Of a stretch of 57,845 nucleotides of DNA, positions 1-57,845 are shown piece by piece; within the stretch, counting starts at the first letter, position 1, and every line of letters begins with the position of its first letter. The notes beneath the pieces are model-generated. The model searched no databases and was not told the origin of the DNA. It saw only the letters and a list, made by a program, of their open reading frames with translations. Source of the stretch: Sandaracinus sp. (GTDB lineage Bacteria; Myxococcota_A; Polyangia; Polyangiales; Houyiibacteriaceae); contig PABA01000005.1 in NCBI GenBank assembly GCA_002699025.1, forward strand, positions 1 to 57,845, read 5' to 3'. Both the position numbers and the translations under genes were made by a program.

Positions 1-1901
<1,901 letters not shown>

Positions 1902-2004
1902 GGGCGGAAGGCCGCTCTGCATGCGCGCCGCGGGGCTCCGGCCCGGCGGCGCGGACGCGTCGAGAGGGCGGGACGGGCCGGCGCCATCGTGATAAGTGCG
2001 AGCC

Positions 2005-3546
<1,542 letters not shown>

Positions 3547-3561
3547 GGGCAGAGTGGGGCG

Positions 3562-3981
3562 GTGCGCTTCTTCGCTCCGCTGATCGTGCTCCTCGCGCTC
3601 GCCTCTGCGGCGGTCGCGCAGGCGCCCACGACGCCGACCCTGCCGACCTTGCCGTGGGGCGACACGGCACCGACGGTCGTGGAGGGCGAGGTGCGGGTGG
3701 CGGCGCTCGGCACGCCCGACCCGCGCGTGGGGCGCTGGAGCGCGGAGCGGCTCTCGGCGCGGCGGCGCGGCGAGGCGCGGGCGAAGGAGCGGCTGCACCG
3801 CTGGGTGGACGCGCAGCTCGGGCGCGTGGCGGCGTCCCCGCGGGCGGCCACGGTGGCCCATCGGGCGGTGGATCGGCACGCCGAGGTGCGGGCCGTGCGC
3901 CCGCTCGTGGACGCTTCGGCGGTGGTGCTGGTGGGGCTGCCGGCCGAGCGGCTCCCGGACGTCGAGGGCGTGCCGTGGTGA
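3562..3981 (+). CDS. Small exported protein of unknown function
   Basis: The 139-residue product begins at a GTG with a clear Sec signal peptide (RFFAPLIVLLALASAAVAQA, probable cleavage after AVAQA). The mature part is Ala/Arg/Val-rich with no recognised domain. It starts 15 bp after guaA and its stop overlaps the start of the next lipoprotein gene (GTGA), which suggests translational coupling with that gene and possibly transcription from guaBA. Function is unknown; a periplasmic location is inferred from the signal alone. Confidence 0.65.
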   Translation: MRFFAPLIVLLALASAAVAQAPTTPTLPTLPWGDTAPTVVEGEVRVAALGTPDPRVGRWSAERLSARRRGEARAKERLHRWVDAQLGRVAASPRAATVAHRAVDRHAEVRAVRPLVDASAVVLVGLPAERLPDVEGVPW

Positions 3982-4271
3982 GGGCGGCGCTCCTCGGCCT
4001 CGCGCTCCTCGGCGCCAGCGGCTGCTACCAGCAGACCCGGCCCGAACCGGCGAAGCTCCAGGTGATCGCCCAGCCCGAGGAGGCGCGGGTCTACGTCGAC
4101 GAGGCCTTCGTCGCCTCCGCGCGCGTGCTCGAGGGGCGCCCGCGGCGCATCCGGCCGGGCCGGCACCGCATCACGATCACCGCCCCCGGCCACTTCCCCC
4201 ACGACGTCGAGGTCGACTTCCCCGCGGGCACGACCACCATCCGAATCGCCCTCCGCCCGATCCCGCCCTGA
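3978..4271 (+). CDS. PEGA-domain lipoprotein
   Basis: A 97-residue protein starting at GTG 3978 (GTG 3975 is also possible). The first 17 residues form a lipoprotein signal ending in LLGASGC, so the mature protein should be lipid-anchored at the cysteine. The remainder matches a single PEGA domain: VIAQPEEARVYVDE is the usual entry strand, with the GRHRITITAPG turn in the middle. PEGA domains are small beta-sandwiches common on bacterial envelope proteins and thought to bind surface components. The start overlaps the stop of the upstream exported protein by 4 bp. Confidence 0.75.
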   Translation: MRAALLGLALLGASGCYQQTRPEPAKLQVIAQPEEARVYVDEAFVASARVLEGRPRRIRPGRHRITITAPGHFPHDVEVDFPAGTTTIRIALRPIPP

Positions 4272-4288
4272 AGACCCGTGTCAGACCC

Positions 4289-4320
4289 GTGCCCGTGCCC
4301 CTGCCCCTGCCCGTGCCCGC
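4289..4320. repeat. Hexanucleotide-like tandem repeat
   Basis: About five copies of cccgtg/cccctg lie just downstream of the PEGA lipoprotein gene. A weaker version of the same cccgtg motif recurs near 15940-15985 and 24670-24685, so this hexamer is scattered in intergenic DNA here. Confidence 0.7.
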
Positions 4321-4518
4321 AGGGCCCGGGAGGGTCTCGCTTCGGCGAGAAAGCGGTCCGCGATCCGCCGTCCGTGCTGTCGCTCGACGTGGGCGTCCAT
4401 GCCGCGTTCGCGGAGCGACCGCCGCGCGGGCTGCCGAGGCGCAGCGGGCAACAGAGCGAAGCGGGCTCGCCCCCGCGCGCTGCTGTGCGAACAGTCGGGG
4501 CGCCTCGTCGCTCCGACG

Positions 4519-4563
4519 CGCCCCGACTCAGCCCGCCCCGACTCAGCCCGCGCCGACTCAGCC
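4519..4563. repeat. 15-bp tandem repeat, 3 copies
   Basis: Units of cgccccgactcagcc start at 4519, 4534 and 4549; the third has one substitution. The last unit runs into the end of the leftward cinA-like gene and supplies its stop codon (4558-4560 on the minus strand). Confidence 0.85.
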
Positions 4564-5319
4564 CCGCCGCACCAGCTCGTCCGCGCCGATCCCCGCCACG
4601 AACTCGTCCGCGGCCGCCATCACCGCGGCCTCGTCCGGCCCGTCGAAGGTGATCTTCGTCCGGTAGTCCTCGCTCCGCCACTTCAGGTAGCTGCCGATGG
4701 TCACGCCCGGGTGCGCCTCGGCCACGTCCGCCAGGAGCTTCGCGATCGCCCCCTCGTCGCACTGCGTGTAGACGGCGTGGCTGACGAAGCCCTCGCCCCG
4801 CGCGAGCTCGTCCTTCAGCACCTCGAGCTTCAACCGGAAGACCTCGGGCACCCCCGGCAGCACGTAGACGTTCTCGAGCGCGAGCGTCGGCCAGAGCACC
4901 TCCGCGGTCCGCACGAGGCGCGCCCCCTCGACCACGTTCGCCATGCGTAGGTGCGCCTCCGTGACCTCGTTCCCCTTCGGCTCGTGGTAGCCGCGGATCA
5001 GCCGCTCGATCTCCGCCGAGCGCACCACCCGCCGCCCGAAGGCGTGGGCCACCGCGTCGATGGTGATGTCGTCGTGTGTCGGCCCCACGCCCCCGCTGGT
5101 GAAGACCAGGTCGTGGCTCGCCCGCAGCCCGTTCAGGTCCGCGGCGATCCCCTCGATCTCGTCGGGGCAGATCACCACCCGCCGCAGCTCCACGCCGAGC
5201 GCGAAGAGCGTCTGGCCGAGCACCGCCACGTTGGCCTCCTGGACCTTCCCCGTGAGCACCTCGTTGCCGATGATCAGCGCCGCGGCCGTGCGGCGCGCGC
5301 TCCCGTCTGCGGTCGTCAC
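4558..5319 (-). CDS. CinA/MoaB-like molybdopterin-binding domain protein
   Basis: The 253-residue protein matches the N-terminal MoCF/competence-damage (COG1058) domain: AALIIGNEVLTGKVQ at the start, FTSGGVGPTHDDITIDAVA as the ligand-binding loop and VLPGVPEVF in the middle. Full CinA proteins are about 400 residues with a C-terminal nicotinamide-nucleotide amidase domain. That domain is absent here, so an NMN deamidase role is not supported; the isolated domain is linked in other organisms to nucleotide (ADP-ribose or FAD-like) pyrophosphatase activity. The start is GTG 5319. It is divergent from the sirtuin gene, an NAD-consuming enzyme, with about 110 bp between starts. Confidence 0.85.
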   Translation of the reverse strand: MTTADGSARRTAAALIIGNEVLTGKVQEANVAVLGQTLFALGVELRRVVICPDEIEGIAADLNGLRASHDLVFTSGGVGPTHDDITIDAVAHAFGRRVVRSAEIERLIRGYHEPKGNEVTEAHLRMANVVEGARLVRTAEVLWPTLALENVYVLPGVPEVFRLKLEVLKDELARGEGFVSHAVYTQCDEGAIAKLLADVAEAHPGVTIGSYLKWRSEDYRTKITFDGPDEAAVMAAADEFVAGIGADELVRRG

Positions 5320-5429
5320 CGGCGCACCATAGCGCGTGGTCGCCCGGGGGTCGCCCGGCTCTCGGGCGGCCCCCAGTCGGGGGCGCCGCGGCCGCTTGTG
5401 CCGGCCGGTCGAAATTGTATGGTCCCGCC

Positions 5430-6179
5430 ATGCCCGTCGCCGAACTCGCCGGCCTGCTCGAAGACGCGCGCTACGTCGTCGCGCTCACCGGGGCCGGCGT
5501 CTCCACCGAGTCCGGCATCCCCGACTTCCGCGGCGACAGCGGCCTCTGGCAGGACGCCAACCCGATGGACGTGGCCTCCATCGACGGCTTCCTCGAGGAC
5601 CCGGCGCGCTTCTACCGCTTCTGGCGCGAGAAGTTCGCCATGCTCGCCGCGGCGAAGCCGAACCTCGCCCACCGGCTCCTCGCCGGCCTCGAGATGCGCG
5701 GGCGCATGCACAGCGTCGTCACGCAGAACATCGACGGGTTGCACCAGAAGGCCGGCTCGAGCCGCGTCCTCGAGGTGCACGGCTCCTTCCGGCGCCTTCG
5801 TTGCCTCGAGTGCGAAGCCGAGGAGGACATCGAGAGCCTCTTCCGGCGCTACGAGGGCAAGGAGGCGGAGGCGCCGCGCTGCACGCACTGTGGCTCGGCT
5901 TCGCTCAAGCCGGACGTGGTGCTCTTCGGGGAGATGCTCCCCAAGGCCTTCAAGGAGGCGGAGGCGGAGGTGCAGGAGGCCGACGTGCTCCTCGCCATGG
6001 GGACCTCGCTCGGGGTCTACCCGGTCGCCGGGCTCTTGCCCCTCGCGAAGCGCACGGGCGCGAAGGTCGCGATCATCAACCGCGACCCGACCCCCTTCGA
6101 CGAGGACGCGGACATCGTCATCCGCGCCGAGCTCGGCAAGACCAGCCGCGAGCTGATGACGATGCTCAACCTCGGCTGA
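5430..6179 (+). CDS. NAD-dependent protein deacylase, sirtuin (Sir2/CobB family)
   Basis: Removes acyl groups from lysines using NAD+. The motifs are complete: NAD-binding LTGAGVSTESGIPDFRG, TQNIDGLH, catalytic histidine in EVHGSF, zinc ligands CLEC and CTHC, and GTSLGVYPVAGL. The 249-residue length from ATG 5430 is normal; a TTG 15 bp upstream is in frame but less likely. It is divergently arranged with the CinA-like gene. It may deacylate metabolic enzymes, but no substrate can be read from the sequence. Confidence 0.95.
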   Translation: MPVAELAGLLEDARYVVALTGAGVSTESGIPDFRGDSGLWQDANPMDVASIDGFLEDPARFYRFWREKFAMLAAAKPNLAHRLLAGLEMRGRMHSVVTQNIDGLHQKAGSSRVLEVHGSFRRLRCLECEAEEDIESLFRRYEGKEAEAPRCTHCGSASLKPDVVLFGEMLPKAFKEAEAEVQEADVLLAMGTSLGVYPVAGLLPLAKRTGAKVAIINRDPTPFDEDADIVIRAELGKTSRELMTMLNLG

Positions 6180-6190
6180 CGCCGACGGGC

Positions 6191-6238
6191 CGCTGCCCGG
6201 AGAGCTCGCTGCCCGGAGAGCTCGCTGCCCGGAGAGCT
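6191..6238. repeat. 16-bp tandem repeat, 3 copies
   Basis: Three exact copies of cgctgcccggagagct start at 6191, 6207 and 6223, immediately after the sirtuin stop. The gap lies between two convergent genes. GAGAGCTC within the unit gives local dyad potential but there is no T-tract. Confidence 0.9.
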
Positions 6239-6307
6239 CGCCGAGCGGAGGCTCCCGGCTGGAAGGGTCGAGGACGTCCTCCCCCGCGGAGCTCGGACGC
6301 GCCCCGC

Positions 6308-6553
6308 TCAGAAGTCGTCGAGGGGCGCGTCGAAGTCCTCGATCTGCTCCTCGATCTCGGCCTCTTCCTCCGTGGTCTCGAACGCCGTGGCGTTGAGCGA
6401 GAGGTAGGCGCCCGCCGCGCCGAGCACCACGAAGCCGCCGAGGGCGGCCCACTTCTTCGGCGACTCGAGCTTCCGGAAGGCCCAGATCATCCCGCCGAGC
6501 GCGATCAGGCCGAGCAGGCCCCCCGCCCCCGCGATCATCATCCACGTCTCCAT
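6308..6553 (-). CDS. Small two-TM membrane protein with acidic tail
   Basis: An 81-residue protein with two predicted membrane helices (about residues 5-25 and 35-53) separated by a short basic loop (RKLESPKK), then an acidic C-terminal tail rich in Glu/Asp. The charge pattern suggests both termini outside or a hairpin. An AGGAGG-like ribosome site precedes the ATG (rc of 6557-6564). It lies about 100 bp downstream of the phosphofructokinase gene on the same strand. No family recognised. Confidence 0.7.
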   Translation of the reverse strand: METWMMIAGAGGLLGLIALGGMIWAFRKLESPKKWAALGGFVVLGAAGAYLSLNATAFETTEEEAEIEEQIEDFDAPLDDF

Positions 6554-6656
6554 CGATCCTCCTCTCGTCGCGTTCCCATTCTCGTCGCTTCGCGGGCCCT
6601 ATGCCAAGCGGCCCCCGGCGTTAGCCGGACGTGGTGCGGCCGACGCGGCAGCCCGC

Positions 6657-8063
6657 TCAGCCGCCGAGCTCGATGCCCACCGCTCGCGCCGCCTTCACCA
6701 GCTGCCCGTCCGGCGCGACCAGCTTCGGCTCGGCGGTCGCCTCCTCGAGCGGCGCGCTCACGATGCTCGTCCCGCGCAGGGAGACCAGGCGCCCGGTCCT
6801 TCGCTCCTTGCAGAGCTCGGCCGCGGCCACGCCGAAGCGGGTGCCGAGGAGCCGGTCGAAGGAGCTCGGCGAGCCACCGCGCTGGATGTGGCCGAGCACC
6901 GTCGTCCGGATCTCGTGGGGCACCATGCCGTCGAGCTCGGCGGCCAGCCGATGGCCCGCGCCGCCGAGGCGCGGGAGGTGCCCCTCGCGCCCCTCGGAGA
7001 TCGTCGAGACCGTGCCCTCCTTCGGCCGGGCGCCCTCACCGACGACCACGATGGAGAAGGTCGCGCCGAGCTCCGAGCGCTGGCGGATCTTCTTCGCCAC
7101 CCGCTCCACGTCGTAGGGGATCTCCGGGATGAGGATCACGTCGGCGCCGCCGGCGATGCCCGCGCTGAGCGAGATCCAGCCGGCGTAGCGGCCCATCAGC
7201 TCGAGGATCATCACCCGGTCGTGCGCCTCCGCGGTCGTGTGGAGCGCGTCGATGGCCCAGGTCGCCGTGGTGACGGCGGTGTCGAGGCCGAACGTGAAGT
7301 CCGTGGCGGCGAGGTCGTTGTCGATCGTCTTCGGGATGCCGACGACCGGGATGCCCATCTCCTGAAAGCGCATGCCCATGGCCATGGTCCCGTCGCCGCC
7401 GACGAGGACCAGGATGTCGATGTCGTTGTCCTTCAGGCGCCGCACGACGCGATCGCTCACGTCGACGAGCTCCTCCTCGCCCTTCTCGCCGACCGGGTAG
7501 CTGAAGGGGTTGGCGCGGTTGGAGCAGCCGAGCACGCTGCCGCCGCGCGGGAGGATGCCGCGGACGTCCATGGGGCGGAGGCGCCGGAAGCCGCCGGGCT
7601 CGATGAGGCCGGTGAAGCCGTCCTCGGCGCCGAAGACGTCGATGTCGAGCTCGTGCGCGTGCTTGACGAAGCCGCGGAGCACGGCGTTCAGGCCCGGTGC
7701 GTCGCCGCCGCCCGTGAGGATGCAGACGCGCTTGACCTTCTTCGGGCGCGGGCCCGCGGCCGCGTTCGTCGCTGCGGCCTTCCGCGGCGCCCGCTTCGCC
7801 GGCTTCCGGTTCCCCTTCTTCGGGGCGGCCTTCTTCGGGGCGGCCTTCTTCGGGGCGGCCTTCTTCGCGCCCTTCTTCGGGGCGGCCTTCTTCGCGGTCT
7901 TGCGGGACGTCTTCTTCGGGGCGGTCTTCTTCGGGTCCCGTGCGTTCTGCTTCTTCGCCGCCGAGCCGCGCGCCTTCTTCGCGCTCGTCCGCGTCGGCTT
8001 CTTCGCGGCCTTCTTCGCGGCCGCCTTCCGGCTCTTCGAGGGGGTCTTCTTCCGGTTGGCCAT
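6657..8063 (-). CDS. 6-phosphofructokinase with histone H1-like N-terminal tail
   Basis: Phosphorylates fructose 6-phosphate in glycolysis. Residues 1 to about 108 are a Lys/Ala/Pro-rich tail with repeated PKKAA units, similar to histone H1 C-terminal tails. The PFK domain follows: ILTGGGDAPGLNAVLRG, VGGDGTMAMG, GIPKTIDNDL, LELMGRYAGW and HIQRGGSPSSFDR. Gly in GGDG is associated with ATP rather than pyrophosphate use, while Lys in PKTIDND is the residue seen in PPi enzymes and in some long ATP-dependent forms, so donor specificity needs testing. Total 468 residues, against 320-420 for plain bacterial forms. The ATG at 8063 keeps the tail; no start exists at the domain boundary. Upstream on the same strand are rlmB and pyrF. 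Confidence 0.93.
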   Translation of the reverse strand: MANRKKTPSKSRKAAAKKAAKKPTRTSAKKARGSAAKKQNARDPKKTAPKKTSRKTAKKAAPKKGAKKAAPKKAAPKKAAPKKGNRKPAKRAPRKAAATNAAAGPRPKKVKRVCILTGGGDAPGLNAVLRGFVKHAHELDIDVFGAEDGFTGLIEPGGFRRLRPMDVRGILPRGGSVLGCSNRANPFSYPVGEKGEEELVDVSDRVVRRLKDNDIDILVLVGGDGTMAMGMRFQEMGIPVVGIPKTIDNDLAATDFTFGLDTAVTTATWAIDALHTTAEAHDRVMILELMGRYAGWISLSAGIAGGADVILIPEIPYDVERVAKKIRQRSELGATFSIVVVGEGARPKEGTVSTISEGREGHLPRLGGAGHRLAAELDGMVPHEIRTTVLGHIQRGGSPSSFDRLLGTRFGVAAAELCKERRTGRLVSLRGTSIVSAPLEEATAEPKLVAPDGQLVKAARAVGIELGG

Positions 8064-8158
8064 CGGGTCCTCTTCGTGACGTCGGGGGTCGTCGCGGCGC
8101 AGCGGCCGCGGGCGCGAGCATAGGCGACTCGAGGGCACCCGCGCGCGCCGTCTCGGCA

Positions 8159-8926
8159 TCAATCGCGCTGGCGCGCTGCCTCGTAGAGCGCGATCCCCGC
8201 GGCGACCGAGGCGTTCAGCGAGGCGACGGGCCCGGCCTGTGGGATGCGCGCGATCAGCGTGCAGCGCTCGCGCACCATGCGCCTGAGCCCCTTGCCCTCG
8301 GACCCGACGACGACGACGCGCCCGAGCGGCGCCTCCGGGAGCGCGCCGAGCTCCACCTCGCCTTCCATGTCGAGCCCCACGATCTGCAGGCCATCGTCGC
8401 CGAGGGCCTGGAGCGTCCGCTGGAGGTTCGTCACCTTGGCCATGCGCGCGACCTCGGTCGCTCCGGCGGAGGCGCGCACGACCACCGGCGTGACGCTCGC
8501 CGCCCGATGCTTGGGGACGAGCAGCCCGTCGGCGCCGAACGCGATCGCGCTCCGGACGATCGCGCCGAAGTTGTGCGGGTCCGTGATCTCGTCGAGCGCC
8601 ACCAGGAGCGCGGGCTCCGCGGCGCGCGCGCGGAGCTCGTCGACGCTCCGCCAGGGATAGGGCGGCCCGACGGCCACGACGCCCTGGTGCTTCACGCCGC
8701 CGCTGAGCCGGTCGAGCGTGTCCCGGTCGGCCTCGCGGAGCGTCACGCCGGCCCGCGCCGCGGCCTCGAGCAGCTCCGGGAGCTTCTCGCCGAGGCCATG
8801 CGCGATGGCGATCTCGCGGATCGTGCCGCCCTTCAGCCCCTCGAGGACGAAGCGTCGACCCGTCAGGATCCGATCGCCTTCCGGCTCGGGCCGCCGCCCC
8901 TTCCCTCGTCCACGACGCCGGCTCAC
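8159..8926 (-). CDS. rlmB: TrmH/SPOUT family RNA 2'-O-methyltransferase (RlmB-like)
   Basis: Probable 23S rRNA (G2251) 2'-O-ribose methyltransferase using SAM. The N-terminal substrate-binding domain (GRRFVLEGLKGGTIREI...) precedes the SPOUT knot with motif 1 DPHNFGAIVRSAIAFGADG, motif 2 VVVGSEGKGL and motif 3 ARIPQAGPVASLNASVA. The 255-residue length fits RlmB. The basic N-terminus RRRGRGKGRR probably contacts RNA. Its GTG start overlaps the pyrF stop (GTGA), indicating coupling. A related TrmH target cannot be excluded. Confidence 0.9.
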   Translation of the reverse strand: MSRRRGRGKGRRPEPEGDRILTGRRFVLEGLKGGTIREIAIAHGLGEKLPELLEAAARAGVTLREADRDTLDRLSGGVKHQGVVAVGPPYPWRSVDELRARAAEPALLVALDEITDPHNFGAIVRSAIAFGADGLLVPKHRAASVTPVVVRASAGATEVARMAKVTNLQRTLQALGDDGLQIVGLDMEGEVELGALPEAPLGRVVVVGSEGKGLRRMVRERCTLIARIPQAGPVASLNASVAAGIALYEAARQRD

Positions 8927-9636
8927 GAGGCCGCCTCGGCGATCTCCCGGACGATCGCGCGCGCCGCGGCGGCCGGGTCGGGGGCGTGGCGGATGGGCCG
9001 GCCGACGACGAGCAGGCTCGCGCCCCGGGCGATGGCCTCGCCGGGGCTCGCCGTGCGGCGCTGGTCTCCCTTCTCGCTGCCCGCCGGTCGGACGCCCGGC
9101 ACCACCAGCGTGGGAGCGTCGCCCAGGGCGGCGCGGAGCGGCGCGCACTCGAGGGGCGAGCAGACGAGGCCGTCGATGCCCGCCTCGGTGGCCAGCCGGC
9201 CGAGGCGCTCCACGGCGGCCTCGGGCGGGCCCGCGAGGCCCACGGCGTCCAGCTCGAGGGCGTCCAGGGAGGTGAGCACCGTGACGGCGAGGAGCTGCGT
9301 CGCGGTGCCGTGGGTCTCCTCGGCGACCGCCCGAAGCGCCGCCGGGCCCGCCGCCGCATGCACCGTCAGGTAGCGCACGCCGAGCTGGACGGCCGCGCGC
9401 GTGGCCTTGGCCATGGTCGCCGGGATGTCGTGCAGCTTCAGATCGAGGAAGCAGGCGGCGCCGGCCTCGTGGACGGCCTCCACGGCCCGGGGGCCGGCGG
9501 CGGTGAAGAGCTCGAGGCCGACCTTGAAGACGCCGACCTCGCCGGCGAGCCGCTCGAGCCAGCCCCCCGCCTCCTCGAGCGAGGGCACGTCCAGGGGAAG
9601 GACCAGTCGGGCGCGGGCGTCCATGGGCCGAGGCAT
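8923..9636 (-). CDS. pyrF: Orotidine 5'-phosphate decarboxylase
   Basis: Catalyses the last step of UMP synthesis, decarboxylation of OMP. The 237-residue type I enzyme has the KVGLELF strand with the first catalytic Lys, the DLKLHDIPATM active site (Asp-Lys-Asp network) and the phosphate-binding end VPGVRP and VVGRPI. The start is ATG 9636 (a second in-frame ATG lies four codons in). It is the first gene of a leftward group with rlmB and pfk. Confidence 0.96.
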   Translation of the reverse strand: MPRPMDARARLVLPLDVPSLEEAGGWLERLAGEVGVFKVGLELFTAAGPRAVEAVHEAGAACFLDLKLHDIPATMAKATRAAVQLGVRYLTVHAAAGPAALRAVAEETHGTATQLLAVTVLTSLDALELDAVGLAGPPEAAVERLGRLATEAGIDGLVCSPLECAPLRAALGDAPTLVVPGVRPAGSEKGDQRRTASPGEAIARGASLLVVGRPIRHAPDPAAAARAIVREIAEAAS

Positions 9637-9839
9637 GGCACAGATGCCGGCGGGAGGAAACGGGCGCGGGCGTCCGGCCCTCGCTCCTCCCGGAACGGCG
9701 CACGCCTCATGGTCGGGGGCGAGGCCAGCACGGAAGCGCCCGCGCGCGAAATCGTCCGGGTGAGCGAGCTCGAGCGCGAGAGTGCCCGATCGAGGAAGCG
9801 CCCGAGCGAGTACGCCTGAGCGAGGAAGCCCCCGAACGC

Positions 9840-9869
9840 GAAAGAGCCCAGGCCGTGGGGCCCGGGCTC
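9840..9869 (-). terminator. Probable rho-independent terminator
   Basis: Downstream of the leftward coiled-coil gene, the minus strand reads GAGCCCGGG, eight loop bases, CCTGGGCTC (9861-9869 pairing with 9844-9852, one G-T wobble), followed by a short TTTC. The stem is strong but the T-tract is weak. Confidence 0.5.
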
Positions 9870-9893
9870 CTCGTGTCCTGCAGCGGAGTGGGT

Positions 9894-10643
9894 CTACAGG
9901 TCCAGACCGGCGAGCGGATCGTCGCTGATCCCCATCATGCTGCTCGCCCGCATCGTGGAGCGACGTCGGGGACGGCGCACGCGCCGGCGCGTCGTGGTGG
10001 TCTCGGCCTCCATCGACGCCGCCGCCGCCTCGGCTGCCGCCTGCGCCTCGCGGAGGGCGCGCTGACGCTCCTCCTCGGCCTGGCGCCGCGCCTCGGCCTC
10101 GCGGGCCGCCTGCTCGCGGGCCTCCCGCGCCTCGGCGGCCTGCCGGTCGGCGGCCTCCTGCGCGAGCCGGGCCTGCTCGGCCGCACGCTCCTGCTCCGGC
10201 TTGATGACGCCGAAGTACACGCCGGCCGCACCGCCGATCAGGAGCACCACCAGCCCGACGATGATGCCGGGGTGGATGCCCTTCTTCTCCTTGGCCTTGA
10301 TGGCGGCCATCTCGCGCTCGTGCTCGAGCAGGCGCTGCTGCTCGGCGGCGCGAGCCTTCGCCTCGGCCTCGAGGCGGACACGCATCTCCGCCTCTTCCTT
10401 CTCGCGCTTCTTGCGCTCTTCCTCTTCGCGCTTCTTGCGCTCCTCGGCGAGGCGAGCCTCCTCCTCGGCGCGGAGTCGGGCTTCCTCCTCCTCGCGCTTG
10501 CGGCGCTCTTCCTCTTCCTTGCGGCGACGCTCTTCTTCCTCGGCGCGGCGGCGCTCTTCTTCCTCGTCCTTGATGCGGTCCTCCTCAAGGTCCATCAGCT
10601 CCTTGAGGTTGAAGAGGACGGAGGATTCCTTCTGCTCGGACAT
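9894..10643 (-). CDS. Coiled-coil single-pass membrane protein
   Basis: A 249-residue protein of unknown function. After a short N-terminal segment (SSVLFNLKELMDLEEDRI), residues 20-120 are an uninterrupted Glu/Arg/Lys-rich heptad region, a long charged coiled coil. A single TM helix lies near residues 125-147 (HPGIIVGLVVLLIGGAAGVYFG), followed by a second Ala/Glu/Arg-rich helix and a basic tail (TTRRRVRRPRRRS). This resembles TolA-like spanning architecture with helices on both membrane sides, but no TolA or TonB C-terminal domain is seen. It is followed by a terminator and is probably monocistronic. Confidence 0.8.
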   Translation of the reverse strand: MSEQKESSVLFNLKELMDLEEDRIKDEEEERRRAEEEERRRKEEEERRKREEEEARLRAEEEARLAEERKKREEEERKKREKEEAEMRVRLEAEAKARAAEQQRLLEHEREMAAIKAKEKKGIHPGIIVGLVVLLIGGAAGVYFGVIKPEQERAAEQARLAQEAADRQAAEAREAREQAAREAEARRQAEEERQRALREAQAAAEAAAASMEAETTTTRRRVRRPRRRSTMRASSMMGISDDPLAGLDL

Positions 10644-10700
10644 GCGGCGTACTCCGTTCGAGGAAAGGCCCTCGGTGGCGACGTAACCTAGCAGGTCGGG

Positions 10701-10722
10701 ACCCGGCCTGTCAACGCCGGGT
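10701..10722. promoter_or_regulatory. Inverted repeat between divergent genes
   Basis: A perfect 7-bp inverted repeat (ACCCGGC, eight-base spacer, GCCGGGT) lies in the gap between the divergent coiled-coil gene and the Asp-rich lipoprotein gene. Without a T-tract and with no gene ending here it is not a terminator; an operator or mRNA leader hairpin is possible. Confidence 0.3.
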
Positions 10723-10918
10723 GGCGCGCCAGCTAGCGGGAATGCTTCGGCTTTTTGGCCGCCGATCGCGCACGCGGGCCCCCGGCGACGAGAGTTGGAC
10801 CCACGAGCGCGCCCGTCCTTGGGTGCCGTCTCGCTCGCGCCGGTGGGGCGTCCGGGGCTGCCGGACGGCTACCGGTCACCGTGGACGACCTTCACGTTCC
10901 GGTCGTACCATGGCGACC

Positions 10919-11386
10919 ATGCGAGCAGGGCTCCTGGCCGCGATTCTTCTCACCGCCTGCGGCGACACGGGCCTGAACAGGCCCGCGGGGGAGGTCTGCG
11001 CCCGCTCGCTCGAGTGCGCCGCCGGCCTCGCCTGCGTGGAGGGCGTCTGCTCCGGCGACCTGGGCCCCATCGGGGGGGAGGTGCCGGCGCTGGACGCGGG
11101 AGCGGGCGACGGGGCGGTCGAGATGGACGCGGCGATGGACGTCGACGCGGGGCCGGGCGTGGACGCGGGCCCGGGGATCGACGCGGGTCCGGGCGAGGAC
11201 GCCGGGCCCATGGAAGAGGACGCCGGGCCCATGGAAGAGGACGCCGGCCCCATGGAGATGGACGCCGGGACGGACGCGGGGCCCATGGAGATGGACGCCG
11301 GGACGGACGCGGGGCCCATGGAGATGGACGCCGGGACGGACGCGGGCCCCATGGGGACCGACGCCGGCACCGACTCGGGCATGTGA
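10919..11386 (+). CDS. Asp/Gly/Met-rich repeat lipoprotein
   Basis: The 155-residue product (ATG 10919; ATG 10910 is also in frame) starts with a lipoprotein signal ending in ILLTAC. Next comes a short Cys-containing segment (CARSLECAAGLACVEGVC) of the kind found at the base of myxobacterial surface lipoproteins. From about residue 60 to the end the chain is low-complexity acidic repeats: (V/I)DAGPG, then MEEDAGP and MEMDAGTDAGP. Such repeats normally serve as spacers before a folded domain, but here the protein stops within them. The 3' end is duplicated downstream (see repeat at 11343-11540), so this may be a shortened gene. Confidence 0.65.
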   Translation: MRAGLLAAILLTACGDTGLNRPAGEVCARSLECAAGLACVEGVCSGDLGPIGGEVPALDAGAGDGAVEMDAAMDVDAGPGVDAGPGIDAGPGEDAGPMEEDAGPMEEDAGPMEMDAGTDAGPMEMDAGTDAGPMEMDAGTDAGPMGTDAGTDSGM

Positions 11387-11540
11387 GCCTCCGCGAGCCC
11401 GTGCCACCGGGATCCCGTGCCACCGGGATCCGTGCCGCCGTCGGGCCCCATGGGGACCGACGCCGGCACCGACTCGGGCATGTGAGGGCGCGCGAGCCCG
11501 TGCCACCGGGATCCCGTGCCACCGGGATCCTGTGCTGCCG
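11343..11540. repeat. 99-bp tandem duplication spanning a gene's 3' end
   Basis: The 45 bases at 11343-11387, which encode the last codons and stop of the Asp-rich lipoprotein, recur at 11442-11486 without mismatch. The following bases, including two copies of gtgccaccgggatcc, also match after a 4-base difference. The unit is therefore a 99-bp tandem duplication of coding end plus flank; the second copy is outside any gene. Confidence 0.85.
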
Positions 11541-11604
11541 CGAGCCCGTGCCGCCGCGAGCCCGTGCCGCCGCGAGCCCGTGCCGCCGCGAGCCCGCGCC
11601 GCCG
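11541..11604. repeat. 16-bp tandem repeat, 4 copies
   Basis: Units of cgagcccgtgccgccg start at 11541, 11557, 11573 and 11589 (the last with one change). With the 99-bp duplication it fills most of the 336-bp gap between the Asp-rich lipoprotein and the MCE gene; nothing else was recognised there. Confidence 0.85.
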
Positions 11605-11722
11605 CGATCCCTTCCCGACGCGGCGAGCCCGGCGCGGACGGGTCCGCGAGCCGTGAGCCCGGTCGCGCGCGCTCTCTCCCCGAGGACGCGCCCCGGAAGC
11701 ACCGTCGTCGGGCGGCGCGCGC

Positions 11723-12736
11723 CTACTCGCGCCAGAAGAGCTTCCAGGGGTTGTGCTTCAGGTCCCGAAGCATCTCCTGGATGTCGTCGTAGATCTCTTC
11801 GTCCATCACGAACGCGCCGACCGTGCCGCGCCCTTCGCGGATGTGCGAGACGATCGCCCGCGCGTCCGCGATGGTCGCGTTCGCCTCCTCGGCGAGCGAC
11901 GAGGCCTCGTGGATGGCCGTGCGGATCTCGTCCTGCTGCTCGGGCCCGATCGCGCCGAGCGCCTCGTTGCCCTGCTCGGTGATCCCGCGCACGTCTTCGA
12001 GGATCGGGTCGATGTCGCGGGAGACCGACGCCAGCGTCCGGTCCACGTTGCGCAGCGTCCGCTGGAGCCGCTGCCCGTTGACGATCCCGTTCGCCCCGTC
12101 GAGCACCTCGTTGGTCTGCTCGGTGGCGCGCTCGAGGTTCGCCAGGATGGCGTCGAGCCGGTTGTCGTTCTCCTGCAGCAGCTCGTCCATCTGGCGGATC
12201 ATGTTCGCCGCCGAGCGGAGCAGGGTGCCGAGCTCCTCCCGGTTGTCCCGGAGGAGCTTCGAGAGGTTCTCGAGGAGGTCGTAGGCGAGGGCCAGCGCCA
12301 GATCGAGCCGGGGCGGGTCGACGCCCTGCACGATCGCCCCGTCTTCGAGGGCCGGCCGCTCCGGATCGCCCGGGTCCACGGCGATGATCGACTCACCGAG
12401 CACGCTCTGCGAGGTCACGTAGAACATCGCGTCCTCGTGGATGGTCTCGCGGACGTTCTCGTCGACGCGCAGGTGCGTGCGGATCAGCGGCCGGCGTCCG
12501 GTCTGCGGATCGAGGCGCCCGCCCCAGTACTCGACCCCCTCGACGGTGCCGATCTGGATGCTCCCGACGTTCACCGGCGCGCCGGGCTGCACGTTCCCCG
12601 GGTTGTCGAAGTCGACGTAGAGGTCGTACTGGTCCCCCAGCTCGACGCCGCCGAGGATGAAGACGAAGCCGCCGAGCAGCACCAGCGCCACGAGGACCAA
12701 GAGGCCCACGCGCACCTCGAGGGAGAGGCCCTTCAT
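11723..12736 (-). CDS. MCE/MlaD family lipid-binding protein
   Basis: A 337-residue protein with an N-terminal anchor helix (LSLEVRVGLLVLVALVLLGGFVFI) and one MCE domain (about residues 38-135: LYVDFDNPGNVQPGAPVNVGSIQIGTVEGV). A long helical region follows, with repeated Asn/Arg/Glu-rich helices typical of substrate-channel-forming MCE tails. MCE proteins form hexameric rings that shuttle phospholipids across the periplasm. It is the last gene of the transporter operon; its ATG overlaps the stop of ATPase 1 (ATGA). Only one MCE protein is encoded, although ATPases and permeases are doubled. Confidence 0.9.
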   Translation of the reverse strand: MKGLSLEVRVGLLVLVALVLLGGFVFILGGVELGDQYDLYVDFDNPGNVQPGAPVNVGSIQIGTVEGVEYWGGRLDPQTGRRPLIRTHLRVDENVRETIHEDAMFYVTSQSVLGESIIAVDPGDPERPALEDGAIVQGVDPPRLDLALALAYDLLENLSKLLRDNREELGTLLRSAANMIRQMDELLQENDNRLDAILANLERATEQTNEVLDGANGIVNGQRLQRTLRNVDRTLASVSRDIDPILEDVRGITEQGNEALGAIGPEQQDEIRTAIHEASSLAEEANATIADARAIVSHIREGRGTVGAFVMDEEIYDDIQEMLRDLKHNPWKLFWRE

Positions 12737-13479
12737 ACCTCCATCGGCCCCTCCGCGCGGCCTTGGATGAACTGCTGCACGATGGGGTCTTCGGTGTTCC
12801 GGAACTCCTCCGGCGTACCCAGAAGCCGCACCGTGCCCTTGTACAACATCGCGATCCGGTCCGCGATCGAGAAGATCGAGACCAGGTCGTGGCTCACGAC
12901 GATGCTGGTCACGCCGAACTCGTCGCAGAGGCGCCGGATCAGCTCGTCCGTGCGGCGCGCGCTGACCGGATCGAGGGAGGTCGTGGGCTCGTCAAAGAGC
13001 ACGTACTCGGGGTCCAGCGTGAGCGCCCGGGCGATCGCGACGCGCTTGCGCATGCCGTCGCCGAGGGCCGCCGGGTAGGCGTCGGCGAAGTCCTGCATGT
13101 GCACCTTCTCGAGGCGGCGGCGCGCGTCGTCGATGGCCTCCTTCATGCTCATGCCCCGGTGCTTGCGCAGCGGGAGGGCGACGTTCTCGGCGCAGGTCAT
13201 GGAGTCGAAGAGCGTCGAGCTCTGGAAGACCATCGCGCACTTCATGCGGACCGGGTAGAGGGCGCGCTCGTCGAGTCGGCTGACCTCCTCCTCGCCGAGG
13301 AAGATGTCGCCCTCGTCGGGGCGGAGCAGGCCGATGAGGTGCTTGATGAGCACGCTCTTGCCGACGCCGCTCGCGCCGATGATGAAGAAGCACTCGCCGT
13401 CCGCGACCTCGAGATCGACGCCCTGCAGCACGACCTTCGGGCCGAAGGCTTTGTGGATGTTCACGAAGCGGATGGGCAT
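12733..13479 (-). CDS. MCE transporter ATPase 1 (MlaF-like), degenerate signature
   Basis: ABC ATPase of 248 residues. Walker A GASGVGKSVL, Q-loop FQSSTLF, Walker B with catalytic Glu (VLFDEPTTSLDP) and switch His (VVSHDL) are all canonical. The signature is not: where LSGGM(R/Q) is expected it reads LGDGMRKR. In an ABC dimer the signature of one subunit completes the nucleotide site of the other, so this change would weaken the site formed with ATPase 2. It ends with QFIQGRAEGP, the C-terminal extension typical of MlaF. The gene overlaps the MCE gene by 4 bp and follows permease 1 after about 50 bp. Confidence 0.92.
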   Translation of the reverse strand: MPIRFVNIHKAFGPKVVLQGVDLEVADGECFFIIGASGVGKSVLIKHLIGLLRPDEGDIFLGEEEVSRLDERALYPVRMKCAMVFQSSTLFDSMTCAENVALPLRKHRGMSMKEAIDDARRRLEKVHMQDFADAYPAALGDGMRKRVAIARALTLDPEYVLFDEPTTSLDPVSARRTDELIRRLCDEFGVTSIVVSHDLVSIFSIADRIAMLYKGTVRLLGTPEEFRNTEDPIVQQFIQGRAEGPMEV

Positions 13480-13529
13480 CGGAGCGGAGAGGGGAGCGAG
13501 GGCGTCGGCGCGGGGTCGAAGCGCGGACG

Positions 13530-14327
13530 TCAGAGCGCGGGCACGAAGAAGTAGCCGATGGTGCTGATGACGAGGTTCAGCACGATGATGGCGAAGCAGC
13601 TCCCCACGACGGCCTCGGTCGTGGCCCAGCCGACCCCCTCCGAGCCGCCGAAGGTCGCGAGGCCGCGCTGGCCGCTGACGAGGGCGATGGCGCCGCCGTA
13701 GGTGACGGCCTTCGACACGCCGAGGACGAGGTCGCCCATGGTGACGAGCGAGAGGTTCGTGAAGGTGTGCGGGCTCACGTCGAACATGAGCTGCGCGACG
13801 AGCATGCCGCTGCCATAGGCGACGAAGCCGCCGATGATCAGGATGACCGTCCCCATGATCACCGAGGCGATGAAGCGCGGGACGACCAGGTAGTCCACCG
13901 GGTCGGCGGCGCACATGCGGAGCGCGTCGACCTGCTCGGTGACCACCATGGAGCCGATCTCGGCGGCGATGCCGGCCCCGACGCGCGTCGCGAGCGGGAG
14001 GGCGCCGACGGAGGCGGCCAGGTCGCGGATCAGGAGCTTCAGGTAGGTCGCCCCGATCATCGAGAAGTCGGGCACGAGCTTCTTCGACTGCAGGCCCGTC
14101 TGGAAGGTGATGATGGCCCCGATGAAGGCCATCGTGATGCACATGAAGAAGAGCGACTGGTTGCCGATGGCGAACATCTGGCGGGCGACCGAGCCGGGCT
14201 CGCGCTTGCCGCGGATCAGGTAGTGCATCGTGCGCCGGCCGACGCGCGCGACGGCGAGGGCGTCCTGGAGGACGTTCTTGAGGGCCGCGAGGGGGCTGAC
14301 GTTCTCGGCGCGGGCGGTGAAGGCCAT
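13530..14327 (-). CDS. MCE transporter permease 1 (MlaE family)
   Basis: Inner-membrane permease of 265 residues with five or six TM helices. Family landmarks are FIGAIITFQTGLQ in the second helix region, ATRVGAGIAAEIGSMVVTEQVDAL (split here as ATRVGAGIAAEIGSM / TEQVDAL), DPVDYLVVPR and the C-terminal GYFFVPAL. It belongs to the MlaE/YrbE superfamily that binds the MCE ring and ATPase. Its ATG overlaps the stop of permease 2 by one base (TGATG), so the two are translated in tandem. It is clearly distinct in sequence from permease 2, which suggests a heterodimer. Confidence 0.92.
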   Translation of the reverse strand: MAFTARAENVSPLAALKNVLQDALAVARVGRRTMHYLIRGKREPGSVARQMFAIGNQSLFFMCITMAFIGAIITFQTGLQSKKLVPDFSMIGATYLKLLIRDLAASVGALPLATRVGAGIAAEIGSMVVTEQVDALRMCAADPVDYLVVPRFIASVIMGTVILIIGGFVAYGSGMLVAQLMFDVSPHTFTNLSLVTMGDLVLGVSKAVTYGGAIALVSGQRGLATFGGSEGVGWATTEAVVGSCFAIIVLNLVISTIGYFFVPAL

Positions 14328-15127
14328 CAGTCGAGCACGAAGGTGGAGAAGTAGTCGGCGATGAAGACGCCGGCGGCCGAGGCGACGACCGAGGCGTTCA
14401 CGGCGCGGCCGACGCCGGGGGCGCCGCCGCGGGTGGCCAGGCCGTAGTAGCAGCTCATGAGGGCGATCATGACGCCGAAGAGGAGCGACTTGATGAGGCC
14501 GACGAAGAAGTCCCAGGTCTCGAGGCGCTCGATGGCGGAGGCCCAGAAGATGCGCGGGTCGACGTCGAGGAGGAGGTCGGCGGTCAGCATGGCGCCGCCG
14601 AGGGCGATGGCGTCGCCGAGGATGGTGAGCACGACCATCATGCTGATCATCGCGAGGACGCGCGGGACGACGAGGTAGGCGATCGGGTCGATGGCGAGGG
14701 CGCGGAGGGCGTCGACCTGATCGGTGACCTGCATGGTGCCGAGCTCGGCGGTGTTGTTGGCGCCGACGCGGCCGTTGAAGATGAGGCCGATGAGGAGCGG
14801 GCCGAGCTCGCGGAAGGTGGTGAAGGTCGCCGCCCAGCCGATGAAGCCCTTGGCGTTGAACTGCTCCACGAAGGGCGCGGCCTGGACGACCATGATGCCG
14901 CCGGTGAAGGCGGCGGTGGCCGAGATGATGGGCACGGAGCGGACGCCCATGCGGTTGAGGTTGCGGAAGAGCTCGTGGCGGTCGATGCGCGCCGGGTTGA
15001 GGCGGCGGAGGATCTGACCGAGGAGGATGGTCACGCCGCCGATCTGGGTGGCGAGCGCGAGCAGGAAGGCGCCGACCCGCTGGGGGAGGGCGAGGAGGAC
15101 GCCGACGGGGGCCGCGGGGGCGCCCAT
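14327..15127 (-). CDS. MCE transporter permease 2 (MlaE family)
   Basis: Second MlaE-family permease, 266 residues. Landmarks are FTGGIMVVQAAPFVEQF, GRVGANNTAELGTMQVTDQ, DPIAYLVVPRVLA and the end ADYFSTFVLD. In place of the usual acidic/Gly A-E-x-G pair of permease 1 (AAEIGSM) it has AELGTM, still the family motif. It is coupled by one-base overlaps to ATPase 2 upstream (15127) and permease 1 downstream (14327). The order ATPase 2-permease 2-permease 1-ATPase 1-MCE is compact and on one strand. Confidence 0.92.
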   Translation of the reverse strand: MGAPAAPVGVLLALPQRVGAFLLALATQIGGVTILLGQILRRLNPARIDRHELFRNLNRMGVRSVPIISATAAFTGGIMVVQAAPFVEQFNAKGFIGWAATFTTFRELGPLLIGLIFNGRVGANNTAELGTMQVTDQVDALRALAIDPIAYLVVPRVLAMISMMVVLTILGDAIALGGAMLTADLLLDVDPRIFWASAIERLETWDFFVGLIKSLLFGVMIALMSCYYGLATRGGAPGVGRAVNASVVASAAGVFIADYFSTFVLD

Positions 15128-15861
15128 CAGAGGGGGCCCTCCGTGAGGCCGTGGACGAACTGACGTACGGCCGGATCCGTGGAGGCCTTCGCGTCGTCGG
15201 TCGTGCCGTCGAAGATGAGGCGGCCCTCGTGGAGCATGCCGACGCGATCGGCGATGGTGAGGACGCCGGCGACGTCGCTCGAGATGACCATCACGGTCGT
15301 GTCCTGGGCGCGCTGCTCTTCCTGCACGAGGTCGTAGATCTTCTGGCTGGTGACCGGATCGAGGCCGGCCGTGGGCTCGTCGTAGAGGACGATGGGCGGT
15401 CGGGCGATGGTGGCACGGGCGACGCCGATGCGCTTCTTCTGCCCGCCGGACATGCTCTGGGGGATGCGGTGCTCGGTGCCGGGGAGGGCGACCCGCTCGA
15501 GGCGCTCGGCGACGCGCTCGGCGATCTCCTCCTCGGAGAGGTCGAAGAGGCGGCGGAGCGGGAAGGCGATGTTCTCCGCGACGTTCATGTCGAAGAGCGC
15601 GTAGTTCTGGAAGAGCATCCCGATCTTCTTGCGGACGCGGGCGAGCTCGATCTCGTTCAGCGGGCCGAGCTCCTCGTCGTCGACGAAGACCTTGCCGGAG
15701 GCGGGGCGGAGGAGGCCGGCGACGACCTTGAAGAGGACGCTCTTGCCCGCGGCGCCCGGGCCGATGAGGGCGTAGATGCACGCTGGCGGGACCTCGAGGG
15801 AGACCCCGTCGAGCACGGTGTTGTCGCCGAAGGCGAGGTGGACGTCCTCGAGGCGGATCAC
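15127..15861 (-). CDS. MCE transporter ATPase 2 (MlaF-like), switch His missing
   Basis: ABC ATPase of 244 residues from GTG 15861. Walker A GPGAAGKSVL, Q-loop FQNYALF, canonical signature MSGGQKKR and Walker B IVLYDEPTAGLDP are present. The switch (H-loop) histidine is replaced: VISSDV instead of VxSHD. This is the mirror image of ATPase 1, which keeps the histidine but has a degenerate signature. Pairing the two would give one complete and one impaired ATP site. The C-terminus FVHGLTEGPL is MlaF-like. First gene of the operon; the region upstream (to the FadR-type operator) is about 190 bp and divergent. Confidence 0.92.
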   Translation of the reverse strand: MIRLEDVHLAFGDNTVLDGVSLEVPPACIYALIGPGAAGKSVLFKVVAGLLRPASGKVFVDDEELGPLNEIELARVRKKIGMLFQNYALFDMNVAENIAFPLRRLFDLSEEEIAERVAERLERVALPGTEHRIPQSMSGGQKKRIGVARATIARPPIVLYDEPTAGLDPVTSQKIYDLVQEEQRAQDTTVMVISSDVAGVLTIADRVGMLHEGRLIFDGTTDDAKASTDPAVRQFVHGLTEGPL

Positions 15862-16051
15862 GGGAGCGCGAGCATACCTGACGGGGGGAGGACCCGTGGC
15901 CCTGCCGCGGAGCCGGGAGAGCCGAGCCCCACTCCGTGCGCGGGCCCGTGTCCATCCGCGTCCATGCCCGTGCCCGTCCGTGCCTGTGGGGAGACGCGAC
16001 GTGCCAGGAGGGGACGCGCGCGGCAGCCCGAGGAAGGTCGCGCCTCTCACT

Positions 16052-16090
16052 GACTGCTCATCTGCTGGTCTGACCAGTTGACGAGCAGTC
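16052..16090. promoter_or_regulatory. FadR-like operator dyad
   Basis: CTGGTC-T-GACCAG at 16065-16077 is a perfect 13-bp palindrome and contains TGGTC-N-GACCA, the core recognised by E. coli FadR. It is nested in a wider dyad: GACTGCTC (16052-16059) pairs with GAGCAGTC (16083-16090) about the same centre at 16071. The site is 43 bp upstream of the ATG of a FadR-family regulator, so autoregulation and control of the coupled hydroxylase is likely. The divergent MCE operon begins 190 bp to the left and could also be affected. Confidence 0.75.
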
Positions 16091-16113
16091 CAGTGGCGTG
16101 GCACCGTGCTCCC

Positions 16114-16875
16114 ATGGTCGAGCCGCCCATCCGCGCCGTCACCCGGCGCTCGCTCTCGGAGGCCGTCTTCCAGCAGCTCCGCGACGGGATCCTCTCGGGG
16201 GCCCTCGCGGCGGGCACGGCGCTGCCCTCGGAGCGCGCTCTCTGCGAGCGCTTCGGCGTGAATCGGGCGGCCCTCCGGGAGGCGCTCAAGCGGCTCCAGC
16301 AGCTCCGGCTGGTGGCGATCCGCCAAGGGGAGAGCACGCGCGTCCTCGACTTCCGGGAGACCGGTGGGCTCGAGCTGCTCGTCGGCCTCCTCCTCGACGG
16401 CGAGGGGAACGTGCAGTGGAAGGCCGTGCGGAGCTTCGTGGAGATGCGCACGGCCCTCGGGCCGGACATCGCTCGGCTCGCGGCGCTCCGGCGGGGCGAG
16501 GCGGAGCTCGCGGCCCTCGACGAGGCGCTCGCGGCCCTCGAGGCGGAGCCCGCGGACGACGTGGTCGCCCTCCAGCGCCGGAGCCTGGCGCTCTGGCGCG
16601 TGCTCGTGCGGGCGAGCGACAACCTCGCCTACCAGCTCGCCTTCAACACGATGGAGCGCGCCTGGGAGGGTGTGCAGGACACCTTCGCGCCGGCGCTCGC
16701 CGACGAGGTCACGCACCGGGCCGGCTACCGGGCGCTCGTGCGCGCGGTCCGGCGCGGGCAGCCGGAGGCGGCGCGGAAGGCGGCGGCGCGGCTGGTCGCG
16801 CGCGGGGCGAAGGCCGCGGAGGCGCTGCTCGGCGGGCTGGTCGAGCGCGGCGGAGAGACGGGGGAAGCGGGATGA
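16114..16875 (+). CDS. GntR/FadR-family transcriptional regulator
   Basis: 253-residue regulator from ATG 16114. The N-terminal winged helix-turn-helix (AVFQQLRDGILSGALAAG, LPSERALCERFGVNRAALRE) is typical of GntR proteins, and the all-helical C-terminal part resembles the FCD/FadR ligand-binding domain. A palindromic site with the E. coli FadR core lies 43 bp upstream. The stop overlaps the ATG of the fatty acid hydroxylase gene (ATGA). Together these suggest a regulator sensing an acyl-CoA or fatty acid and controlling the downstream hydroxylase. The ligand is inferred from context. Confidence 0.9.
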   Translation: MVEPPIRAVTRRSLSEAVFQQLRDGILSGALAAGTALPSERALCERFGVNRAALREALKRLQQLRLVAIRQGESTRVLDFRETGGLELLVGLLLDGEGNVQWKAVRSFVEMRTALGPDIARLAALRRGEAELAALDEALAALEAEPADDVVALQRRSLALWRVLVRASDNLAYQLAFNTMERAWEGVQDTFAPALADEVTHRAGYRALVRAVRRGQPEAARKAAARLVARGAKAAEALLGGLVERGGETGEAG

Positions 16876-17615
16876 CGCAGACGACGACGAACGCGCCGAC
16901 GGGCGCGCGACGCGAGACCCGGGGCGTGCCTCCCGAGGTGGCCGACCCGACGCCGGACCGCCCCGTCGACGGACAGCGCATCGAGACCCTCCGGGACGCG
17001 GCGCGGGTCTTCTTCAGCCGGCCGGGCCCGCGCCTCATCGCCAAGCAGGCCGCCCTCGGCTGGGCCGTCCGCGCCTGCCTCGGCCCGCCGACGATCACCG
17101 AGCTCGGCATCTGCGGCGCCGTCGTCGCCTGGTGGCCGTTCCAGGAGTGGCTCGCGCACAAGCACCTCCTCCACATCGAGCCGCGCGAGATCCTCGGTCG
17201 GCGCGTCGACCCGCTCTTCGCCCGCAAGCACCGCGCGCACCATCGCGAGCCGCGCGACGTCGACCTCACGCTCCTCCCCCCCGAGGTCATCCGCGCGGCC
17301 ATCCCCGCGAACCTCGCCTTCTGGGTCGTCGTCACGGGCGCGAGCCCCCGCAAGGCCGCGACCGGGATCGCCGCCTACTCCACCATGGCGCTCCTCTACG
17401 AGTGGACGCACTTCCTCGTCCACACGGGGGTCAAGCCGAAGAGCCGCTTCTTCAAGCGGGTCCGGCGCAACCACCGCTTCCACCACTACCGGAACGAGGA
17501 CTACTGGTACTCCTTCGTCTACCCGGACGTGGACCGCTGGCTCGGCACGGAGCCGGACCCGAAGAGCGTCCCGCGGAGCCCCACGGCGATGAAGCTCCAC
17601 GGTCTCGACGACTGA
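16872..17615 (+). CDS. Fatty acid hydroxylase/sterol desaturase superfamily protein
   Basis: 247-residue integral membrane di-iron enzyme. Histidine motifs HKHLLH, HRAHH, HFLVH and HRFHHY match the set that binds the two irons in this superfamily. Several hydrophobic segments surround them. The N-terminal 45 residues are polar and Thr/Pro-rich. The substrate cannot be read from sequence; fatty acyl chains, sterols or carotenoids are all used by relatives. Translational coupling to a FadR-type regulator favours a fatty-acid substrate. Confidence 0.85.
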   Translation: MTQTTTNAPTGARRETRGVPPEVADPTPDRPVDGQRIETLRDAARVFFSRPGPRLIAKQAALGWAVRACLGPPTITELGICGAVVAWWPFQEWLAHKHLLHIEPREILGRRVDPLFARKHRAHHREPRDVDLTLLPPEVIRAAIPANLAFWVVVTGASPRKAATGIAAYSTMALLYEWTHFLVHTGVKPKSRFFKRVRRNHRFHHYRNEDYWYSFVYPDVDRWLGTEPDPKSVPRSPTAMKLHGLDD

Positions 17616-17727
17616 CCGGTCGGCGCCGCTCCGTGGCGGGCGGGCGAGCGGGCAGGGCGCGACGGAACGAAGCGGGCGCCGCGCTCGAGGCGCGACGCCC
17701 GTCGGGTCGGCTGACGAATACGCGCTC

Positions 17728-18963
17728 CTAGAGCCCGCGGAGGTCCAGCGCTTCCTTCACGCGGCTCACGCCGAGCACGAAGGCGGCCGTGCGGAGGTTG
17801 CACTCGTGCTTGCGCCGGATGGCCATCAGATCCGCGAAGGCCTTCTTCATGACCTTGCGGAGCTCCTGGTTCACGCGCTCCTCGTCCCAGTAGAAGTGCT
17901 GCATGTTCTGGGACCACTCGAAGTAGCTGACGGTCACGCCGCCGCAGTTCGCGTAGATGTCGGGCACGACGTGGATGCCCTTCTCGTCGAAGATGTCCTG
18001 GGCCTCCGGGTCGGTCGGCCCGTTCGCGCCCTCGACGATGTAGCGGGCCTTCACGTCGCCGGCGTTCTCCTTCGTGAGGACGCCGCCGAGGGCCGCTGGG
18101 ACGAGGATGTCGCACTCCATCGTCAGGATCTTCGCGCCGTCGATCTTCTCGGCGCCTTCCCAGCCCTCGAGGCCGCGGTTCTCCTTCGCGTAGGCGATGG
18201 CGTCGGCGACGTCGATGCCCTCCTCGCGCACGTAGCCGCCGCTGATGTCGGAGATGCCGATCACCTTCGCGCCCTTGGCCACGTAGTCGTGGGCAGCCCA
18301 GGTGCCGACGTTGCCGAAGCCCTGGATGACGACGGTCTTCCCCTCGAGCTCCTCCCCCTCGTGCGCGAGGATCTCCTCGGTCGCGTACACGCAGCCGCGC
18401 CCGGTCGCCTGCGTGCGCCCCTCCGAGCCGCCGAGGGCCACGGGCTTGCCGGTGACGACCCCCGGCTCGTAGCCGTGGTACTTCGCGAACTGATCGAAGA
18501 TCCAGGCCATGGTCTGGCCGTCCGTGTTCACGTCCGGGGCCGGGATGTCGCTCTTGGCGCCGATCACATCGTGGATGCCGTCGATGAACTTCCGCGTGAG
18601 CCGCTGCTTCTCCGCGTCGCTCAGCGTGCTCGCGTCGACCTGGATGCCGCCCTTGGCGCCGCCGAAGGGCACGCCGGCGACGGCGGTCTTCCAGGTCATG
18701 AGCGAGGCGAGGGCCGTGACCTCCTCCGAGTCGACGTGGTGGTGGTAGCGGAGGCCGCCCTTGAAGGGGCCCCGGGCGTCGTCGTGCTGGACGCGGAAGC
18801 CGATGAAGGTGCCGATGGAGCCGTCGTCCATGCGGATGTTCAGCTCGACGCGGACCTCCCGGTGCGGCGTCTCGAGCTGCTTGACGATGTCCGGTCGGTA
18901 GTCGAGCAGCGCCGTCGCCTGCTCGATGAAGACCTTCGTGTTCTCCAGAAACTTCTTCGACAT
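17728..18963 (-). CDS. gdhA: Glutamate dehydrogenase
   Basis: 411-residue Glu/Leu/Phe/Val dehydrogenase that interconverts glutamate and 2-oxoglutarate plus ammonia. Substrate-domain motifs GPFKGGLRYHH and PFGGAKGGI (with the catalytic Lys region) are followed by PAPDVNTDGQTMAWI. The Rossmann fingerprint VVIQGFGNVG marks the nucleotide domain; the residues after it do not settle NAD versus NADP. A GGAGGGAG ribosome site precedes the ATG at 18963. The gene is isolated, with a TAG stop. Leucine or valine dehydrogenase is less likely given length and motifs. Confidence 0.94.
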   Translation of the reverse strand: MSKKFLENTKVFIEQATALLDYRPDIVKQLETPHREVRVELNIRMDDGSIGTFIGFRVQHDDARGPFKGGLRYHHHVDSEEVTALASLMTWKTAVAGVPFGGAKGGIQVDASTLSDAEKQRLTRKFIDGIHDVIGAKSDIPAPDVNTDGQTMAWIFDQFAKYHGYEPGVVTGKPVALGGSEGRTQATGRGCVYATEEILAHEGEELEGKTVVIQGFGNVGTWAAHDYVAKGAKVIGISDISGGYVREEGIDVADAIAYAKENRGLEGWEGAEKIDGAKILTMECDILVPAALGGVLTKENAGDVKARYIVEGANGPTDPEAQDIFDEKGIHVVPDIYANCGGVTVSYFEWSQNMQHFYWDEERVNQELRKVMKKAFADLMAIRRKHECNLRTAAFVLGVSRVKEALDLRGL

Positions 18964-19058
18964 TCCACTCCCTCCAGCTGGCTCGCCCGGGCGCGGCCGC
19001 CCGCGCCACACCCCGCGGCGCGCGGCGAGTGTCCTTCGAGCGCCCGGGCGCAATCAAG

Positions 19059-19077
19059 CCATGCCATCGAGGCATGG
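19059..19077 (-). terminator. Hairpin downstream of sctJ-like gene
   Basis: CCATGCC, five-base loop, GGCATGG form a perfect 7-bp stem about 45 bp after the leftward sctJ-like stop and about 95 bp before the gdhA start. On the minus strand it is followed by CTTGATTG, only a weak T-rich tract. A terminator or a gdhA leader element is possible. Confidence 0.35.
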
Positions 19078-19119
19078 GGCCCGCGCCCGGTGGCGCCAGC
19101 CCCGCGCGCGAGACGCCCC

Positions 19120-19887
19120 CTAAGGGGCCGCGGCTTCGTCCGCCGGTTCGGGCGGCGCGTTCCGCCGGCGCCAGGCCAGCACGAGGAGCAGCGCCAGCAC
19201 CAGGTGCAGGCCGAGGGCGCCGCCCAGGATGGCCTTCAGCGCCGTCGAGGAGCCGCGCGTGACCGTGACCGGCCCGAGGTTCACCAGGTTGGCCTCGCGC
19301 CGCTCGGGGGCGGGGGAGGCCTCGACGCCCACCACGGCCACGTCGGTCGGCTCCATGCCCTGCACGGCGCCGGCGACGAGCGCGCGCACGGCCTCCTCCT
19401 CGTAGGGCGGCGCGCCGCGGTACTTGAGCAGCACGGAGGCGCGCGGGCGCGGGGCGTCCTCGTCGAGCGCGATGCGGCGCCGGTCCGGGAGCGCCACGTG
19501 GACGCGCGCGTCGATGACGCCGTCGATGGCGCGGAGGCTGCGCGAGAGCTCGCCGCTCAGGGCCGCGACGTAGCGGGCGCGCTCCTCGGTCGCCGTCGGC
19601 ACGAGGCCGCCCTCGCCGAAGACCTCGTTCAGGCCCGGCGCGTCGTCCCGGGGCAGGCCCTCGGCGCGCAGGATCTCGAGCGCGGGGGCCACCTCCTCCG
19701 GGCTCACGGTCACCGTGTAGCGGGCCTCGCCCGTGCCGCCGGCGGGCTCCTTCGCCGCGCCGATGCCCTGGCCGTGGAGCGCGACGAGGACCTGATCGGC
19801 CTCGTTCTCCGAGAGGTCGTTCTGGAGCGTGGCCCGGCAGCCGAGGGCGAGCGTCGCCGCCAGGAGGGGCGCGAGGAGAGAGCGCAT
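19120..19887 (-). CDS. SctJ/YscJ/FliF-family ring lipoprotein (orphan)
   Basis: 255-residue lipoprotein (signal ending LAATLALGC) related to SctJ (YscJ, PrgK, HrcJ), the inner-membrane ring subunit of type III secretion. Family landmarks in order: LSENEADQVLVALHGQGI, the EEVAPALEILRAEGLP helix, LNEVFGEGGLVPTATEERARY, LSGELSRSLRAIDGVIDARVHVALP and a C-terminal TM helix (LKAILGGALGLHLVLALLLVL) with a basic end. No other secretion gene (SctV, SctN, SctC, SctR-U) is present in this window. Its ATG overlaps the stop of the pseudokinase gene by one base (TGATG), so the two are made together. Confidence 0.85.
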   Translation of the reverse strand: MRSLLAPLLAATLALGCRATLQNDLSENEADQVLVALHGQGIGAAKEPAGGTGEARYTVTVSPEEVAPALEILRAEGLPRDDAPGLNEVFGEGGLVPTATEERARYVAALSGELSRSLRAIDGVIDARVHVALPDRRRIALDEDAPRPRASVLLKYRGAPPYEEEAVRALVAGAVQGMEPTDVAVVGVEASPAPERREANLVNLGPVTVTRGSSTALKAILGGALGLHLVLALLLVLAWRRRNAPPEPADEAAAP

Positions 19888-21875
19888 CACTGAGCCGAGA
19901 AGCTGTAGCGGGCGCCCATGCGCTGGCCGCCGAAGCTCGGGAAGCGGACGCCGCGCACCGTGCGCCGGATGCAGGACTTGAAGGCGCCCGAGCCCTGGCG
20001 GGCGCTCACGCCCATGACCTGGCCGCTGCCGGCGATGGCGATGTCGATCTGGACGTTGCCGAGGCGCCCGCCGCGACGCGACTCGGGCACGACGCAGGCG
20101 TTGAAGATGCGGTTGAGCTGCCGGTTCATGGTGTTCTGCACCTGGGCCGGGCTGAGGCGCCCCTGGCCGCCGGACATGGTCGCGTCGCCGAGCTCGATGG
20201 CGACGTTCATGGCCTGCTCGTAGGAGCCCACGAAGGAGCCGCCCATCACGGTCCGGCGCATGCCCCCGCCGCCACCGCCGCGGCGGCGCCGGGGCGGGTC
20301 CGGGAGGATGCCGGCGGTGCCGCTCAGCTCGATCTCGCCACGCTCGAAGAGGTCCCCGAGGTCGGCCTGGGCGACCTCTTCCTCGCCGCCGGCCTCGCGG
20401 GTGGCGAAGAAGATGACGACGCCCGCGACGAAGACGAGGGCGACGGCCGCCGCGATGGCGATCTTGAACGTGCCCGAGCGCTTCTCGGCGGACTCGGCGC
20501 GGGCGATGGAGGCGACGCGGGCCTCCTCCTCGCGGCGGATGCGCGCCTGGTCGATGAACTCGCCGAACTCCTCCCACTCCTGGATGGGCTTGCGCTCGCC
20601 CGTGTCCATGTTGAGCAGGTCGTGCTCCTCGCGGACGTCGCTCTTGACGATCAGCTCGACGAGCTCGCGGCCGGAGAAGGGGCCGTGGTCGAGGCCGTCC
20701 TTGACGACCATCCAGCGGGGCGCGTCGTTCTCGGTGATCTTCGCGAGCAGCCCGCCGAGGTCGACGGAGGCGGCGGCCACCGGGGCCTTCGGCGCGCCGG
20801 CGGCCGGTCCGCCGCGGAAGTCGTCCTGGAGGCTCACGCGCTGACCGACCTGGGGCTTCGCGCCCGGGGCGGGCGGCGGCTTGGGCGGGCCCTTCGGTGG
20901 CGTGGGGGCCTTCGCCGCAGTCGCCCTCGCCCCGGTCGCTCTCGCCGGCGCCGCGGCGACGGGGGGCGCGGGCTCGTCCACCTCGCCGTCCCCGTCGACG
21001 TCCACGTCGACGTCCAGGTCGAAGTCGGCGGCGGCCTGCACCTCGGGGGCGTCGGCGACGAGCGGCTGGAGCGCCGAGCGCACCTCGTCGGGCGAGGCGT
21101 AGCGGGCGTCCGGGTCTGCGGCGAGGCACTTCAGGAGGACCTGGTCGATCTCCTCGGTCGCGTCCTGATGCGCCTGCGAGGGAGGGATGAAGCCCTCGGC
21201 TGGGGACTTCCCCGTGAGCAGCTGGTAGAGGATCGAGCCGACGCCGAAGATGTCGCTGCGCGGCGTGGGCGGCTGCCCGGCCTTCACCTCGGGGGCGAGG
21301 GAGGCCTGCTCGGCCGGGGTGAGCGCGTCCGGGCCGCGGGTCTCCACCAGGGCCTTGTCGAGGCCGAACTCGGTGACCTTCACGCGGCCCGACTTCGTGA
21401 CCCAGACGGTCTCCGGGCGGAGCGCGCCGTGGCAGGTCTTCTCGTGGGCCGCGGCGAGGGCGCGGCAGACGTGGGCGACGACGTTGTAGGCGCCGCGGAG
21501 CGACATGTGGCGGCCCTCGGCCTCGCGCTTCTCGAGGACCTCGGAGAGGGCGTGACCCTCGACCCACTCGGAGGCGACGAAGGGGCGCCCGCTCGTCCCC
21601 ACGCCGTAGGTCGCCGCGATGTTGCGGTGCGCCAGGCGGGCCGCGATGCGGGCTTCCTCCCGGAGCTTCTTCACGCCGGCCGCGTCGAGCAGATCCCCGC
21701 GCAGGACGCGGAGCACGATGGGCTTCTTGGTCTTCTGATCCTGGGCGCGCAGGACCTCGCCGAGGGCGTCCTCCCGGACCGACTCCTCGACGCGGAAGCG
21801 GCCGCCGACGAGCGCGCCGGGGCCGAGGGGGCCCGAGGACGGGGAGCCCGCCGTTGCCGCTGTGTTCTCGCTCAC
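19887..21875 (-). CDS. Pseudokinase with GYF-like, TM and AgmX/PglI-type tail domains
   Basis: 662-residue protein from GTG 21875. Residues about 25-275 have a Ser/Thr kinase fold, but catalytic residues are replaced: the ATP-binding Lys is Arg56 (IVLRVLRG), HRDLKPEN reads HGALRPET (149-156; Ala151 for the catalytic Asp) and DFG is EFG (169-171). It is probably a catalytically dead, scaffold-type pseudokinase. A Pro/Ala/Asp linker leads to a GYF_2-like domain (386-445, RWMVVKDGLDHGPFSGRELVEL). One TM helix follows (470-491), then a Gly/Arg stretch and an AgmX/PglI C-terminal domain (574-660) with a Cys pair (NAC, SCI). The kinase part should be cytoplasmic and the tail periplasmic. It is coupled to the sctJ-like gene by TGATG. 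Confidence 0.88.
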   Translation of the reverse strand: MSENTAATAGSPSSGPLGPGALVGGRFRVEESVREDALGEVLRAQDQKTKKPIVLRVLRGDLLDAAGVKKLREEARIAARLAHRNIAATYGVGTSGRPFVASEWVEGHALSEVLEKREAEGRHMSLRGAYNVVAHVCRALAAAHEKTCHGALRPETVWVTKSGRVKVTEFGLDKALVETRGPDALTPAEQASLAPEVKAGQPPTPRSDIFGVGSILYQLLTGKSPAEGFIPPSQAHQDATEEIDQVLLKCLAADPDARYASPDEVRSALQPLVADAPEVQAAADFDLDVDVDVDGDGEVDEPAPPVAAAPARATGARATAAKAPTPPKGPPKPPPAPGAKPQVGQRVSLQDDFRGGPAAGAPKAPVAAASVDLGGLLAKITENDAPRWMVVKDGLDHGPFSGRELVELIVKSDVREEHDLLNMDTGERKPIQEWEEFGEFIDQARIRREEEARVASIARAESAEKRSGTFKIAIAAAVALVFVAGVVIFFATREAGGEEEVAQADLGDLFERGEIELSGTAGILPDPPRRRRGGGGGGMRRTVMGGSFVGSYEQAMNVAIELGDATMSGGQGRLSPAQVQNTMNRQLNRIFNACVVPESRRGGRLGNVQIDIAIAGSGQVMGVSARQGSGAFKSCIRRTVRGVRFPSFGGQRMGARYSFSAQ

Positions 21876-22019
21876 GGGGCGGGAGGTTATCGGCCCCTCT
21901 CGGGGGGATCAACGGGAGATGAGCGCGGGACCGGGAGAGCGCGTGAGGGAAGGGCGGTCGGGCCGTTTCCGGCGGGCGGGCCGGGGGCGAGGTCGCGGAT
22001 CGCGTGATAAGCTGGGGAG

Positions 22020-22223
22020 GTGGGCGATCGCAGCAAGACGCGCAGCCAGGTGAAGGACGAGTCGCGCAAGCGCGGCCTCGTCGCCGGGGGTGCCGCCGTC
22101 GCGACGGGCGTGGCCACGGCCACCGTGGGCGTCGTCCCGCTGACCGTCGCCGGCCTCGCGGGCACCGGGTACCTGACGTACCGCTGGTGGAAGCACCGCG
22201 CGAAGAACGGCCTGAAGTTCTGA
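22020..22223 (+). CDS. Small membrane protein, possible glycine-zipper hairpin
   Basis: 67-residue protein with a charged N-terminus, a Gly/Ala/Val-rich hydrophobic stretch (about residues 20-50, ending LAGTGYLTYRWW) and a basic C-terminal tail. The GTG at 22020 follows GGGGAG with almost no spacing, so the in-frame GTG at 22050 is an alternative start. It is divergent from the pseudokinase gene with about 145 bp between starts. No family recognised. Confidence 0.55.
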   Translation: MGDRSKTRSQVKDESRKRGLVAGGAAVATGVATATVGVVPLTVAGLAGTGYLTYRWWKHRAKNGLKF

Positions 22224-22310
22224 CACCCCGAGGGGCGGTCGGGCCGCAGCCCGGGGCTCCTCGCAGGGGCTCGTTCCGTGTCTCTGCTCCAGTAGTCTCC
22301 TGTCTCGCGT

Positions 22311-22358
22311 AGGCTCCTGCGCGAATAGGCTCCTGCGCGAATAGGCTCCTGCGCGACC
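22311..22358. repeat. 16-bp tandem repeat, 3 copies
   Basis: Units of aggctcctgcgcgaat start at 22311, 22327 and 22343, the last ending in cc. They sit in the 295-bp gap before the 5'-nucleotidase gene; the rest of that gap shows nothing recognisable. Confidence 0.88.
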
Positions 22359-22518
22359 GAGGAAGCCTGCCGCCTCGGGCGCGACGCCCGCGCGTCGCGA
22401 CGGAGCGGGCGCGACGTCTCCACCGTCCGAGACCGTCCGAGAGCCGCGACGGGGGCTCCGCGAGGAGTGGACGGCCGCCGACCGGACCGGGGGGCCGCCG
22501 CGTGGTAAGCCGCTCCGC

Positions 22519-23973
22519 GTGGAAATCGACTTCGAGCTCCCCTCGCCCCAGCGGCGCATCTTCTGCAACCGCACGCTGAACCTCCGGTCCATCCGCGCCA
22601 TCGGCTTCGACATGGACTACACGCTCATCCACTACCGGACGGAGGTGTGGGAGCGGCACGCCTACCACCACGCCAAGCAGCGCCTCCTCGAGAAGGGCTG
22701 GCCGGTGGAGCACCTCGAGTTCGACCCGAGCTTCGCCAGCCTCGGCCTCATCCTCGACCTCGAGCTCGGCAACGTCGTGAAGGCCAACCGCTTCGGCTAC
22801 GTGAAGAAAGCCTGCCACGGGACGCGCGACCTCAGCTTCGAGAAGCAGCGCGCCATCTACGCCCGCGAGATCATCGAGCTCGCCGACCCGCGCTGGCGCT
22901 TCATGAACACGCTCTTCGCGCTCTCGGAGGCCTGCCTCTTCGCCCAGTGCGTCGATCTGCTCGACGACGAGAAGCTCGAGGAGCTCGGCCAGCCCATGGC
23001 CTACCGCGACGTCTACGCGGGCGTGCGCAGCGCCATCGACGAGGCGCACATGATGGGCGAGCTCAAGCGCGACATCATGGCGGACCCGGAGCGCTTCGTG
23101 GACCTCGACGAGGAGCTCCCCCTGGCGCTCATGGATCTTCGCGCCGCGGGCAAGAAGGTCCTGCTCATCACGAACAGCGAGTGGTTCTACACGCGCGCCA
23201 TGATGAGCTACGCCTTCGACCGCTTCCTCCCGGGCGACATGACCTGGAAGGAGCTCTTCGACCTCGTGGTCGTCGCTGCGCGCAAGCCGAGCTTCTTCGA
23301 GGGCGACGGCGCGGTCTTCGAGGTCGTCGACGAGGTGCAGGGGACGCTCAAGCCGGTCGTGGGGCCGCTCCAGCCGGGCGGCTTCTACGTGGGCGGCCAC
23401 GCGCGGCTGGTGGAGCAGGTCTTCGACATCGCGGGCCAGCAGGTGCTCTACGTCGGCGACCACATCTTCAGCGACGTGAACCGCAGCAAGAAGATCCTCC
23501 GGTGGCGCACGGCGCTGGTGGTGCGCGAGCTCGAGCAGGACCTCGAGGCGCTCGAGGGCTTCAAGCCGCAGCAGGCCGAGCTCACCCGGATGATGGCCGA
23601 GAAGGAGCGGCTCGAGCACGCCTACTCGCAGGTGCGCCTGCTCATCCAGCGCAAGGAGAAGGGCTACGGGCCGCAGGCGGAGGAGTCGGCCGAGGCGCTC
23701 CGCGAGCGCATGCAGGCGATCCGCGAGGAGGTGCTCGCGCTGGACGCGCGCATTGCGCCGCTGGCGAAGGAGGCGAGCGAGCTCTCGCACCCGCGCTGGG
23801 GCCTGGTGATGCGCGCGGGGAACGACAAGAGCCACCTCGCGCGGCAGGTCGAGAAGAGCGCCGACGTCTACATGGCGCGCGTCTCGAACCTCCTCGCCGA
23901 GACGCCCTTCGTCTACCTGCGCTCGCCGCGCACGAGCCTGCCGCACGATCACGGTCCTTCGGGCGGCGCCTGA
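22519..23973 (+). CDS. HAD-IG family 5'-nucleotidase
   Basis: 484-residue protein of the HAD superfamily related to cytosolic purine 5'-nucleotidase II. Motif I is GFDMDYTLIHY (nucleophile and acid Asp), motif II LLITNS, and motif IV GDHIFSDV with metal-binding Asp residues. The C-terminal third (from about residue 350) is a charged coiled coil (EELEQDLEAL... onward). The GTG at 22519 is the first start giving the full family N-terminus. Substrate is probably IMP or GMP, by family. The next gene is 128 bp downstream on the same strand. Confidence 0.9.
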   Translation: MEIDFELPSPQRRIFCNRTLNLRSIRAIGFDMDYTLIHYRTEVWERHAYHHAKQRLLEKGWPVEHLEFDPSFASLGLILDLELGNVVKANRFGYVKKACHGTRDLSFEKQRAIYAREIIELADPRWRFMNTLFALSEACLFAQCVDLLDDEKLEELGQPMAYRDVYAGVRSAIDEAHMMGELKRDIMADPERFVDLDEELPLALMDLRAAGKKVLLITNSEWFYTRAMMSYAFDRFLPGDMTWKELFDLVVVAARKPSFFEGDGAVFEVVDEVQGTLKPVVGPLQPGGFYVGGHARLVEQVFDIAGQQVLYVGDHIFSDVNRSKKILRWRTALVVRELEQDLEALEGFKPQQAELTRMMAEKERLEHAYSQVRLLIQRKEKGYGPQAEESAEALRERMQAIREEVLALDARIAPLAKEASELSHPRWGLVMRAGNDKSHLARQVEKSADVYMARVSNLLAETPFVYLRSPRTSLPHDHGPSGGA

Positions 23974-24101
23974 GTCCGCTCGGGGCGCCCTCGCGCCGTC
24001 GCTCCCCGGCCCCGCGCCCGTCGGCCTCGCGACCCCGCGCCCCCGGCCCGTTGCCACCGCGCCCCGTTGCCATCGCGCGCCGGTGCGCCATGGTGGGGGG
24101 C

Positions 24102-24647
24102 ATGAGCGACGAGGCGCAGGATCCGGCCGAGGCCGAGCGGGACGCCGCGAAGTGGTCGGCGGTCGAGGAGGGGCTCGAGCTGCTCCAGGAGGGCGACGTC
24201 GACGCGGCGCTCGCCGAGCTGACCCGCGTGGTCGAGGTGGACGCGGAGAACGAGTACGCGCACTTCTTCCTCGGCAACGCCTACTTCGAGCGGGAGGACT
24301 TCCCGCGCGCGCTGAAGTGCTACGTGACGGCGCTCGAGGTGGCGCCGAAGTACATCGGCGCGATGGTCGCGGCGGGGCAGACGCTGCGGCTCCTCGGGGA
24401 CCACGCGCGGGCGCTCCGGATGGGCAAGCAGGTGCTCCGGCTCCGCAAGGACGACGCGGACGCGCTCTACCTGCTGGGCATGGTGCACTTCCAGCGCGGG
24501 GAGCATCCGCAGGCGCGAGGCTTCCTCGAGCGCTTCCTCCAGACGAACCCGGAGATCGAGGTCGCCATGGAGGTCGAGGGGATGCTCCAGATCATCCGCG
24601 GCGAGGCGCAGCCGCTGGAGGAGCCGGAGCCCGAGATCGAGGCCTGA
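24102..24647 (+). CDS. TPR-repeat protein
   Basis: 181-residue soluble protein made of about four tetratricopeptide repeats (for example AHFFLGNAYFEREDFPRAL and ALYLLGMVHFQRGEHPQA) followed by a short acidic tail. The ATG at 24102 has GGGGGG upstream at suitable spacing; ATG 24090 is also in frame. TPR proteins scaffold protein-protein contacts. No partner is evident, though the adjacent convergent gene encodes an AgmX-tail envelope protein. Confidence 0.85.
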   Translation: MSDEAQDPAEAERDAAKWSAVEEGLELLQEGDVDAALAELTRVVEVDAENEYAHFFLGNAYFEREDFPRALKCYVTALEVAPKYIGAMVAAGQTLRLLGDHARALRMGKQVLRLRKDDADALYLLGMVHFQRGEHPQARGFLERFLQTNPEIEVAMEVEGMLQIIRGEAQPLEEPEPEIEA

Positions 24648-24668
24648 GCGCCGCCTGAGAAGGCGCTC
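24646..24668 (+). terminator. Hairpin at end of TPR gene
   Basis: GAGCGCC, nine-base loop, GGCGCTC starts inside the TPR stop codon and forms a perfect 7-bp stem. There is no T-tract, so intrinsic termination is uncertain. Confidence 0.3.
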
Positions 24669-24801
24669 CCGTGTCCGTGCCCGTTCGAGGGAGGACGCGC
24701 TCGGTCGCGGGTGCCGTCTCGCCGAGGCGCGCGCTCGCCGCGGGAAGCGACCGGGCACGGGCGCACGAAGGCGCCCTACGGGCTGCTGCGCGCGCTTCTA
24801 A

Positions 24802-26196
24802 CTAGAGCTGAAACGGGTACACGATCACGAACGTGCTCTGCTGAAAGCGCGGGAAGCGCGCGGTGCGCACGGCGCGAGCGATGCAGCCGCCGTAGGGTTG
24901 GCGCGCGAAGTAGCCGTCCTGCACCACGGCCGTGGTGACGCGACCGGAGGCGCCGCGGACGATGATCCGGACGCGCACGGTCCCGTGCCCCTCGATGCAG
25001 GCCTGGACGGCCGGGCGCACGGCGGCCAGCGCCGCCTGCACCTGCTCGCGGGTCGGAGTGGGGGGCAGGTCCTCGGGCTGGGGCTCGGGCCGCGGCTCGG
25101 GTCGCTCGGGCTCGGGTCGCGCGGGCTGCGGCGGGGTGGTCTCCGGCTCGGGCTCGGGGCGTGGCTCCGCCCGTTCGGCCCGGGGCTCGCGGGGGCGCGC
25201 GGGCTCGGGTCGCCGCTCAGGCCGCTCCGGCTCGGCCCTCTCCGGAGCCGTCGCCTCGGCGGGCGTCTCCGGCTCGGCTTCCAGGGATGGGTCCTCGGGC
25301 TGCGGCTCGGTCGGGCTCGTCTCCGGCTCCGGCTCGACCTGCACGCTCTCCGCCGCCACGGGCCCCTCCGCGGGGCGCTCCGCGTCGCTCTGCCCATGGG
25401 CGGGCGCGACGGCCACGTGCACCGGTTCGAGCTGCATCGGGTCCGGCTCGGCGGCCGCGCTCTGCTGCGTGGTCCACCACCAGCCGCCCGCGCCGGCGGC
25501 CCCGAGGAGCACCAGCGCCACCAGCCAGCGGCCTCCACCGGATGCCTCGGCCTCGGCCTCGGCCTTCCCGGGCGGGCGCGGCGCCTCGATGGAGATGAAG
25601 TCCTCCTCCGGGTCGGCGCCCGGATCGCTCGGCGCCGGGTGCTCCATGTGGAGGATCTTCTCGAAGTCGATGCCGGAGCTCCGGGGCGGTACGTCGGGGG
25701 CCGGGCGCTCCTCCTTCGGCGGGGGCGGCGCCGAGGCCTTGGGCCGGCGCACGGGGAGCGGCGCCGGGGGCGGGCGCTGGGCCCGCCGCGGCACCGGGGG
25801 CAGGGGCGGGGGCGCGTTGGCCACCTCCTCGAGCTCGAGCAGGTCCGCGTCCTCTTCGAGCACCGGCGTGAGGCGGGTGAAGCCCGAGTCCGTCGTCTCC
25901 GCGAGCACGCCCGGGTCCGGCGCCGCCGCGTCCTCGCCGTCGTCGTCCTCGCCGGGGTCGCCCTCGTCGTCCTCGGGCAGCGCGACGCCGGCCACGGGGG
26001 CGGCGGTCTCATCGGCCGCAGCGGGGAGGGCGACACCCGCCACCGGCGCCTCCTCCGCGTCGTCCTCGTCGCCCAGCATCTCGAGCTCGGAGAAGCTCAA
26101 GCGCTCGGCCGAGTCGCGCCCGACGACCTCCTCGTCGTCGTCCTCCGGCACGGGCACGCCCGCCACCCGAGGCAGCTCTTCCTCGTCGTCCCCCAT
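24802..26196 (-). CDS. Acidic/Pro-rich single-pass protein with AgmX/PglI C-terminal domain
   Basis: 464-residue protein. Residues 1-130 are acidic with three copies of a VAGV(P/A)(V/L)P motif; 130-175 are Pro/Arg-rich; one TM helix lies at 223-241 (WLVALVLLGAAGAGGWWW). A Pro/Glu/Arg-rich rod (about 262-377) ends in an AgmX/PglI-type domain (383-464: VRPAVQACIEGHGTVRVRI and GGCIARAVRTARFPRF). The same tail occurs on the pseudokinase at 19887-21875. The layout (cytoplasmic acidic region, TM, rod, small beta domain) resembles TonB/TolA-like periplasm-spanning proteins. AgmX and PglI are named from adventurous gliding in Myxococcus, but a motility role here is only inference. Confidence 0.82.
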   Translation of the reverse strand: MGDDEEELPRVAGVPVPEDDDEEVVGRDSAERLSFSELEMLGDEDDAEEAPVAGVALPAAADETAAPVAGVALPEDDEGDPGEDDDGEDAAAPDPGVLAETTDSGFTRLTPVLEEDADLLELEEVANAPPPLPPVPRRAQRPPPAPLPVRRPKASAPPPPKEERPAPDVPPRSSGIDFEKILHMEHPAPSDPGADPEEDFISIEAPRPPGKAEAEAEASGGGRWLVALVLLGAAGAGGWWWTTQQSAAAEPDPMQLEPVHVAVAPAHGQSDAERPAEGPVAAESVQVEPEPETSPTEPQPEDPSLEAEPETPAEATAPERAEPERPERRPEPARPREPRAERAEPRPEPEPETTPPQPARPEPERPEPRPEPQPEDLPPTPTREQVQAALAAVRPAVQACIEGHGTVRVRIIVRGASGRVTTAVVQDGYFARQPYGGCIARAVRTARFPRFQQSTFVIVYPFQL

Positions 26197-26280
26197 CGAA
26201 ATCCGGCCTCTCGCTCCCTCGGCTTCCGTTCCCGCGCTCCCGCACGCCTCCGCGCGCTCGCGCCCCTCCCAGCAGCCGAG

Positions 26281-27063
26281 ATGCGACAAATGGTTGCCCA
26301 TTTCGCGCCCCTTCACCAAGTTCGTGCGGTGCGCGACTCCGCCCCGGCCCCCGCCCATCGCACCGAAGCCGTCGAGATCTTCGGCGGCGACGGGCCCGTC
26401 GTCCTCACCTGCGAGCACGCCACCGAGCGGCTCCCGGCGCCCTGGCGCTGGCCCGAGGCCGACCAGCGCCTCGTCGGCACGCACTGGGCCTACGACCTCG
26501 GCGCCGCGGACCTGACCTACGACCTCCAGCGGCGCCTGAGCTGCGCCGCGGTGCTCTCGCGCTTCTCCCGCCTGCTCGTCGACCCGAACCGCCCCGAGGG
26601 CGCGGAGACGCTCTTCCGCGACGTCGCCGACGGCGAGCCCGTGCGCTTCAACCTCGACCTCGACGCCGAGGAGCGCGAGCGGCGCCTCGCCGGCTACTAC
26701 CGCCCCTACCACGCCGCCGCCGACGAGGTGGTCGAGGCCTCCTCGGCGCCCATCGTCTTCTCCGTGCACACGTTCACGCCGGTCTACGAGGGCACCAAGC
26801 GGTGGATGGAGATCGGCGTGCTCTACGACACGCACGAGGCCATCAGCCTCGAGCTCGGGCGCGCGCTCCGCGACGCCGGCTTCCACGTCGCCTACAACGA
26901 GCCCTGGTCCGGCAAGGAGGGGCTCATCTACAGCGTCGACCGTCACGCGCGGAGCCACGGGCGCGAGCCCATCGAGATCGAGGTGCGCCAGGACCTCGCC
27001 GTGCAGGCCGAGTTCCGCTGGCGGCTCGTCGACGCCATCGCCGGTTGGCTCCGGGAGCGCTGA
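26281..27063 (+). CDS. N-formylglutamate amidohydrolase family protein
   Basis: 260-residue protein of the FGase family. Motifs are VVLTCEHATERLP near the N-terminus (zinc-region Glu/His), GTHWAYDLGAADL, SRLLVDPNRP and SVHTFTPVY. Starts at ATG 26281 or 26290, or a GTG near 26324, cannot be separated by ribosome sites. Homologues hydrolyse N-formylglutamate in histidine degradation, but no hut gene is nearby and the family also contains broader deacylases, so the substrate is uncertain. It is divergent from the AgmX-tail gene with an 84-bp gap. Confidence 0.85.
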   Translation: MRQMVAHFAPLHQVRAVRDSAPAPAHRTEAVEIFGGDGPVVLTCEHATERLPAPWRWPEADQRLVGTHWAYDLGAADLTYDLQRRLSCAAVLSRFSRLLVDPNRPEGAETLFRDVADGEPVRFNLDLDAEERERRLAGYYRPYHAAADEVVEASSAPIVFSVHTFTPVYEGTKRWMEIGVLYDTHEAISLELGRALRDAGFHVAYNEPWSGKEGLIYSVDRHARSHGREPIEIEVRQDLAVQAEFRWRLVDAIAGWLRER

Positions 27064-27174
27064 GCCGACCGCGGCGGCCGCTCGGCGGAGCGCCGTCCGC
27101 GCGCCAGGTGAAGCCGGCGCCGAACGCGGGCGCGTCGCTCGTGGACGGGGCCTCGCGACGCGGCTCCGGGCGGC

Positions 27175-27230
27175 GCTCGCCGGGCGGTGCTCGCCGGGCG
27201 GTGCTCGCCGGGCGGTGCTCGCCGGGCGTG
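27175..27230. repeat. 14-bp tandem repeat, 4 copies
   Basis: Units of gctcgccgggcggt start at 27175, 27189, 27203 and 27217. They lie in the 275-bp gap before the aldolase gene, which otherwise shows nothing recognisable. Confidence 0.88.
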
Positions 27231-27338
27231 GCTGCGGACAGAGGTCGCGGGTGGGGTCTGCGCGCACCGCTCCCTGGCGCCGATTCCGACACTCGGTGTA
27301 AGAATCTTCCCGGCCTGCCTGAGCTATGCTCCGCGCCG

Positions 27339-28520
27339 ATGCCGAGCTACGCGACCTACCGCGAGGCCGTCCGGGGGCGCCGCCTGCCGCTCGCCTTCTG
27401 CGACCTCGACCTGCTCGAGCGCAACCTCGACGCGCTCGCGCGCCGCGCCCGCGGCAACCCGATCCGCGTGGCCTCGAAGAGTGTCCGCTGCGTCGAGGTC
27501 CTCCGCCGGACGCTCGCCCACGAGGGCTTCGCCGGGGTCATGGCCTACACGGCCGCCGAGGCCGCCCACCTCGCGGACCACGGCTTCGACGACCTCCTGG
27601 TCGCCTACCCGACGGTGGAGCCGAGCGAGATCCGCCAGGCGCTCGAGCACGTCGCGGCCGGCAAGACGATCACCCTCATGGTCGACGACGCCGAGCAGGT
27701 GCGCCGGCTCTCGGCCCTCGCCGCCGAGCGCGACGTCGAGCTCCCCCTCTGCCTCGACGTCGACATGGCCCTCCCGCTCCCCGGGCTCTTCTTCGGCGTC
27801 CGCCGGAGCCCCATCCGCACGGCGGCCCAGGCGCGCCGCCTCGGGCAGGCCATCCACGCCGCCTCGCACGTCCGCCTCGAGGGCGTGATGGGCTACGAGG
27901 CGCAGATCGCGGGCCTCCCAGACGGCACGCCGAACCGGGCCTTCAACCTCTTCGTGCGCCAGCTGAAGAAGCGCTCCATCCGCGACCTCCGCCGGCGCCG
28001 CGGCGCCGTGGTGGACGCGCTGCGCGCCGACGGGCACGCGCTCCGCTTCGTGAACGGCGGCGGCACGGGGAGCCTCGAGAGCACGGCCGGCGACCCGAGC
28101 GTGACCGAGTCGACGGCCGGCTCGGGGCTCTACGCCCCGGGCCTCTTCGACGAGTTCGCGGGCTTCAAGCACCTCCCGGCGGCGGGCTTCGCCGTACCGG
28201 TCGTGCGGCGGCCGGGGCCGGGCTACGTGGCCTGCCACGGGGGCGGCTACGTCGCCTCGGGCGGCGCCGGCAAGGACAAGCTGCCGAAGCCCTACCTGCC
28301 CGCGGGCCTCGCGCTCCTCGACCAGGAGGGGGCCGGCGAGGTGCAGACGCCGCTGAAGGTCGAGGGGCCCATCACGCCGGCGATCGGCGACCCGGTCTTC
28401 TTCCGGCACGCGAAGGCCGGCGAGCTCTGCGAGCGCTTCGAGACGCTCCTGCTCCTGCGCGGCGGCGCGGTCGTGGGCGAGGCGCCGACCTACCGGGGCG
28501 AGGGGAAGTGCTTCCTATGA
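27339..28520 (+). CDS. Amino acid deaminase/aldolase (D-threonine aldolase-like, PLP)
   Basis: 393-residue fold-type III PLP enzyme. The N-terminal alanine-racemase-like barrel has the PLP lysine in RVASKSVRC and the phosphate-region motif GVMGYEAQIAG; FVNGGGTGSL is the second PLP-phosphate loop. The C-terminal part resembles the D-serine dehydratase-like domain, ending with GDPVFFRHAKAGE, which includes metal-binding His/Cys candidates. Relatives act on D-threonine or D-serine. The stop overlaps the ATG of the Maf gene (ATGA). Confidence 0.85.
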   Translation: MPSYATYREAVRGRRLPLAFCDLDLLERNLDALARRARGNPIRVASKSVRCVEVLRRTLAHEGFAGVMAYTAAEAAHLADHGFDDLLVAYPTVEPSEIRQALEHVAAGKTITLMVDDAEQVRRLSALAAERDVELPLCLDVDMALPLPGLFFGVRRSPIRTAAQARRLGQAIHAASHVRLEGVMGYEAQIAGLPDGTPNRAFNLFVRQLKKRSIRDLRRRRGAVVDALRADGHALRFVNGGGTGSLESTAGDPSVTESTAGSGLYAPGLFDEFAGFKHLPAAGFAVPVVRRPGPGYVACHGGGYVASGGAGKDKLPKPYLPAGLALLDQEGAGEVQTPLKVEGPITPAIGDPVFFRHAKAGELCERFETLLLLRGGAVVGEAPTYRGEGKCFL

Positions 28521-29101
28521 GCGCCCGGCTGATCCTCGCGAGCACCTCGCCCTACCGGCGGGAGCTGCTGGACCGGCTCGGCGTGCCCTACGAGGCCGTG
28601 CCCCACCACTGCGACGAAGGGCCGGTGATGGCCGCCGGCGGGCCGCCGGAGGCGGGGGCGGGGGCGCTGGCCCGGGCGAAGGCCGAGAGCCTTCGCGAGG
28701 CATGCCCGGGAGCGTGGATCCTCGGCTCGGATCAGGTGGCGGAGGTCGACGGGGCGATCCTCGGCAAGCCCGGGACGCCCGAGAAGGCGCGGGCCCAGCT
28801 CGCGCGCCTGGCGGGGCGGGCGCATCGGCTGGTGACGGCCGTCTGCTTGCTCGGGCCCGAGGGGCAGCGGAGCGAGCACGTGGACGTCCACGGGATGCAC
28901 CTCCGGGCGCTGAGCGAGGCGGAGGTGGCGCGCTACGTCGCGCGCGAGGCGCCCCTCGACTGCTGCGGGAGCTACAAGATCGAGCGGCTCGGCATCGCGC
29001 TCTTCGAGCGCATCGAGGGGCGCGACTTCACGGCGATCACCGGGCTGCCGCTGATGGCCGTGAGCGCGATGCTGCGGGACGCGGGCTTCGACGTCCCCTG
29101 A
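28517..29101 (+). CDS. Maf-family nucleotide pyrophosphatase (YceF-type)
   Basis: 194-residue Maf protein. LILASTSPYRRELLDRLGV carries the family S-x-R-R signature, ILGSDQVAEVDG the catalytic Asp, and DCCGSYKIERLGIALFERIEGRD the C-terminal part. The STSPYRR form and the CCGS(Y/F)K segment resemble E. coli YceF, which hydrolyses 7-methyl-GTP, more than the dTTP/UTP-specific YhdE. It probably cleans modified nucleotides from the pool. Coupled to the aldolase gene by a 4-bp overlap. Confidence 0.9.
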   Translation: MSARLILASTSPYRRELLDRLGVPYEAVPHHCDEGPVMAAGGPPEAGAGALARAKAESLREACPGAWILGSDQVAEVDGAILGKPGTPEKARAQLARLAGRAHRLVTAVCLLGPEGQRSEHVDVHGMHLRALSEAEVARYVAREAPLDCCGSYKIERLGIALFERIEGRDFTAITGLPLMAVSAMLRDAGFDVP

Positions 29102-29200
29102 GCGCGCCCCAGGCCTTGCAGTCGACGCCCGCTACGGATCGCGGATGGCGGATGGCGGATCGCCTCCCGACCGAAGGAAGGGAGAGGGAGAGGGAGCCGC

Positions 29201-30256
29201 TCAGCGGAGGACGGGGTTCTGGCCCATGCGCCAGATGAAGCCGTCGAGGACGTAGTGCGTCGCCTGCGGGAGGGCGAGGAGCGGGACCAGCAGGCTGAGC
29301 GCGAAGGCGCCGAGCTCGCCGCCCTCGCCGAAGAGCCAGGGCCGGTCGTGCCAGACCCAGCGATCCCAGGCGAGCTCCTCGACGAAGGCGAGGGCGATCA
29401 CGCTGAGCACGAAGACGAGCGCCCCGCCGCGGAGCACGCGCGCCAGCGTCGAGGCGGGGCGGCGGGCGGCCCGGTGGCGGCCGTAGCGGTAGGTGAGCAC
29501 GAGGTAGGGCACGCCGTGGATCAGCACGTTGGTCACGGTGAAGGCGAAGTCGCCGTCGAGGGCGACGATGCCGACGTACCAGCAGGCCCAGGTGGTCGCG
29601 ACGACGAGGAGCTTGCCGGGGCTCGGCTTCGGGCCGCGCCCGGCGAGGCGGATGAGCTGGCGGAGCGCCCAGCCGCCGAGGAGCGCGGCGTAGAGGGGGA
29701 AGGTCCAGGCGGCGAGCTCCGCGCTCAGGCCGACGACGAAGTCGCCCTCGAGGAACCAGTGGAAGCTCCGCGGCAGGTGCCCATGCCACCAGACGAGGGG
29801 CCAGACGGTGGCGGCGTAGGTCGCGGCGAGATCGACGCGCCGGTCGAGGGCGCCCGCTCCCTCCCGGCGGGCGTAGAGGGCGACCCAGCCGACCTGCTGG
29901 CGCACGAAGTGGAACACGGCGACGTAGGCGAGGACGGTCCAGAAGAGGGCCCCGCTCATGGCGTGGAGCAGGACGCCGGCGGCGTAGCAGGCGAGGGGCG
30001 CGCCGACGTAGAGGAGCGGCCGGCGGCGGAGCTCGGCGCCGTCGAGGTAGACCCGGTAGATCGTCGACCAGACGTGGGCGACGTCGACCACGAGGATGCA
30101 GCTCAGCCAGATCCAGTCGGGGGCGTCGGCCTCGAGGATGCCGAGCTGGGCGCCGAGGCCGAGGAGCGCGAAGGCGAGCGCCGCGCTCCCGCCGAAGGCG
30201 AGGAGGTCGGTGCGCCGGCCGAAGAGCCAGGGGCCGCCCTTCGCGAAGAGGCTCAA
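29201..30256 (-). CDS. Polytopic membrane protein of unknown function
   Basis: 351-residue protein with about eight to nine TM helices. Histidines recur at helix ends: DVAHVWSTIYRVY, VFHFVRQQVGW, WWHGHLPRSFHWF, HGVPYLVLTYRYGRH and QATHYVLDGFIWR. Such clusters could bind metal or heme, or form a hydroxylase-like site, but no named family is recognised. The start is TTG 30256, overlapping the stop of the flavoprotein gene (TTGA). It is the last gene of the DUF350/aminopropyltransferase operon. Confidence 0.8.
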   Translation of the reverse strand: MSLFAKGGPWLFGRRTDLLAFGGSAALAFALLGLGAQLGILEADAPDWIWLSCILVVDVAHVWSTIYRVYLDGAELRRRPLLYVGAPLACYAAGVLLHAMSGALFWTVLAYVAVFHFVRQQVGWVALYARREGAGALDRRVDLAATYAATVWPLVWWHGHLPRSFHWFLEGDFVVGLSAELAAWTFPLYAALLGGWALRQLIRLAGRGPKPSPGKLLVVATTWACWYVGIVALDGDFAFTVTNVLIHGVPYLVLTYRYGRHRAARRPASTLARVLRGGALVFVLSVIALAFVEELAWDRWVWHDRPWLFGEGGELGAFALSLLVPLLALPQATHYVLDGFIWRMGQNPVLR

Positions 30257-31983
30257 GCCGGCTCCTCGGCGCCCGTCGTCGCTCCGCTCGCTTCGGTGGC
30301 GTCCTCGGTGGCGGGCTCGGCAGCTGGCTCGGTGGCTTCGGCGGCACCGCCCGTGGCTTCTTCGCCAGCTTCGTCGGCGGCTCCCTCACCGATCTGGAAG
30401 ACCGCGCCGCGGCGGATGTCCCAGACCTCGTCGGCGGCGCGCACGCCGTGGAAGAACGCCTCCTCGAAGAGCGCGAGCCCGGAGAGATCCGAGTGCGCGA
30501 GGTGCACGTGACCCCGCGGGCGGCCGTCCTCGAAGCGCGCCCCGTCCCGCAGGAAGCCCACGCGCGGCTGCACCATGGCGTGGCCCCAGCGCCAGACGTC
30601 GACCCGCTCCACGTGCTCGTCGAGCTCCGGATGCGGGCGCCGGAGATCGGCGAGCACCGCGTCGGCGAGGTCCGCATGCTCGGCCTCGAAGAGCCGCCGC
30701 CGCCCGGCCTCGGCGTCCGCGTCCGTGAAGGGCAGATACCAGGTCCAGACGGTCGGGCCGAAGTCGCGCCCGCGCTGGTGCGTCGCCGTCACGTAGCCGA
30801 GCGCCGGGCTGTCGTAGAGCACGTTGTCCCAGGCGGGCGGCGCGCCCCGGCCCGGCGGGCGGCCCCGCAGGTGGAGGTTGGCCACGGCCCAGGCGCCGAC
30901 CTCGTAGCCGTCGAGCTCGAGGCCGAGCTCGGGCGCGAGGCGGGCGGCGACGAAGCGGGGCACGGCGAGGATCGCGTGGTCGGCCACGACGCGCTCGCGG
31001 GTCTCGCCGTCGGCCCGGAGCAGGAGGAGCTGCACGCCCTCGGGCGTCTCGTGCACGTGCACGACGGCCCGGCCGGTCTCGACCCGGTCTCCGATCACGC
31101 CCGCGAGGTGCTCGACGATCGCGCCGTTGCCCTCGGGCCAGGTGAGGACCTCGCTCCCCTCGAGGGCCTGCTCGGGCCGGGCGGCGCGGGCGGCCCAGTA
31201 GAAGACGAAGGCCCAGGCGCTCGTCTCCTCGAGCTCGAGCCCGTAGTCGTCGCGGCAGGCGTAGCGGGCGAGCCAGCGGAGCCGGGGCGAGGTGAAGCCG
31301 CCCTCGTCGAGCCACTGGGCGGCGCTGAGCCGATCGAGGGCGAGGTGCGCCGGATCCCGGGCGGAGCGGGCCGAGGGGATCTGGAAGGCTTCGACCTGCG
31401 CCGCCACGCGGGCCTCGAAGCGGGCGAGCTGCGCGAGGTCCTCCTCGCTCGCGCCGGCCCAGGGGTAGAGGCCCGGGTACCAGAAGCCGCGGTAGAAGAC
31501 GCGGCTCTCGGGCTCGCGGACGAGGAGCCGCTCGGCGGGCTCGCTCCGGTGGAAGGCGCCCATCTCGACCAGCAGGCCGCGGAGGTCGACGTTCGAGGTC
31601 GGCGGCACCGGTAGGTAGTGGGCGCCCCAGGGGTAGCGGGTCAGGGCGCTCTCACCGCTTCGGCTGGTGCCGCCGAGGGCCGGCTCGAGCTCGAAGAGGC
31701 GGAAGTCTCGCTCGCCGCGGCGGAGCAGGCGCCAGCCCGCGCTCAGGCCCGCCGGGCCGCCGCCGACGATGGCGACGGGGACGCGGCGCGTGGGGGCGTC
31801 GCGCCAGGCCTCGCGCGGGGGCGGCTCGCGGAGCCGATGGCCGAGCCGATGGTCCGGGCCGAGGAGGGCCCCCTCGGGGGGCTGCGGGGGCGGCGCGCCC
31901 TCGCAGGCGAGGAGCTTCGCGGCGAAGGGCGCGCCGAGGAGCAGGCGCAGCATCTCGCGCCGGCGCGACCTCAGTTCGCCCAC
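30253..31983 (-). CDS. FAD-dependent amine oxidase family protein, probable Tat lipoprotein
   Basis: From GTG 31983 (576 residues) the N-terminus reads VGELRSRRREMLRLLLG then AAKLLAC, a twin-arginine motif followed by a lipobox, so the enzyme is probably folded in the cytoplasm and exported as a lipoprotein. A start at ATG 31953 would lose the arginines. The Rossmann motif is VAIVGGGPAGLSAGWRLL, then GGTSRSGES (amine-oxidase GG loop); RDDYGLELEETSAWAF and DLSGLALFEEAFFHGVRAA form the C-terminal FAD region. The last 45 residues are an Ala/Glu/Thr-rich tail. It overlaps the spermidine-synthase-like gene upstream. The natural substrate is unknown; polyamines are plausible from context. Confidence 0.85.
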   Translation of the reverse strand: MGELRSRRREMLRLLLGAPFAAKLLACEGAPPPQPPEGALLGPDHRLGHRLREPPPREAWRDAPTRRVPVAIVGGGPAGLSAGWRLLRRGERDFRLFELEPALGGTSRSGESALTRYPWGAHYLPVPPTSNVDLRGLLVEMGAFHRSEPAERLLVREPESRVFYRGFWYPGLYPWAGASEEDLAQLARFEARVAAQVEAFQIPSARSARDPAHLALDRLSAAQWLDEGGFTSPRLRWLARYACRDDYGLELEETSAWAFVFYWAARAARPEQALEGSEVLTWPEGNGAIVEHLAGVIGDRVETGRAVVHVHETPEGVQLLLLRADGETRERVVADHAILAVPRFVAARLAPELGLELDGYEVGAWAVANLHLRGRPPGRGAPPAWDNVLYDSPALGYVTATHQRGRDFGPTVWTWYLPFTDADAEAGRRRLFEAEHADLADAVLADLRRPHPELDEHVERVDVWRWGHAMVQPRVGFLRDGARFEDGRPRGHVHLAHSDLSGLALFEEAFFHGVRAADEVWDIRRGAVFQIGEGAADEAGEEATGGAAEATEPAAEPATEDATEASGATTGAEEPA

Positions 31984-33707
31984 TGCCGCTCCTCGGCGTC
32001 GTAGTAGCGGACGAGCGCCTGGTCGTTCAGGTGGTTGGTCTCCACCTCGAGCGGGCCCATGTCCGGCGGGAAGACGAAGAGGGTCGGGAGCAGGGCGTCG
32101 CTGAGGTAGCGGAGCTCGGCGGCCGGGAGCGGCGGCGGGAGCGCGCTCGGCGCGTCGAAGGGGCGCGGGGAGGCGAGCACGTAGCCCCACTCGCCGAAGC
32201 TCGGCACGGTCGCGTGGTAGGGGCGCACGGCGTAGCCGGCCTCGCGGACGGTCTCCGTGATGCACCAGTAGGAGCGGCGGGCGAAGAGGGGCGAGGTGCT
32301 CTGGATGGCGACCGTCGCGTCGTCGGCGAGGGCCGTGCGGAGCAGGCGGTAGAAGCGCCGCGTGTAGAGCTTCCCGAGGGAGAAGTTGTTCGGGTCCGGG
32401 AAGTCGACGATGGCGACGTCGTAGGGGAGGGCGTCGCCGCTCGCGGGGGCGGCGCGCTGGCGCTCGTCGAGCCAGACCATGGCGTCGTCGTGGACGAGCT
32501 CGACGCGCGGGTCCTCGAGGCTGTGGGCGTTCAGGTCGGCGAAGAGGCGCCGGGCGACGCGGGTCACGGCCGGGTCGAGGTCGACGAGCGTGACGTGCTC
32601 GACCTCGGGCCAGCGGAAGAGCTCGCGGAGGGCGAGGCCGTCGCCTCCGCCGAGGACCAGCACGCGGGCGCGGCGCGGCGCGGCGGCCATGGCCGGGTGC
32701 ACCAGGGCTTCGTGGTAGCGGTGCTCGTCGACGCTCGAGAACTGGAGGTTCCCGTCGAGGAAGAGGCTGGTCACGGGGCCGCCGCGGGTGACGACGAGGC
32801 GCTGGTAGGCGCTCTGCTCGGCGAAGACGATGGGCTCGTCGTAGAGGCTCTGTTCGGTCCAGCTCGTCAGGCGGTCGGCCTGGGCGAAGGTGCCGCCGAG
32901 GAGCACGAGGAGGAGGGCGGCGAGGACGCGCACGCGGAGGACGTCGCCGCGCGTGAGGAGCGGGGCGAGGGCGGTCGTGCCGAGGAGGGCGACGAGCGCG
33001 TTGAGCATGCCGAAGAGCAGCGAGGTGCGGGTGATGCCGAGGGTCGGCACGAAGACGATGGCGAAGAGGACCGAGCCGAGGAGCGCGCCGATGTAGTCGA
33101 CGGTGAGGACGCGGGCGACGAGCTCCTCGAAGGCGAGCTCCTCCTTGAGGATGCGCATCAGGAGGGGGATCTCGAGGCCGACGAGCGTGCCGATGACGAC
33201 GATCGTCCCGTAGAGGAGGACGGCGAAGGCCTCGGCCTGGGCGAAGCCGACGAAGAGGAGGGGCGCCGAGAGGCCGCCGACCAGGGCGGCGGCGAGCTCG
33301 ACCTCGAGGAAGCGGCGGGCGACGCCGCGCTTCACGAAGCGGGAGAGGAAGCTCCCGATGCCCATGGCGAAGAGGTAGGTGCCGATGGTCGTCGAGAACT
33401 GGGTGACCGAGTCGCCGAGCACGTAGCTGGCGACGGTGCCGGCGAGGAGCTCGTAGACGAGGCCGCTCGTGGCGATGATGAGGACGGTCAGGAAGAGGAG
33501 CGTGCGCGAGGCGCGGGTGAGCCGGGGCGCGTCCGGGCCTTCGGGGGAGCCGGAGCCCGGGCCCTCGGAGCTCGACGGAGCGGCGCGTGGCGCCTCCCTC
33601 TCTCGCGAGGCCGCGTCGGCGCCGGGGGATGGGGAGCCCTGCACGGGTTCGTCCGCCGCGTCGTGCGCGGTTTCGTCCGCCGTGTCGTCCGCCGTGTCGC
33701 CCGCCAC
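31971..33707 (-). CDS. Membrane-bound spermidine synthase-like protein
   Basis: 578-residue protein: an acidic, Asp/Ala-rich N-terminus (about 1-60), seven TM helices (about 65-290, LVYELLAGTVASYVLG first) and a C-terminal polyamine aminopropyltransferase fold. SAM/decarboxy-SAM motifs are DEHRYHEALVHPA, VLVLGGGDGLALREL, VTLVDLDPAV and DDAMVWL. The catalytic loop reads DFPDPNNFSLGKLYT, the form seen in the large membrane-linked class. The GTG at 33707 is the only usual start after an in-frame stop upstream. In the same leftward group lie DUF350 and an exported flavoprotein. Confidence 0.87.
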   Translation of the reverse strand: MAGDTADDTADETAHDAADEPVQGSPSPGADAASREREAPRAAPSSSEGPGSGSPEGPDAPRLTRASRTLLFLTVLIIATSGLVYELLAGTVASYVLGDSVTQFSTTIGTYLFAMGIGSFLSRFVKRGVARRFLEVELAAALVGGLSAPLLFVGFAQAEAFAVLLYGTIVVIGTLVGLEIPLLMRILKEELAFEELVARVLTVDYIGALLGSVLFAIVFVPTLGITRTSLLFGMLNALVALLGTTALAPLLTRGDVLRVRVLAALLLVLLGGTFAQADRLTSWTEQSLYDEPIVFAEQSAYQRLVVTRGGPVTSLFLDGNLQFSSVDEHRYHEALVHPAMAAAPRRARVLVLGGGDGLALRELFRWPEVEHVTLVDLDPAVTRVARRLFADLNAHSLEDPRVELVHDDAMVWLDERQRAAPASGDALPYDVAIVDFPDPNNFSLGKLYTRRFYRLLRTALADDATVAIQSTSPLFARRSYWCITETVREAGYAVRPYHATVPSFGEWGYVLASPRPFDAPSALPPPLPAAELRYLSDALLPTLFVFPPDMGPLEVETNHLNDQALVRYYDAEERQWAN

Positions 33708-33750
33708 GTCGTCCGCCGCGTCGTCCTCGAGGTCGTCCGGCGTGGCGCCC

Positions 33751-33975
33751 TCAGCCGAGCATCGCCGCGGCGACGATCAGCGCGATCCCCAGGATCACGG
33801 AGCCCATGACCACCGCGAGCGCGGTGTTCTGGTCTTCCTCGATCTCCTTGCGCACCGAGAAGGGAGAGATCTTCGCCATGAGCCAGAAGGCCAGCGCGAA
33901 GAAGACGATCCCGATGACGCTGAAGAGGATCGACTGCAGGACGGCGTTGCCGACGGTGTTCCAGTCGATGTTCAC
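33751..33975 (-). CDS. DUF350 family membrane protein
   Basis: 74-residue protein with two TM helices (about 10-33 and 50-72) joined by a basic/acidic loop (SPFSVRKEIEEDQ). The pattern AFWLMAKISPF...EEDQNTALAVVMGSVILGIALI is typical of DUF350 (related to E. coli YjfL). Function unknown; DUF350 genes are often next to membrane spermidine synthase-like genes, as here. The GTG start overlaps the upstream stop (GTGA). Confidence 0.88.
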   Translation of the reverse strand: MNIDWNTVGNAVLQSILFSVIGIVFFALAFWLMAKISPFSVRKEIEEDQNTALAVVMGSVILGIALIVAAAMLG

Positions 33976-34553
33976 GCCGCCGTTCTACCGGATCGGCGGC
34001 GCAGCGTCATCCACAGCGGTGGGAGGAGTAGGAGAGCGGTGGCGGCGCCGAAGAGGCGGACGTTGCGTCCCCCGACCGAGACGCGGGCGCGGACCGGGGC
34101 GTCGGCCACCGAGAGGCGGACGGAATAGCGGCCCGGCGCGACGCCATCGAAGCGGACGTGGCCGTGTGGGTGGAGCTCGGCCTCCCGCTCGCGGACGGCC
34201 TGCGAGGCCTCGGCGACGAGGGCCACGTGGGCGTAGGTCGGGGGCGCGTCCGGCCCCTGCTCGGCGGCGAGGGCGACGTCGACGAGGCGCGCGCCCTCGA
34301 CCTCGAAGGGCGCCGAGTAGCGGATCGCGCGGGAGAGCGCGCGGGCCTCGAAGCCGTCCGCGGGCGTCGCCTCGAGGCGGGCGACCTCGCGGGGCGCCGG
34401 GCGGAGGAAGGTGAAGAGGGCCAGGGCGAGGAGGAGCGCCCCGGCTAGGGCCCAGGCCCGGCGCAGGCTCGGTCCGGGCTCGCGGGCGCTCGGGGGGCGG
34501 GGCTCGCTCGCCGCTGGCTCCGGGCCGCTCTCACCGTCGCTCGCCATGGCCAT
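33972..34553 (-). CDS. Two-TM envelope protein of unknown function
   Basis: 193-residue protein with a Pro/Glu/Ser-rich cytoplasmic start, a TM helix at about 32-48 (AWALAGALLLALALFTFL), an extracytoplasmic domain of about 115 residues with beta pattern (RFDGVAPGRYSVRLSVAD) and a second TM helix near the end (LFGAATALLLLPPLWMTL). Start ATG 34553 or 34547. The VAPGRYSVRL stretch recalls carboxypeptidase-regulatory or PEGA-like beta folds, not conclusively. Coupled to DUF350 by a 4-bp overlap, so it is part of that operon. Confidence 0.75.
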   Translation of the reverse strand: MAMASDGESGPEPAASEPRPPSAREPGPSLRRAWALAGALLLALALFTFLRPAPREVARLEATPADGFEARALSRAIRYSAPFEVEGARLVDVALAAEQGPDAPPTYAHVALVAEASQAVREREAELHPHGHVRFDGVAPGRYSVRLSVADAPVRARVSVGGRNVRLFGAATALLLLPPLWMTLRRRSGRTAA

Positions 34554-34584
34554 CCTGCGTGCCTCCGGTGGGCGGGGCAGGGCG

Positions 34585-35526
34585 TCAGAGGCGCTCGTCG
34601 ATGATCGCGCTCCGCCGGAGCTCTTGGAGGAAGAGGGCCTCCTGCCGCTCCATCGCCCGCCCGAGCATCTCCTGGTAGAGCTGGTCGCGGAGCTCGTCGA
34701 ACTCGGGGATCCCGGAGCCGCCGCGCTCCCGCTCGTGGAGCAGGAAGATGTGGAAGCCGCTCGAGCCGCGGACGGGCTGGCTGATCTCGCCCGAGTCCAT
34801 GGTGAGCAGCGTGCTCTCGAGATCCTCCGGGAGGTCGCCCTGGCGGAGCCAGCCGAGCTCGCCGCCCCCGTAGGTGGCGATGGCGTCGGCGAAGGACTCG
34901 ACCGTGAGATCGGACCGGATCGCGCGCGCCTCGGCGCGGACCTCGGCGACCTCGGTGGCGCCGGCGGTCTCGGCGACGGGGAGGAAGATGTGCGAGGTGC
35001 GGAAGCGGAGGCTCCGGTTGGCCTGCCGCACGCGGCGCTCGTAGGTGCGGCGGACGTCGGCCTCGGTGATGTTCACCCGGCCGCGCACCCGCTGGTTGAG
35101 CACCTTGAAGCGGAGGAGCTGGCGGCGGAGGTCCGAGCGGTACTGGGCCTCCGTGTAGCCCTGGGCGCGCACGGCTTCCCAGAACTCCTGCTCGGTCAGG
35201 CCGTTCTGGCGGATGACGTTGCGCACGGCGCGCTCGACGTCCCGGCTGGTGACCCGGACCTGCATGCGGCGGGCGGCCTGCTCGATCAGCTCCTCGTCGA
35301 CGAGGCGGCTGAGGAGCTCCTCGTAGAGCTGGCGGAGGGCCGGGAGGCGCTGCGCCTCGGGGGCCTGCATGAGCCGGTCGAGGAAGGGCACGGCGCGCCG
35401 GCGGAGATCGGAGAGGAAGATCGCCTCGTCGTTCACGGTGGCGACGACGCGCTCGATCACGTCGGCCCGGCCGCCGGCCGGGAGGAGGAGGGCGCCGAGG
35501 AGCGCGAGGGGGACGAGGCGCCTCAC
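34585..35526 (-). CDS. SurA-like periplasmic peptidyl-prolyl isomerase
   Basis: 313-residue protein with a Sec signal peptide (to about residue 21, LLPAGGRADV), an N-terminal SurA-type chaperone domain (IERVVATVNDEAIFLSDLRRRA) and one parvulin domain (RTSHIFLPVA ... GELGWLRQGDLPEDLE ... GEISQPVRGSSGFHIFLLHER). It probably assists folding of outer-membrane proteins. E. coli SurA has two parvulin domains; only one is present here. Its GTG overlaps the stop of a second PPIase gene, forming a pair. Confidence 0.9.
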   Translation of the reverse strand: MRRLVPLALLGALLLPAGGRADVIERVVATVNDEAIFLSDLRRRAVPFLDRLMQAPEAQRLPALRQLYEELLSRLVDEELIEQAARRMQVRVTSRDVERAVRNVIRQNGLTEQEFWEAVRAQGYTEAQYRSDLRRQLLRFKVLNQRVRGRVNITEADVRRTYERRVRQANRSLRFRTSHIFLPVAETAGATEVAEVRAEARAIRSDLTVESFADAIATYGGGELGWLRQGDLPEDLESTLLTMDSGEISQPVRGSSGFHIFLLHERERGGSGIPEFDELRDQLYQEMLGRAMERQEALFLQELRRSAIIDERL

Positions 35527-36665
35527 TGGTCGCTCTCCATGTTCGCGGGGGCCATCGTCGCGGGGGCCATCGTCGAAGGCGCCATGCTGGCGGCCATCGC
35601 GCTCGGGGCCATGCCGGTCGCGCCCATGGTCGTCTCGGGCACCTCGAGGGCGTCGGCGGGCGCGCCCTCCGGGACGGCGGCCACGTTCTCGGGCCCGAGG
35701 TCGATGCGCACCGAGTCGAGCGCGCCGAGGTTCTCCTCGACCTCGGCCTCCTCCCGGAGACCGGCCACGAACTCCTCCACGGCGTCCTCGCGCTTCTGAC
35801 GCCAGAGCCGGTTCTGGATCGGCCGCCGCGCCTCCTCGAGCGTGCGCCGGAGCGCCGCCCGCCGACCCGTGAGCTTCACGATGTGGAAGCCCGCGTCGGT
35901 CTGCACCAGCTCCGGGTAGACGCCCCCGATGCGCTCGATCGAGAAGGCCGCCTCGGCGAGCGGCGCCGGCACGGGCGCCTCGTCCGTGTCCCCGCCCCGG
36001 CTCCCGTCGCGGCCGAAGAAGCGGAGGTCCCCGTTGCGCGAGCCCCGCCGGGTCTCCTCGTCCTCGCTGTGCCGCTGCGCGAGCCGCGAGAAGATCGCCA
36101 TGTCGCGCTCGTTCGCCCGCACCTCTGCCAGCACCCGCTCCGCCGTCGCCCGGTCCGCGATGAGGATGTGGCTCGCCCGCACCTGCGCCGGCTTGTTGAA
36201 CTCGTCCTCGTGCTCCTCGTAGTAGGCGCGGATCTCCTCGTCGGTGACGTCCGAGAGGCGGATCCGGTCCTCGAAGAGGTCCTTCATCATCTGCTGGATC
36301 ATCGTCTGCTTCCGGGTCCGCTCGACCTCGGGCAGCTCGTCCAGGCCCCGGCGCCGCGCCTCGGCGGCGAGGAGCTCGAAGCGGATGAGGTTGTTCAGGA
36401 ACTCGCGCCGCCGCTCCGGCGAGTTGTAGCGGGCGCGCAGGTAGGGGCTCTGGTCCGCGAGGCGCTCGGCGAACTCGCCGACGGTGATCTCCGCGTCGCC
36501 CACCTTCACGAGCAGCTCGGAGGCCTGCTCGGCCGTGAGCCCGTGGCGCGGGCCCTGCTCCTCGCCGCTGCCTTCGCCCTCGCCGCTGCTCTCGCCATCG
36601 TCGTCGCCCCCGCAGGCGAAGAGGCCGAGGGCGAGCGCGAGGAGGAGGGGAAGAAGACGAGGCAT
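35523..36665 (-). CDS. Parvulin-type PPIase lipoprotein with Met/Ala/Pro tail
   Basis: 380-residue lipoprotein (signal ending LGLFAC) with an acidic Gly/Ser/Glu linker after the cysteine, a SurA_N-like helical region (VGDAEITVGEFAERLADQ) and a PpiC/rotamase domain (VRASHILIADRATAERVL ... SRNGDLRFFGRDGS ... GGVYPELVQTDAGFHIVKLTGRR). From about residue 345 the tail repeats Met-Ala-Pro units (MAPSTMAPATMAPANM) of unknown role. PrsA-like in domain order. Coupled to the downstream SurA-like gene (GTGA). Confidence 0.9.
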   Translation of the reverse strand: MPRLLPLLLALALGLFACGGDDDGESSGEGEGSGEEQGPRHGLTAEQASELLVKVGDAEITVGEFAERLADQSPYLRARYNSPERRREFLNNLIRFELLAAEARRRGLDELPEVERTRKQTMIQQMMKDLFEDRIRLSDVTDEEIRAYYEEHEDEFNKPAQVRASHILIADRATAERVLAEVRANERDMAIFSRLAQRHSEDEETRRGSRNGDLRFFGRDGSRGGDTDEAPVPAPLAEAAFSIERIGGVYPELVQTDAGFHIVKLTGRRAALRRTLEEARRPIQNRLWRQKREDAVEEFVAGLREEAEVEENLGALDSVRIDLGPENVAAVPEGAPADALEVPETTMGATGMAPSAMAASMAPSTMAPATMAPANMESDQ

Positions 36666-36747
36666 GGGCGGAGTGGGGTGGCCGGCCGACGGGAGGCCGG
36701 GCACGAGGAGGCAGCTAGCACGTCCCGAAAACGCCATCAACGGTCGG

Positions 36748-36799
36748 ATCATTCGCCCGGGCCATTCGCCCGGGTCATTCGCCCGGATCATTCGGCCGA
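36748..36799. repeat. 13-bp tandem repeat, 4 copies
   Basis: Units of (a/g)(t/c)cattcgcccgg start at 36748, 36761, 36774 and 36787. The last copy overlaps the 3' end of the ATC hydrolase-like gene and supplies its stop codon. Confidence 0.88.
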
Positions 36800-37447
36800 A
36801 GGCCCGGGGGCCCGGAAGCGGAAGTCGCAGATCGGGCCTCCGGCGGCCAGCGTGCTCGGGCGCTCGAGGCGGATCGGCGTGTAGGCGGGGCGGAAGAAGG
36901 CGGCGTCGACCTCGCAGAAGAGGGGGGCGAGGGGGCGCGCGTCGGCGGCGTCCAGGAGCTCGACGAAGCGGCACCGGTGCACGGTGAAGAGGACGCCGGG
37001 CGGGTCCCCCTCGAGGCGCTCGAGCGTGCCTTCGGCGTTGAAGAAGCGGCCCGCGAAGGGGCGGAGGGCGGCGACGTCGCGCACCTCGGCCGGATCGAGG
37101 CGGGCCAGGAGCGGGGCCAGGAAGCGCACGCCGGCCGCGAGGACCAGCTCGCGGGTGAGGGCGAGGGCTTCGGCGTCGCCGAGGCGGGGGCGGAGGGCGC
37201 GCCAGACGAGGACCGGGCCGGCGGCCTGGCGGCGGGTGAGGCGATCGCGGGCGTCGACCGGGCGCCCGGGGAAGGGCTCCCCACGGAGGGAGGCGGCGGC
37301 GACGGCGCCCAGCACGCGCGCGGCGCCGAGGGCGCCGAGGCGACGGCGGAGGAGCTGGAGCGCCAGGAGGGCGCCGGCGCGCTCGGAGGCGCGCATGGCG
37401 GCCCGGAGGGGCGCGTCGTCGACGAGCGGGAGGCTCGGCCCGCTCAC
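36788..37447 (-). CDS. L-2-amino-thiazoline-4-carboxylic acid hydrolase family protein
   Basis: 219-residue protein whose C-terminal half matches the ATC hydrolase family: FTVHRCRFVELLDAADA, PLFCEVDAAFF, then the end LAAGGPICDFRF with conserved Cys residues. Family members include an enzyme of the D,L-ATC to cysteine pathway, but most are uncharacterised. The start is GTG 37447, 5 bp after the response regulator stop, so the two genes are probably co-transcribed. Confidence 0.75.
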   Translation of the reverse strand: MSGPSLPLVDDAPLRAAMRASERAGALLALQLLRRRLGALGAARVLGAVAAASLRGEPFPGRPVDARDRLTRRQAAGPVLVWRALRPRLGDAEALALTRELVLAAGVRFLAPLLARLDPAEVRDVAALRPFAGRFFNAEGTLERLEGDPPGVLFTVHRCRFVELLDAADARPLAPLFCEVDAAFFRPAYTPIRLERPSTLAAGGPICDFRFRAPGPSAE

Positions 37448-37452
37448 GGGAC

Positions 37453-37845
37453 TCAGCCTCCGGCGCGCTTCGCGAGCACGTCCTCGAGCTTCGCCTCGAG
37501 GTCCTCGAGGTCGAAGGGCTTGTCGAGGAAGTCGTCGGCGCCGTAGAGGGGCGAGGTCATCTCGTTGAGGCGCTCGCCGATGCCCGTGAGCATGAGGACG
37601 CCCGTGTCGGCGAGGTTCTCGTCCTCGCGCACGGCCCGGCAGACCTCCCAGCCGCTCATGCCGGGCATCATCACGTCGAGCACGATGAGGTCGGGCTTCT
37701 CGCGGCGAGCCACGCGAAGTGCCTCCTCGCCGTCGGAGGCCTCGAGCACGGTCGCGCCGAGGGACTTCACGTGGCGCGTGACGAGCCCGAGGATTTCGAG
37801 GTCGTCGTCGGCGCAGAGGACGGTTTTGCCAGCGAGGTCGGCCAT
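37453..37845 (-). CDS. Single-domain response regulator
   Basis: Receiver-only protein of 130 residues from ATG 37845 (135 from ATG 37860; GGAG sits at good spacing for the shorter form). Acidic pocket CADDD, phosphoacceptor Asp in LIVLDVMMPG, Thr in LMLTG and Lys in FLDKPFD are all present. With no output domain it probably acts by protein contact, as in CheY- or Spo0F-like relays. No kinase gene adjoins it; the next gene downstream is the ATC hydrolase family protein. Confidence 0.92.
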   Translation of the reverse strand: MADLAGKTVLCADDDLEILGLVTRHVKSLGATVLEASDGEEALRVARREKPDLIVLDVMMPGMSGWEVCRAVREDENLADTGVLMLTGIGERLNEMTSPLYGADDFLDKPFDLEDLEAKLEDVLAKRAGG

Positions 37846-37957
37846 GAGGGGAAGCTCCATCGGTCCGGGGACCGAGTGCGCGCCATCGTCTTGAAGGGGG
37901 GCTTCCGTGTCAACCGTTCGCTTTCGCCACGCGCCGCTCGCGCGCCCGCGGCGCCCC

Positions 37958-38836
37958 TCAGCCCTCGCCCTCGAGCCGGTCGGCGGTCTGGGTCTCGAAG
38001 TCGCTCGCCGCGTGGCGCTCGCGGAGCTGGCTCTCCGGATCGCCCCAGGTGCGGTTGACGATGCGGCCGCGCTTCGCGGCGGGGCGGGCGGCGATCTGAT
38101 CGGTCCAGCGGAGCACGTGCTCGTACTCGTGGACGCTCAGGAACTCCGCCGCGTCGTAGACCTTCCCCTTCACCAGCGCGCCGTACCAGGGCCAGACGGC
38201 CATGTCGGCGATGCTGTACTCGTCGCCGGCGAGGAACTCGTTCTCCGCGAGCCGCCGGTTCAACACGTCGAGCTGGCGCTTGGTCTCCATGGCGAAGCGG
38301 TCGATGGGGTACTCGAGCTTCACCGGGGCGTAGGCGTAGAAGTGGCCGAAGCCGCCGCCGAGGTAGGGGGCCGCGCCCATCTGCCAGAAGAGCCAGCTCA
38401 GGGCTTCGGTGCGCTTCGCCGGGTCCTTCGGGAGGAAGGCGCCGAACTTCTCTGCGAGGTAGAGGAGGATGGCGCCGGACTCGAAGACGCGCTGGGGCGT
38501 GTTTCCGCTGCGGTCGACGAGGGCGGGGATCTTCGAGTTGGGGTTCGCGGCGACGAAGCCGCTCGAGAACTGGTCGCCGTTGAGGATGTCGATGAGCCAG
38601 GCGTCGTACTCGGCGCCCGCGTGGCCGGCCTCGAGGAGCTCCTCGAACATGACCGTGACCTTCACGCCGTTGGGCGTGGCGAGCGAGTAGAGCTGGAAGG
38701 GGTGCTCGCCGACCGGGAGCTCCTTCTCGTGCGTGGGGCCGGCGATGGGCCGGTTGATCTTCGAGAAGCGCCCGGCGCCCTCCGGGTCCCACTTCCACAC
38801 CTTCGGCGGCACGTACTCGCTCTTCGACTCGCTCAT
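37958..38836 (-). CDS. yghU: Glutathione-dependent disulfide-bond oxidoreductase (YghU-like GST)
   Basis: 292-residue GST-fold protein. N-terminal extension (YVPPKVWKWDPEGAGRFSKINRP), thioredoxin-like domain with YSLATPNGVKVTVMFEELLEAG, and PNSKIPALVD plus FESGAILLYLAEKF (cis-Pro and Ser glutathione contacts), then the helical domain (EYSIADMAVWPWYGALV). Length and N-terminal extension match E. coli YghU, a Nu-class enzyme that reduces disulfides with two bound glutathiones. Stand-alone gene. Confidence 0.92.
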   Translation of the reverse strand: MSESKSEYVPPKVWKWDPEGAGRFSKINRPIAGPTHEKELPVGEHPFQLYSLATPNGVKVTVMFEELLEAGHAGAEYDAWLIDILNGDQFSSGFVAANPNSKIPALVDRSGNTPQRVFESGAILLYLAEKFGAFLPKDPAKRTEALSWLFWQMGAAPYLGGGFGHFYAYAPVKLEYPIDRFAMETKRQLDVLNRRLAENEFLAGDEYSIADMAVWPWYGALVKGKVYDAAEFLSVHEYEHVLRWTDQIAARPAAKRGRIVNRTWGDPESQLRERHAASDFETQTADRLEGEG

Positions 38837-38979
38837 GGCTCTCCTCTCGCGCTCGGGGCGCGGCGTCTCGATAGCTCCGTCGGGGCGGGAGGCGAAACGT
38901 GACCCGGGCCGGCGCGGTGCGGCGTCAGGGGGAGCGCGGCGGAGGCGCTCGCGTCGGGCCTGGGCGCGCCGCGTCCGGG

Positions 38980-39963
38980 TCAGCGCTCGGCGCCCGTCTC
39001 CGGGGCCTGGCGTCCTTCCGCGTCGTCCTCGCTCGGGGCCAGCGGCGTCCGCGCTCGGCTCCCGGGGCGGCGGCGGGCGCGGTCGGCGAGCATGGGGAGG
39101 AGGACGCCCGCGAGGATGAGGCCGCCGCCCGCCAGCTCGCGCGCCGAGGGGAAGGTGCCGAGCCAGGCGATCTCGAGGGCGAACGCGAACACCGGGGAGA
39201 GCAGGGTGATGAGCTTGGTGCGCGCGGCGCTGATGTGGCGCACGGCGAACATCAGGCAGAGCCGGCTCGCGAAGGGGCCGCAGGCGGCGGCGAGCGCCGT
39301 GGCGAGCCAGAGCTCGGTGGAGAGGCCGTCGAGCGTGCCGCGCGGGATCAGCCAGGCCCCGAGGGCGGCGACCGCCAGCACGAGCCGGAAGACGTTCACC
39401 GTCACCGGGTCGATGCGGCGGATGACCTTGCGCGTGTAGAGGAGCATGCCGCCGAAGCTGGTGGAGGCGAGGAGCGCGAAGCCGAGGCCAGCGAGGCTGA
39501 CGTCGGCCTCGCGCGGGTCGTCCATGCCCAGCAGGGCGAAGCCGGCGAGGGCGAAGCCGGCGCCGACGAAGAAGCGCACCCCGACGCGCTCGCCGAGGAG
39601 CAGCCAGCCGCCGAGCCCGACGACGAAGATCTGCGTCTGCAGCACCGTGCTCGTCAGCCCCGGGTCGAGGTGCTCGAGGGCGCCGGCCACGCCGACGTTC
39701 CCCAGGATCGTGAGCACGGCGAGCACGGCGGCCGCCCTCACCGTGACGCGCCTGGGCCAGCCGGCGCGCCCGCCCCGCGCCCGGACGAGCGCGACGCCGG
39801 CGTTGAAGAGCGTCGACCAGCCGAGCATCGCGAGCACGGCCGCGGCCCGCGGGGCCTCGGCGTTCGCGGCACGGAACGCGAGCAGGAAGACCGCCGCGAA
39901 GATCGCGGAGGTCAGCGCGAGCAGATCGCCGCGGCGCGGGTTCGTCGGGGAGCTCTCGCTCAC
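38980..39963 (-). CDS. EamA/DMT-family transporter
   Basis: 327-residue membrane protein with ten TM helices in two EamA repeats; LEHLDPGLTSTVLQTQIFVVGLGGWLLLGERV ends the first (split: LEHLDPGLTSTVLQ, GWLLLGERV) and ISAARTKLITLLSPVFAFALE the second. The family exports amino acids, purines or other metabolites. The C-terminal tail is charged and probably cytoplasmic. GTG start at 39963; solitary. Confidence 0.88.
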   Translation of the reverse strand: MSESSPTNPRRGDLLALTSAIFAAVFLLAFRAANAEAPRAAAVLAMLGWSTLFNAGVALVRARGGRAGWPRRVTVRAAAVLAVLTILGNVGVAGALEHLDPGLTSTVLQTQIFVVGLGGWLLLGERVGVRFFVGAGFALAGFALLGMDDPREADVSLAGLGFALLASTSFGGMLLYTRKVIRRIDPVTVNVFRLVLAVAALGAWLIPRGTLDGLSTELWLATALAAACGPFASRLCLMFAVRHISAARTKLITLLSPVFAFALEIAWLGTFPSARELAGGGLILAGVLLPMLADRARRRPGSRARTPLAPSEDDAEGRQAPETGAER

Positions 39964-40077
39964 GTCCCCTCCCTGGGCCCGCCGCGGCGCGCGCGCCAGC
40001 CGGCGCGTGGTATCCCGCTCCCGAGGGGAGGGAGCATGGCGCGAAGCACGGAGGCCGGGGGCGCGGAGGGAGCGAGC

Positions 40078-40410
40078 ATGGCGGGGCGGATCGTCATCGT
40101 CGCGTACCGGCCGAAGGCCGGTCGGGAGGAGACGCTGCGCAGGCTCGTTCGGGAGCACGTGCCGCGGCTGCGCGCCCAGGGGCTCGTGACGGAGCGGGAG
40201 CCGGTGCTCATGGAGGCCGCCGACGGAACCGTCGTCGAGGTCTTCGAGTGGGCCTCGAAGGAGGCCATCGAGGCCGCGCACACGCACCCGGCCGTGCAGG
40301 CGCTCTGGGGCGAGTTCGCGGCGGTCTGCGACTACGTGCCCGTCGGCCGCCTGTCGGAGGCAGGCGAGCTCTTCACCGAGCTGGCGCCGCTGCCGCCGCC
40401 CGCGGACTGA
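40078..40410 (+). CDS. Small dimeric alpha-beta barrel (ABM-like) protein
   Basis: 110-residue protein (ATG 40078) with RIVIVAYRPKAGREETLRRL, a central EREPVLMEAADGTVVEVFEW strand and an IEAAHTHPAVQALW helix, the layout of ferredoxin-like ABM/Dabb domains. An in-frame ATG at 40036 would add 14 residues; both have a GGAGG-like site and are preceded by the same gggagc(gagc)atggcg context, but spacing is better at 40078. Function unknown, monooxygenase-like in fold. Convergent with the acyl-CoA oxidase gene, 3 bp apart. Confidence 0.7.
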   Translation: MAGRIVIVAYRPKAGREETLRRLVREHVPRLRAQGLVTEREPVLMEAADGTVVEVFEWASKEAIEAAHTHPAVQALWGEFAAVCDYVPVGRLSEAGELFTELAPLPPPAD

Positions 40411-40413
40411 TCT

Positions 40414-42699
40414 TCAGCGCTCGGCCGGGTCGCCGAAGGCGATGGGCGCGCCGAGGCAGGCGTCGGGGATGCGGAGGGCGTGGAGCAGCCCCATCGCGTC
40501 GTCCGCGCACTCGGCCGCGAGGGCGTCCACCTCGTCGCGGAGCGCCCGGGCGCCGGCCCCCGTGAGGAAGCCGTTCTCGAGGAGCCAGCCCGCGTCCTCC
40601 TCGAGGCGCCAGAGCGTCCAGAGCCCGCACTGCCGCTCGAGCGCCTCGCGCTCCGCTCCGCCGGCGGCGTCGACGAGCGCGAGGAAGGCCTCGAGCACCT
40701 CCGCCTCGACGTGCGCCCGCGCCGCCGCGACGAGGTGCGTCTGCACGGCGAGGAAGGCCTCCTCCGCCGGCATCTCGCCGAGGCGCTTGCGGATGCGCAT
40801 CGCGACGCCTTCGACGAGCTCGTCCCGCCGGTCCGCGAAGAGCTGCCTCCAGGTCTCCGGGTCGCGGAGCTCGGCGCGCGTGTCGGGCCGATTGCGGACC
40901 GCGCTCCCCCGCGCCGCGCGCGAGGCCTTCGCGCCGAGGAAGCGCAGCACGCCGAAGACGCGATCGTCGAAGAAGGCCTTCCGGAAGTCGAGCAGGAGCG
41001 CCTTGCCGACGAGCTGCAGGAGCACGGCGTTGTCGCCTTCGAAGGTGGTGAAGACGTCCGTGTCGCTCTTCAGCGGGCCGATGCGGTTCTCGGCCAGGTA
41101 GCCCTGGCCGCCGCAGCTCTCGCGCGCCGCCTGCAGGGCGCGCGTCGCGTGGTCGGTCGCGAAGACCTTCACGCCGGCGGCGAGGGCCTCGAGCTCCCGC
41201 GTGTCCTCGGCGTCGTGCTCCTCCAGGTAGCGCGCGCGGACCCGGGCGACGGCGGCGCGCGCGGCCACGCTCTGGGCGAGGAGGGGCATGAGCCGGCGGC
41301 GATGGAGCGGGTAGTCGATCAGCCGGAGCTCGGGTCCCTCCTCGGCGCCGAACTGGCGCCGCGCGAAGGCGTAGCGGACCGCCACGGCGAGGCCGACCTG
41401 ACTCGCGCTCGCTGCGCCGCTCGCGACGCAGATGCGGCCGGCCACCAGCGTCCCGAGCATGGTGAAGAAGCGCTTGGTCGGGCTCGCGATGGGGCTCTCG
41501 TAGGTGCCCTCTTCCGTGATGCGCGCGAAGCGGTCGAGGAGGTTGGCGCGCGGGACGCGGACCCGGTCGAACCAGAGCCGGCCGTTGTCGACGCCGTGGA
41601 GGCCGAGCTTCTCGCCGCAGTCGCCGATGCGCACGCCCGGCATGGGCGCGCCGGCCTCGTCGCGGATGGGCACGAGCACGGCGTGGACCCCGTGGGCCTC
41701 GCCGCCGACCTCGAGCTGGGCGAAGACCGTGGCCAGGCGGCCGTGGAGCGCGGCGTTGCCGATCCACTCCTTGCGCGCCGACTCGCTCGGCGTGTGGATC
41801 ACCAGCTCGTCGGTCTCCGGGTCGAAGGTGGCCGTCGTCTCGAGGGCCATGACGTTCGAGCCGTGGCCGAGCTCGCTCATGGCGAAGCAGCCGAGGAGCT
41901 CGCCGGTGGCGACCTGCGGGAGGAGCGCGTGGTGTCGCTCCGTGCCGAGGAAGAAGAGGCTCCCGCCGAAGAGGCCGAACTGGACGCCGAACTTCACGAG
42001 CAGGCTCAGCTCGCCCTGGCCCAGGGTCTCGAAGGCGGCCATGAAGGCGCCGAGGTCGTCGCCCTCCTCGCCGGTGACGCCGGGGTAGGCGAGGCGGCCG
42101 AAGCCGGCGTCCGCGAGCTCGAGGAGCAGGGCCCTCACGCGCTCGCGCTGCGCGGCCGTGCTCGCGCCCGGATCGAGGCGGTGGGCCGGGTCGGCGAGGA
42201 AGCCGCGGGCGCGCGCCCGGACGGCGCCGTAGGGGGCGTCGAAGAGCGCGGCGAGGGCGTCCGGGTCGAAGCGGGGTGCGGGCGCGGCGGGCTCGGGCGG
42301 CCGGGTCGGGAGGAGGCGCTCGAGGGCTCCGCGCCCGTCGACCCCGAGGGCGTCGCTCAGCGCGCCGAGGGCGTCGCCCACCTCGCCGCTCGCGCCCTCG
42401 GCGGCGAGGGCGGCGCCGAGGCCGACGAGGTCGCGCCGCTTCAGCTCCGGGAGGGTCCCGGCGGCCTGCCGCAGGCCCGCGAGGAGCGTGCGGAGGTCGG
42501 AGGCGCTCGGTGGGGCCGCGGGGTCGAGCCAGACGGCGAGCCGTTCGCGCGCCTCCGTCGAGAGCCAGGGGGTCGCGAGGGCGACCTCGCGCAGCCGCGC
42601 GAGCTCTTCGTCCTTCAGCTCGCCGTCGGCCCAGGCCACGTGGAGCAGGGGCCCGAAGGGGCGGAGGTCGGGATCGGCCATCAGGTCGGGGTGGCTCAT
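40414..42699 (-). CDS. Acyl-CoA oxidase/dehydrogenase with N-terminal TerB-like domain
   Basis: 761-residue flavoenzyme. Residues about 15-125 resemble a TerB/tellurite-resistance helical domain (LLHVAWADGELKDEELARLREVAL). From about 140 an acyl-CoA oxidase-type dehydrogenase follows: LGQGELSLLVKFGVQFGLFG, CFAMSELGHGSNV (FAD region), EWIGNAALHGR, the SCGGQGYL motif and the catalytic Glu in TFEGDNAVLLQLVGKAL. The C-terminal helical domain is complete, so the domain order resembles eukaryotic ACOX. Probable first step of beta-oxidation, with FAD re-oxidised by oxygen or ETF. An AGGAG site precedes the ATG, and a palindrome lies 51 bp upstream. Confidence 0.9.
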   Translation of the reverse strand: MSHPDLMADPDLRPFGPLLHVAWADGELKDEELARLREVALATPWLSTEARERLAVWLDPAAPPSASDLRTLLAGLRQAAGTLPELKRRDLVGLGAALAAEGASGEVGDALGALSDALGVDGRGALERLLPTRPPEPAAPAPRFDPDALAALFDAPYGAVRARARGFLADPAHRLDPGASTAAQRERVRALLLELADAGFGRLAYPGVTGEEGDDLGAFMAAFETLGQGELSLLVKFGVQFGLFGGSLFFLGTERHHALLPQVATGELLGCFAMSELGHGSNVMALETTATFDPETDELVIHTPSESARKEWIGNAALHGRLATVFAQLEVGGEAHGVHAVLVPIRDEAGAPMPGVRIGDCGEKLGLHGVDNGRLWFDRVRVPRANLLDRFARITEEGTYESPIASPTKRFFTMLGTLVAGRICVASGAASASQVGLAVAVRYAFARRQFGAEEGPELRLIDYPLHRRRLMPLLAQSVAARAAVARVRARYLEEHDAEDTRELEALAAGVKVFATDHATRALQAARESCGGQGYLAENRIGPLKSDTDVFTTFEGDNAVLLQLVGKALLLDFRKAFFDDRVFGVLRFLGAKASRAARGSAVRNRPDTRAELRDPETWRQLFADRRDELVEGVAMRIRKRLGEMPAEEAFLAVQTHLVAAARAHVEAEVLEAFLALVDAAGGAEREALERQCGLWTLWRLEEDAGWLLENGFLTGAGARALRDEVDALAAECADDAMGLLHALRIPDACLGAPIAFGDPAER

Positions 42700-42749
42700 C
42701 GAGCTCCTCTCTCGCGACCCGCGGGGCGCGGGCGCAGGACCCGGGTGTA

Positions 42750-42762
42750 CACCGAGTCGGTG
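42750..42762. promoter_or_regulatory. Palindrome upstream of acyl-CoA oxidase gene
   Basis: CACCGA-G-TCGGTG is a perfect 13-bp palindrome, 51 bp before the acyl-CoA oxidase start. ACCGA/TCGGT half-sites of this kind are used by several TetR-family regulators. No TetR gene is in the window, so the cognate regulator is unknown. Confidence 0.45.
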
Positions 42763-42917
42763 ACGAACGGGTGAACCGTCGGCGCGGGCGGGCGCGGGTG
42801 GGTGGCCCTCCCCCGGCGAAGACCGGCTGCGTTTCCGAAGGATCGTGCGAGGGCGGGCGGACTGGTGACGATCCGGGCGAGGAGCGCGTGCGCACCCCTA
42901 CGCGCCCCCACGCACCC

Positions 42918-43871
42918 CTACGCCCAGAAGTCGCCGTCGTGGGTGATGCCGGGGCGCAGGAGCGACGAGGGGTTCACGTAGCGGTAGCGGGTCTCGATGG
43001 CGTCGAGGGCCGCCAGCGCGTCGGCGCCCGGCGTGGCCTCGCCCGCGGCGAAGTTCTCGGCGATGCGCCCGGCGTTCGTCGACTTGGGAATGACGCTCGT
43101 GCCGCGGGCGATGGCCCAGGCGATGAGGAGCTGGGCCGGCGTGAGGCCCTCGGCGTCGGCGACGGCGGCGACCTTCGGGCTCTTCAGGAGCGGCGGCTCG
43201 TCCTCGCCCTTCATGGTGGCCGGCCGGTCCATGGAGCCGAGCGGCGAGTAGGCCGTGAGGTGCACGCCGAGCTCCGCGCAGGTGGCCATCAGCTCGGGCT
43301 GCGGGTTGTAGGGGTGGAGCTCGACCTGGTTCACGGCCGGCGCGACCCCCGTGTCGGCGACGAGCTGGCGGAGCGTCGAGGGGGAGACGTTGGAGACGCC
43401 GACGCTCTTGGCGAGGCCCTTCTCGCGCAGCGCGAGCATGGCCTCCCAGGTGGCCGCCAGCGGCGCCTCCGAGAGGGGCAGGAAGCCCTCCTCGTCCTCC
43501 GGCATGATCACGCCCGGCCGGAAGGCGATGGGCCAGTGGACGAGGTAGAGGTCGACCTGCTCGAGGCCGAGCTTGGCGAGCGACTCGCGGCAGCCCTTCT
43601 CGACGTCCTCGGGGCGGTGGAAGCAGTTCCAGAGCTTGGTCGTGACGAAGACGTCCTCCCGGGCCACGACGCCCTCGGCGACGCTCTCGGCGAGGGCCCG
43701 GCCGACCTGCTCTTCGTTGCCGTAGATCCACGCGCCATCGATGTGCTGGTAGCCCACGCGGAGCGCCTCCTTCACGGCGCGGTAGGCGTCGTCGTCGGCC
43801 GACTTCCAGGTGCCGAGGCCGAGGGCGGGGATGGCGTGGCCGTCGTTCAGCGGGAAGGTCGCGATCGTCAT
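42918..43871 (-). CDS. Aldo/keto reductase
   Basis: 317-residue NADPH-type AKR. Catalytic tetrad visible as Asp and Tyr in GYQHIDGAWIYGNE, Lys in VTTKLW and His in YLVHWP. GVSNVSPSTLRQL, NQVELHPYNPQ and the NADPH-binding VIPKSTNAGRIAENF complete the fold. The best start is ATG 43871 (TTG 43880 would add three residues). Relatives reduce sugar aldehydes and ketones; no specific substrate is indicated. Divergent from the GST gene. Confidence 0.93.
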   Translation of the reverse strand: MTIATFPLNDGHAIPALGLGTWKSADDDAYRAVKEALRVGYQHIDGAWIYGNEEQVGRALAESVAEGVVAREDVFVTTKLWNCFHRPEDVEKGCRESLAKLGLEQVDLYLVHWPIAFRPGVIMPEDEEGFLPLSEAPLAATWEAMLALREKGLAKSVGVSNVSPSTLRQLVADTGVAPAVNQVELHPYNPQPELMATCAELGVHLTAYSPLGSMDRPATMKGEDEPPLLKSPKVAAVADAEGLTPAQLLIAWAIARGTSVIPKSTNAGRIAENFAAGEATPGADALAALDAIETRYRYVNPSSLLRPGITHDGDFWA

Positions 43872-43965
43872 GGCGGCCAAGCTATCACGGCCCCAGCGCG
43901 CCCCATCATGGCCGCCGTCGCGTCACGCTCCCGGCGCCGAGGCGACCACGCGGGGGGAGATGACC

Positions 43966-44688
43966 ATGGCCGAGCGACCCGAGCTGCACCTCTACACCGC
44001 CTCCACCATGAACGGCTGGAAGCCCCTCATCCTGCTCGAGGAGCTCGAGGTGGAGTACGAGCTCACGCCCGTCGACCTCGGGAAGAACGAGCAGAAGGAG
44101 GACGGGTACCTCGCCCTGAACCCGAACGGACGCATCCCCACGCTCGTGGACCGGGCGGCGGGCGACTTCGCCGTCTTCGAGTCGGGCGCGATCCTCTGGT
44201 ACCTCGCTGAGCGCTTCGGGCGCTTCCTGCCCGCGGGAGCGAAGGCGCGCTCGGAGGCGCTCCAGTGGCTGATGTTCCAGATGAGCGGCGTCGGTCCGAT
44301 GATGGGGCAGGCCATGTACTTCCAGCGCATCGCCGCGCCCAAGGGGGAGCACGTGCCCTTCGCCATCGAGCGCTACGTGGCGGAGTCGCGGCGCCTGCTC
44401 GAGGTCGTGGATCGGCGGCTCGCGGGGCGGCCCTGGCTGCTCGGCGAGGCGTACTCGATCGTCGACATGGCCATGTACCCGTACGCGCGCTCGTACCCGT
44501 GGGCGAAGGTCTCGGTGGAGGGGCTCGAGCACCTGCAGGCCTGGTTCGCGCGCGTGGGGGAGCGGCCGGCCGTGCGGCGCGCGCTCCAGAAGCCGCGGCC
44601 CGTGCCGGCGTTCTTCGGCGAGGGCGACGAGGCGGCGGAGCAGGCGGCGAACGCGGCGCGTTTCCGCATCCCGGGCGAGGAGCCATAG
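43966..44688 (+). CDS. Glutathione S-transferase family protein
   Basis: 240-residue GST: thioredoxin-like domain HLYTASTMNGWKPLILLEE, LNPNGRIPTLVD with the cis-Pro, and FESGAILWYLAERFGRFLP, then an all-helical domain with AYSIVDMAMYPYARSY. The YfcG/YghU-like Nu-class pattern fits. ATG 43966 has GGGGGGAG seven bases upstream, better than ATG 43960. Divergent from the aldo/keto reductase; both suit carbonyl or electrophile detoxification, though that is inference. Confidence 0.92.
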   Translation: MAERPELHLYTASTMNGWKPLILLEELEVEYELTPVDLGKNEQKEDGYLALNPNGRIPTLVDRAAGDFAVFESGAILWYLAERFGRFLPAGAKARSEALQWLMFQMSGVGPMMGQAMYFQRIAAPKGEHVPFAIERYVAESRRLLEVVDRRLAGRPWLLGEAYSIVDMAMYPYARSYPWAKVSVEGLEHLQAWFARVGERPAVRRALQKPRPVPAFFGEGDEAAEQAANAARFRIPGEEP

Positions 44689-44758
44689 GACCGGGCAGGG
44701 AGGGCAGGGCGACCGCGCTCCGCCTCCGTCGCGGCCTGGGCCGCGCTATGGTCGGTCC

Positions 44759-45646
44759 GTGGCCGCCGGCGTCCCCCATCCGATCCCCTACCAGGGCAGC
44801 AAGCGTCGCCTCGCGCCGCTGATCCTCGAGCATGCGCCGGCGCGCGTGGAGACGCTCTTCGAGCCCTTCGCGGGTTCGGGGGCGCTGACGCTCGCGGCCG
44901 CCTCGCGGGGGCTGGCGCGGCGCCACGTGCTCGGCGACAGCCTGGCGCCGCTCGCCCGGCTCTGGGGCGCCATCCTCGAGCGGCCGGGAGAGCTCGCGGA
45001 CGAGTACGCGGCGCTCTGGGAGGCCCAGGGGGACGACCCGGCGCGCCAGTACGCGCGCGTGCGCGACGCCTTCAACGCGGAGGGGGGCGCCGCGCGCCTG
45101 CTCTTCCTGCTCGCGCGCTGCGTGAAGAACGCCGTGCGCTTCAACGCGGCGGGCGCCTTCAACCAGTCCGCCGATCGGCGCCGCCGCGGCACGCGCCCCG
45201 AGCGCATGCGGGCGCGCATCGAGGGGGCCCATCGGCTGCTGGCGGGCCGGGCGGAGGCGCACGCGGCGGACTTCGAAGCGCTCCTCGAGCGGGCGAGCCC
45301 GCGGGACCTCGTCTACCTGGACCCGCCCTGGGAAGGCACGACCCGCGGCGCGGACAAGCGCTACCACCAGGGGCTCGCGCGCGAGCGCTTCGTCGCGGTC
45401 CTCGAGCGGCTCCGGCGGCGCGGCGTGCCCTTCCTGGTGAGCTACGACGGCCGCTCGGGGGCGCGCTCCTACGGGGCGGCGCTGCCGGCGGAGCTCGGCC
45501 TCGCGCGCGTGGAGCTCCACGCCGGGCGCTCGTCGCAGGCCACGCTGAACGGCGGGCGCGCGGAGACCATCGAGTCGCTCTACGTCTCGCCGGAGCTGGC
45601 GCGGGACGGGCTGAAGCTGCGTCGCTCGGTCTCGGAGCTGCGGTAG
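44759..45646 (+). CDS. D12-class DNA adenine N6-methyltransferase, solitary
   Basis: 295-residue SAM-dependent methyltransferase of the Dam/DpnM class. YQGSKRRLAPLI and FEPFAGSGALTLAAA form the N-terminal and SAM motifs; the catalytic motif is VYLDPPWEG, where most Dam-type enzymes have DPPY. Arg-rich segments (RRRRGTRPERMRARI) probably contact DNA. Target site unknown. No restriction endonuclease gene is adjacent, so a regulatory or replication-linked role is possible. Start GTG 44759. Confidence 0.85.
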   Translation: MAAGVPHPIPYQGSKRRLAPLILEHAPARVETLFEPFAGSGALTLAAASRGLARRHVLGDSLAPLARLWGAILERPGELADEYAALWEAQGDDPARQYARVRDAFNAEGGAARLLFLLARCVKNAVRFNAAGAFNQSADRRRRGTRPERMRARIEGAHRLLAGRAEAHAADFEALLERASPRDLVYLDPPWEGTTRGADKRYHQGLARERFVAVLERLRRRGVPFLVSYDGRSGARSYGAALPAELGLARVELHAGRSSQATLNGGRAETIESLYVSPELARDGLKLRRSVSELR

Positions 45647-45755
45647 CGGGCCGGCAGATCCTCGTCGGGGGGCCTGCGACCGGGCGCGTGAGCGATCCGC
45701 GCTAGCGCGTCACCGCCTGCATCAGCGCGCGCCCATGCTCCGCGCCAGCGCGCAT

Positions 45756-45847
45756 CAGCGGTCCGCGCCAACCCGCCCGAGCGATCCGCGCCAGCCCGCC
45801 CGAGCGATCCGCGCCAGCCCGCCCGAGCGATCCGCGTCGACGCGCGC
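45756..45847. repeat. 23-bp tandem repeat, 4 copies
   Basis: Units start at 45756, 45779, 45802 and 45825; the second and third are identical and contain gcgatccgcgccagcccg, the outer two are diverged. The array fills most of the gap between the methyltransferase and ABC-F genes (convergent), which holds nothing else recognisable. Confidence 0.85.
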
Positions 45848-45888
45848 TGGCGATCCGCGTGTGCGTGCGGTCGCCGTCAGCCATCGCC

Positions 45889-47430
45889 TCACCGGTCGTG
45901 GTCGCGGGGGCCTCCCGTTCGGGTCTCCTCGCGCAGCGCGCCGCCCTCGAGCCACCAGCGCGTGTCGCAGGTGCGCTCGGCGAGGCAGTCGTCGTGGCTC
46001 ACGAGCACGAGCGCGCCCGGGAAGGCCTCGAGGGCGTCCTCGAGGCGCTCGCGCGAGGGCGCGTCGAGGTGGCCCTCGGGCTCGTCCAGGAGGAGCAGGC
46101 GCGTGGGCCGGTGGAGCGCGCCGGCGAGCAGGAGCTTCCGGGCCTCGCCGGGTGAGGGGAGGGGCGTCTTCAGGACGGCCTTCGGGTCGACGCCGAGGGC
46201 GGCGAGCAAGCCGAGCACCTCGCCCCGGGCGTCGGCCGGGAGGGCGAGGGTGTCCGCGAGCGCCGCGCGGCGCGCCGGCTCGTCGAGGTCCTGCGGGAGG
46301 TGGAGCAGGCCCTCGGCGGGCCCGTCCCAGCGGGTCGCGAGGGCGCGGAGCAGCGTGCTCTTTCCTGCGCCGTTCGGGCCGGCCAGGTGAACCCGCGCGT
46401 CCCGGGCGACGACGAACGGCCGCCGCGGCAGCAGCAGGCGCGCGCCGACCGCGAGGGGCCCGACGCTCGCGCGGAGCGCGAAGCGCCCCGCGGCCCGGCG
46501 ACCTTCCAGCGTGATCGGGCCGCCGAGCACCCGCTCCAACGGCGCGGACGCCAGCGCCTCTTCGGCCCGGCGAACGCGGGCGTCGAGCTGGCCGGCGGCC
46601 CGGGCGTGGGTGGCCGCGGCGTCGACGGCGCGGCCCTTCCGGGGCGCGGAGCGCGCGTCCGAGTCCCGGACGCCCTTCGAGCGGGTGCGGGTGGAGATGG
46701 CGCGCGCCGCTCCGGCTGCTCGCTCCCGCCGCGCGGCCCGCTCGCGCCCGAGGCGCGTCAGCTCGCGGCGTCGGGCGCTCCGCTCGCGGCGGCTCGCCTC
46801 CCGCTCGGCCGCGCGCTGCTCGCTCGCCGCCGCGTAGCCCCCGGCGAAGCAGCGCACGCGCCCGGCCTCGACCCAGAGCGTGTGGCTGGCGAGGGCGTCG
46901 ACGAGCGCGCGGTCGTGGGAGACGAGCAGCACCAGCCCACGGGCCTCGCCGAGGAGCCCCCGCAGCGCCTCCCGGCCGGTGGCGTCCAGGTGGTTCGTCG
47001 GCTCGTCGAGCACCAGGAGCCCGTCGTCGTGGCCGTGGAGGGCCGCCGCGAGCTGCCAGCGTTGGCGCTCCCCGGGCGAGAGCGTCGGCCAGCGGAAGGG
47101 ACCGCCGTCGTCCAGGGCGAGGCGCGCGCGAAGCCGGCAGGCCTCGCCGTCCCAGCAGGCGGCGAGGCGCTCGACCTCCTCCGTGGGGGCGTCGAGGGTC
47201 TGGCGCAGCCGATGGGCGCGAAGCTCGGCGGGCTCGCGCCGGAGCGCGCCCGCCGTGGGCTCGAGCTCACCGGCGAGGAGGCGGAGGAGCGTGGTCTTGC
47301 CGGCGCCGTTCGGGCCGACGACGGCGTGCACGCCAGGTCCGAGATCGAGGTCGACGGAGGTGAAGAGGGGCGGGCCGCCGCCATGCGCGAAGGCGAGGCC
47401 GCGCGCGAGGACGCGGGGGGAAGAGGGCAC
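45889..47430 (-). CDS. ABC-F family ATPase
   Basis: 513-residue soluble protein with two ABC domains and no TM segment. First: Walker A GPNGAGKTTL, signature LSPGERQRW, Walker B LLVLDEPTNHLD, VSHDRAL. Second: AGPNGAGKSTLL, signature PSPGEARKLL, Walker B LLLLDEPEGHLD, VSHDD. The linker (about 205-285) is strongly basic (RRERSARRREL), suited to rRNA contact. ABC-F proteins act on the ribosome in translation or antibiotic protection. DEPEGHLD deviates from the family DEP(T/N)NHLD in the second domain, so its class cannot be set. GTG start at 47430. Confidence 0.9.
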   Translation of the reverse strand: MPSSPRVLARGLAFAHGGGPPLFTSVDLDLGPGVHAVVGPNGAGKTTLLRLLAGELEPTAGALRREPAELRAHRLRQTLDAPTEEVERLAACWDGEACRLRARLALDDGGPFRWPTLSPGERQRWQLAAALHGHDDGLLVLDEPTNHLDATGREALRGLLGEARGLVLLVSHDRALVDALASHTLWVEAGRVRCFAGGYAAASEQRAAEREASRRERSARRRELTRLGRERAARRERAAGAARAISTRTRSKGVRDSDARSAPRKGRAVDAAATHARAAGQLDARVRRAEEALASAPLERVLGGPITLEGRRAAGRFALRASVGPLAVGARLLLPRRPFVVARDARVHLAGPNGAGKSTLLRALATRWDGPAEGLLHLPQDLDEPARRAALADTLALPADARGEVLGLLAALGVDPKAVLKTPLPSPGEARKLLLAGALHRPTRLLLLDEPEGHLDAPSRERLEDALEAFPGALVLVSHDDCLAERTCDTRWWLEGGALREETRTGGPRDHDR

Positions 47431-47668
47431 GGGACACCGGAAGAGCGAGAGGGAAAGGACGCGCTCGACGCGCGCCGCCCGCGGGAGGGCGGCGGCCGTT
47501 CGGGCGATCGGTGGAGCTCTTCAGGCGCGCATGGTGGACGCCAGGGCAGGCGTCGGGAGGAGAGTGCCCGGTGCGTCGGGGCGCCGCAAGCCCGCCCGCT
47601 CCATGGGCGGCCTGCGCATCTTCCGAAGGCTCCCGTTCGGCCGGCTCCCGAGGGGCTCCGCCGGCGCG

Positions 47669-49759
47669 TCAGGGGATCAGCTCGACCCGCACCGGGCGGC
47701 ACTCCTCCGAGCCGAGGCCGTCGGTCGGGCCGCCGTCGCCGCGCTGGCCGGCGTCGTTCCAGCCGAAGCAGCGGAGCTCCGTCGTGCCGAGGCGGACGCA
47801 GGTGTGGAAGCCGCCGGCCGCGACGAGCGTGACGTCCTCGAGGGGCTCGCCCTCCGGCGCCAGCGGCACCGGCGCCCCGGGCGCGTTCCGGAAGGGCAGG
47901 CAGCCGGTCTGGCCGTTCGTGTCCCGCCCCCAGCAGTGCACGCGCCCCGCCGCCGTCCGCGCGCAGGCGTGCCGTCCGCCGACCTCGATCTCCACGGCCG
48001 CGAAGCCGGTGTCCTGGGGTCGCAGGATGGGCTCGGTCGTTGGCGCCGTGCCCGAGCCGGCCGCGCCATCGCGCTCGCTCCCCCAGCACCAGACCGTCCC
48101 GTCGGCGATGGCGCAGCTCGTCCCGTAGTAGCGGATGGCTCCCCCGTCGTCCGCGCCGCCGACGCCGACGGCGCTCACGCGCGGGCCCTCGAGCTCGACC
48201 AGCGTGGACGGCACCAGCTGGTTGTTGGTGGTGCCGTTCCCGACCATGCCCTCGACGTTGTAGCCCCAGCAGAGCGCGTTCCCGTCGCGCACGGCGCAGC
48301 CCGCGCCGATGAAGAAGCTCAGGTCGGTGACCCGCTCGCCGAGCCGCATCACCTGGAGCGGCGTGCTCGAGAGGTCTCCATCCGTGCCCTGGCCGAGCTC
48401 CCCGCTCTCGTTCTGCCCCCAGCAGCGCACGGAGCCGTCCGCCAGTCGCGCGCAGTGGTTCCAGTAGCCGCCCGCGAGCTGCACGGCGTTCGTGATCCCC
48501 ACGACCTGCGTGGGCGGCAGCTGCGGCATCGTCTCCGGATCGGCGCCGGCCCCGATCTCGCCGTGCTCGTTCTCGCCCCAGCAGAAGACGCGCCCGTCCA
48601 CGCGCCGCGCGCAGGTGCTGAAGCCCCCCGCGGCGACCTCGACGAACACCCCCTCGAGGCCGCTCACGAGCCGCGGCACCAGCACGTCGGCGCCGGCCGG
48701 CGGGCTCACCTGGCCGGAGGCGTTGGCGCCCCAGCAGAAGACCCGCCCCATGCCGTCGATGGCGCAGGTGTGCTTCAGCCCCGCGCTCACGTCGACGATG
48801 GTCTCGGGCGAGATGGCGCACTCGACCCCCTCGTCGACCGCGTCGTCGCAGTCGTCGTCCCGCCCGTTGCACCGCTCGGCCGCCGGGACGCAGCCGGTGG
48901 CGCAGACGTCCCCCTCGTCGATGACGTCGTCGCAGTCGTCGTCGACGCCGTCGCAGTCCTCCGCGCGGGGGGTGCAGGTCGCGCAGACGCCTTCGTCCAC
49001 GCTCCCGTCGCAGTCCTGGTCCACCTCGTCGCAGCGCTCGACGCCAACCGGGCTGATGGAGGTGTCCCCGTCGTCGCAGTCCGTGCCGAGGAGCGAGTAG
49101 CCCGCCGGAGGCACGCAGCTCGCGAGGGAGGCCGTCGCCACGCCGAAGCCGTCGCCGTCGCGGTCCTCGTACCAGCTCGCCGTGGCCGTGTCCTCGTCGA
49201 CGGATCCGTCGCAGTCGTTGTCGACCTCGTCGCAGAGCTCGAGCTGCCCGATGCGCCGCGCCACGTCGTCGTCGTCGCAGTCGCCCCCGCAGCGCTCGCC
49301 GTTGCAGCAGCTGGCGCTGACGGAGCCGTCCCGATCCGCGTCGAGGAAGCCGAGCGTGTTCGGGTCGCAGTCCTGGTCGACGTCGTCGCAGCGCTCCGGG
49401 TTGCCCGGGAAGCGGTCCGGGTCGTCGTCGTCGCAGTCCTCGCCCCCGCAGGCGATGGCGTCGAATCCGTCGCCGTCCACGTCGGCCGTGATGCCGCAGT
49501 CGTCGCAGCGATCGGCCGCTTCGTCGCAGGCGCTCATGGCGCAGGGGGCGTCTCCGGGCATGCACCCGCGCGCGTCGGCCCCGGCGGCGTCCGGGGCGCA
49601 GGTCTCGGCCCCGTTGCAGAAGAGCCCGTCATCGCAGGCCCCGTCGTCGACGCAGACCGTCGAGCCGGTGTCGCCGCCGGCGTCGATGGGATCCGCGTCG
49701 TCGTCCCCGCAGGCCAAGAGGGCGGCGAGGGCGAGGAGGGTCAGCGCGCGATGGGTCAC
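47669..49759 (-). CDS. MopE/RCC1 repeat lipoprotein
   Basis: 696-residue lipoprotein (signal ending LAALLAC). After an Asp-rich start and a Cys-rich segment, residues about 100-310 carry five MopE-type repeats of the form CD-x-x-D-x-DCDG-x-x-DEG, probably calcium or copper binding. The rest holds seven RCC1-like units, each ending in CWG (FCWGANASGQV, FCWGENEHGEI, RCWGQNESGEL, LCWGYNVEGMV, WCWGSERDGAA, HCWGRDTNGQT, RCFGWNDAGQR) with a second Cys some 10 residues earlier. That predicts a seven-bladed propeller with one disulfide per blade. Surface or periplasmic location follows from the signal. GTG start at 49759. Confidence 0.88.
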   Translation of the reverse strand: MTHRALTLLALAALLACGDDDADPIDAGGDTGSTVCVDDGACDDGLFCNGAETCAPDAAGADARGCMPGDAPCAMSACDEAADRCDDCGITADVDGDGFDAIACGGEDCDDDDPDRFPGNPERCDDVDQDCDPNTLGFLDADRDGSVSASCCNGERCGGDCDDDDVARRIGQLELCDEVDNDCDGSVDEDTATASWYEDRDGDGFGVATASLASCVPPAGYSLLGTDCDDGDTSISPVGVERCDEVDQDCDGSVDEGVCATCTPRAEDCDGVDDDCDDVIDEGDVCATGCVPAAERCNGRDDDCDDAVDEGVECAISPETIVDVSAGLKHTCAIDGMGRVFCWGANASGQVSPPAGADVLVPRLVSGLEGVFVEVAAGGFSTCARRVDGRVFCWGENEHGEIGAGADPETMPQLPPTQVVGITNAVQLAGGYWNHCARLADGSVRCWGQNESGELGQGTDGDLSSTPLQVMRLGERVTDLSFFIGAGCAVRDGNALCWGYNVEGMVGNGTTNNQLVPSTLVELEGPRVSAVGVGGADDGGAIRYYGTSCAIADGTVWCWGSERDGAAGSGTAPTTEPILRPQDTGFAAVEIEVGGRHACARTAAGRVHCWGRDTNGQTGCLPFRNAPGAPVPLAPEGEPLEDVTLVAAGGFHTCVRLGTTELRCFGWNDAGQRGDGGPTDGLGSEECRPVRVELIP

Positions 49760-49937
49760 GACGAGAGCGTCTCCCCAGGCGGGGGCGGCCGCAAGCCGAC
49801 GCCCTCGCCTCGGGCGCCGATGGCGTCGGCGAGGGGCGCCATGTCGACCTCTCCCTCCAGGCGCCCCGCGCAGCGCCCTCTTCGGCTCCAGCAGAACGCC
49901 TCCGCTCCTCCCGCAAGCTCGTCCGAGGAGCCTGCCC

Positions 49938-51323
49938 TCAGGGCTCCGTGCCGGGCGGAGCGCTCAGCCACGGGCGCGGCTGCCGCGTGAGCTGCATGCG
50001 CTCGAGCGGCGCCTCCCAGAAGAAGCGCGCCTCCCCGAAGGCCGGCTCGAGCTGGTCGATCCACGTCGCCTCCGGATCGAAGCGCGCGAAGAAGACCTTG
50101 CCCACCCAGGCCGGGTCCCGCGCCTGCAGGAACTTCAGCGCGAAGGCCTTCTCGCCGCCGATCTCCACCACGTCGTCGACCATGATCTTCCCGGGCGTGC
50201 AGGACATCGAGGGCCCGCGCACGGTCCGCGCCAGCCCGGTCAGGCTGCGCAGGGTCTCGGCGTAGATGGCGTGCGCCCGCGCCAGCGGCACCTCGAACCA
50301 GCCGCGCGCCCCCGTGTCGCGCTCGACGAACATGTAGTAGGGGTGCGCGCCGAGCTGCACCTCCCGCGCGAGCAGCGTCTTCCAGCTCTCGGCGTCGTCG
50401 TTCACGTGGCGGATCAGCGGCGCCTGGCAGCGCACCTCGGCCCCCGCGTCCTGGACACGCCTCAGCGCCGCTCGCGCCGCCGGCGGCTCGAGCTCCCGCG
50501 GGTGCGTGTAGTGCGCCATGAAGGCCAGCGTGCGCCCGCTCGCCCGCACCTCCTCGAAGAGCCGCAGCGCGTCGTCGGCGTCGTCGTCGGTCGTGAAGCG
50601 GTGCGGCCAGTAGCTCAGCGACTTCGAGCCGATGCGGATGCTCGTCACGTGCGCCAGCTCGGGCACGAGGAGCGGCTCGATCACCCGGCGCAGCGCCTTG
50701 GTCTTCATGACCATCGGGTCGCCCCCGGTGATGAGCACGCTCGTCACCTCCGGGTGTGCCTTCAGGTAGTCGACGAGCACCGCGCTCTGCCGCGCCGCCT
50801 GGCGGAGGTCCGGCTCGCCCACGAACTGGGGCCAGCGGAAGCAGTAGGTGCAGTAGGCGTGGCAGGTCTGGCCGGCCGCGGGGAAGAAGAGCACCGTCTC
50901 GCGGTACTTGTGCTGCACGCCCCAGACGGCCTCGTCGCGCGCGTTCCGCGGCACGTTCAGCTCGAGCTGTCCGGCCGGGTGTGGGTTCAGGGTCGCGCGG
51001 ATCTCCCGCACGGTCGCCTGGAGCGCCTCGCGCGGCGCGCCCCCGCGCAGCAGGTCGACGAGCCGGCCGAGCACGTCCGGCGCGAGCATCCCGGGCTGGG
51101 GGAAGGTCAGCTGGTAGATCGGGTCGTCGGGGACGGCGTCCCAGTCGATGAGCTGCTCGAGCACGTAGCGGTTGACGCGGAAGGGGAAGACCGCGGAGAC
51201 CGCCTCGAGCTGCAGGAGCGTGTCCTCGCTCATGCGCTGGAGCTGGGGCAGCTCGCGGAGGTGCTTGCGCTTGAAGAGCTCGAGGCGCGGGCGGGGCGGA
51301 GGGCTGTCGACGACGTGGAGCAT
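49938..51323 (-). CDS. KamA-family radical SAM protein (lysine 2,3-aminomutase-like)
   Basis: 461-residue enzyme with the radical SAM cluster motif CHAYCTYCFRWPQF (three Cys), SVLITGGDPMVMK, a substrate-side region RIGSKSLSYWPHRF and the probable PLP lysine in SCTPGKIMV. The family shifts amino groups of amino acids; true KamA makes beta-lysine, EpmB modifies EF-P. No EpmA/efp gene or osmolyte partner gene is nearby, so the substrate is unknown. ATG 51323 follows a 358-bp region without genes. Confidence 0.87.
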   Translation of the reverse strand: MLHVVDSPPPRPRLELFKRKHLRELPQLQRMSEDTLLQLEAVSAVFPFRVNRYVLEQLIDWDAVPDDPIYQLTFPQPGMLAPDVLGRLVDLLRGGAPREALQATVREIRATLNPHPAGQLELNVPRNARDEAVWGVQHKYRETVLFFPAAGQTCHAYCTYCFRWPQFVGEPDLRQAARQSAVLVDYLKAHPEVTSVLITGGDPMVMKTKALRRVIEPLLVPELAHVTSIRIGSKSLSYWPHRFTTDDDADDALRLFEEVRASGRTLAFMAHYTHPRELEPPAARAALRRVQDAGAEVRCQAPLIRHVNDDAESWKTLLAREVQLGAHPYYMFVERDTGARGWFEVPLARAHAIYAETLRSLTGLARTVRGPSMSCTPGKIMVDDVVEIGGEKAFALKFLQARDPAWVGKVFFARFDPEATWIDQLEPAFGEARFFWEAPLERMQLTRQPRPWLSAPPGTEP

Positions 51324-51603
51324 CGGCCTTTCGATTCGGGGGGATGGGGAGCCCGAGACCAGGCGCGGGAGGGCACCGGCGAGAGCTCGCAGGGGAACCG
51401 TGAAGCGCGCAGGGCGTCCGGGCCCGAGACCCGCCCGAGAGCGAGCTCGGGGAGGGGACGCGCACCGCGCAGCGGTGTGACGCGACCCGCGCGAGCGGAT
51501 CGGAGCTCACCGGGAACGACGGGGAGCCGAGGGAACCCGGCGGCCCGCAGGCGAGCCCCATCACTCTACCGTTCGGCGTCTCGAGCGTCCACGGCGGGCA
51601 CGG
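51324..51603. other. Intergenic region upstream of the KamA-like gene
   Basis: No gene supported. It is purine-rich in places and contains the repeated phrase gcccgaga(c/g)cc, but no clear promoter or structured RNA. Confidence 0.5.
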
Positions 51604-51637
51604 AAAAGGCCGCGCATCCCAGGGGGTTGCGCGGCCT
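51604..51637 (-). terminator. Rho-independent terminator of icd
   Basis: On the minus strand AGGCCGCGCA, an 11-base loop, TGCGCGGCCT form a perfect 10-bp stem followed by TTTTCCG. It lies about 45 bp after the icd stop and is the clearest terminator in the window. Confidence 0.85.
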
Positions 51638-51681
51638 CCTCTCGTCCGCCCCGCGTTGCAGGGGGGCGCGGCGCGTCCGTC

Positions 51682-57389
<5,708 letters not shown>

Positions 57390-57477
57390 GGCGGGCGGCC
57401 CCCGATCGTACCGTCCCGCCGGTGAACGTGTACAGGAACGCTAAAACGAGTGCGACGTGCACCGGCAGAGGAGGTGA

Positions 57478-57845
57478 CGCACAGCCGTACCCGGGACGGA
57501 TTCGAGTGAGGAAGCGCACAGCCGTGCCCGGGACGGGATCGCGTGAGGAAGCGCACGGGTATACCCGGGACGGGATCGCGTGAGAGAGCGCACAGCCGTA
57601 CCCGGGACGGGATCGCGTGAGGAAGCGCACGGCCGTACCCGGGACGGGATCGCGTGAGAGAGCGCACGGGCGTACCCGGGACGGGATCGCGTGAGGAAGC
57701 GCACGGGTGTACCCGGGACGGGATCGCGTGAGAGAGCGCACAGCCGTACCCGGGACGGATTCGAGTGAGGGAGCGCACAGCCGTACCCGGGACGGGATCG
57801 CGTGAGGGAGCGCACAGCCGTACCCGGGACGGGATCGCGTGAGGG
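57478..57845. repeat. 37-bp tandem repeat array, about 10 copies, continuing off-window
   Basis: Units begin at 57478 and every 37 bp thereafter (57515, 57552 and so on); the tenth is cut by the window end. Each contains acccgggac (or gcccgggac) and gggatcgcgtgag or its variant ggattcgagtgag. Units 2-7 alternate between endings gaggaag and gagagag, implying amplification in 74-bp pairs. There are no unique spacers, so it is not a CRISPR. All three minus-strand frames stay open because 37 is not a multiple of three. The 88 bp between this array and the kinase start (57390-57477) show no other feature. Confidence 0.95.

Follow-up and report, generated by a model that had tools for sequence, protein, structure and literature searches.

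The five genes on the minus strand between positions 15861 and 11723 of the window (the whole stretch of DNA analysed, 57,845 nucleotides) encode, as we read their sequences, a single heteromeric MCE transporter, i.e., a type VIII, MlaFEDB/Mce1-like ABC transporter, whose two different ATPases, A1 and A2, would form a heterodimer with one live and one degenerate ATP site. We give this reading a probability of roughly 0.8. The defects of the two ATPases are complementary, exceed chance, and recur in homologues across the phylum. Since the same A1/A2 pairing is found in relatives, the pump very probably works with one functional and one dead ATP site.

Gene content of the operon

The gene order is A2-P1-P2-A1-MCE. 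Pfam identifies two MlaE permeases, two ABC_tran ATPases and one MlaD/MCE protein, which bears out the composition proposed in a first-pass annotation made from the sequence alone (two MlaE-type permeases, two MlaF-type ATPases, and one MCE protein).

15127..15861, minus strand: A2, MlaF-type ATPase, the second ATPase of the first-pass annotation (Pfam ABC_tran PF00005, E ~1e-28; translation; predicted fold)
14327..15127, minus strand: P1, MlaE-type permease (Pfam MlaE PF02405, E 3.1e-70, 236.5 bits against a cut-off of 22.5)
13530..14327, minus strand: P2, MlaE-type permease (Pfam MlaE PF02405, E 8.2e-52, 176.3 bits against a cut-off of 22.5)
12733..13479, minus strand: A1, MlaF-type ATPase, the first ATPase of the first-pass annotation (Pfam ABC_tran PF00005, E ~1e-28; translation; predicted fold)
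11723..12736, minus strand: MCE (MlaD-domain) protein (Pfam MlaD PF02470, E 6.2e-10, 39.6 bits against a cut-off of 25.1)

The A2/P1 and P1/P2 junctions have stop and start bases in common, about 50 bases separate the stop of P2 from the start of A1, and the A1 stop is overlapped by the MCE gene. P1 and P2 are 37% identical over 208 aligned columns, and A1 and A2 are 40% identical. The translated MCE protein carries a hydrophobic segment at its N-terminus and has a long C-terminal portion. The operon contains the components that characterise MCE or Mla-type (type VIII) systems, i.e., an MlaE permease, an MCE domain protein and an MlaF/MceG-type ATPase, and Pfam detects no STAS (MlaB) gene among its five genes. 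A FadR-like regulator and a fatty-acid hydroxylase adjoin the operon; this neighbourhood recurs just once elsewhere among the 120 stretches fetched and is therefore little informative on the substrate.

Single-chain models predict a complete ATPase for both A1 (mean pLDDT 94.6) and A2 (mean pLDDT 95.7). The nearest fold to the A1 model is MceG/MlaF and its nearest PDB sequences are MlaF/MceG chains; the nearest fold and PDB sequences to A2 are likewise MlaF/MceG. Modelled as intact MlaF-like ATPases, A1 and A2 do not look like decaying genes, and sequencing error or pseudogene decay is ruled out, both proteins being intact, conserved phylum-wide, and modelled as complete.

Complementary defects in the two ATPases

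In ABC transporters, each ATP site is composite: one ATPase contributes the Walker motifs and switch His, its partner the signature. In an A1-A2 heterodimer, site I would combine Walker A, Walker B and His of A1 with the SGGQ of A2, and would be complete and hydrolyse ATP. Site II would combine Walker A and Walker B of A2, with its Ser or Asp, and the GDG of A1, and would be degenerate. Motif states were counted in Myxococcota homologues chosen without motif selection (122 A1 and 122 A2, proteins spanning <225 model positions being excluded), which had been sorted into A1, A2, and other by HMM score difference, with cut-offs picked after seeing part of the results and with profiles that include the motif columns. 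In the operon itself, the motifs are the following.

13354..13377, minus strand: A1 Walker A, GASGVGKS, canonical (translation)
13051..13065, minus strand: A1 signature, LGDGM, degenerate relative to the canonical LSGGM/Q (translation; SGG in 0/122 A1)
12988..12993, minus strand: A1 Walker B Asp-Glu (FDEP), canonical (translation; 122/122 A1)
12889..12891, minus strand: A1 switch His (SHD), canonical (translation; 122/122 A1)
15739..15762, minus strand: A2 Walker A, GPGAAGKS, Ala replacing Gly at position 4 (translation; Ala4 in 76/122 A2)
15439..15453, minus strand: A2 signature, MSGGQ, SGG intact (translation; SGG in 121/122 A2)
15376..15381, minus strand: A2 Walker B Asp-Glu (YDEP), catalytic Glu retained in this clade (translation)
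15277..15279, minus strand: A2 switch position, Ser instead of His (SSD; translation)

The translation agrees exactly with the first-pass annotation, which had described canonical Walker A/B motifs and His with a degenerate LGDGM in the first ATPase, and a canonical SGGQ with Ser for the switch His (SSD) in the second. The Walker A Ala at the fourth position of A2 is a detail absent from that annotation. Walker A Lys and Q-loop Gln are retained in both proteins.

Across the 122 A1 homologues, the residues assigned to site I are invariant (Asp-Glu, SHD and Walker A Gly4, 122/122 each), and the signature is never SGG (GDG in 105, SDG in 8, GPG in 4, GPS in 3, GAG and SSG in 1 each). Conversely, Glu and/or His is altered in 121/122 A2, a single protein having both. 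The A2 site is spoiled in two ways. Either His is replaced by Ser and Glu retained, or Glu is replaced by Asp and His retained, and this second change is a classic one at degenerate sites of heterodimeric exporters. The Walker B/switch states are DE/SSD in 76, DD/SHD in 30, DD/SHE in 6, DD/SSD in 3 and DD/GHD in 2, with DD/THD, DD/TQD, DE/STD and GD/SSD found once each. The signature of one nucleotide-binding domain (NBD) thus deviates, Glu or His of the other deviates, and the remaining composite site is canonical; the residues of the putative live site (A1 core and A2 signature) are near-invariant, and those of the other site vary, nearly always between defective states. This joint conservation (0/122 A1 with SGG, 1/122 A2 with Glu and His) supports from sequence the earlier suggestion that a heterodimer would have one complete and one impaired site.

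The exceptional A2 (L150/L192, genome G395) has Glu and His, but its D-loop is GRD, and the A1 of this genome (GDG) lies on a different contig. At loci with both genes, 75/75 readable A1 signatures and 76/76 A2 catalytic sites are degenerate; the covariation check recommended in the first-pass annotation, now run, therefore finds both defects conserved together in Myxococcota. A separate GDG pattern scan of genome contigs returned at least 112 loci, which were left out of the motif counts because the GDG motif had selected them; this rules out the covariation in the 122/122 counts as an artefact of the scan. General looseness of motifs in Myxococcota MlaF is ruled out as well, since the further MlaF-like/ABC proteins encoded at these loci, 25/25, all keep SGG, Glu and His. 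One of these 25 control proteins (in L128) resembles a different ABC family. On the A2 tree (58 rows), we count a single change of the Glu/Asp state and three of the His state; the two spoiling routes thus correspond to about one deep switch and not to many independent events. The independent-pairs test of Glu against His on this tree had one usable pair.

These patterns bear on an A1-A2 heterodimer in which both sites would hydrolyse, with GDG, Ser for His and Asp for Glu being tolerated without functional asymmetry. In its favour, neither ATPase has lost Walker A Lys or Q-loop Gln, and in some transporters a substitution of Asp for the catalytic Glu still allows slow hydrolysis (PMC7756269). 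However, the variation is one-sided, lying on one composite site and almost absent from the other, and the MlaF paralogues of the phylum are canonical (25/25), which leaves two active sites an unlikely reading.

Pairing of A1 and A2 across genomes

All five genes are present in 60 of 117 fetched homologous regions, and in 57 of these 60 they are collinear (A2-P1-P2-A1-MCE) on one strand. Among 377 Myxococcota genomes, A1 was found in 151, A2 in 144 and both in 132, at fixed cut-offs of 1e-95 and 1e-86 set by the analyst. A relaxed search added an A2 match in ten A1-only genomes, giving A2 in 142 of the 151 A1 genomes; even so, A2 was not found in nine A1-positive genomes, and A1 was not found in four true-A2 genomes among the 377. 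Eight further A2-only genomes (G190 and seven of family f40) were judged to carry canonical MlaF, on motifs read in G190, G277, and G456 only. Genomes with an unpaired A1 or A2 are mostly fragmented MAGs, although fragmentation is a poor excuse for G485 (95% complete), G018 (93%), and G064 (98%). The edge family f52 is also paired, with an A1 signature PAG and an A2 state DD/THD. By NCBI name, the at least 112 GDG scan loci comprise, among the matches listed, 94 Myxococcota, 10 Deltaproteobacteria without phylum, 3 Pseudomonadota MAGs and 5 unplaced; a scan of viral sequences gave zero matches.

Both A1 and A2 are retained in genomes in which the operon is dispersed, and a pairing restricted to the local operon is thereby ruled out. 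Such separate loci could also be expected from two homodimeric transporters, A1-A1 with one permease and A2-A2 with the other, perhaps with a common MCE protein, and the closest solved relatives, MlaF and MceG, are indeed homodimers. Yet, in nearly every species, A1-A1 would have two sites without SGG and A2-A2 two sites without Glu or His, while the residues conserved in A1 and in A2 are those of one common composite site. The operon has a single MCE gene, and both ATPases are kept when separated; we regard two homodimers as quite improbable. We consider it least probable of all that A2 (or A1) acts as a regulatory subunit or swaps partners, associating with the canonical MlaF paralogues encoded in the same genome. 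Such ATPases are present elsewhere in these genomes, and mycobacterial MceG serves several Mce permease sets (PMC10517005). A2 with canonical MlaF would likewise make one good and one poor site, but this would leave unexplained the constant SGG loss in A1 and the location of its gene, which has A2's permeases on one side and the MCE gene on the other.

Proposed mechanism and known systems

In the proposed A1-A2 transporter, the P1-P2 permease pair would lie in the inner membrane, above the ATPase heterodimer and below a ring formed by the MCE protein, and the substrate would presumably be a lipid. By analogy with what has been proposed for TM287/288, site II would most likely bind ATP without useful hydrolysis and stay closed throughout the cycle.

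The MlaFEDB systems of E. coli, Acinetobacter and Pseudomonas have the same MlaE-type permease, MlaF-type ATPase and MlaD/MCE protein. However, MlaF is a homodimer, as the first-pass annotation stated for E. coli; its sites, with LSGGM and Glu170, are equivalent (PMC7367683), whereas two permeases and two ATPases with complementary defects are found here. A single homodimeric ATPase with equal sites, which is a property of the solved MCE members and no requirement of the class, is replaced here by two genes with unequal motifs. The C-terminal 'handshake' tail of MlaF is mostly absent, A1 and A2 ending at about MlaF residue 252 of 269, and the operon differs from E. coli-type Mla, which has this tail and an MlaB partner. 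Mycobacterial Mce1 likewise has two different permeases (YrbE1A/YrbE1B), but these are served by a MceG homodimer and accompanied by six different MCE proteins (PMC9882608) instead of one.

The same complementary loss is known from TM287/288, TAP1/2 (ABCB2/B3), MRP1 (ABCC1), and ABCG5/G8, in which one NBD has lost the signature and the other has lost Walker B Glu, H-loop or Walker A. According to the review describing these heteromeric exporters (PMC7756269), the signature is altered in all human degenerate sites, Glu to Asp comes next, and H-loop changes often occur alongside, a pattern that the A1 and A2 defects match; the comparison with TAP-like exporters drawn in the first-pass annotation holds accordingly. 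These exporters nevertheless belong to a different transporter class, while here the permeases are distinct proteins of the MlaE type, accompanied by an MCE protein; the degenerate pattern would have arisen independently. Our literature search found no MCE system with a heteromeric ATPase and a degenerate site.

Altogether, we think it somewhat more probable than the contrary that a large part of the phylum uses an MCE lipid transporter built on a heterodimeric ATPase with one permanently dead site. Such a transporter would be the first example of a degenerate-site design in the MCE/type VIII class, arisen independently of the exporters, and the dead state would be held by selection, with lineages shifting between Glu to Asp and His to Ser (doubly defective forms included) and the live site constant. 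The model predicts that A1's catalytic Glu alone should matter. The purpose of dead ATP sites in many ABC transporters has been debated mainly for exporters (PMC7756269). An MCE lipid transporter with a dead site, from another class and with two spoiling routes, would provide an independent test of that purpose. The arrangement further suggests that the motor of an MCE system need not be symmetric, which may bear on the direction of transport.

Gene content and motifs of the MCE operon

The window, contig C16 (genome size 9.24 Mb), contains five closely spaced genes on the minus strand, in the order A2-P1-P2-A1-MCE:

15861-15127, minus strand: A2, ATPase (Pfam ABC ATPase)
15127-14327, minus strand: P1, permease (Pfam MlaE)
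14327-13530, minus strand: P2, permease (Pfam MlaE)
13479-12733, minus strand: A1, ATPase (Pfam ABC ATPase)
12736-11723, minus strand: MCE protein (Pfam MlaD/MCE)

Pfam matches the content described by the first-pass annotation, i.e., two MlaE permeases, two ATPases and one MCE protein. The motifs it had assigned to ATPase 1 (A1) and ATPase 2 (A2) are also read in the translations, as GASGVGKS / LGDGM / FDEP / SHD and GPGAAGKS / MSGGQ / YDEP / SSD, respectively; in addition, position 4 of the A2 Walker A is Ala. A1 and A2 share 40% identity, and P1 and P2 share 37% (208 columns).

Immediately downstream of the MCE gene (~11400-11640) lie short GC-rich repeats, cgggatcccggtggca / cgggctcgcggcggca, followed by an opposite ORF (10721-11386, plus strand) with a lipoprotein-like stretch and then Asp-Ala-Gly-Pro repeats. 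Further on, 9894-10643 (minus strand) encodes a membrane protein with one TM segment and extended charged coiled-coil regions, for which there is no Pfam family. Such a protein lies 3′ of, and co-directional with, the MCE gene in 41/121 stretches searched, window included, at a gap of 86 to 1551 bases, and usually precedes pyrF and an rRNA methylase. The likeness is partly compositional, but the position and the TM segment recur; the protein is a possible transporter accessory. Divergent from the operon are a GntR/FadR-type regulator (16078-16875) and a fatty-acid hydroxylase (16926-17615), both on the plus strand; among the other fetched stretches, a similar pair occurs in L053 only.

Joint conservation of the two defects

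Homologues of P2 were looked for at two levels, the order (183 genomes) and the phylum (377 genomes), and 117 homologous regions were fetched, together with 3 paralogous MlaE regions from the own genome. All five genes are present in 60/117 homologous regions, collinear and on a single strand in 57 of these 60. At the 76 loci with both ATPases, the A1 signature is degenerate in 75/75 readable cases, the A2 signature is SGG in 75 (AGG in one), and the own Glu and/or His of A2 is altered in all 76. Asp-Glu/SHD of A1 is intact in 96/97 A1 rows, the remaining row being cut off.

The set was enlarged with loci from later searches, merging identical proteins and removing motif-selected loci (n=122 for each ATPase). 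The co-variation of the two substitutions across Myxococcota, raised by the first-pass annotation as a check, is borne out, the defects being kept together. No A1 has SGG (GDG 105, SDG 8, GPG 4, GPS 3, GAG 1, SSG 1), and all 122 retain Asp-Glu with SHD and the Walker A Gly4. A2 carries SGG in 121 cases, and both Glu and His are intact in only one. Written as Walker B/switch triplet, its states are DE/SSD (76), DD/SHD (30), DD/SHE (6), DD/SSD (3), DD/GHD (2) and, once each, DD/THD, DD/TQD, DE/STD, GD/SSD and DE/SHD; the Walker A Ala accompanies the Glu/Ser form in 73/76. As controls, 25/25 other MlaF-like/ABC proteins of the same loci carry SGG, Glu and His. The most degenerate A2 (L357; G312:C108:13488-14192) has Walker B CGDP, with Gly for Asp and Asp for Glu, and switch SSD.

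The single intact case comes from genome G395:

L150 4310-5113; L374 1921-2724: sole A2 in which the catalytic Glu and the His are both retained (Arg in the D-loop, GRD), partner A1 with GDG on another contig

This A2 (L150/L192) reads GRDP in the D-loop, and the GDG-bearing A1 adjoins an MCE gene on a separate short contig. The assembly is listed at 7% contamination; the case is treated as a genuine, unexplained exception.

In profile searches of the 377 phylum genomes, A1 was found in 151, A2 in 144 and both in 132 (phi 0.83). A relaxed search with motif reading added an A2 match in ten A1-only genomes, giving 142/151. Of the ten, seven were read and are degenerate (DD/SHD in G235, G333, G384, G278 and G359; DD/SSD in G386; Gly-Asp/SSD in G312); that of G239 is assigned by position only, on a contig common to P2 and A1, its motifs unread, and those of G112 and G296 are partial genes, the G296 piece reading DD. 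Nine A1-only genomes (G071, G110, G133, G271, G320, G335, G339, G341, G485) remain without A2 after the relaxed search, and four are true A2-only genomes in which no A1 was found (G018, G064, G249, G357). Eight other A2-only matches were set aside as canonical MlaF, by motifs (G190, G277, G456) or by family membership (the five from f40, motifs unread). In two genomes of family f52 (G298, G378), P2 is present with neither ATPase at the cut-off; on separate reading both A2 are DD/THD, and the only A1 found in the pair (G298) keeps Glu and His but has a PAG signature. Not every genome carries the module, since 226/377 phylum genomes have no A1 at the cut-off.

In dispersed operons, both degenerate partners are still present in the genome. 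At seven loci in part of the order (L065, L066, L068, L069, L083, L085, L092), the A1 call is antisense to the neighbouring P2 and MCE genes, with A2 at another place in the genome, yet both proteins keep the complementary defects.

Ancestry and predicted structure of A1 and A2

A phylogeny of 130 ATPases, inferred with the motif columns left out, places A1 in a single clade (SH-aLRT 100) together with canonical MlaFs. A2 forms a separate group, scored as two changes because the long-branched L128 row (another ABC kind) lands next to an A2 at the midpoint root, which is weakly supported. On this placement, a recent tandem duplication does not seem to lie behind A1 and A2. The A2 part of the tree (58 rows) shows one change between Glu and Asp and three in the His state, in the main a single deep switch between the DD/His and Glu/Ser forms. 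Doubly defective A2 (DD/SSD, GD/SSD) occur in the divergent family f17 and also at L058/L059, outside the tree subsample; they are compatible with, but not strong evidence for, a switch that passed via a doubly defective intermediate.

AlphaFold single-chain models (mean pLDDT 95.7 for A2, 94.6 for A1) have MlaF and MceG as best structural matches. In E. coli MlaF, a C-terminal tail forms a homodimer "handshake" (PMC7367683), whereas A1 and A2 lack most of that tail, because in alignments both end at about MlaF residue 252 (of 269). Beyond SHD, the median number of residues before the stop is 53 for A1, 51 for A2 and 60 for other MlaF-like ORFs.

A probable shared ATP site in a proposed heteromeric MCE transporter

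In ABC ATPases, one subunit contributes the Walker motifs and the His to each site, and the other contributes the signature (PMC7756269, PMC7367683). When residues are grouped according to the composite site they belong to, and not according to the protein, those of "A1 core + A2 signature" are kept, while those of "A2 core + A1 signature" are spoiled, with seven signature forms (GDG, SDG, GPG, GPS, GAG, SSG, PAG) and several catalytic forms. Because conservation and loss follow the composite site, and neither homodimer would hold a normal site, A1 and A2 probably share their sites. According to PMC7756269, the signature is altered in all human degenerate sites, followed by Glu to Asp, often alongside H-loop changes; the A1/A2 changes are of the same kind.

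The proposed arrangement is a single heteromeric complex, in which a P1-P2 permease and an A1-A2 ATPase would act with an MCE ring. ATP in the kept site would drive each cycle, and ATP in the spoiled site may serve as a lasting clamp, by analogy with the TM287/288 proposal (PMC7756269). From the family, we infer a lipid substrate.

That MlaF is a homodimer, as the first-pass annotation stated, agrees with PMC7367683, and among solved MCE transporters MceG is likewise described as a homodimer, beneath the YrbE1A/B permease heterodimer (PMC9882608, PMC10517005). The literature covered takes in part of the 2017 MCE protein survey (PMC5561183) and an open-access library searched in full text, exclusive of subscription papers and bioRxiv; among the papers listed, no title or abstract opening describes a two-ATPase or degenerate-site MCE system.
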